NCBI GenBank assembly: GCA_023511835.1
Contig: JAIMAT010000017.1
Coordinates: 1 to 32,139 of the forward strand
Reading direction: 5' to 3'
Source of the DNA: Bacillota bacterium
Lineage (GTDB): Bacteria; Bacillota; Sulfobacillia; JAIMAT01
Length of the DNA stretch: 32,139 nucleotides
Positions within the stretch are counted from its first letter, which is position 1; each line of letters begins with the position of its first letter. Below are positions 1 through 32,139 of this stretch, piece by piece. Position numbers and translations under genes: made by a program. Under the pieces are notes generated by a model. It saw nothing but the letters and a program-made list of their open reading frames with translations, made no database searches and was not told the DNA's origin.

Positions 1-144
1 GGCTTCCGGCGGTTCCTCCTCCGGGGTCTCCGGGGAGCCCGGGCGGAGACGTTCCTGGTCTTCCTGACGTACAACCTTCGAAAGCTCTTCTTCACCTGCC
101 GGGAAAAGAGGCAGAAGCTGTGGCCGGCCGGAGCGGTGGCCTGA
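1..144 (+). CDS. Transposase, C-terminal fragment (IS1182/IS4-like DDE type), cut by window edge
   Basis: Frame 1 is open from the first base to a TGA at 142-144 and encodes 47 residues. It contains a GFRRFLLRGL segment followed by FLTYNLRKLF. This resembles the conserved C-terminus of IS1182/IS4-type DDE transposases, where a G-RRFLLRGL motif near the catalytic Glu helix is followed by AYNLRRL. The codons are less GC-biased than in the downstream genes (for example AAA, AAG, CTT and TAC), which fits a mobile element. The catalytic residues lie outside the window, so it is not possible to say whether the element is intact. The family is inferred from remembered motif similarity in a short stretch. 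Confidence 0.6.
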   Translation, partial: GFRRFLLRGLRGARAETFLVFLTYNLRKLFFTCREKRQKLWPAGAVA

Positions 145-480
145 AGATAGCGCACGGAGCCAGGTCCGGGCTCTGTGGCCTGCCCAGTTACCTCCCACTC
201 TTCGGCCCGCTGCTCGGGATCGCGATACTGTCCGATCGAATACCATGCCGCGTGATCCACTCACTCTTTCCAGGGCGTTAGTCTCTCAGGCTGCTAGGAG
301 CGCCCCCGCCAGGGCCGCGCCGGCGGGCCGCGGAACCGCGAAGCGCCGCGCGCGGCCCCGGGGCCGTGCTCGCCAGGCAGGAGAAGGGGCGCGCGGAAGG
401 GAACCTGTTCCGGCCGTGCGGGCGGAACAGGTTTTTTGCGCCCAGGGTGCGACGCGGGAGGAGGGCGGAGGCCTGCGGCC
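145..480. other. Gene-free junction between transposase end and smc
   Basis: This 336-nt stretch has no convincing gene. The two short forward ORFs in it (245-490 and 366-644) are arginine/alanine-rich artefacts that run into smc in the wrong frame. It should contain the right end of the insertion sequence, but without the left end the terminal inverted repeat cannot be identified. The only clear element is the hairpin terminator at 402-437. A weak -10-like hexamer (GATACT, 224-229) has no good -35 partner. Confidence 0.5.
402..437 (+). terminator. Rho-independent terminator just upstream of smc
   Basis: A perfect 11-bp inverted repeat (402-412, AACCTGTTCCG, pairing with 423-433) encloses a 10-nt loop and runs into six T residues (432-437). 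The lack of an A-run on the left side makes it a forward-strand terminator only. It sits about 44 nt before the smc start codon, so it either stops read-through from the transposase or acts as an attenuator for smc. Confidence 0.8.
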
Positions 481-3400
481 ATGCGCCTGAAGTCGCTGGA
501 GATCGCCGGCTTCAAGAGCTTCGCCCAGCCGGTCCGGCTGGAGTTCGGCCCCGGCATCACGGCCGTCGTCGGTCCCAACGGCAGCGGCAAGTCCAACCTG
601 GCCGACGCCCTGCGCTGGGTTCTCGGGGAGCAGAGCCCGCGTGAGCTCCGCTCGGAGCGGATGGAGGACCTGATCTTCCACGGCAGCGCGGCCCGGCGTC
701 CGGTGGGCGTCGCCAGGGTCACCCTCACCCTGGACAACAGCGACGGCAGCCTCCCGCTTCCGCACGCCGAGGTGAGCATCACGCGGGTGGTGGACCGGTC
801 GGGCCTGAGCGAGTACCGCCTCAACCGGCAGCCCTGCCGGCTCCGCGACATCGCCGAGCTCCTCTGGGGCAGCGGGCTGGGGCGGAACAGCTACGCCTTC
901 GTCAGCCAGGGGGAGGTCGACCGGCTCGTCGCCAGCCGGCCCGCGGAACGGCGCCTGCTGGTGGAGGAGGCGGCCGGGGTGACGCGCATCCGGGCCCGCC
1001 GCCAGGAGGCGGAGCGCCACCTGGGACGCGCCCGACAGGCCTGGGAGCGGGCCGGCGACCTGGTGGCGGAACTGGAGCGGGAGCACGCTCCGCTCCGCCT
1101 GGCCGCGGAACGGGCGGTCCGCCGCGCGGCGCTGGAGGAGGAGCGGCTCCGCCTGGCGACGAGCCGGCTCGGGCTGCGTTGGCGCCGCCTGGAGGAGGCG
1201 GGCGCGCGCCTGCGCGAGGAGCTGGCCCGCCTGGAGGAGGAGGCTCGCGCGGCGGCGGGCGAGGCGGCGCGGGCCGAGCAGGAGCTGGCGGAGGCCGCGC
1301 GCGAGGAGGCGGAGGCGCGCGAACCGCGCCTCCGCCTGGAACGGCGGGCGGCGGCGGAGGAGGCGCGGCGCCTGGCTGTCACCGAGCAGTGGCGCCGGCA
1401 GGTGGAAGAGAGCCGGCGCGCCGCCGAGGAAGCCAGGCGGGCGGCGGAAGCCCGGCCCGGCCGCGGGAGCCTGGAGGCGGAGCGGCGCCTCTCCGAGCTG
1501 TCTGAGGAGCGGGCGCGGGCCGAGGCGGAGGCCGAGCGGCGCGAGCAGGAGGCCCGCGAGGCGGCCGAGGAGGCCCGGGCGGCGGAGCGGGAGACGGGCG
1601 AGGCCGAGGCGGCCGCCAGCCGCGCGGAGGCGGCCTGGCGCCGGGCCGAGGAGCGCCTCCAGGACGCGCTTCGCCGCCGCGACGCGGAGCGGGCCGGGCG
1701 GAAGGAGAGACTGGAGGCGGCGCGCGCCCGCAGCGGGGAGGCCGAGCGGGCGCTGGCGCGGATGCGCGACGAGGCCGCGCTGCGCCGCCGGGAGGAGGCG
1801 GCCGCACGCGGGCGCCTGGAGGCGAGCCGGCAGCGGCTGGCGGCGGCGGGCGAGGAGCTGGAGCGGCGCCGGAGGCGGCGGCGCGAGGCGGAGGCCGGGC
1901 TGGAACGGCTGCGCGAGGCCCTGCGTGCGCGCCGGCAGCGCCTCGAGCTGTTGCGCGGGCTGGAGGAGTCGGAGGCGGGCTATCCGGCCGGGGTGCGCAC
2001 GGTCCTGCAGGGCCGGCAGCGCGGCGAGCCGGCCTTCCGGGAGGTCGTCGGCCCCCTGGGGGAGCTTCTGCGGGTGGAGGAGGAGCTGGCGCGGGCCGTC
2101 GAGGTGGCGCTGGGCCCCCAGGCCTACCACCTGGTCATCGCCAGCGGCCGGGCGGCGCAGGAGGCGGTGGAAGCGCTCCGCCGCGCGGGGGCGGGGCGGG
2201 TCACCTTCCTCCCGCTGGACGCGCTGCGACCGCGCCGGCCCTCGGCCGACGAGGAGCCGGCGGAGCGGGAGGCGGGGGCGATCGGCTGGGCGAGCCGGCT
2301 CTGCCGCTACGAGCCGCGGCTGGAGCCGGCGGTGGCCTACGCCCTGGGACGCGTACTGGTGGCGCGGGATCTGGCGGCGGCGCGGCGCATCGCCGCCCGC
2401 TACGGGCTGCGCTTCCCGGTGGTGACGCTGGAGGGCGACCAGGTGCACGCGGGCGGCGCCATCAGCGGCGGCGCCTGGCGCGGGCGTGCTCCGGGCGTGG
2501 TGGCGCGCCGGGCGGAGGAGGAGCGGCTGGAGGCGGAGGCGGCCCGCCTGGCCGGGGAGGTTGGAGAAGGCGAGGCGTTGCTGGCGGAGGCCGCCCGCGC
2601 GGAGGCGGAGGCGGCGCGGGCGCGGGCCGAGGCGGAGGCGGAGGCCCGGGCGGCCGAGCTGGAGGCGGCGCGCGCGGAGGAGCGCGCCGGGCAGGTGGCG
2701 GCCCGCCTGGAGGAGCTGGAGCGGGCCCGGGCGGAGGCGGCCGCGGAGCTGGCCCGCCTGGAGGCGGAGACGGCGGCGGCCGGCGGAGACGGGGGGGAGC
2801 CGGCCGGGGAGGCGGACCTGCGCCGGGCGAAGGCGGATCTCGAACGGGCGGAGGCGGAGCGCCGGGAGGCGGGGAGACGGCTGGGCGAGGCGCGGCAGCG
2901 GTTGGAGGCGGCGCTCGCCCGCCGGCAGGAGACCGGCCTGGCCCGGGAGCGGGCGCGCGCACGGGCCGCGCAGCTGGCGCGCGAGCAGGCGTGGCTGGCC
3001 GACGAGGTGCTGCGGCTGGAGGAGGCGGCGCGCGAGCAGGCCGAGCGCGCACGCCAGGCGGCGCGCCGGGCGGAGGAGCTGGCGGCCGAGGCCTCGCGGC
3101 GGCTGGACGAGCTGGCGGCCCTCGCCTGGCGGGCGGAGTGCGCGGAGGAGGCGGCGGCCGGCCTGGCCGAACGGGAGACGGCCGCGCGCCGGCGGGGCGC
3201 GGCGGCGGAGGCAAGGCTCGGCGAGGCGCGTCGGCGCTCCGAGCTGGCGGCGCAGCGGATGCAGGCCGTCCGCCTCCGCCTCGCGCGTCTGGAGGCCGAG
3301 GGCGAGGCGCTGGGCCGGGAGGCGGCTGTCACCGGCGCGCGGGCGCCCTGGGAGGAGCCGGCGGGGGAGGAGCCGGCGCCGTTGGCCGAGGAGGAGCTCT

Positions 3401-4044
3401 CCGCCCGCCTGACCGAGGTGGAGGAGGAGCTGCGGCGCCTGGGCCCGGTCAACCCGGAGGCGCCGGGGCAGCTGGCCGAACTGGAGGGTCGGCTGGGCTT
3501 CCTGCGCCGCCAGCTGGACGACCTGGAACGCTCGCGGGCCAACCTGGAGCGACTCCTGGGCGAGCTGGAGGCCGAGGCCGAGCGCCGCTTCCGCCGCGGG
3601 CTGGAGGAGGTGCGGCGGGCCTTCGCCGCCATCTTCGCGCGCCTCTTCCAGGGCGGGGAGGCCGACCTGCGGCTCTCGGAGGAGGAGGGCGGCGAGGCCG
3701 GGGTCGAGATCGAGGTGCGGCCGCCGGGCAAGCGGCGCAGCCCGCTGGGCCTCCTCTCCGGCGGCGAGCGGGCGCTGACCGCGCTGGCCTTCCTGCTGGC
3801 GCTCGAGCAGGTGCACCCCTCGCCCTTCCTGGTCCTGGACGAGGCGGACGCGCCGCTGGACGAGAGCAGCGCGGCGCGGCTGGGCGCCTTTCTCCGGGAG
3901 CAGAGCCGGCGGCTGCAGGTCTTGGTCATCACCCACCAGCGGGGCACGATGGAGGTGGCCGACCGCCTCTGGGGCGTCACCAGCGCCGAGCGGGGCGTCT
4001 CGCAGCTCTTCAGCCTGGAGCTGGCGCGGGCGGCGTCGGAGTGA
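481..4044 (+). CDS. smc: Chromosome segregation ATPase Smc
   Basis: This encodes the structural maintenance of chromosomes protein, an ABC-type ATPase dimer that organises and segregates the nucleoid with ScpA and ScpB. The product is 1187 residues, almost exactly the usual bacterial size. It begins MRLKSLEIAGFKSF and has a Walker A motif GPNGSGKSN at 31-39. Two long coiled-coil arms flank a hinge near residues 500-640. The C-terminal ABC signature (LLSGGERALTAL) and Walker B (FLVLDEADAPLD) are present. ATG 481 was preferred to the upstream start at 436 because it matches the family N-terminus and has GGAGG about 9 nt upstream. The arms are built almost only from Ala, Glu, Arg and Leu, which produces very long open antisense frames. 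ftsY follows directly, as in many Bacillota. Confidence 0.97.
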   Translation: MRLKSLEIAGFKSFAQPVRLEFGPGITAVVGPNGSGKSNLADALRWVLGEQSPRELRSERMEDLIFHGSAARRPVGVARVTLTLDNSDGSLPLPHAEVSITRVVDRSGLSEYRLNRQPCRLRDIAELLWGSGLGRNSYAFVSQGEVDRLVASRPAERRLLVEEAAGVTRIRARRQEAERHLGRARQAWERAGDLVAELEREHAPLRLAAERAVRRAALEEERLRLATSRLGLRWRRLEEAGARLREELARLEEEARAAAGEAARAEQELAEAAREEAEAREPRLRLERRAAAEEARRLAVTEQWRRQVEESRRAAEEARRAAEARPGRGSLEAERRLSELSEERARAEAEAERREQEAREAAEEARAAERETGEAEAAASRAEAAWRRAEERLQDALRRRDAERAGRKERLEAARARSGEAERALARMRDEAALRRREEAAARGRLEASRQRLAAAGEELERRRRRRREAEAGLERLREALRARRQRLELLRGLEESEAGYPAGVRTVLQGRQRGEPAFREVVGPLGELLRVEEELARAVEVALGPQAYHLVIASGRAAQEAVEALRRAGAGRVTFLPLDALRPRRPSADEEPAEREAGAIGWASRLCRYEPRLEPAVAYALGRVLVARDLAAARRIAARYGLRFPVVTLEGDQVHAGGAISGGAWRGRAPGVVARRAEEERLEAEAARLAGEVGEGEALLAEAARAEAEAARARAEAEAEARAAELEAARAEERAGQVAARLEELERARAEAAAELARLEAETAAAGGDGGEPAGEADLRRAKADLERAEAERREAGRRLGEARQRLEAALARRQETGLARERARARAAQLAREQAWLADEVLRLEEAAREQAERARQAARRAEELAAEASRRLDELAALAWRAECAEEAAAGLAERETAARRRGAAAEARLGEARRRSELAAQRMQAVRLRLARLEAEGEALGREAAVTGARAPWEEPAGEEPAPLAEEELSARLTEVEEELRRLGPVNPEAPGQLAELEGRLGFLRRQLDDLERSRANLERLLGELEAEAERRFRRGLEEVRRAFAAIFARLFQGGEADLRLSEEEGGEAGVEIEVRPPGKRRSPLGLLSGGERALTALAFLLALEQVHPSPFLVLDEADAPLDESSAARLGAFLREQSRRLQVLVITHQRGTMEVADRLWGVTSAERGVSQLFSLELARAASE

Positions 4045-4097
4045 AGAGCGGGGGCCGGGGCGACCGCCCGGCCCCGGGGAGCGAGGTCGAAGCGGAG

Positions 4098-5063
4098 ATG
4101 GCCGAGCGCGAGGGATGGCTGGCGCGGCTGCGGGCCGGACTGGCCCGCAGCCGCGAGGGGTTCGTGGCGCGGCTGCGGGCCGCCGCCGGCCTGCACCGGA
4201 CGGTGGACGAGTCGCTCTTCGAGGAGCTGGAGGAAGTCCTCATCACCGGCGACGTGGGCGTCGAGGCGACGGAGCGGTTGCTGGAGGGGCTGCGGGAGGG
4301 CTGGCGCAGCCGGCGCTGGCGCTCCTCCGACGAGGTGCTCGAGGCGCTGCGGCAGGAGATGGCGCGGGTGCTGGCGGGCGGCCCGGGAGGGGAGCTGGAC
4401 CTGGGCGGCCGGCCCTCCGTCCTGCTCTTCGCCGGCGTCAACGGCGTGGGCAAGACCACCACCATCGGCAAGCTGGCCTACCAGCTGGCCGCGCGCGGCC
4501 ACCGGCCGCTCCTGGCGGCCGCCGACACCTTCCGCGCGGCGGCGGCCGAGCAGCTGGCCGTCTGGGCGGAGCGGGCCGGCTGCGACCTGGTCCGCCACGG
4601 CCCCGGCGCCGACCCGGCGGCCGTCGCCTTCGACGCCGTGCAGGCGGCCCGCGCCCGGGGCGCGGACATGGTGCTGGTGGACACGGCGGGCCGCCTCCAT
4701 ACCAAGAGCAACCTGATGGAGGAGCTGCGCAAGATCGACCGCGTCATCGGGCGCGCCGCCCCCGGAGAGCCGCGCGAGCGCCTCCTGGTCCTGGACGCCA
4801 CCAGCGGCCAGAACGCGCTGCAGCAGGCGCGCCTCTTCCGGGAGGCCGTCCCGCTGACCGGCGTCGTCCTCACCAAGCTGGACGGCACCGGCAGGGGCGG
4901 CATCATCTTCGCCGTGCGCCAGCAGCTGGAGCTGCCCGTGCGCTGGGTGGGCGTGGGCGAGGGGATCGAGGACCTGCGCCCCTTCGACCCGGAGAGCTTC
5001 GTGGAGGCGCTCTTCGCCCCCCTGGAGGCGACCCCCGCCGCCGGCGGGGAGGAAGCGCGTTGA
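4098..5063 (+). CDS. ftsY: Signal recognition particle receptor FtsY
   Basis: FtsY is the membrane-associated GTPase that docks ribosome-SRP complexes at the Sec translocon by forming a GTP-dependent heterodimer with Ffh. From ATG 4098 the protein has 321 residues: an N domain of helices (about 1-95) and a G domain with P-loop GVNGVGKTT (113-121), DTAGR (195-199), TKLDGTGRGG (259-268) and the C-terminal GVGEGIEDLRPFD closing motif. It lacks the long acidic A domain of enterobacterial FtsY, as usual in Gram-positive lineages. A GTG at 4041 overlapping the smc stop would add 19 residues with no recognisable structure. ATG 4098 has a GAGGT about 10 nt upstream and begins the amphipathic N-terminal helix. 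It is probably cotranscribed with smc. Confidence 0.96.
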   Translation: MAEREGWLARLRAGLARSREGFVARLRAAAGLHRTVDESLFEELEEVLITGDVGVEATERLLEGLREGWRSRRWRSSDEVLEALRQEMARVLAGGPGGELDLGGRPSVLLFAGVNGVGKTTTIGKLAYQLAARGHRPLLAAADTFRAAAAEQLAVWAERAGCDLVRHGPGADPAAVAFDAVQAARARGADMVLVDTAGRLHTKSNLMEELRKIDRVIGRAAPGEPRERLLVLDATSGQNALQQARLFREAVPLTGVVLTKLDGTGRGGIIFAVRQQLELPVRWVGVGEGIEDLRPFDPESFVEALFAPLEATPAAGGEEAR

Positions 5064-5506
5064 ACCGCGACCCCCTCGAGCAGGCGGTCCGCGTCTCCCT
5101 GCTGCGCGACCTCTACGGCGCCCTCCTCACCCCCGGCCAGCGGCGCGTCCTGGAGCTGGCCTTCGACGGCGACCTCAGCCTGGCGGAGGTGGCCGAGCTG
5201 CTGGGGGTCAGCCGCCAGGCCGTCCACGACCAGATCCGCCGGGCCGTCGGGCAGCTGGAAGGCTATGAGCGCGCCCTGGGCCTGCTGGAGGAGGAGCGGG
5301 AGCGGCGGCTCGGCCAACGCGCCGCCCTGGTCGCCCTGGAGAGCCTGCGCCGCCAGCTGGAGGCGCTGGCTCTACCCGAGGAGGAGCGTCGGGCGCTCCT
5401 CCGGCGCTGGGCCGAGAGCGCCGAAGCCGTCCGCCGGCTGGCTCCGGCGGAGAGGCCGCGGGCGGGCCCGAGCGGCGCCGTTGACAGCGGAGGGGAGAGC
5501 GGCTAG
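5060..5506 (+). CDS. ylxM: YlxM family HTH protein (SRP-associated)
   Basis: This is a 148-residue member of the YlxM/p13 family, small helix-turn-helix proteins encoded next to ffh and ftsY. In streptococci a YlxM protein binds SRP and modulates its GTPases; the role here is inferred from family and position. The N-terminal part has [16 protein letters not shown] followed by a sigma-factor-like HTH at about residues 36-62 ([19 protein letters not shown]). The rest is a charged coiled-coil helix and a Pro/Gly-rich tail, so it is somewhat longer than the roughly 110-residue Bacillus protein. TTG 5060 overlaps the ftsY stop by 3 nt, and GGGGAGGA lies 6-7 nt upstream, implying translational coupling. 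Its TAG stop lies inside the -10 element of the ffh promoter. Confidence 0.9.
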
Positions 5507-5509
5507 ACT
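5481..5509 (+). promoter_or_regulatory. Sigma-A-type promoter for ffh
   Basis: A perfect -35 TTGACA (5481-5486) is separated by exactly 17 nt from TAGACT (5504-5509), which matches the TATAAT consensus at 4 of 6 positions. It lies at the 3' end of ylxM, and the TAG of the -10 is the ylxM stop codon. Predicted transcription starts near 5516 and gives an ffh leader of roughly 85 nt. Confidence 0.65.
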
Positions 5510-5602
5510 CGCGCTGTCCTGTCAAGGGCTTCCCCTTCACAGGGAGGCCGGGCCCGGTGTGGGCCGGCCCGGTCGACGAGGCGGGAGAGGGGAGGGAGGC
5601 GG

Positions 5603-6991
5603 GTGTTCGACCAGCTCTCGGAGCGGCTGCGCGCGACCTTCCAGCGCCTGCGGGGGCGCGGCCGGCTGAGCGAGCGCGACGTGGACGAGGCGCTGCGCGA
5701 GGTGCGGCTGGCGCTCCTGGAGGCCGACGTCCACTTCCGCGTGGTGCGCGACTTCATTCAGCGGGTGCGCGAGCGGGCGGTGGGCGAGGAGGTGCTCGCC
5801 TCGCTGACGCCGGGCCAGCAGGTGATCCGGATCGTCCACGAGGAGCTGACCCGGACCATGGGCTCCGGCGAGGCGCGCCTGGCCGTCTCGCCGCGCCCGC
5901 CCAGCGTCTATCTCCTCGCGGGCCTGCAGGGCTCGGGCAAGACGACCACCGTGGCCAAGCTGGGCTACTGGCTCCGCCGCCAGGGACGGCGGCCGCTCCT
6001 GGTGGCGGCCGACTTGGCGCGCCCCGCGGCCGTGGAGCAGCTGCAGGTCCTGGGGGCCCAGGCGGGGGTGGAGGTCTTCAGCCGGCCGGGCGCCACGGAC
6101 GCGGTGGAGGTGGCGCGCCAGGCGCTGGAGCAGGCCGTCCGGGCGGGCCACGACGCGGTCCTGGTGGACACCGCCGGGCGGCTGGAGATCGACGAGGCGC
6201 TGATGGTCGAGCTGGAGCGGATGAAGCAAGCCCTCCACCCGACCGAGGTGCTGCTGGTGCTGGACGCCATGACCGGCCAAGCCGCCGTCCACGTGGCGGA
6301 GACCTTCCACCGACGCCTGGGCGTCGACGGCCTGATCCTCACCAAGCTGGACGGCGACAGCCGCGGCGGCGCCGCCCTCTCCGTGCGCGAGGTGACCGGC
6401 CGGCCGATCCACTTCGCCGGCACCGGCGAGCGGCTGGAGGGACTGGAGCCCTTCCATCCCGAGCGCATGGCCGGCCGCATCCTGGGCATGGGCGACGTGC
6501 TCACCCTGATCGAGCGCGCCCAGCAGGCCTTCGACGCGGAGCAGGCGCGGGCCATGGAGAAGAAGCTGCGCGACGCCAGCTTCACGCTGGAGGACTTCGT
6601 CCAGCAGCTCCGCCAGGTGCGGCGCATGGGGCCGCTGGACCAGCTGCTCGCCCTGCTGCCGGGCATGGGGGCGCTCAAGGGGCTGCGCGGCGTGCAGGTA
6701 GACGAGCGGGAGCTGGCCCGCCTGGAGGCCATGGTCCTCTCCATGACGCCCGAGGAGCGGCGCCGGCCGGAGATCATCGACGGTTCGCGGCGGCGGCGCA
6801 TCGCCCGCGGCAGCGGCACCCAGGTCCAGGACGTCAACCGCCTCCTGCGCGACTTCGAGCAGGTGCGGAAGCTGATGAAGAACATGGCCGCCGGCCTTCC
6901 CGCCGGCCGCTCCGGGCGCGGTGCCGTCCTCCCCGGAGCGCCGGGCGGCGCCCAGCGGCGGCGCAGGAAGGGGCCGCGGCTGCCTTTCTAG
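5603..6991 (+). CDS. ffh: Signal recognition particle protein Ffh (SRP54)
   Basis: Ffh is the GTPase subunit of SRP. It binds signal sequences of nascent membrane and secreted proteins together with 4.5S/6S RNA. The 462 residues contain an N domain (about 1-95) and a G domain with P-loop GLQGSGKTT (107-115), DTAGRLE (189-195) and [10 protein letters not shown] (247-256). A methionine-containing M domain (about 297-435) includes the RNA-binding helix-turn-helix around [18 protein letters not shown] (395-412). The start is GTG 5603, preceded by a purine-rich GGAGGGAGG. A basic tail ([11 protein letters not shown]) ends the protein. The gene has its own promoter candidate upstream and leads into the rpsP-rplS ribosomal cluster. 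Confidence 0.97.
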
Positions 6992-7010
6992 GCCGCGCCC
7001 GAGGAGATCG

Positions 7011-7027
7011 CCCGCCCGGGGGGCGGG
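7011..7027 (+). other. Short GC hairpin between ffh and rpsP
   Basis: CCCGCCC (7011-7017) pairs perfectly with GGGCGGG (7021-7027) around a 3-nt loop, between the ffh stop and the rpsP start. No T-run follows, so it is not a classical terminator. It may be a weak pause or processing site in the polycistronic message. Short hairpins are expected by chance in such GC-rich DNA. Confidence 0.25.
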
Positions 7028-7056
7028 AGAACGGGAACGAGGAGGCGCATCCAGAG

Positions 7057-7386
7057 ATGGCCGTCAAGATCCGCCTTCGCCGCATGGGGGCCAAGCACCA
7101 CCCCTTCTACCGCGTGGTCGTGGCCGACTCGCGCTCGCCGCGGGACGGCCGCTTCATCGAGTCCATCGGCTACTACGACCCCACCGCCGAGCCGGCCGTC
7201 TCCAAGATCGACGCGGAGAAGGCCGTGGCCTGGCTGCGTCGCGGCGCCCAGCCGACCGAGACGGTCCGCGCCCTCTTCCGGCGCCACGGCATCTTCGGCC
7301 TGGCCGAGGCCCGGTCGTCCGGGGAGGCACCCTCCGCGGACGGCGCGGAGGAGGAGCGGGACGGGGCCGCGGGGGCGCGGGACTGA
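7057..7386 (+). CDS. rpsP: 30S ribosomal protein S16
   Basis: S16 is a primary binding protein of the 30S subunit that helps fold the 5' domain of 16S rRNA. The 109-residue product starts [33 protein letters not shown] in family fashion, with the typical IGYYDP segment and a W-L-RGAQPT motif. The last 25 or so residues are an acidic, Ala/Glu-rich extension beyond the compact S16 core. ATG 7057 fits the invariant N-terminus, and GGAGG lies 11 nt upstream. It is the first gene of the rpsP-khpA-rimM-trmD-rplS set and is probably cotranscribed with ffh. Confidence 0.97.
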
Positions 7387-7392
7387 GGCGGC

Positions 7393-7647
7393 GTGGCCGC
7401 GCGGGAAAGCCTGCGGCAGCTGCTGGAGCTGCTGGTGGAGTCGCTGGTGGAGCACCCCGAGGAGGTCCGCATCCGCGAGGAAGCCGATCCGGACGAGAGG
7501 GTGGTCCGCTTCCGCGTCCGCCTGGCGGCCGGCGACGTGGGCCAGCTGATCGGGCGCCAGGGCCGCGTCATCCAGGCGGTGCGCACCGTCCTCCGCTCGG
7601 CCGCCGGCCGCGCCGGCCTGCGCGCCGAGGTGGACGTGGAGGAGTGA
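7393..7647 (+). CDS. khpA: KH-domain RNA-binding protein KhpA (YlqC)
   Basis: This is an 84-residue single-KH-domain protein. The GxxG loop of the KH fold is seen in LIGRQGRVIQAVRTVL (near residue 55), preceded by an acidic N-terminal helix (LLELLVESLVEHPEEV). KhpA proteins act as small RNA chaperones, often with KhpB/Jag, and in streptococci influence cell elongation. Any such role here is inferred from the family. The start is GTG 7393, 6 nt after the rpsP stop. The gene sits between rpsP and rimM, the standard Bacillota position. Confidence 0.93.
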   Translation: MAARESLRQLLELLVESLVEHPEEVRIREEADPDERVVRFRVRLAAGDVGQLIGRQGRVIQAVRTVLRSAAGRAGLRAEVDVEE

Positions 7648-7651
7648 GAGC

Positions 7652-8182
7652 GTGTCCGAGGCCGGCCGCATCACCGTCGGTCGCATCCGGGCGGCCCACG
7701 GGGTCGGCGGCGAGGTGCAGGTGGAGCCGCTGACCGACTTCCCCGAGCGCTTCCGCCGGCGCCGGCGCTACTGGCTGGAGGGACGGGAGGACGGCTGGCG
7801 GGAGGTGGAGAGGGTCCGCCGTCAGGGGGCCTACTTCCTGGTCAAGTTCCGCGGCGTGGAGGACCGTGAGGCGGCGGAGGCACTGCGCGGCGCGGAGCTG
7901 CAGGTGCCGGCGGAGGAGCTGGAGCCGCTGCCGGCAGGGGTCTACTACGACCACCAGCTGCTGGGCCTGGAGGTGCGGGACCGCGACGGCCGGCTCCTGG
8001 GCCGCGTGGAAGGCGTGGAGCATCCGCCGGCCAACGATGTCCTCCGCGTGCGCAAGAGCGGGGGCGAGGGCAGGCTCTGGATCCCGGCGCTGCGCGACGT
8101 GGTGCTGGCCATCCTGCCGGAGGAGGGACGGATCGTGGTCGACCTGCCGCCCGGCACGCCCGGTCTGGACGAGCGGCGGTGA
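7652..8182 (+). CDS. rimM: Ribosome maturation factor RimM
   Basis: RimM assists late assembly of the 30S head by binding S19 near the 16S rRNA 3' domain. The 176-residue protein has an N-terminal beta-barrel domain beginning [30 protein letters not shown]-terminal PRC-barrel domain follows ([29 protein letters not shown], and [21 protein letters not shown]). The start is GTG 7652, 4 nt after the khpA stop, and the stop overlaps the trmD start, so the genes are translationally coupled. Confidence 0.96.
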
Positions 8183-8928
8183 GCGCCCGCCTGCGCATCG
8201 ACGTCGTCACCATCTTCCCCGAGATGGTGGAGGCGGTCCTGGCCACCGGCATGCTGCGCAAGGCGCGGGAGGCGGGCCTGGCCGAGCTGCGCGCCGTGGA
8301 CCTGCGCGAGTACGCCGAGGGACCGCACCGGATGACCGACGATGCCGCCTTCGGCGGCGAGGGCGGCCAGGTGATGAAGGTGGAGCCTATGGTCCGCGCG
8401 GTCGAGGCGCTGCGCGGGCCGGGGAGCCGCGTCGTCCTGCTGAGCCCGGCCGGGCGCCGCTTCGATCAGCGGATGGCCTGGGAGTACGTGGGCGTGCCGC
8501 ACCTGATCCTCCTCTGCGGCCGCTACGAGGGCGTCGACGAGCGCGTGCGGCAGCTGGTGGTGGACGAGGAGCTCTCGGTGGGCGACTACGTCCTCTCCGG
8601 GGGCGAGCTGGCGGCGCTGGTGGTGGTCGACGCCGTCGTCCGCCTTCTGCCCGGTGTGCTCAACCGGCCGGGTGCGGCACGTGACGACTCCTTCTCCAGC
8701 GGGCTCCTGGAGGGACCGCAGTACACCCGCCCGCGGCTCTTCCGCGGGCTGGCGGTGCCGGAGGTCCTGCTCTCGGGCGACCACGGCGCCATCCGCCGCT
8801 GGCGGCGGAAGGAGGCGCTGCGCCGGACGCTGCTGCGGCGGCCCGACCTGCTGGCCCGGGCCGAGCTGGACGCCGAAGACCGGGAGCTGCTGGCCGAGGT
8901 GCTGCGCGAGCAAGGCCGGATGCTATAA
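8179..8928 (+). CDS. trmD: tRNA (guanine-N1-)-methyltransferase TrmD
   Basis: TrmD transfers methyl from S-adenosylmethionine to N1 of G37 in tRNAs, preventing +1 frameshifting. The 249-residue protein is a SPOUT-class knotted enzyme. Conserved segments include VVTIFPEM at the N-terminus, [38 protein letters not shown] and the knot motif [30 protein letters not shown] 8179 overlaps the rimM stop in a GTGA arrangement. The TAA stop lies within the -10 of the downstream rplS promoter. Confidence 0.97.
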
Positions 8929-8929
8929 T
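8921..8929 (+). promoter_or_regulatory. Extended -10 promoter for rplS
   Basis: TGCTATAAT (8921-8929) is a perfect extended -10 element (TG, one nucleotide, then consensus TATAAT). No good -35 is visible at 16-18 nt, which extended -10 promoters tolerate. Predicted initiation near 8936 gives a leader of about 30 nt to rplS. The TAA inside it is the trmD stop codon. Confidence 0.6.
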
Positions 8930-8964
8930 GTGGCGCGTCACGGCAGGGAGGATGGTGCGGGCGC

Positions 8965-9348
8965 ATGGACTGGCTTGAGGCGTTGCAGGCGGAGCAGCTC
9001 AAACGCGAGATCCCCGACTTCTCCCCCGGTGATACGGTCCGGGTGCATACGGTCGTCCGCGAGGGCGGTCGCGAACGCGTGCAGATCTTCGAGGGGACGG
9101 TCATCGCCCGCAAGCACGGCGGGTTGCAAGAGACCTTCACGGTGCGCAGGATCGCCTCCGGCGTCGGTGTCGAGCGGATCTTCCCCCTCCACTCGCCGCG
9201 CGTCCAGAAGATCGAGGTCGTCCGGCGCGGGGCAGTGCGGCGGGCCAAGCTCTACTACCTGCGCCAGCGCACGGGCAAGTCGGCCCGCGTGCGCGAGCGG
9301 AGGCAAGAGCGGCCCGGCGCGCAGGGCGGAGCCCGGGAGTCGTCATGA
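8965..9348 (+). CDS. rplS: 50S ribosomal protein L19
   Basis: L19 sits at the 30S-50S interface of the large subunit. The 127-residue product has the family core: [59 protein letters not shown] and [20 protein letters not shown] short basic/glycine tail follows. ATG 8965 follows trmD by 36 nt and has a GGGAGGATGG-type purine stretch upstream. The stop overlaps the lepB start (ATGA). It probably has its own promoter (8921-8929) in addition to read-through from the rpsP operon. Confidence 0.97.
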
Positions 9349-9872
9349 CGGTCGAGCGAGGGCGCCCCGTCCGGGACGCCCTCGAAGTGATCCTGATCGC
9401 GCTCCTCATCGCCGTCGGCATCCGGACCTTCGTGCTCGAGGCGTTCGTCGTCGAGGGCCCCTCCATGGAGCCGACCCTCTACTCCGACGAGCGCCTCCTG
9501 GTCTTCAAGCTCGCCTATCTCTTCTCGCCGCCCCGGCCGGGCGACATCGTGGTCTTCCGGGTGCCCTGGGACGGCTCCAAGGATTACGTCAAGCGCGTAA
9601 TCGCGGACGGTGGGCAGACGGTGGAGATCCGCCAGGGCACCGTCTACGTCGACGGCCGGCCGCTCAGCGAGCCCTACATCCACTTCACGGACCGGAGCAA
9701 CCTGGCTCCGGTGCGGGTGCCCGCCGGCTACATCTTCGTGCTGGGCGACAACCGCCCGGAGAGCGAGGACAGCCGCTACTTCGGCCCCGTCAGCCAGCAG
9801 CTGGTGGAGGGGAAGGCCGTCGTCCTCTGGTGGCCGCCCAGCCGGTTCGCCTGGCTGGGCGGTCCCCTCTGA
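9345..9872 (+). CDS. lepB: Signal peptidase I
   Basis: This is type I signal peptidase, which removes signal peptides from secreted proteins on the outer face of the membrane. The 175-residue protein has one N-terminal membrane helix (about 12-27, [12 protein letters not shown]) typical of Gram-positive enzymes. The catalytic Ser is in GPSMEPTL (Ser40) and the catalytic Lys in YVKRVI (Lys83). The C-terminal [14 protein letters not shown] box is conserved. ATG 9345 overlaps the rplS stop, giving an ATGA junction and tight coupling. The lepB position between rplS and rbgA is common in Bacillota. Confidence 0.96.
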
Positions 9873-9911
9873 GCGGGAGGCGGCCGGGGCGCGGGAGCGC
9901 GCCGGTGGCCC

Positions 9912-9937
9912 GGCAGCCGGGGCCTCCCCCGGCTGCC
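9912..9937. terminator. Bidirectional hairpin between convergent lepB and DUF3243 gene
   Basis: GGCAGCCGGGG (9912-9922) pairs perfectly with 9927-9937 around a 4-nt loop, exactly in the gap between two convergent genes. There is no T-run, so termination would rely on stem strength. The location makes a shared terminator plausible. Confidence 0.5.
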
Positions 9938-9955
9938 TGCCGGACCGGAGGGCGG

Positions 9956-10204
9956 CTAGGAGCGGGAGACCAGCTTGGTCAGGGAGCTGGCCAGCGCCCG
10001 CTGCTCGGCCTCGTTGCTCACCTGCCACATCTCCTTGAGAAGGCGCTGCTCGGGGCTGCGCGGCGCCACCTCGCGCACCAGCCAGTCGCCGATGCGGCTG
10101 GCCTGCTCGGTGATCGCCGCCTGGTTCATGCCCATCTCCTGGGCTGCGGAGACGCGCTGAGCCAGCTCCTGCTTGAAGCGATCGAAGGTGTCGGTGTACT
10201 CCAA
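9956..10204 (-). CDS. DUF3243 family protein (YmfJ-like)
   Basis: The 82-residue protein starts with EYTDTFDRFKQELAQRV and continues with AAQEMGMNQAAITEQASRIGDWLVREV and PRSPEQRLLKEMWQVSNEAEQRALASSLTKLV. This is the helical DUF3243 domain, represented by Bacillus subtilis YmfJ and largely restricted to spore-forming Bacillota. Its function is unknown. TTG 10204 was chosen because a GGGAGGG lies about 7 nt upstream and the encoded N-terminus matches the family. The upstream extension in this frame (to 10486) overlaps rbgA and shows no similarity. The gene is in reverse orientation within the otherwise forward lepB-rbgA series, so it must be transcribed separately. Confidence 0.85.
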   Translation of the reverse strand: MEYTDTFDRFKQELAQRVSAAQEMGMNQAAITEQASRIGDWLVREVAPRSPEQRLLKEMWQVSNEAEQRALASSLTKLVSRS

Positions 10205-10347
10205 GGCTTCGCCCTCCCCGTTCCACTCATGGATGCGCAAGCTTAGTATGCGCGCCGTCGCGACGCCTACTCCGGCCACCGGGGACCGGCGGGCGAGGGC
10301 AGGAAGGGGTCCTTCCGTTGCCGCACGAAGATGGATCAGCGGGAGGG

Positions 10348-11184
10348 ATGCGCCGGCCCGGCCTCCTGCGGGGCCACATGGCGCGCGCGCTGCGCCTCTC
10401 CCGCCAGCTGCTGCACGCGGTGGACGCCGTGGTCGAGGTGCTGGACGCACGCATCCCGCGCGCCAGCCGCTATCCGGCGCTGGCACGGATGCTGGAGGGG
10501 CGGCCGCGCCTGGTCGTCCTGGCCAAGGCGGACCTGGCGGACCCGGCGGTCACGCGGGCCTGGCTGGAGGCGTTCACCGCCGCCGGCGAGCGGGCGCTGG
10601 CGCTGGATCTGCGCGGAGGTGGCGAGCCGGCGCGACTCCGCCGCGAGCTGCGGAGACTGGCCGCCGGGCGCGGCGGCATCCGCGCCCGGCGCCCGCTGCG
10701 GGTGATGGTGGTCGGGCTGCCGAACACCGGCAAGTCGACGCTGCTCAACCGGCTGGCCGGGCGCGGTGCGGCCCGGACCGGCGCCCGGCCGGGGATCACC
10801 CGCGGCGAGCAGTGGATCCGCGGCGACGGCTACGAGCTGCTCGACCTGCCGGGCGTCCTTCCCGCCACCCTGGGCAACCGGCGGGTACTCGTCCGGCTGG
10901 CCGCCTGCGAGCTGGTGGGGACCGAGGCGGTACCCGAGGCGGAGGCGGCCCGCTGGCTGGCGGAGTGGCTGGCGGAGCGGGCGCCGGCGGTGCTGGAGGA
11001 GCGGTACGCCTGGCGGGTCGGCGAGGCCGTCCTGGAGGCGGTGGCGCGACGGCGCGGGGCGCTCCTGCCGGGCGGCCTGCCCGATCTCGAGCGCGCCGGG
11101 CGCGCGCTGCTGGCCGACTTCCGCCTGGGCCGCCTGGGCCGGCTCAGCCTGGAGGAGCCCGACGATGCCGGACCTGCTACGTGA
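10348..11184 (+). CDS. rbgA: Ribosome biogenesis GTPase RbgA (YlqF)
   Basis: RbgA is a circularly permuted GTPase needed for late 50S subunit assembly in Bacillota. The 278 residues show the permuted motif order G4 (AKAD, 59-62), then G1 P-loop GLPNTGKST (123-131), G2 Thr151 in RPGITRGEQW and G3 DLPG (166-169). A C-terminal helical ANTAR-like domain ends in LGRLSLEEP. The N-terminal GHMARALRLSRQLL equals the family GHMAKA segment. ATG 10348 matches the family N-terminus but its purine-rich stretch abuts the codon. TTG 10318 (10 residues longer) has a better-spaced AGGAAGGGG and cannot be excluded. The first position of G4 is Ala instead of the usual Asn. The 3' end overlaps rnhB by 20 nt. Confidence 0.9.
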   Translation: MRRPGLLRGHMARALRLSRQLLHAVDAVVEVLDARIPRASRYPALARMLEGRPRLVVLAKADLADPAVTRAWLEAFTAAGERALALDLRGGGEPARLRRELRRLAAGRGGIRARRPLRVMVVGLPNTGKSTLLNRLAGRGAARTGARPGITRGEQWIRGDGYELLDLPGVLPATLGNRRVLVRLAACELVGTEAVPEAEAARWLAEWLAERAPAVLEERYAWRVGEAVLEAVARRRGALLPGGLPDLERAGRALLADFRLGRLGRLSLEEPDDAGPAT

Positions 11185-11797
11185 GGAGCGCTGGTGGAGG
11201 ATGGGCGTCCGCTGGGTGGCGGGCGTCGACGAGGCTGGCCGGGGCCCCCTGGCCGGCCCGGTGACGGCGGCTGCCGTCGTCTTCCCGCCGTGGGTGGAGG
11301 CGGATCGGCTGGCGGGCGTCGACGACTCGAAGCGGCTCTCGCCGGCGCGGCGCCGGCGGCTCGTGCCCGTCATCCTGCGCGAGGCGGCGGCGTGGGCGGT
11401 GGGCGAGGCGTCGGTGGAGGAGATCGATCGGCTCGACATCCGCCAGGCCACCTTTCTCGCCATGCGCAGGGCGCTGGCGCTGCTGGCGGTGCCCGTGGGG
11501 GCGGTGCTGGTGGACGGGCCGGCCTCCCCCGGTCCGGCCCTGCCGCCGGAACGGGTGGAGGCCGTGGTGGGGGGCGACCGCCTCTCGCTGAGCGTGGCGG
11601 CCGCCTCGGTGCTGGCCAAAGTGGTGCGGGACATGCAGATGGAGGAGCTGCACCGGCTCCATCCCGGCTACGGGTGGGCGCGAAACAAGGGGTACGGGAC
11701 GGCGGAGCACCGCGAGGCCATCGCCCGTCTGGGTGCCTGCCGTCTCCACCGGCGCAGCTTCCTGGGCGGGGGAGAGGAGGGGGCCGAGGCCTCCTGA
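11165..11797 (+). CDS. rnhB: Ribonuclease HII
   Basis: RNase HII hydrolyses RNA in RNA-DNA hybrids and starts removal of misincorporated ribonucleotides. The 210-residue protein carries DEAGRGPLAGPV, with probable metal ligands Asp22 and Glu23. It also has the DDSKRLSPARR loop, Asp117 in VLVDGP, and GGDRLSLSVAAASVLAKVVRD with Asp156. The GYGWARNKGYGT segment is also typical. ATG 11165 lies within the end of rbgA and has GGAGGAG about 6 nt upstream, which indicates coupled translation. Confidence 0.96.
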   Translation: MPDLLREERWWRMGVRWVAGVDEAGRGPLAGPVTAAAVVFPPWVEADRLAGVDDSKRLSPARRRRLVPVILREAAAWAVGEASVEEIDRLDIRQATFLAMRRALALLAVPVGAVLVDGPASPGPALPPERVEAVVGGDRLSLSVAAASVLAKVVRDMQMEELHRLHPGYGWARNKGYGTAEHREAIARLGACRLHRRSFLGGGEEGAEAS

Positions 11798-11839
11798 GCG
11801 GCCGGGGGCCGGGCCGGATCCGGGAAAGGGGGACGAGCC

Positions 11840-12730
11840 GTGACAGGTGTACGCAAGGCGGTCATCCCGGCGGCGGGGCTGGGGACGCGCTTCCTGCCCG
11901 CCACGAAGGCGCAGCCGAAGGAGATGCTGCCCGTGGTCGACGCTCCCGCCATCCAGTACGTGGTGGAGGAGATCGTGGCCGCGGGCATCGAGGACGTGCT
12001 GATCGTCACCAGCGCCAACAAGGGCTCCATCGAGGACTACTTCGACCGCTCGCTCGACCTGGAGGCGGCGCTGGCGGCCCGGGAGGGGAAGGCCGCCGAG
12101 CTGGAGATGGTCCGGCGCATCGGCGAGATGGCCAACGTACACTACGTCCGGCAGAAGCAGCCGCTGGGGCTCGGCCACGCCATCCTCTGCGCGCGCATGC
12201 ACGTGGGTGACGAACCCTTCGCCGTGCTCCTCCCCGACGACCTGATCCGGGCCGAGCCCTCGGCCCTCCGCCAGCTCCTCGAGGTGGTCGAGCCGGGCAC
12301 CTCGGTGGTGGCGGTACAGCCGGTCCCCCACGCGGAGGTCTCGCGCTACGGGGTGGTCGACGTGGAGGCGGAGGGCGGCGGAAGCTACCGGGTGCGCGAC
12401 ATGGTGGAGAAGCCGCGGCCGGAGGAGGCGCCCTCCGACCTGGCCGTCATCGGCCGCTACGTCCTCGACCCGGCGGTCTTCGACGTGCTGGAGCGGCTGG
12501 AGCCGGGACACGGCGGCGAGATCCAGCTGACGGATGCCCTGCGCCGCCTGGCGCGGCGGGGGGCCGTGCGGGCGCGGGAGGTGGAGGGGGAGCGGTTCGA
12601 CGTGGGCGACCGCGTCGGGTGGTTGACGGCCAACCTGCGCTACGCGTTGGACCGGCCGGATCTGGCTCCGGCGCTGCTCGACTTCCTGGAGCGGACGCTG
12701 GAACGGGCGAAGCCCGGAGGCGGGCGGTGA
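11840..12730 (+). CDS. galU: UTP-glucose-1-phosphate uridylyltransferase
   Basis: This enzyme makes UDP-glucose from UTP and glucose-1-phosphate. The 296-residue protein has the nucleotidyltransferase signature AAGLGTRFLPATKAQPKEMLPVVD near the N-terminus. It also has QKQPLGLGHAILCA, the LLPDDLI metal-binding segment, VEKPRPEEAPS and GHGGEIQLTDALR, all typical of bacterial GalU. GTG 11840 follows a purine-rich GGGAAAGGGGGA. The stop overlaps the start of the trehalose synthase gene, so UDP-glucose production and its use in trehalose-6-phosphate synthesis are probably coexpressed. Which of several UDP-glucose-dependent pathways dominates is inference. Confidence 0.95.
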   Translation: MTGVRKAVIPAAGLGTRFLPATKAQPKEMLPVVDAPAIQYVVEEIVAAGIEDVLIVTSANKGSIEDYFDRSLDLEAALAAREGKAAELEMVRRIGEMANVHYVRQKQPLGLGHAILCARMHVGDEPFAVLLPDDLIRAEPSALRQLLEVVEPGTSVVAVQPVPHAEVSRYGVVDVEAEGGGSYRVRDMVEKPRPEEAPSDLAVIGRYVLDPAVFDVLERLEPGHGGEIQLTDALRRLARRGAVRAREVEGERFDVGDRVGWLTANLRYALDRPDLAPALLDFLERTLERAKPGGGR

Positions 12731-15030
12731 GCGAGGCCCCGCGCGCCCAGGCCGGCGCGCGCGCCGCGGCGGGCGCCCTGGGCGGGCGCCAGCTGGTGGT
12801 GGTGGCCAACCGCGAGCCGTACGTCCACCGCCGGCGCCCGGGCGGCGTGGTGGTGGAGAGGCCGCCCGGCGGGCTGGTCGCCGCCCTCGACCCGGTGCTG
12901 CGCGCGGTGGGCGGGACCTGGGTGGGCTGGGGAAGCGGTTCGGCGGACCGCCAGGCGGTCGACGCGCACGACCGCCTGGCGGTGCCGCCGGAGGAGCCCG
13001 CCTATACGCTGCGCCGGGTCTGGCTGAGCCGGGGCGACGTGGCCGGCTTCTACAACGGCTACGCCAACCAGGCGCTCTGGCCGCTCTGCCACCTGCTGCC
13101 GTCGCTGGCGCGCTTCGAGCGCGGCTTCTGGACGGCCTACCGGCGTGTCAACGCCCGCTTCGCCCGGGCGGTGGCGGAGGAGGTCCGGCCCGGCGCGCGC
13201 ATCTGGATCCAGGACTACCACTTCGCCCTGCTCCCCGACCTGCTGCGCCGCGAGCTGGAGCGTCGCGGCGTCGCCGGCTTCCGTCTCGGCCACTTCTGGC
13301 ACATTCCCTGGCCGCCCTGGGACGTCTTCCGCATCTGCCCGCAGCGGACGGAGATCCTGCGCGGCCTCCTCGCCAACGACCTGCTCGGCTTCCATCTCCC
13401 CCGCTTCGCCGACAACTTCCTGGACTGCGTAGAGCGGGAGCTGGGACTCCCGGTCGACCGCGCGCGCGGGACGGTGGAGCTGGAGGGTCGCAGCATAGCC
13501 GTGGCCGCCTTCCCCATCAGCGTCGACTTCGCGGCGCTGGAGGAGGAGGCTCTCTCCCCTGCGGCGGTGCGGGCCTTCGAGCGCTTCGCGCGCAGCCGCG
13601 GCCTCGCCGGCCAGCGGCTTCTCCTGGGTGTGGACCGCCTGGACTACACCAAGGGCATCCCCGAGCGGATGGCGGCCGTCGACCGCTTCCTGGAGCGTTT
13701 CCCCGACTGGCGGGGCCGCTTCCGCATGATCCAGAAGGTGACGAAGAGCCGGAGCGAGATCCCGGCCTACCGACGCCTGGAGGAAGAGGTGCGCGCGGCG
13801 GTGGCCCGCATCAACGAGCGCTGGCGGGAGGGGAGCTGGGAGCCCATCCTCTATGTGGAAGGAGGCCTGCCCCCGCACACGCTGGCCGGCCTCTACCGGG
13901 CCGCCGACGTGGCCCTGGTCTCTTCGCTCCAGGACGGGATGAACCTGGTCTCCAAGGAGTACATCGCCTGCCAGGTGGAGGAGCGGGGCGTCCTTCTGCT
14001 CAGCGAGCTGGCCGGAGCGGCCGAGGAGATCGAGGGCGCGCTCCGCATCAACCCCTACGACGTGGAGGCCATGGCCGAGGCGCTCCACGCCGCCTTCACC
14101 ATGCCCGAGGAGGAGCGGCGGCGGCGCATGCGCTCCATGCGCGCCTTCGTGCGCGAGCACGACATCTACCGCTGGGAGGAGGAGTTCTTGGGAGCGCTGG
14201 AGGAGGCGGCGGCCGGCCGGGGGGAGAGCTGGCAGGAGCGGCTGCTGGCCCGCCTGCGGGAGCGTCCCCGGCTGGCCCTCTTCCTGGATTACGACGGAAC
14301 CCTGGCCCCGATCGCGGAGCGGCCCGAGGAGGCCGCCATCCTGCCGGCCGCGGAGGAGGCGCTGCGCCGGCTGGCAGCCCTCCAGGGGAGCCTGGTGGCC
14401 GTCGTCAGCGGCCGCTCGCTGGAGGACCTCCAGCGCCGCCTGCCCTGGCCCGGCCTGGTGCTGGTGGGCAACCACGGTTTCGAGATGGCCCGCGACGGCC
14501 GGCGGCGGGCCCACCCGCTGGCCGAGCGGGCGCGCGCGGACGTGGCCCGGGCGGCGAAGCTGGCCGCGGGGCGGCTCCGCGCCGTGCCGGGGGCGCGCGT
14601 GGAGGCGAAAGGGCTGACCGCCAGCGTCCACCTGCGCGGGCTGCCGCCCGCGGCGGCCGAGGAGGCCCGTGCCGCGGTGGAGGCCGCCGTGCGCGAGGCC
14701 TCGCCGCGCGGCGGTCTGGTGATCACGCCGGGCAGGCAGGTGCTGGAGATCCGGCCGGACGTCGCCTGGGACAAGGGACGGGCCGTGCTCGACCTGCTCC
14801 GAGAGGCGGCCGGCCCGGCCTGGCCGGAGGAGTGGACGGTCCTCTACGCCGGCGACGACCAGACCGACGAGTCCGCCTTTCTCGCCCTGCCTCCGCCCGC
14901 CTTCACGGTCCGGGTGGGAGCCGAGGAAGCCGGCGGGGCGCCGACCGCCGCGCGCGAGCGCCTGCCCGGGCCCGAGGCGGTCGCGCGGCTCCTGGAAGCC
15001 ATGCTGCGCGTACTGGAAGGAACTGGATGA
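12727..15030 (+). CDS. otsAB: Bifunctional trehalose-6-phosphate synthase/phosphatase (OtsA-OtsB fusion)
   Basis: The 767-residue protein joins a GT20 glycosyltransferase (about 20-485) to a HAD-type phosphatase (about 515-760). The synthase half shows [44 protein letters not shown] (301-311) and [10 protein letters not shown] (403-412). The phosphatase half has the nucleophile motif LDYDGTLAP (Asp521, Asp523) and [10 protein letters not shown] (709-718). Together they would form trehalose-6-phosphate from UDP-glucose and glucose-6-phosphate and then trehalose. The GTG start overlaps the galU stop by 4 nt. The [12 protein letters not shown] version of the acceptor-side motif differs from E. 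coli OtsA and is also found in related GT20 synthases, so another phosphorylated acceptor (for example glycerol-3-phosphate) is possible. Confidence 0.88.
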
Positions 15031-15108
15031 CGACCGGCGAATGCCCTCCTCCGGGGCGTTGCAAAGGGGGCGAAGGGGCTGGCGCTGGCCGTCGTCCGTT
15101 CCGCCACG

Positions 15109-16620
15109 GTGGTGGGCGTGGAAGGTCGCCTGGTCGACGTCCAGGTGGACGTGGGGCGGGGGTTGCCCGGCTTCACCGTGGTCGGCGGCGCGAGCCCCGT
15201 GGTGCGGGAGGGCCGGGACCGGGTCCGCAGCGCCCTGCGCAACGCGGGCTTCGCCTTCCCGGCCGCCCGCGTGACCGTCAACCTGGCGCCGGCCGGGCTG
15301 CCCAAAGGGGGCACGCACTTCGACCTGGCCATGGCGCTGGGTCTGCTGCTGGCCAGCGGCCAGCTCCGGCCGCCGGCCGGCGGCTGGGAGGAGACGCTGG
15401 TGCTGGGCGAGCTGGCGCTGGACGGCCGCGTCCTGCCCGTCCACGGCGCCCTGCCCATGGCGCTGGCGGCGCGCGCCCGGGGTTTCCGGCGAGCCCTGGT
15501 GGCGCCGGGCAACGCGGCCGAGCTGGAGCTCCTGCCGGACTGGGAGGTACGGACGCTGGAGCGCCTGGCGCAGCTGGCGAGCCCGGGTCCTGCGCCGGTC
15601 GCGAAGCAGGCCTGGGCGTCCGGCGGGAGCCGGCCGCGCGCGCGGGGGGAGGAGGCGGGGGGCCGGCCGGTGCTCCTGGAGGAGATCGTCGGCCAGGCCG
15701 CCGCCAAGAAGGCGCTGGAGCTGGTGGCGGCCGGCGGCCACCATCTGCTTCTCTCCGGGCCTCCCGGAGTGGGGAAGAGCATGCTCGGCCAGGCGCTGCC
15801 CGCCCTGCTTCCTCCCCTGGAGGGGGAGGAGCGGTTGGAGAGGGCGGCGGTGGCCAGCGCCGCCGGCCTCGGCCTGGCTCTCGAGCGCCCTTTCCGCGCG
15901 CCGCACCATTCCGCCACGCTGGCTGCCGTCATCGGCGGCGGCGCGGCGCTGCGTCCCGGCGAGGCGACGCTGGCGCATACCGGTATCCTCTTTCTGGACG
16001 AGGCCGGCGAGTTCGCTCCGGAGGTGCTGGAGGCGCTGCGCGAGCCGCTGGAGTCGGGCGAGATCCGGCTGGCCCGCTCCTGGGGGACGGTCCGCCTGCC
16101 CGCCCGCTTCACGCTGGTCGCGACGCGCAACCTCTGCCCCTGCGGCCGGCGCGGCGCGCCCGGGCAGTTCTGCCAGTGCCGGCCCTGGGAGGTGCAGCGC
16201 TACGAGGCGCGCCTCTCGGGGCCGCTCCTCGACCGGATCGACCTGCACGTGCGGGTGGAGGGTGAGCCCGTGCGGGAGTTCCGCCCCGCGCGCACGGCGG
16301 AGGTGCTCGAGCGCGTCGCCCGCGCCCGGGAGCTGCAGCGGCGGCGCGGCGGGCCCGAGAACGGGCGCCTGGAGGGCGCGCTGCTGCGCGAGCTGGCGCC
16401 GCTGGAGGCGGAGGCCGAGCGGACGCTGGAACGACTGCGCGCGGCGGGCTTCCTGAGCCTGCGTTCGCGCGACCGTCTCCACCGAGTGGCGCGGACGCTG
16501 GCCGACCTGGAGGGGCGCGAGCGGATCGAGGCGGGAGACGTCGCCCTGGCGGCCCAGCTCTGCCGGCCCCTCAGGCTCGAGCCGCCGGCGGGGGGCGAGG
16601 CGGGCTTCAGGCCGGCGTGA
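15109..16620 (+). CDS. comM: YifB/ComM family Mg-chelatase-like AAA ATPase
   Basis: ComM is a hexameric AAA+ helicase-like protein that extends recombination tracts during natural transformation. From GTG 15109 the product is 503 residues. It has an N-terminal ChlI domain (GLPGFTVVGGASP, RVTVNLAPAGLPKGGTHFDLAMALGLL), Walker A GPPGVGKSM (217-225), Walker B ILFLDEAGEF, and the LVATRNLCPCG zinc-binding-type segment. The C-terminal Mg-chelatase helical domain follows. The start is uncertain. The family usually has another strand before VGVEG, and here the in-frame sequence back to about 15079 (ALAVVRSAT) supplies it, but only CTG codons (15079, 15085) are available there. The 3' end overlaps the convergent methyltransferase gene by 14 nt. 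Confidence 0.92.
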   Translation: MVGVEGRLVDVQVDVGRGLPGFTVVGGASPVVREGRDRVRSALRNAGFAFPAARVTVNLAPAGLPKGGTHFDLAMALGLLLASGQLRPPAGGWEETLVLGELALDGRVLPVHGALPMALAARARGFRRALVAPGNAAELELLPDWEVRTLERLAQLASPGPAPVAKQAWASGGSRPRARGEEAGGRPVLLEEIVGQAAAKKALELVAAGGHHLLLSGPPGVGKSMLGQALPALLPPLEGEERLERAAVASAAGLGLALERPFRAPHHSATLAAVIGGGAALRPGEATLAHTGILFLDEAGEFAPEVLEALREPLESGEIRLARSWGTVRLPARFTLVATRNLCPCGRRGAPGQFCQCRPWEVQRYEARLSGPLLDRIDLHVRVEGEPVREFRPARTAEVLERVARARELQRRRGGPENGRLEGALLRELAPLEAEAERTLERLRAAGFLSLRSRDRLHRVARTLADLEGRERIEAGDVALAAQLCRPLRLEPPAGGEAGFRPA

Positions 16621-17197
16621 AGAGACGGTGATACCAGGCCTCGCCCGCCACGCCGCCGGCCAGGAGCCCCAGCCCGGCCCGGGCCGCCGCCTCTTCCAGC
16701 GACTCGGGCGCCATCCGCTCGCGGGCGGGCGGCCCGAAGTCGAGACCCCGGTCGGGGTCGAACTCCACCACGAGGAGGCGCCCCCCGGGGTCGAGCAGGC
16801 GACGCGCCAAGGCGAGGAAGCGGGACGGATCGCCCAGGTGGTGGAGGACGTTGGCGGCCAGCGCGCGGTCGAGGCTGCCCGCGGGGATGGGCAGCTCCTC
16901 GGCCTCCGGGGCGGCCAAGTCGGCGGCCACGGCGCGCACCCAGCGGTCCAGACGGGCGGCGTGCGCCAAGCGCTCCGCGTGGGCGACCATGGCCTCGCTC
17001 CGGTCGACCGCCCAGACGCGGCCTCCCGGGCGGACGCGCGCCGCCATCTGGAGCGCCACCAGACCGGGTCCCGAGCCGAGGTCCGCCACCTCCATGCCGG
17101 GGCGGAGATCGAGGATACCCAGCCAGCGGGCCGAGACTTCCGCGCGCAGAAACTGGTGGGCGAGCAGGCGTTCCGGGACGAAGCCGGGATCGTCCAT
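16607..17197 (-). CDS. Class I SAM-dependent methyltransferase
   Basis: The 196-residue protein is a small Rossmann-fold methyltransferase. Motif I is VADLGSGPG (37-45), the acidic end of strand beta2 is AVDRSEAMV (Asp65), and the motif IV region reads LDRALAANVLHHLGDPSRFLALARRLLDPGG, followed by RLLVVEFDP. This pattern resembles the UbiE/Methyltransf_11 and arsenite-methyltransferase-like groups. The substrate cannot be predicted. ATG 17197 has no strong ribosome binding site. It is transcribed divergently from the HAD gene and converges on comM, so it is probably monocistronic. Confidence 0.85.
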   Translation of the reverse strand: MDDPGFVPERLLAHQFLRAEVSARWLGILDLRPGMEVADLGSGPGLVALQMAARVRPGGRVWAVDRSEAMVAHAERLAHAARLDRWVRAVAADLAAPEAEELPIPAGSLDRALAANVLHHLGDPSRFLALARRLLDPGGRLLVVEFDPDRGLDFGPPARERMAPESLEEAAARAGLGLLAGGVAGEAWYHRLFTPA

Positions 17198-17257
17198 CGT
17201 CCGAGGGCCCCCTTCGTGGACGGGATGCGGGCGGATGCCGCCGCTCCCGCCCCCGGG

Positions 17258-17263
17258 TAGACT
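17258..17263 (+). promoter_or_regulatory. Possible -10 element for HAD gene
   Basis: TAGACT (17258-17263) is the same -10 variant as at the ffh promoter and is the main AT-containing hexamer in this GC-rich divergent spacer. No convincing -35 lies 17 nt upstream. The start codon is 14-20 nt downstream, so the message would have a very short leader. Confidence 0.3.
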
Positions 17264-17283
17264 GGGGGCGGGAGGCGGTGGCG

Positions 17284-17757
17284 GTGGCGCTGCGGGTGGA
17301 GATCCCCGGGCGGAACCCGGTCCGCATCGAACATGTCGTCTTCGACTTCAATGGTACGCTGGCCTGCCGCGGGGAACTCTTCCCCGGCGTCCGCGAGCGG
17401 CTGGAGGCGCTGGGCCGGCGCTGCCAGGTGCACGTGGTCACGGCCGACACCTTCGGCACCGCCGCCGCCCAGCTGCGAGGCCTGCCGCTGGCCCTCCAGG
17501 TGCTGGAGGGCGACGAGGGGGGCGGCGCCAAGCGGCGCCTGCTGGCCGGGCTGGGTGCCGACCGCTGCGCCGCCGTGGGCAACGGCCGCAACGACCAAGC
17601 CATGCTGGAGGCAGCCGAGCTGGCGGTGGCGGTGATGGGCCCCGAGGGACTCTATCCGCCGCTGCTCCAGGTGGTCGACCTGGTGGTGGCCAACCCCGTC
17701 GACGCGGTCGACCTCTTTCTGGAGCCGCGGGGCTTCGTCGCCAGCCTCCGCCCCTGA
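17284..17757 (+). CDS. HAD-superfamily protein, soluble P-type-ATPase-like (COG4087 type)
   Basis: The 157-residue protein is a cap-less HAD domain. The nucleophile motif is FDFNGTLA (Asp21), with Asn23 where ordinary HAD phosphatases have the general-acid Asp. A Thr in HVVTADTFG forms motif II, Lys in GGGAKRRLL motif III, and AVGNGRNDQAML motif IV. This set matches the soluble P-type ATPase-like family COG4087, small proteins resembling the P domain of metal-pumping ATPases. Their biological role is not established. GTG 17284 has GGGAGG about 8 nt upstream; GTG 17278, two codons earlier, is also possible. It converges with the metallo-beta-lactamase gene. Confidence 0.8.
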   Translation: MALRVEIPGRNPVRIEHVVFDFNGTLACRGELFPGVRERLEALGRRCQVHVVTADTFGTAAAQLRGLPLALQVLEGDEGGGAKRRLLAGLGADRCAAVGNGRNDQAMLEAAELAVAVMGPEGLYPPLLQVVDLVVANPVDAVDLFLEPRGFVASLRP

Positions 17758-17821
17758 GAGGCAGCCCGGCCCGGGGGGTGGCCCGAAGCGGCGGGGCGTC
17801 CGCCGCCGGAGTTCGCGCCCC

Positions 17822-18880
17822 TCAGCGCGCCGCGAAGAGCGTCACCCCGCCGGCTCCCTCCATCCTTCGGACGCGCCCGGCCCGCTCCAGCCAGCGCAGG
17901 TGGGCCAGCGTCTCGCCCAGCGCGAAGAGCCGCTGCTCCAGCGGCAGGTCCGGCGCGAAGAGCCGGAAGAGGAGCTCGTAGGCGCTGGCCGGGTGCCGGC
18001 CGGCCGCCTCCCGACAGCGCTCCAGCCTCTCGTCGTGGTGGCGTTCGATCTGCTCCAGCCGCGCGCCGAGCTCCTCCAGCGAGTCGCGGTGGGCGGGAAG
18101 GACGCGGCGCGCCGGCAGCCGCTCCAGCCTTCGCAGCGAGCCGAGGTACTCCTCCAGCGGCTCGCTGGAGCCGCCGGGCCAGAGGCTGACGTTGGGCGTG
18201 ATCTTCTCCAGCACGTGGTCGCCGCTGAAGAGCAGGCGCGGCTCGGGCAGGTAGAGGCAGAGATGGCCGGCCGTGTGGCCGGGCGTCCAGAGCGCCACGG
18301 CCTCATGCGGGCCGAAGCGGAGCCTCTGGCCGTCGTGGAGCGCCGTCAGGTGTGGGAGCGGGTGGCAGGCGCTGGCGATCAGCGGGCTGGCCTCCAGGAG
18401 GGGGCCGCTCTCCGCGGGGGGGACACCGTGGGAGGCCATATACTCCCGCATCCGAGCCAGGTGGCGCTGCCGTTCCGCCGGCCAGGGCGAGGCGATGCGC
18501 AGCACCAGGGGGAGCTCGCGCGCGTGGACCAGGACGCGGCCGCCCCATCGCTCCGCCAGCCAGCCCGCCAGACCCAGGTGGTCGGGGTGGAAGTGGGTGA
18601 CCACCACTTGGCGGAGCGCTCCCGGCTGCCAGCCGAGCTCGCGCGCGGCCGACTCCCAGAGGCGGCGCGCCGGGGGCCAGTCCAGCCCCGGGTCGAGAAC
18701 GCTCCAGCGACCCGACTCGTCTTGCGCCAGGTAGCTGTTGGTCCAGCCCAACGGCCCGGGGACCGGCGGGCGGAGACGGAAGAGGCCCCCCTCCAGCGGT
18801 TCGGGCGAGCCGCCGGGCGCCGGCGGCGAGGCGGGGCCGCCTGCGGTCGCGGGTGCAGGGTTCAGAGACGAATGGTCCAT
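17822..18880 (-). CDS. Metallo-beta-lactamase-fold hydrolase (glyoxalase II-like)
   Basis: The 352-residue protein has a metallo-beta-lactamase core starting near residue 30. Metal-binding motifs are THFHPDHLG (His96, His98, Asp100, His101), TPGHTAGH (His202), SGDHVL (Asp221) and LPAHRD (His264), giving a complete dinuclear zinc site. A winged-helix-like C-terminal domain follows (YELLFRLFAPDLPLEQRLFALGETLAHLRWLERAGRV), as in LACTB2-like and related hydrolases. The substrate is unknown; thioesters, RNA and phosphoesters are all used within the family. The first 25 or so residues are Pro/Ala/Gly-rich and the start may lie further in. Its 5' end overlaps the nitrilase-like gene by 19 nt, making it the last gene of a manC-nitrilase-MBL operon. 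Confidence 0.87.
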   Translation of the reverse strand: MDHSSLNPAPATAGGPASPPAPGGSPEPLEGGLFRLRPPVPGPLGWTNSYLAQDESGRWSVLDPGLDWPPARRLWESAARELGWQPGALRQVVVTHFHPDHLGLAGWLAERWGGRVLVHARELPLVLRIASPWPAERQRHLARMREYMASHGVPPAESGPLLEASPLIASACHPLPHLTALHDGQRLRFGPHEAVALWTPGHTAGHLCLYLPEPRLLFSGDHVLEKITPNVSLWPGGSSEPLEEYLGSLRRLERLPARRVLPAHRDSLEELGARLEQIERHHDERLERCREAAGRHPASAYELLFRLFAPDLPLEQRLFALGETLAHLRWLERAGRVRRMEGAGGVTLFAAR

Positions 18881-19770
18881 GGGTAGTCGTCCACCACCGG
18901 TTCGATGTCCAGGACGGACATAGGGATGCTGAAGCGGCCGCCGTCGCGGTCGGTCAGCTCGGCCATGCGGACGAAGTTGGGCGCCGCCTCGTCCGGGTAG
19001 ACCACCGCGTCCCGCCGGAAGAGCCTCAGCCGCTGGAAGGGGCCGGGCAGCGGCGGAGTCGCGGCGGGGGCGAGGCGCACCTCCTCCACGCGGCGAGCCA
19101 CAGGCGGGCGCCCGGGAAGCTCTTCCTGGTAGGCGTTGACGAAGACGCTCTCCTGCCAGAGCGGCCCCAGGAAGAGCTCGAGCACCTCGCGCGCGGCCCG
19201 CTCCGCGCCCCGACCGAAGTTGCCGGGCACCACCACCGTCCGGGCGGCCAGCGCCTCCACCTCTTCCACCGCCACCAGCGGCAGGGCGAGATCGCTACAG
19301 ACCAGAAAGACTGCCGTCACCGGCTCGCCCGCCCCCGCGGGCTGCAAGCGGACGCGGTGGAGGCGGCGGTAGGGCCGCACGCCGATCTCCGCGAAGCGGG
19401 GGTCGTACCTCCGCTGCTCGAAGGACTGGACCGTCACCTTGGCCTGGGGCGCGTGCAGCTCGCCGTGGCGGGTGACCACCACCAGCGTGTTGTAGGCGGC
19501 GCCCGGCTCGGCGCCGGGAAGGCGGAGGCCGTTCTCCTCCGGCACCAGGTTGAGCGTGGTCACCAGGTTGAGCCCCAGGCGGGGAGCCGTCCGGGCCAGC
19601 GCCTCCAGCGCCCGGCGGGAGGCTTCGCGGGTGTAGGCCAGGTATTCCGGCAGGACGACGCAGGCGCCCGGCTCCGCCTCCACGCTCTCCAGGCGGGCCA
19701 GCACCTGCTGCAGGACCTCCTCTTCCGGCCCCATGCGGTAGGCCAGCGGGATCCAGCGCGGCCCGCTCAC
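18862..19770 (-). CDS. Carbon-nitrogen hydrolase (nitrilase superfamily)-like protein
   Basis: The 302-residue protein shows the three catalytic elements of the nitrilase fold in order. Glu42 is in CVVLPEYLAY, Lys111 in YNTLVVVTRHGELHAPQAKVTV, and Cys158 in VFLVCSDLALPLV. This Glu-Lys-Cys triad hydrolyses or transfers amide or nitrile bonds of small molecules. The remainder (VVPGNFGRGAERAAREVLELFLGPLWQESVFVNA) fits the fold, but the sequence is clearly divergent and the specific substrate is unknown. A C-terminal segment (FRRDAVVYPDEAAPNFVRMAEL) is not part of the standard core as I know it. GTG 19770 overlaps the manC stop (GTGA), so translation is coupled to manC. Function by association with mannose activation is only a suggestion. 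Confidence 0.75.
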   Translation of the reverse strand: MSGPRWIPLAYRMGPEEEVLQQVLARLESVEAEPGACVVLPEYLAYTREASRRALEALARTAPRLGLNLVTTLNLVPEENGLRLPGAEPGAAYNTLVVVTRHGELHAPQAKVTVQSFEQRRYDPRFAEIGVRPYRRLHRVRLQPAGAGEPVTAVFLVCSDLALPLVAVEEVEALAARTVVVPGNFGRGAERAAREVLELFLGPLWQESVFVNAYQEELPGRPPVARRVEEVRLAPAATPPLPGPFQRLRLFRRDAVVYPDEAAPNFVRMAELTDRDGGRFSIPMSVLDIEPVVDDYPWTIRL

Positions 19771-20957
19771 CGGCCCTGCGCCCCCGTCCCGTCGGCGCCC
19801 AGCGCCGCGGCCGGCAGCGGGAGGCCGTCGGCGCCGTCGGCGCCGGGGAACTCGCGCGCCGCGGGAGTCCGGCCCACGTCGTCGACCAGGTGCCCGTAGC
19901 CGGTCCGGCGGAGCGCGGCGAGCAGCTCCTTCCAGTCTCCGGCGCGGGCCTTGGGGGCGACGACGGTGACGCGCTCGGTATGGATGACCAGGAGCTCCTC
20001 GGTGCCGAAGGCGATCAGCGGATGGCCGGCCTCCTCGTTGTGGAGCGTGCAGCCGGTCGCCGCCAGGGCCAGGCCCTCGCCCAGCACGCGGTTGCCGCTT
20101 TCGTCGGCCTCGGTCAGCCGGTCGAGCGCCGTCCAGCTGCCCACATCGTCCCAGGTAAAGCGACCCGGCACCGTCGCCACGTCGCCGCCCAGGCGCGCCT
20201 CGTCCTGCATGACGCCGTAGTCCACGCTGATGGCGGTGAGGCCGGCGAAGAGCCCCGGCCGCTCGGAGGGCGCCGCCGCCCAGGCACGCTCCAGCCCCGC
20301 GCGCAACTCGGGCAGGCGCCTTCCCAGCGCCTCCAGGATGCGCTCCGCCCTCCAGACGAAGATGCCGCTGTTCCAGAGGTAGCTCCCTTCCTCCAGGAAG
20401 CGGAGCGCCCGCTCCATGTCCGGCTTCTCGACGAAACGGTCGACCCGGTAGGCGCCCGCCACCCCTTCCAGCGGCCCGCCCAGCCGGATATAGCCGAAGC
20501 CGGTCTCGGGACGGGAGGGACGGATGCCCAGGGTGACCAGCGAGCCCCTGCGCGCGGCCTGTAGCGCGACGCCCACCGCCGCGGCGAAGGCCTCCAGATC
20601 CGCCAGGTAGTGGTCGGCGGGCATCATGACCAGCACGGCCTCCGGGTCGACGGCGCGTACGTGAAGCGCAGCCCAGCCGATGCCGGCCGCCGTGTCGCGG
20701 CGTACCGGCTCCAGGATCAGCCGCCGCGCCACCAGGTCGGCGGGGAGTTGCTGGCGAAGAAGCGGCTCGTACTCGGCGGCGCTCGCCACCCAGATCCGCT
20801 CCTCCGGCACCAGGGCGCGCGCCCGCTCGAGCGCCTCCTGCAGGAGCGTCCTCTGGCCGAAGAGGCGGATGAACTGCTTGGGCAGCGAGGGCGTCGAGCG
20901 CGGCCAGAAGCGCTCGCCCCGGCCTCCCGCCAGGATGACCACATGGTCGGCCATCAT
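19767..20957 (-). CDS. manC: Mannose-1-phosphate guanylyltransferase
   Basis: This enzyme forms GDP-mannose from GTP and mannose-1-phosphate for polysaccharide or glycan synthesis. The 396-residue protein starts with the signature VVILAGGRGERFWPRSTPSLPKQFI and continues with EPVRRDTAAGIG, MMPADHYL, GFGYIRLG, VEKPDMERA, YLWNSGIFVW and DDVGSWTAL. It ends without a phosphomannose-isomerase cupin domain, so it is the single-function form. Tandem ATG codons at 20957 and 20954 follow GGAGGTGG; the second is better spaced. It heads a reverse operon and is divergent from the DUF1614-SpoIIP gene with a 109-nt spacer. Confidence 0.93.
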   Translation of the reverse strand: MMADHVVILAGGRGERFWPRSTPSLPKQFIRLFGQRTLLQEALERARALVPEERIWVASAAEYEPLLRQQLPADLVARRLILEPVRRDTAAGIGWAALHVRAVDPEAVLVMMPADHYLADLEAFAAAVGVALQAARRGSLVTLGIRPSRPETGFGYIRLGGPLEGVAGAYRVDRFVEKPDMERALRFLEEGSYLWNSGIFVWRAERILEALGRRLPELRAGLERAWAAAPSERPGLFAGLTAISVDYGVMQDEARLGGDVATVPGRFTWDDVGSWTALDRLTEADESGNRVLGEGLALAATGCTLHNEEAGHPLIAFGTEELLVIHTERVTVVAPKARAGDWKELLAALRRTGYGHLVDDVGRTPAAREFPGADGADGLPLPAAALGADGTGAQGR

Positions 20958-21066
20958 GCCACCTCCACTCCACGCCGGTTTCTGCACGGCCGAGCCGCGA
21001 TCCTCCGCCGGCCAGGCCCTGCTGCGGCATGGGACGGCTCCCGCGCCGGGCAGGCTAGGAACGGAG

Positions 21067-23085
21067 ATGCCGGGCTCGCCGGCTGGGGGTGTTTGCGCGC
21101 TGTCCGAGGCCTGGCCCGTCGGCTCGATGCTGGCCGTGGGTGCGCTGGGCGCCCTGCTCCTCGGCGCCGGCCAGCACGTCCTCGAGACTCTCGGCCTGGG
21201 GGCGCGGCAGGCCTGGCTCCTGCTCTCGCTGCTGGCGGTCAGCAGCTGGCTGCCGCCGGTGGCGCTGGGTCCGCTGGAGGTCAATCCCGGCGCCACCCTG
21301 GTGCCTTTGGGCGTCAGCCTCTATCTCCTGCTGGGGGCGGACCGGCGCGAGGAGAAGGTGCGGGCGAGCCTTTCCAGCCTGCTGGCCATGGCGGTGGTCT
21401 TCGCCGGCGACCAGCTCCTGCCCGCCGATCCGGGCAGCGGGCCGAATGCGCTGGCGGTGCTGGCCGACCCGGTCTGGGCGCCCGGCCTGGCCGGCGGCCT
21501 GCTGGGCGCCCTGCTGGGCGGCTCCGGCCGGGGCGCCTACGTGGCGGCCACCCTGGGCGTCCTGGGGAACGACCTGGTCTCGGTCTTCCTGGCCGCCGTC
21601 ACGGGCGTGCCCGGCGCGCTGGCGGCCCTGGGCGGGGCGGGGATCCTGGACGCCACCGTCATCGCCGGCTTCATCGCGGTGCTCTTGACGGAGCTTCTCG
21701 GCCGGCTGCGGCGCCGGCGGCTCTCCCGTCCGGGGGCCCGCAGCCGGCGAGCGGTGCGGCGGCGGCCCCCCGCGGCCGCCGCCGCGGGACGCCTCTTCAC
21801 GCGGCGGCCGTCGCTGCCTGCCGGGGAGCGGGGGGCCGCCCTGCTCGCCCTCGGCCTGGCTTCCTCCCTCCTGGCCGCAGGCTGGTGGTGGGGGCCGTAC
21901 GGCCCCGGCGCCCTGGCCGAAGGCCGGCCCTGGGGCGACGAGGTGCTGGCCGGAGCGCCCTACCTCCTGCGGGAGGACGGGGGACGGCTCTGGACCACGG
22001 GCCGCCTTCTCCGGCCCGGCGACCGCTGGTCGCCCGCCGCCCGCACCTGGTACCGGATCGTCCGCCTCGCCGGGCGGACCGCCTGGGCCACGCGGGTGGC
22101 TGCCCCGCCTGCGCCGGGTGCCGCAGCTCCGCCGGGGGCGGCGGGCGGGGTCCGCGAGGCGCTGGCGGCGCAGGTCCTGCAGGCGGGCCTCTACGCCACC
22201 CACGACGACGAACGGTATGCCGGCGTCGCGCAGGGAACGGGAGGGGCAGCCGGCGGACCGGCGGACGTCCGCCAGGCCGCCGTCTACCTCGCCGAGCGGT
22301 TGCGGGCGGCGGGAGTGCCCGCCCGCGTCGACCTGCACAGCCATCTGCCCCACGACCGGGGCGCCTACCGGCGCTCGCGGCGAAGCGCCGTGGCGCTCCT
22401 GGCGCGGGCGGGCAGCACCCTCCTGCTCGACCTCCACCGCGACCCGGCGGCCCAGGGCCGCGCGCAAGTGCCCGGCCTGGGCGACGCAGCGCCGGTGGTC
22501 CTGGTGGTGGGCCGCGCCGACCCCCATGCGGCCGCCAACCTGGCCTTCGCCCGGCAGCTGCGGGCCCTGGCCGCCCGGCGCTATCCGGGGCTGGTGCGCG
22601 GCATCCTCTTCTCCGGCGGCAACTACAACCAGGACCTCTCACCCTTCGCGCTCCTGGTGGAGCTGGGGGGCGCCGACAGCCGGCCGGGGGAGGTGGCCCG
22701 TTCGGCCGACGCGCTCGGCCGGCTCCTGGCGGAGTGGGGGCGGAGGCGCCTGCCGGCAGCCCCGGCCCGCGCGGCTCAGCCCCCCTGCGCCGCTTGCGCC
22801 GAGGCCGCCAGGCGGGCGGCCACCGCCGCCGGCACCCAGTTCATCCCGTCCGGCACGTTCAGGTGGGAGGCGTCGCCTCCCGGCACGCCCGTCTCGCCGA
22901 ACTGCCAGACGATGCCATCGGTCGCAGGGTCGATCACCACCACCCGGTGGTTGGCGTCGTCGTTCACCGCGATCAGGCCGTTGGGCAGGCGGATGGCGAG
23001 CGAGGGGAGGCGGAGACGCCCGCCGCCCGAGGTGGGGGCGTACCGCCAGAGTACCCGCCCGCCCGGCGTCACGCGCAGGACCTGA
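21067..23085 (+). CDS. DUF1614 membrane domain fused to SpoIIP amidase domain
   Basis: The frame codes for 672 residues. Residues 20-220 are very hydrophobic with several membrane helices and carry DUF1614-like segments (LEVNPGATLVPLGVSLYLLL and GGAGILDATVIAGFIAVLL). A basic linker and one more membrane helix follow (about 255-280). A stage II sporulation protein P domain then spans about 370-560. It has YATHDDERY (376-384, the family YHTH-ESY motif), DRGAYRRSRRSAVALL, LDLHRD (His457), VVGRADPHAAANLAFA, RYPGLVRGI and NYNQDLSP (519-526). SpoIIP cleaves septal peptidoglycan during engulfment. The last 110 or so residues run antisense through the propeller gene and match no domain. ATG 21067 was chosen for an AGGA 6 nt upstream. 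Confidence 0.8.
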   Translation: MPGSPAGGVCALSEAWPVGSMLAVGALGALLLGAGQHVLETLGLGARQAWLLLSLLAVSSWLPPVALGPLEVNPGATLVPLGVSLYLLLGADRREEKVRASLSSLLAMAVVFAGDQLLPADPGSGPNALAVLADPVWAPGLAGGLLGALLGGSGRGAYVAATLGVLGNDLVSVFLAAVTGVPGALAALGGAGILDATVIAGFIAVLLTELLGRLRRRRLSRPGARSRRAVRRRPPAAAAAGRLFTRRPSLPAGERGAALLALGLASSLLAAGWWWGPYGPGALAEGRPWGDEVLAGAPYLLREDGGRLWTTGRLLRPGDRWSPAARTWYRIVRLAGRTAWATRVAAPPAPGAAAPPGAAGGVREALAAQVLQAGLYATHDDERYAGVAQGTGGAAGGPADVRQAAVYLAERLRAAGVPARVDLHSHLPHDRGAYRRSRRSAVALLARAGSTLLLDLHRDPAAQGRAQVPGLGDAAPVVLVVGRADPHAAANLAFARQLRALAARRYPGLVRGILFSGGNYNQDLSPFALLVELGGADSRPGEVARSADALGRLLAEWGRRRLPAAPARAAQPPCAACAEAARRAATAAGTQFIPSGTFRWEASPPGTPVSPNCQTMPSVAGSITTTRWLASSFTAIRPLGRRMASEGRRRRPPPEVGAYRQSTRPPGVTRRT

Positions 23086-24080
23086 CCCGGGTCGGTGTAG
23101 CCGGCCACCAGGATGCTGCCGTCGGGGAGCAGCTGGGCGTCCGAGGGGTAGGTGAGACCGGGCAGCTTCAGGTCCCAGAGCACCTTCCCCTCGGGCGAGA
23201 GGCGGAGCACGTGCGAGCCGCCGATCTCGGTGACCAGCATGCCGCCGTCGGGCAGGGGTGTGTCGCCGTTGGGGCTGGCCAGGTAGATGGGCGGGCGGTG
23301 CAGGCAGGCGCCGGTCGTCCCGTACTGGCGGACGATGCGCCCGTCGGGCGCGAGGAAGAGGATGCGGCAGTTGCGGATGTCGGCCACCGTGGTGGTGCCC
23401 TGGGGGACCCCGGCCAGGCGCGCCTCCTCCACGCTCAGCCGGTAGGCGTCGTCGGGCCCGTTCAGGTAGCCGGGCGCGGAGGCTGCCACGCCGGGGTGCC
23501 CGTAGTGCCAGACGACCCGCCCGGTGAGGGGGTCGATCTCCACGATGACGTGGTTGTCCTCGGCGTTGGTCAGGATGGTGGCGTAGCCCGGTGTGAAGAA
23601 GGCGTCGTCGGGCCCGTTGGCCGGCCGGCTGCCCGCCCAGGCGGAGGGCAGCGTGTACGACCAGAGAAGGCGCTTCTGCCCGTCCACCAGGAGGAGGCGG
23701 TGGTTGTAGCGGTCGGCGATGAGGAGCGCCCCTCCGGCCAGCGGGTCGGCGGCCGCACCGACGCCGGACGGCGCGGCGGGGGTGGCCGGGGCAGCCGGCG
23801 GGGCGGAGGGGCCCGTCGCGGAGGAGGCGGAGGCGCCGCCCGCACCCCGGCCGGTGGCGCTCGCCGTGCCCTGGCCGCCGCCGGCCGTGGCTCCTGCGGT
23901 CGCAGCGGGGGTCGCACCGGCCCGAGCGCCCGCCCCGGCGGAGGACGCCGGGCTGGAGCCCCCGGGGGCGCAGGCCGTGCCGGCCAGCGCGGCGACGAGG
24001 AGGAGGGCCCCCAGCCGGCGCAGCCCGCGGAGGCGGCTGGAGGCCCGGAGAGGGATCCCGAGAGCGTGGGAGCGAGGCAT
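22776..24080 (-). CDS. Secreted six-bladed beta-propeller protein, probable lipoprotein
   Basis: The 434-residue protein begins with a basic segment and a hydrophobic helix ending LLLVAALAGTAC (Cys37). This resembles a lipoprotein signal peptide, but the -3 residue of the lipobox is Gly instead of Leu. A low-complexity Ala/Gly/Ser/Pro linker (about 38-103) precedes six repeats. Each contains an ILxxDxxNHRVLxxD-type strand pair and ends in W-Y or W-F (LLWSY, VVWHYG, IVRQYG, VLWDL, VLWRYA, IVWQFG), the pattern of a PQQ/NHL or arylsulfotransferase-like propeller. No catalytic residues are assigned. ATG 24080 has AAGGGGGGAG about 5 nt upstream. It is divergent from the aldehyde dehydrogenase gene and its 3' end overlaps the long SpoIIP frame. 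Confidence 0.82.
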   Translation of the reverse strand: MPRSHALGIPLRASSRLRGLRRLGALLLVAALAGTACAPGGSSPASSAGAGARAGATPAATAGATAGGGQGTASATGRGAGGASASSATGPSAPPAAPATPAAPSGVGAAADPLAGGALLIADRYNHRLLLVDGQKRLLWSYTLPSAWAGSRPANGPDDAFFTPGYATILTNAEDNHVIVEIDPLTGRVVWHYGHPGVAASAPGYLNGPDDAYRLSVEEARLAGVPQGTTTVADIRNCRILFLAPDGRIVRQYGTTGACLHRPPIYLASPNGDTPLPDGGMLVTEIGGSHVLRLSPEGKVLWDLKLPGLTYPSDAQLLPDGSILVAGYTDPGQVLRVTPGGRVLWRYAPTSGGGRLRLPSLAIRLPNGLIAVNDDANHRVVVIDPATDGIVWQFGETGVPGGDASHLNVPDGMNWVPAAVAARLAASAQAAQGG

Positions 24081-24148
24081 CCGGCTCCCCCCTTGCAGGT
24101 GATCCGGCACGCGCCGGCCCGGACGTGCCGGCGATCGTCGTGAAGGCT

Positions 24149-24154
24149 ATTCTA
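24149..24154 (-). promoter_or_regulatory. Possible -10 for the propeller gene
   Basis: On the reverse strand this reads TAGAAT, five of six matches to TATAAT, in a spacer with few AT-rich words. It lies about 70 nt upstream of the start codon. No clear -35 is seen 16-18 nt further upstream. Confidence 0.3.
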
Positions 24155-24292
24155 CACGCGTCCGCCGCCACCACCGAGGCCCGCCCGCCGGTCCGCGCCA
24201 GAGCGGGTAAGATGATGGCAGGGCGAGTCGACAGGCCATCGTTCGCCCGGGAGCCCGCGGGTTCCCAAGCGCGAGGGGGGAGATGGAAGAAG

Positions 24293-25840
24293 ATGCTGCC
24301 GCCCTTTGTCAACGAACCGGTCACCGACTTTCGCGATCCGGCCAACCGGGAGGCGATGGAGCAGGCGCTGGCTCGCGTCCGCTCCGAGTTCGGTCGCCAT
24401 TACGACCTGATCATCGGCGGGCGCGCGGTCCGCACCCAGGCCGAGATCCGCTCCACCAACCCCGGCCGTCCCGATCAGGTGGTGGGCTGGGTGGCCCGCG
24501 CCGGGCGGGCCGAGGCCGACCAGGCGCTGGCGGCCGCCGAGGAGGCCTTCCGCACCTGGCAGCACTGGGAGCCGGCGGCGCGCGCGCGCCTCCTCTGGAA
24601 GGCGGCGGCCATCATGCGCCGGCGCAAGCTGGAGCTGGACGCGTGGGAGGTCTACGAGGCCGGCAAGAGCTGGACCGAGGCCGATGCCGACGTGGCCGAG
24701 GCCATCGACTTCCTCGAGTACTACGGCCGCGAGATGGTCCGTCTCGCCCAGCCGCAGGAGCTGACCCGCATCCCGGGCGAGGACAACGAGAATTTCTACA
24801 TCCCGCTGGGCGTCGGCCTGATCGTGCCGCCCTGGAACTTTCCCCTGGCCATCCTGACCGGCATGACCAGTTCGGCGGTGGTCGCCGGCAACACCGTCAT
24901 CCTCAAGCCCGCCTCCGCCACGCCGGTCCTGGGCGCCAAGTTCATGGAGGTGATGATGGAGGCGGGGCTGCCCGAGGGCGTGATCAACTTCCTGCCGGGT
25001 CCCGGCGCCGAGGTGGGCGACTACCTCGTCCAGCACCCCCGCATCCGCTTCGTCAGCTTCACCGGCTCCATGGAGGTGGGCCTCCGCATCAACGAGGAGG
25101 CGGCCAAGGCGCGTCCCGGCCAGCGCTGGATCAAGCGCGTGGTGGCGGAGATGGGCGGCAAGGACGCCATCATCGTCGACGAGACGGCCGACCTGGACGA
25201 GGCCGTGAACGGCATCATCACCTCGGCCTTCGGCTTCCAGGGCCAGAAGTGCTCCGCCGCCTCGCGGGTGATCGCCGTCGAGCCGGTCTACGACGCGCTG
25301 CTGGAGAAGCTGGTGGCGGCCGCGCGCGCCATTCGCGTCGGCCAGCCCGACCAGGCCGAGACCTTCATGGGTCCGGTGGTGGACGAGGGCCAGTACAAGA
25401 AGATCCTCCAGTACATCGAGATCGGTCGCTCGGAGGGACGCCTGGTGGCGGGGGGCCACGCCATCCCCGGCGAGGGCTGGTTCATCGAGCCCACCATCTT
25501 CGCCGACGTGCCGCCGGACGCCCGCATCGCCCAGGAGGAGATCTTCGGGCCGGTGCTGGCCGTCATCCGCGCCCGCGACTTCGACCACGCGCTGGAGATC
25601 GCCAACGGCACGGTCTACGGGCTGACGGGCAGCGTCTACAGCCGCAGCCGCGAGCGCCTGGAGCGCGCCCGTCGCGAGTTCCACGTGGGCAACCTCTACT
25701 TCAACAGGAAGTCGACCGGCGCGCTGGTGGGCGTCCACCCCTTCGGCGGCTTCAATCTCTCCGGAACCGACTCCAAGACCGGGAGCCACGACTACCTGCT
25801 CCTCTTCATGCAGGCCAAGTCGGTCTCGGAGAAGCTCTGA
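24293..25840 (+). CDS. rocA: 1-pyrroline-5-carboxylate dehydrogenase (RocA type)
   Basis: This is an NAD-dependent aldehyde dehydrogenase oxidising L-glutamate gamma-semialdehyde/1-pyrroline-5-carboxylate to glutamate in proline and arginine catabolism. The 515 residues equal the length of Bacillus RocA. The family start [29 protein letters not shown], the [13 protein letters not shown] segment, [11 protein letters not shown], catalytic Glu286 in [10 protein letters not shown], and catalytic Cys320 in [13 protein letters not shown] are all present. Also seen are [11 protein letters not shown] and the C-terminal [21 protein letters not shown] 24293 was chosen from this N-terminus; a GAGGGGGGAG lies about 10 nt upstream. 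No proline dehydrogenase gene is adjacent, so the gene stands alone, divergent from the propeller gene and convergent with the thioesterase. Confidence 0.93.
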
Positions 25841-25865
25841 CCGGGCGCGCGGGCGCCGGGCGGGA

Positions 25866-25885
25866 GGCGGGGCGCCGCCCCTGCC
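25866..25885. terminator. Possible shared hairpin between rocA and thioesterase genes
   Basis: GGCGGGGC (25866-25873) pairs with GCCCC-T-GCC (25877-25885) around a 3-nt loop with one bulged T, in the 69-nt convergent spacer. No T-run is present. In such GC-rich DNA this may be coincidental. Confidence 0.3.
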
Positions 25886-25909
25886 CGGGCCGCGCCCCGC
25901 AGGGCGGGT

Positions 25910-26362
25910 TCACTCGCCCGGCAGGCGCCCCCCGTCCAGGCGCCAGAGCGTCGCCCGGGCGCTGGCCAGGAGCCGCCCGGCGGCGTCCACCACCTCCGCC
26001 TCGGCCTCGATCAGGCGGCGGCGGGCGCCCGTGCGGCGGGCGCGGACGGTGACCGGCTCGCCCACGCGGACCGGGCGGCGGTACTCGATGCTCATCCGCG
26101 CCGTCACCGCCGGCTCCCCTTCGTGGTAGGCCACGTAGCCCATCAGCTCGTCCAGCAGCGTGCCCACCAGCCCGCCGTGGACGATACCCGGCCAGCCAGC
26201 GTGCCAGGGCTGGGGCGTGAAGCGGGCCTCCTCCCAGCCGTCGTCGCGGCGCTCCACGTGCAGGTGGAGGCCGTGGGGGTTCTCGCTGCCGCAGGCGAAG
26301 CAGACCTGCTCCGGCGCCGGCTCGCGGCGCCCCGCCCGTCCGGGCCTCTCTTCCGTCTCCAT
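25910..26362 (-). CDS. PaaI-like hotdog-fold acyl-CoA thioesterase
   Basis: The 150-residue protein starts with a charged segment, then CFACGSENPHGLHL, a motif seen at the N-terminus of many small hotdog thioesterases. WPGIVHGGLVGTLLDELMGYVA follows, the HGG-containing central helix of PaaI-type enzymes. Strands RMSIEYRRPVRVGEPVTVRARR and EAEVVDAAGRLLASARATLW complete the fold. The predicted role is hydrolysis of an acyl-CoA thioester in the cytoplasm; the acyl group is unknown. ATG 26362 has GGGGAGG 8 nt upstream. The gene is divergent from aconitase and convergent with rocA. Confidence 0.87.
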   Translation of the reverse strand: METEERPGRAGRREPAPEQVCFACGSENPHGLHLHVERRDDGWEEARFTPQPWHAGWPGIVHGGLVGTLLDELMGYVAYHEGEPAVTARMSIEYRRPVRVGEPVTVRARRTGARRRLIEAEAEVVDAAGRLLASARATLWRLDGGRLPGE

Positions 26363-26510
26363 GCCGCAGCCTCCCCGTCCGCCTTCAAGGGAAATGCGCC
26401 CTCCCAAGGAGGCGACAGGAAGTGGGCTACGCCGGCGGGACGCCGGATCCTGCGCGGGAGAGGCGGTTTCTACCGCCCGGGAGACCCCCCGGGGCCCGGG
26501 GCGCGGCGAG

Positions 26511-26516
26511 TATAAT
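26511..26516 (+). promoter_or_regulatory. -10 element of the aconitase promoter
   Basis: A perfect TATAAT occurs in a strongly GC-rich spacer. No good -35 is visible, and there is no TG extension. Predicted initiation near 26523 leaves about 76 nt before the TTG start. The ATG created by this motif (26514) should therefore not be used as start. Confidence 0.5.
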
Positions 26517-26598
26517 GTTCAGCGGTTCCGTTGCGTGCGCCGGCGGCGTCCGAGAGCGCCGGGCGGGCGCCCCGCCGGCGCGGAGGGAGGCGCGCGCG

Positions 26599-28887
26599 TT
26601 GCCCACCATCGAGTCCACGCCCGATTTCGTCGCCCGTGTCTACGAACAGATGGAGGCCCGGCTCGCCGTCGTGCGCAGGCGCCTCGGCCGGCCGCTCAGC
26701 CTGGCGGAGAAGCTGCTGCTGGGCCATCTCGACGATCCCGAGCACCAGGAGCTGCGGCCGGGGGAGAGCTACTTGGCCCTGCGCCCCGACCGGGTCGCCA
26801 TGCAGGACGCCACCGCGCAGATGGCGCTCCTGCAGTTCGCCCACGCGGGCCGCGAGGAGGCGGCGGTCCCCACCACCGTCCACTGCGACCACCTGATCCA
26901 GGCCTTCGCGGGCGCCAAGCGGGATCTGGAGCAGGCGCTGATCACCAACCGGGAGGTCTACGACTTCCTCAAGTCGGCGGCGCAGAAGTACGGCCTCGGC
27001 TTCTGGGAGCCCGGCGCCGGCATCATCCACCAGGTGATCCTGGAGCACTACGCCTTCCCGGGCGGCATGATGATCGGCACCGACTCGCATACGCCCAACG
27101 CCGGGGGGCTCGGCATGCTGGCCGTCGGCGTGGGCGGCGCCGACGCCGTGGACGTGATGGCCGGCCTGCCCTGGGAGGTCCTCTACCCGCGGCGCATCGG
27201 CGTCCGGCTGACCGGCGAGCTGCGCGGCTGGGCGGCGCCGAAGGACGTGATCCTGAAGCTCCTCGGCATCCTGACGGTCAAGGGCGGCACCAACCGCGTC
27301 GTCGAGTACTTCGGCCCCGGCACCCGCTCCATCAGCGCCACGGGCAAGGCGACCATCACCAACATGGGCGCGGAGCTGGGCGCCACCACGTCGGTCTTCC
27401 CCTTCGACGAGCGGATGGCGGTCTACCTGCGCGCCACCGGCCGCGCGGAGCTGGCCGAGTTGGCCGAGCGCCACCGCCACCTGCTGGCGGCGGACCCGGA
27501 GGTGGAGGAGCGCCCGGAGGAGTTCTTCGACCAGGTGATCGAGATCGACCTCTCGACGCTGGAGCCGCACGTGGTCGGCCCGCACACGCCGGACCTGGCA
27601 CGGCCGATCTCGCGGCTGGGCGCGGCCGTCCGCGAGGAAGGCTACCCGTCCGAGCTGTCGGCCGCCCTCATCGGGAGCTGCACCAACTCCTCCTACGAGG
27701 ACCTGAGCCGTGCCGCCGACGTGGCGCGCCAGGCGGCCGCACGCGGGTTGAAGGCGCGGGTCCCCTTCCTGGTGACGCCGGGATCGGAGCAGATCCGCGC
27801 GACCATCGAGCGGGACGGGCAGCTGGCCGCCTTCGAGGCGATCGGCGCCACCGTCCTGGCCAACGCCTGCGGTCCCTGCATCGGCCAGTGGCGGCGCGAG
27901 CCGGCGGCCGGCGGGACGGCTCCGGCCCAGGGACGGAACTCCATCGTCACCTCCTTCAACCGGAACTTCCCGGGACGGAACGACGGCAGCCGGGAGACGC
28001 TGGCCTTCATCGCCTCGCCGGAGATGGTGGTCGCCTTCGCCCTGGCAGGGCGGCTCGACTTCAACCCGCTGACGGACGAGCTGGAGGCGCCCGACGGGAG
28101 CCGCTTCCGCCTGGCGCCGCCGGCGGCGGCGCCGGAGGTGCCCGAGGCGGGCTACGCGGGCGGCGAGAGCGGCTACCTGGAGCCGCCGGCGGAGCGGCGC
28201 GGCATCGAGCTGCGCGTCGACCCGGGGAGCGAGCGGCTGCAGATCCTCGAGCCCTTCGCACCCTGGGACGGCCGCGACTTCGTCGACCTGCCGCTGCTTC
28301 TGAAGGTGAAGGGCAAGTGCACCACCGACCACATCTCGCCGGCCGGCCCCTGGCTCCGCTACCGCGGCCACCTGGACCGGATCAGCGACAACATGTTCCT
28401 GGGTGCCGTCAACGCCTTCACGGGCGAGGCGGGCAGGACGCTCAACCTCTTCACGGGCGAGCGCGGGCCGGTGGCCCAGGTGGCGCGCGACTACAAGGCG
28501 CGCGGCGTCCGCTGGGTGGTGGTGGGCGACGAGAACTACGGCGAGGGCTCGAGCCGCGAGCACGCGGCCATGTCGCCGCGCTACCTGGGGGCGGCGGCGG
28601 TGATCGCGCGCAGCTTCGCGCGCATCCACGAGACCAACCTGAAGAAGCAGGGGATCCTGCCGCTCACCTTCGTCGACCCGGGCGACTACGAGAAGGTGCG
28701 GGAGACCGACCGGATCAGCATCCTGGGCCTGGCGGAGCTGGCGCCCGGACGCGAGGTGACCGCCCGCCTCCGCCACGAGGACGGGAGCGAGGAGACGATC
28801 CGCCTCCGCCACACGCTCAGCCAGGAGCAGATCGCCTGGTTCCGCGCCGGCTCGGCGCTCAACCTGATCGCCGGGCGGGCCGCCTAG
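26599..28887 (+). CDS. Aconitate hydratase (mitochondrial-type single-chain aconitase)
   Basis: Aconitase interconverts citrate and isocitrate through cis-aconitate in the TCA cycle, using a [4Fe-4S] cluster. The 762-residue protein has TTVHCDHLIQA, MMIGTDSHTPNAGGLGMLAVGVGGADAVDVMAG, cluster ligand Cys361 in LIGSCTNSS, and Cys424 and Cys427 in NACGPCIGQW. The swivel domain contains LKVKGKCTTDHISPAGPW and YGEGSSREHAA. The GPCIGQW signature and overall layout fit the mitochondrial-type family better than the longer AcnA/IRP type. TTG 26599 follows GGAGGGAGG with an 8-nt gap. The in-frame ATG at 26514 lies inside the -10 promoter element and would add an unlikely Arg/Ala-rich leader. A strong hairpin follows the stop. 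Confidence 0.94.
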   Translation: MPTIESTPDFVARVYEQMEARLAVVRRRLGRPLSLAEKLLLGHLDDPEHQELRPGESYLALRPDRVAMQDATAQMALLQFAHAGREEAAVPTTVHCDHLIQAFAGAKRDLEQALITNREVYDFLKSAAQKYGLGFWEPGAGIIHQVILEHYAFPGGMMIGTDSHTPNAGGLGMLAVGVGGADAVDVMAGLPWEVLYPRRIGVRLTGELRGWAAPKDVILKLLGILTVKGGTNRVVEYFGPGTRSISATGKATITNMGAELGATTSVFPFDERMAVYLRATGRAELAELAERHRHLLAADPEVEERPEEFFDQVIEIDLSTLEPHVVGPHTPDLARPISRLGAAVREEGYPSELSAALIGSCTNSSYEDLSRAADVARQAAARGLKARVPFLVTPGSEQIRATIERDGQLAAFEAIGATVLANACGPCIGQWRREPAAGGTAPAQGRNSIVTSFNRNFPGRNDGSRETLAFIASPEMVVAFALAGRLDFNPLTDELEAPDGSRFRLAPPAAAPEVPEAGYAGGESGYLEPPAERRGIELRVDPGSERLQILEPFAPWDGRDFVDLPLLLKVKGKCTTDHISPAGPWLRYRGHLDRISDNMFLGAVNAFTGEAGRTLNLFTGERGPVAQVARDYKARGVRWVVVGDENYGEGSSREHAAMSPRYLGAAAVIARSFARIHETNLKKQGILPLTFVDPGDYEKVRETDRISILGLAELAPGREVTARLRHEDGSEETIRLRHTLSQEQIAWFRAGSALNLIAGRAA

Positions 28888-28911
28888 GCCGGCCGGGCGG
28901 GCACGCCACCG

Positions 28912-28943
28912 AAAAGGAAGCCGCCCCCGCGGGGGCGGCTTCC
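28912..28943. terminator. Strong hairpin terminator between convergent acn and fnr genes
   Basis: GGAAGCCGCCCCC (28916-28928) pairs perfectly over 13 bp with 28931-28943, with only a 2-nt central gap in the linear sequence, so the real loop is slightly larger. Four A residues at 28912-28915 provide a U-run for transcripts of the reverse strand, so it terminates the reductase gene best. The stem could also stop aconitase transcription. Confidence 0.75.
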
Positions 28944-28965
28944 TCCGTCGGAGCGGGCGTGGCGC

Positions 28966-30015
28966 TCAGCGCGCCTTGACCGCCTTCTCGCTGGAATGGC
29001 CGGGGAAGGCGGCCGTCCCCGGCTCGATGTAGGCCTTGGCGTTGTTGACGGCGGTGGCGGCCTCGCCGAAGCCGGTGGCGATGAGGCGGAGCTTTCCGGG
29101 ATAGGTGCAGATGTCGCCGGCGGCGTAGATCCCCGGCAGGTTGGTCTCCCCGCGCGAGTTGACCCTCACCTGGTTGCCCTCCAGCTCCACGCCCCAGTCG
29201 CGGATGGGGCCGAGGTTGGCCGCGAAGCCGGTGCCGATGACCACCGCGTCGAGCTCGAGATGGCTCTCCTCCTGGGTACGGTTGTCGAAGATGACCGCGC
29301 CGGTCACCCGGCTCTGGCCCTCGATCCGCCTCAGCTCGTGGAAGAGGCGGATCTCGATGCCGCTCTGGCGCAGCCGCTCCACGCTCTCCTCCTGGGCGCG
29401 GAACTCGCCGCGGCGATGGATGAGGACGACATGCCCGGCCACCGGGGCGAGCATCAGGGCGAAGTCGACGGCGCTGTCGCCGCCTCCCACCACCAGCACC
29501 CGCTTGCCGCGGTAGGCTTCCTTGTTGCGGACGGTGTACTCGACGCCCCGCCCCTCCAGCTCGCGCACGCCGGGCTGGTCCATGCGCTTCGGCGCGAAGG
29601 CGCCGATGCCGGCGCAGATGACCACGGAGCGGGTGAGATAGGCGCCCTGGTCCGTATGGAGCGTCCAGAGGGGCCGGCCGGGCGCCTCCTCCTCGCCGGC
29701 CGCCAGGCCGGTGACGCGCTCGGCCAGACGGACGACCGCGCCCGGGTTGCCGGCGCGCGCCTGCTCCACCAGGTTCTCCACCAGTTCGGCCGCCTGCACC
29801 CGGGGAAAGCCCGCCACGTCGTAGATCTCCTTCTCGGGATAGAGGGCCGCGAGCTGGCCGCCCAGGAAGGGCTGGCTCTCCACCAGGAGCGTCCGCATCT
29901 GGCGCATGCCCGCGTAGAACATGGCGAAGAGGCCGGTCGGCCCGCCGCCGATGATGGCCACATCGAAGGGCTGGCCGCCTGCGGACTCCTCCCGGAGGTT
30001 GTCGGCTTCGTTCAT
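28966..30015 (-). CDS. Ferredoxin/flavodoxin-NADP+ reductase (YumC-type)
   Basis: This is a flavoprotein transferring electrons between NADPH and ferredoxin. The 349 residues resemble thioredoxin reductase. The FAD motif is VAIIGGGPTG (19-28), then QPFLGGQLAALYPEKEIYDVAGFP. The NADPH motif is VLVVGGGDSAVDFAL, and the second FAD segment is GIYAAGDICTYPGKLRLIATGFGEAATAVNNA. The CxxC redox pair of thioredoxin reductases is absent (ICAGIGAFAPKRM at that place), which identifies the ferredoxin-NADP reductase type found in Bacillota. ATG 30015 has GGGAGGA about 10 nt upstream. The 28912-28943 hairpin follows. It is separated from tatA upstream by a terminator and so is expected to have its own promoter. 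Confidence 0.93.
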   Translation of the reverse strand: MNEADNLREESAGGQPFDVAIIGGGPTGLFAMFYAGMRQMRTLLVESQPFLGGQLAALYPEKEIYDVAGFPRVQAAELVENLVEQARAGNPGAVVRLAERVTGLAAGEEEAPGRPLWTLHTDQGAYLTRSVVICAGIGAFAPKRMDQPGVRELEGRGVEYTVRNKEAYRGKRVLVVGGGDSAVDFALMLAPVAGHVVLIHRRGEFRAQEESVERLRQSGIEIRLFHELRRIEGQSRVTGAVIFDNRTQEESHLELDAVVIGTGFAANLGPIRDWGVELEGNQVRVNSRGETNLPGIYAAGDICTYPGKLRLIATGFGEAATAVNNAKAYIEPGTAAFPGHSSEKAVKAR

Positions 30016-30111
30016 CCGGCTGCTTCCTCCCGATCGGCGCGAACCGCTTTGCGAGAACGGACCGCCCGCTCCCCCGCCCGGCACGGCCCGCGCCGTGATC
30101 CTCCCGGTTCC

Positions 30112-30117
30112 AGCATA
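30112..30117 (-). promoter_or_regulatory. Possible -10 for the ferredoxin-NADP reductase gene
   Basis: On the reverse strand the hexamer is TATGCT (4 of 6 matches) within GTATGCTGG. The same nine bases occur upstream of tatA. It lies about 97 nt upstream of the start codon. The -35 region is not recognisable. Confidence 0.3.
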
Positions 30118-30178
30118 CCCGGAGGGAAGGCGGGTTCGCACGCTTCAGAAGGCGAAAAGTAATCCGGAAAGAGGGTGC

Positions 30179-30215
30179 AAAAAAGAGCCGCGCCGGGCCG
30201 GCGGGCCGGGCGCGG
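30179..30215 (-). terminator. Rho-independent terminator downstream of tatA
   Basis: In reverse-strand orientation CCGCGCC plus GGCC (one mismatch between) pairs with GGCC plus GGCGCGG, covering 30188-30215, and is followed within a few bases by six U (A residues at 30179-30184 on the plus strand). It lies 7 nt beyond the tatA stop and insulates the reductase gene. Confidence 0.75.
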
Positions 30216-30221
30216 ACGCCT

Positions 30222-30434
30222 TCAGCGGGCCTCCCCGTCGCGCGGGGAGCCGTTCTCCGGCGTGCCGGACGCCCGCCCGTCCTCCCGCTCCTCGCCAGAC
30301 CCCTCCAACCCCCTGCGGAACTCGCGGCCGCTCCGCCCCACGGCGTGGGCGATCTCCGGCAGGCGGCGCGCGCCGAAGAGCAGGAGCACGATCAGGAGGA
30401 TGATCAGCAGCTCGGTGGGACCGATCCGATCCAC
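30222..30434 (-). CDS. tatA: Sec-independent protein translocase subunit TatA
   Basis: TatA forms the membrane component that lets folded, twin-arginine signal proteins cross the membrane with TatC. The 70-residue protein has a short N-terminus with the polar Glu after Pro (IGPTELLIIL) and a membrane helix (about 8-20). The LFGARRLPEIAHAVGRSGREFRRGL hinge and amphipathic helix follow, with an acidic, disordered tail. GTG 30434 follows GGAGG about 8 nt upstream. No tatC is in the window, so the partner must be encoded elsewhere. It stands alone on the reverse strand, divergent from dprA. Confidence 0.93.
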   Translation of the reverse strand: MDRIGPTELLIILLIVLLLFGARRLPEIAHAVGRSGREFRRGLEGSGEEREDGRASGTPENGSPRDGEAR

Positions 30435-30452
30435 GCCCTCGCCTCCGTCGCC

Positions 30453-30458
30453 AGCATA
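30453..30458 (-). promoter_or_regulatory. Possible -10 for tatA
   Basis: On the reverse strand this is TATGCT inside GTATGCTGG, the same nonamer as upstream of the reductase gene. It ends 19 nt before the tatA start codon, so the leader would be about 12 nt. No clear -35. Confidence 0.3.
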
Positions 30459-30533
30459 CCGGATCGCCGCGGGCCCGGCCAGTTGCCCGGCCGGCGTCCG
30501 GTCGCCTCCGCGCGAAGGAGGAGGTGGAGCGGA

Positions 30534-30557
30534 ATGGAAGAAGATGGAATGCGGTGA
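30534..30557 (+). CDS. Possible 7-codon leader ORF before dprA
   Basis: ATG 30534 opens a 7-codon frame (MEEDGMR) whose TGA stop (30555-30557) overlaps the dprA ATG as TGATG. The best Shine-Dalgarno sequence in the spacer (AAGGAGGAGGTGG, 30515-30527) is positioned for this ATG, with GGAGGT 8 nt upstream, and not for dprA. This suggests that dprA is translated by coupling to the mini-ORF. Expression is unproven and such short frames can arise by chance. Confidence 0.35.
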   Translation: MEEDGMR

Positions 30558-31711
30558 TGGGCGTGGCGTGGGATCCTGAGGTGGAGGCGGCCGCCGCGCT
30601 GACCGCCCTGCCGCCGCTGGGGCCGGTGCGCATCGACCGGCTCCTGCGGGAGGCGGGCTCCGCGCGGGCGGCCGTGGCGCAGGGTGCCGCCTGGATCGGC
30701 CGGGCGGCCGGCCTGGCCGCGGCCGAGCGTGCGGAGCTGGAGCGCGCCTGGCGGCCGGCGCTGGGCCGGGAGACGGTGGAGGCGGCGGCGGCCCATGGCT
30801 TCCGCCCCGTGCTGCGCGGAACGGAGGGATACCCCGAGGCGCTCTTCCAGGTCCGCCTGCCGCCCCTGCTCCTCTGGGTGGCAGGCCGTGCGCCTGGCGA
30901 CGGGGAGCCGCGGCTGGCCCTGGTGGGCACCCGGCGTGCCAGCGACTCCGGGCGGCGGCTGGCCCGGCGCGTGGCCGAGAGCCTAGCGGCGGCCGGGGTC
31001 GGGCTGGTCAGCGGCCTGGCGGCCGGGATCGACGCGGCCGCCCACGAGGGGGCGATGTCCGGCGGCGCGCCGACCTGGGGGGTGCTGGCCAGCGGGCCCG
31101 GCGGTCGCTACCAGCACGGCGGGCCCGCGCTCCTCCGCCGCGTCCGGGAGGCCGGCGGGCTCCTCAGCGAGCTGCCGCCGGGCCGCGAGCCGCGCAAGCA
31201 CGATTTCCGCTGGCGGAACCGGCTGATCGCCGCCCTCGGATGGATGACGCTGGTGGTGGAAGCGCCGGCGGGAAGCGGGGCCCTGCTGACGGTGCAGGCC
31301 GCGCAGGAGATGGGGCGAACCGTTCTGGCCTTCCCTGGCGACCCGGAGCGGCCACAGTCCTGGGGGACGAACCGGCTGCTGCGCGATGGCGCTGCCCGGA
31401 TGGTTCTGGATGCGGAGGACGTGCTGGCGCTGCTGGAGCTGGAGAGCCCCTGGCGGCGGCCCCCGGCCGCCGGCGAGGCGGGTCCGCTGGCGCGGGCGCT
31501 CCGGAACCTGCCGTCTGCCGAGCGCCGCATGCTCGACGCGGTGGCCCGCCAGCCACGACCCTTGGGCGCCCTCTGCGAGGCCGCCGGCTTCGGCCTGAGC
31601 ACGGGCAGCGCGCTGCTTCTCCGGCTGGAGCTGGCGGGCTGGGTCCAGCGCGACGCCTCGGGCACCTACCACCTGGGCGCCCCCGCGCGCAAGGCGCTGG
31701 GCCTCCGCTGA
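30557..31711 (+). CDS. dprA: DNA-processing protein DprA (Smf)
   Basis: DprA binds incoming single-stranded DNA during transformation and loads RecA. The 384-residue protein has an N-terminal helical domain (about 1-90) and a Rossmann-like DprA core. The core has [106 protein letters not shown] and [16 protein letters not shown]-terminal winged-helix-like DprA_WH region follows. ATG 30557 lacks its own strong ribosome binding site; an in-frame GTG at 30524 sits too close to the AAGGAGG. The gene is followed by topA, as in Bacillota generally, but comM is 14 kb away. Confidence 0.94.
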
Positions 31712-31720
31712 GGGACTTCC

Positions 31721-31748
31721 TTGCAAGCGGCATCCGCCAGCGTATAAA
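31721..31748 (+). promoter_or_regulatory. Sigma-A-type promoter for topA
   Basis: TTGCAA (31721-31726, 4 of 6 to TTGACA) is spaced 16 nt from TATAAA (31743-31748, 5 of 6 to TATAAT), in the spacer just after the dprA stop. Predicted start near 31755, leader about 50-60 nt. topA can therefore be expressed independently of dprA. Confidence 0.6.
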
Positions 31749-31814
31749 TGTAGCGTACCGGCGGCGCCCCGCGCGCCCGGGGGCGACCGCCGTCCTGCGA
31801 GGGGTGTGAGCCTT

Positions 31815-32139
31815 TTGGCGCGTTCGCTGGTGATCGTGGAGTCGCCCGCCAAGGCGCGGACCATCGGAAAGTTCCTGGGCCGCGCCTACCACGTGGAGGC
31901 CACCATGGGGCACGTCCGCGACCTGCCCAAGAGCCAGCTGGGGGTGGACGTGGAGGCCGGCTTCGAGCCTCGCTACATCACCATCCGCGGCAAGGGCGAG
32001 GTGGTGCGGCGCCTCCGGGAGGAGGCGGCCAAGGCCGAGCGCGTCCTTTTGGCCACCGACCCCGACCGCGAGGGCGAGGCGATCTCCTGGCACCTGGCGC
32101 AGCTTCTCGGGCTGGATCCCGAGGCGCGCTGCCGCATCG
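31815..32139 (+). CDS. topA: DNA topoisomerase I, N-terminal part (cut by window end)
   Basis: This is type IA topoisomerase, which relaxes negatively supercoiled DNA. The 108 residues visible are the start of the Toprim domain: [18 protein letters not shown] (with the conserved Glu of the Toprim VES motif), [32 protein letters not shown], and the metal-binding [22 protein letters not shown] 31815 gives [14 protein letters not shown] and has GAGGGG 10 nt upstream. GTG 31806, three codons earlier, is the alternative. The frame continues past the window end. Confidence 0.95.

Follow-up and report, generated by a model that had tools for sequence, protein, structure and literature searches.

A single reading frame in the 32,139-nucleotide stretch of DNA analysed here (the window) encodes a DUF1614 membrane domain joined to a SpoIIP peptidoglycan amidase domain. 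Computation shows that the fusion is genuine and conserved, that the DUF1614 subfamily involved is linked exclusively to SpoIIP and has been fused to it repeatedly, that the SpoIIP part has an amidase-type fold with candidate catalytic residues, and that carriers of the fusion also carry spore genes. By analogy with amidases that depend on a membrane partner, the protein is probably a second, membrane-clamped septal amidase of the sporulation type, held and controlled by DUF1614.

The fused reading frame and its domains

The frame runs on the plus strand from the ATG at nt 21067 to the stop at nt 23083–23085 and encodes 672 residues. Alignment to a genome of the same genus begins at residue 2, and AGGA lies 5′ of the ATG. 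Pfam SpoIIP (PF07454) matches residues 372–555 with 118 bits (E 7e-34, cut-off 24.4), and Pfam DUF1614 (PF07758) matches residues 70–207 with 25.4 bits (E 1.5e-5), narrowly above the cut-off of 23.9. The first-pass annotation, made from the letters alone, had described such a fusion; both families do lie above their gathering cut-offs in one uninterrupted frame, and the motifs that it quoted, VNPGATLVP, GGAGILD, YATHDDERY, LDLHRD and NYNQDLSP, are all found in the sequence. Its end of the frame near nt 22750 needs correction, as nt 22749 is the end of the SpoIIP domain. The folded part of the protein ends near there, and the first in-frame stop comes only at nt 23083–23085. The DUF1614 score of the window copy is weak and that of the G002 copy (21.9 bits) falls under the cut-off, yet the relationship is firm, since other fused and linked copies score 35–60 bits.

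A sequence search of the PDB found no relatives. The AlphaFold2 model of the whole fusion has a mean pLDDT of 84.3 and a pTM of 0.84. The DUF1614-like polytopic membrane domain covers residues 18–219 (nt 21118–21723) according to Pfam, the models and the alignment. It is followed by an arginine-rich linker of low model confidence (residues 220–254, nt 21724–21828), by a transmembrane helix that serves as the SpoIIP part's own anchor (residues 255–275, nt 21829–21891), by a small beta domain recognised from modelled strands and a conserved pattern (residues 299–344, nt 21961–22098), and by the SpoIIP amidase domain (residues 370–561, nt 22174–22749), delimited by Pfam and Foldseek. All of these features are on the plus strand. 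Relatives of the DUF1614 domain have basic loops, 'LDRMRL' and 'GRSRR', which are reduced in the window copy. Under the positive-inside rule, which places basic loops inside, the linker is predicted to be cytoplasmic and helix 255–275 to lead outward, so that the beta domain and SpoIIP would be outside, the side where SpoIIP has to be. The same rule would place the NxGGxxxP and GGAGxxD sites of DUF1614 on the outer face of the membrane.

The remainder of the frame (nt 22750–23085, plus strand) encodes a putative C-terminal tail, antisense to a convergent PQQ/NHL-repeat gene. About 310 nt at the 3′ end of the fusion frame (nt 22771–23085 of the plus strand) are shared with this gene, which lies at nt 22776–24110 on the minus strand. 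Both strands of the overlap are open in 3/3 genus members; as third codon positions fall on the same base pairs in either strand, this conservation is uninformative on whether the tail is made as protein. Elsewhere in the window, nt 18862–19770 of the minus strand encode a 302-residue protein that is conserved in the genus and has no Pfam match; its gene overlaps by 4 nt a nucleotidyltransferase gene (mannose-1-phosphate guanylyltransferase-like).

Conservation of the fusion

Two congeneric species keep the fused frame open, at 74% and 68% identity. Every segment compared among the three species, from the membrane domain through the two linkers and the beta domain to the amidase, has a dN below dS. 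The fusion is under purifying selection in the genus. The least constrained parts are the two linkers, residues 346–369 and residues 220–254, and even in the latter dN is 0.34–0.56 against a dS of 0.79–1.6. The same architecture was sought in other genomes and found in 15 of 154 genomes of the class, namely the three of the genus and 12 more, including the finished single-contig genomes G024 and G043, as well as in two genomes of another class.

Since the two genes normally stand side by side, unfused and with a short overlap, a single insertion or deletion could fuse them, and a sequencing or assembly error that joined two adjacent genes has to be considered. The probability of such an error is negligible. 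The fused frame occurs in three assemblies of the genus, in 12 further class genomes and in several finished chromosomes, including those of the second class, and the linker aligns across the genus with dN below dS. The frameshift that the first-pass annotation had named as an objection to its own reading can be set aside on these grounds.

The DUF1614 domain

Canonical DUF1614 has, according to a survey of membrane proteins in archaea published in 2015, an all-beta loop of about 50 residues between TM2 and TM3 (PMC5898192). In our alignment the canonical sequences have a long loop here, and the window copy and the linked and fused forms a short one. The short loop makes the window DUF1614 a member of a divergent subfamily, not of the canonical type. 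Six residues are invariant in 39 sequences of three kinds, canonical, linked and fused: L44; P80, the proline of NxGGxxxP (nt 21304–21306); D169, within a membrane helix (nt 21571–21573); and G189, G192 and D195 of the GGAGxxD motif (nt 21631–21651), all on the plus strand.

AlphaFold2 models of DUF1614-like domains have pLDDT values of 84–88, and the model places seven helices at residues 18–219. A Foldseek search of the domain against the PDB gave no significant match (best E 0.78). Two candidates were tried and rejected. The two invariant aspartates prompted a comparison with GxGD-type intramembrane proteases, but there was no presenilin, SPP or prepilin peptidase among the 50 best PDB matches. 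Two similar GGA motifs pointed to an internal repeat of the membrane domain, but the profile comparison did not rise above column-shuffled controls.

DUF1614 might have an activity of its own on the septal membrane, as an enzyme such as an intramembrane protease or as a transporter of lipids or ions, with SpoIIP joined to it only so that the two are produced together in place and time. The invariance of Asp169, Asp195 and a proline in canonical, linked and fused forms fits this possibility, as does the canonical form, found without SpoIIP among archaea and, in the host genome of the window, apart from it. Against it, neither GxGD protease nor transporter likeness appeared in the Foldseek matches, the internal repeat failed, and Pfam found no significant other family in the DUF1614 sequences except a YphA-like one. 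We regard this explanation as rather unlikely, though a good deal less so than an assembly error. Control searches found canonical DUF1614 in archaea and did not find SpoIIP there, and so the family as a whole must have some function independent of SpoIIP.

The YphA-like similarity is weak. The YphA model PF24124 matches 12 of the 39 DUF1614 sequences, including the linked kind, with a best E of 6.9e-7; in one sequence shown the match scores 22.2 against a curated cut-off of 28. Such weak matches among DUF1614-like proteins were seen both at locus L160 and in the 39-sequence alignment. The search found no DUF1614 match in B. subtilis. The similarity suggests that B. subtilis YphA may be a diverged relative of DUF1614. 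In B. subtilis, yphA adjoins yphB, the YIEGIA gene, and from this position YphA could be the leftover of a DUF1614 partner in that species.

The SpoIIP part

In Foldseek, the best matches of the SpoIIP domain are the amidase_3 enzymes Rv3717, AmiP and AmiA (E 2e-4 to 1e-3), and LytH, in the structure with ActH (PDB 7tj4), is also among the matches. Three candidate catalytic residues are invariant in 13 fusions: His379 of the xTH motif (nt 22201–22203), His457 of the DxHR motif, 78 residues further on (nt 22435–22437), and the candidate acid Glu532 of VELGG (nt 22660–22662), each on the plus strand. C. difficile SpoIIP requires H142 and H222 (PMC6221140). Spacings of the His379–His457 type are 73–78 residues, against 80 in C. 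difficile, and from their order and spacing His379 and His457 probably correspond to H142 and H222. The first-pass annotation had noted that the YHTH-like motif is altered (YATH). The alteration is unremarkable, and a significance for it is not supported: other SpoIIPs can have A, V, F, C, S or N in place of the first His, and the second is kept; loss of a catalytic His was therefore rejected as a candidate, given how widely the first position varies among SpoIIPs.

In the first SpoIIP tree, standalone proteins form one clade (100/99) and DUF1614-linked plus fused proteins form another (100/99). In the cases read, such as C33 of the host genome, standalone SpoIIP is accompanied by lepA. A beta-domain pattern, GDxxIxxxNxxYxVxxVxG, is conserved in fused and paired SpoIIPs, and the domain was not seen in four standalone SpoIIP sequences inspected. 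Unfused linked SpoIIPs carry an equivalent N-terminal anchor or signal. Two additional SpoIIP copies of the linked clade, in G056 and G044, have no DUF1614 nearby.

The window genus lies on long branches (1.6–2.5) in both the DUF1614 and the SpoIIP trees. The long branch makes its precise position in the SpoIIP tree uncertain, and the fast evolution of both domains means that its copy could be shifting in function. The length of these branches, together with an NCBIfam spore_II_P (TIGR02867) score of 105 bits, under the cut-off of 123.15, would also fit a SpoIIP half that is decaying in this genus, a pseudo-enzyme retained for its membrane domain. Such decay is improbable: His379, His457, Glu532 and the YRRSR and NQD motifs are all kept, dN/dS of the SpoIIP domain is about 0.2–0.45 among genus members, and the branch of the DUF1614 half is of similar length.

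Gene linkage and independent fusions

When the phylum was sampled evenly, a SpoIIP domain lay 368–689 nt downstream, on the same strand, of 37 of the 38 divergent DUF1614 genes, and the 38th gene and its SpoIIP sit at the ends of two contigs. None of the ten canonical DUF1614 genes in the sample is linked to SpoIIP (Fisher p 2e-9 for divergent versus canonical, with the 38th gene scored as a miss). Canonical copies score 157–194 bits, and the seven of another survey are also on different contigs from SpoIIP or distant from it. The host genome has one DUF1614 of the divergent type and one of the canonical type. The host canonical gene (L053, nt 7143–7802, minus strand) adjoins a SAM hydroxide adenosyltransferase-like gene (named by eye), not cell-wall genes. 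At the level of whole genomes, SpoIIP is present in all 55 with DUF1614, while those without DUF1614 divide into 9 with and 9 without SpoIIP (p 5e-7); DUF1614 is absent from all nine SpoIIP-negative genomes of this comparison.

Most class genomes with these genes have DUF1614 and spoIIP next to each other as separate genes, overlapping by 4–86 nt in the 11 plus-strand pairs measured. The usual locus is cmk-plsC-ispH-[DUF1614-spoIIP]-YIEGIA-DUF512-der-plsY-gpsA-spoIVA, where gene names come from inspection by eye and from clustering, apart from those genes for which Pfam was run. In G152 a linked-type SpoIIP gene is followed by YIEGIA and has no DUF1614 gene upstream (L137).

A search of 399 genomes of the phylum found a 580-residue fusion in two finished chromosomes of family f140, G285 and G460, where it is located within the cmk-...-YIEGIA-der-spoIVA cluster. 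In the DUF1614 tree these two fusions fall among unfused pairs, apart from the window group, a placement which indicates that the fusion arose at least twice. The window fusion itself groups with the G022 and G041 copies (97/93), and these genomes share the window locus, lepB-ylqF-yifB-DUF3243-[fusion]-dprA-topA, with extra inserted genes in the window. Tree and synteny together identify the window fusion as an ortholog of the G022 and G041 fusions. In G039, and only there, a SpoIID gene is found directly upstream of the fusion. In G374 and G304 a second pair of DUF1614 and spoIIP genes, also unfused, stands outside the cmk-YIEGIA cluster (L164 and L165); this pair is near the fused clade in both trees and may be the unfused sister of the window fusion.

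The near-constant adjacency across the phylum and the fusion on at least two occasions make it very likely that DUF1614 and SpoIIP are parts of one machine. Repeated independent fusion with near-invariant adjacency is much stronger evidence for joint action than one fusion; it also supports the earlier suggestion, made from the window alone, that DUF1614 works at the cell wall or membrane, in this case with the cell-wall enzyme.

Sporulation context

The host genome encodes SpoIID, SpoIIM, a separate standalone SpoIIP and SpoIVA. SpoIVA is present in 15/15 fusion carriers tested and in 0/13 SpoIIP-negative genomes. The co-occurrence with SpoIVA and the presence of SpoIID, SpoIIM and standalone SpoIIP (the DMP set) in the host lead us to place the fusion in sporulation. 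As the host has its own SpoIIM, DUF1614 is an addition to the DMP set, not the replacement of a lost part.

It had been proposed that the protein acts outside classical sporulation, in vegetative cell-wall remodelling. The window copy is indeed not beside sporulation genes, and with a complete DMP set in the host the fusion is not needed as a supply of SpoIIP. The distribution argues the other way: SpoIVA accompanies the fusion in every carrier tested, the surveys gave no SpoIVA or DUF1614 match in the 13 SpoIIP-negative genomes, the gene pair in its ancestral state is clustered with YIEGIA and spoIVA, and the independent fusion sits in that same cluster. A vegetative role is accordingly improbable, about as much so as decay of the enzyme half.

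Proposed role and relation to known systems

B. subtilis and C. difficile, the species in which engulfment was worked out, use SpoIID, SpoIIM and one SpoIIP. Like the SpoIIP of the DMP complex, the window protein has an amidase fold, conserved His, His and Glu residues and a membrane anchor, and it occurs in spore formers. It differs in belonging to the DUF1614-linked clade, in its additional beta domain and N-terminal polytopic domain, and in scoring under the TIGR02867 cut-off. SpoIIM (PF01944), the membrane scaffold of DMP, is a polytopic membrane partner of a SpoIIP-type amidase (PMC9600426) as DUF1614 appears to be, but it belongs to another Pfam family. In Staphylococcus aureus the activity of LytH depends on the transmembrane protein ActH (PMC8496864). 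This pair, like the fusion, combines a wall amidase of the amidase_3 fold with a transmembrane partner, as separate chains rather than the one chain of the window protein.

The proposal that DUF1614 holds and controls the amidase is drawn by analogy with partner-dependent amidases such as LytH-ActH. A membrane partner dedicated to the SpoIIP amidase would have been incorporated into the amidase's polypeptide. This DUF1614-like domain would sit in the membrane with its NxGGxxxP and GGAGxxD sites outward, and would hold SpoIIP near the membrane by way of the anchor and beta domain that belong to the amidase. There it may limit or trigger the cutting of stem peptides by SpoIIP in septal or engulfment peptidoglycan. 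We infer this topology, the positioning or activation of the enzyme by DUF1614 and its action at engulfment. Several observations weigh against this reading: DUF1614 gave no PDB fold match, its canonical form occurs in archaea, linked-type SpoIIPs without DUF1614 exist in G152, G044 and G056, and the window genus evolves fast in both domains.

The window membrane domain is homologous to DUF1614/COG4089/arCOG02159. It was reported in the 2015 survey that COG4089/PF07758 genes adjoin spoIIP and YIEGIA (yphB) in some bacteria, and a possible complex in membrane remodelling was proposed (PMC5898192). That DUF1614 has no known function, as the first-pass annotation had it, is right; to say that it has no known link would be wrong, since the neighbourhood is in print there. 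In its passage on these genes the survey treats DUF1614 as one family and does not mention the fusion (PMC5898192), whereas the present linkage is exclusive to the divergent subfamily. No earlier report of a DUF1614-SpoIIP fusion was found in the literature searched. As far as that literature shows, the fusion and its recurrence, the division between linked and unlinked members of the family, the corresponding clade of SpoIIP and the weak YphA similarity of linked DUF1614 are new.

Much of the phylum has a second clade of SpoIIP, nearly always preceded by the same uncharacterised membrane protein. The DUF1614 family, found from archaea to spore formers, gains a concrete, testable role. A wider reading, which we put forward tentatively and hold below even chances, is that a second amidase system for engulfment or the septum, made up of DUF1614, SpoIIP and YIEGIA and separate from DMP, occurs in most spore formers of the phylum. 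DUF1614 would then represent a new type of membrane regulator for peptidoglycan amidases, and B. subtilis would keep only YphA and YphB as remnants of the system. The finding thereby raises the question of the fate of the second SpoIIP system in B. subtilis.
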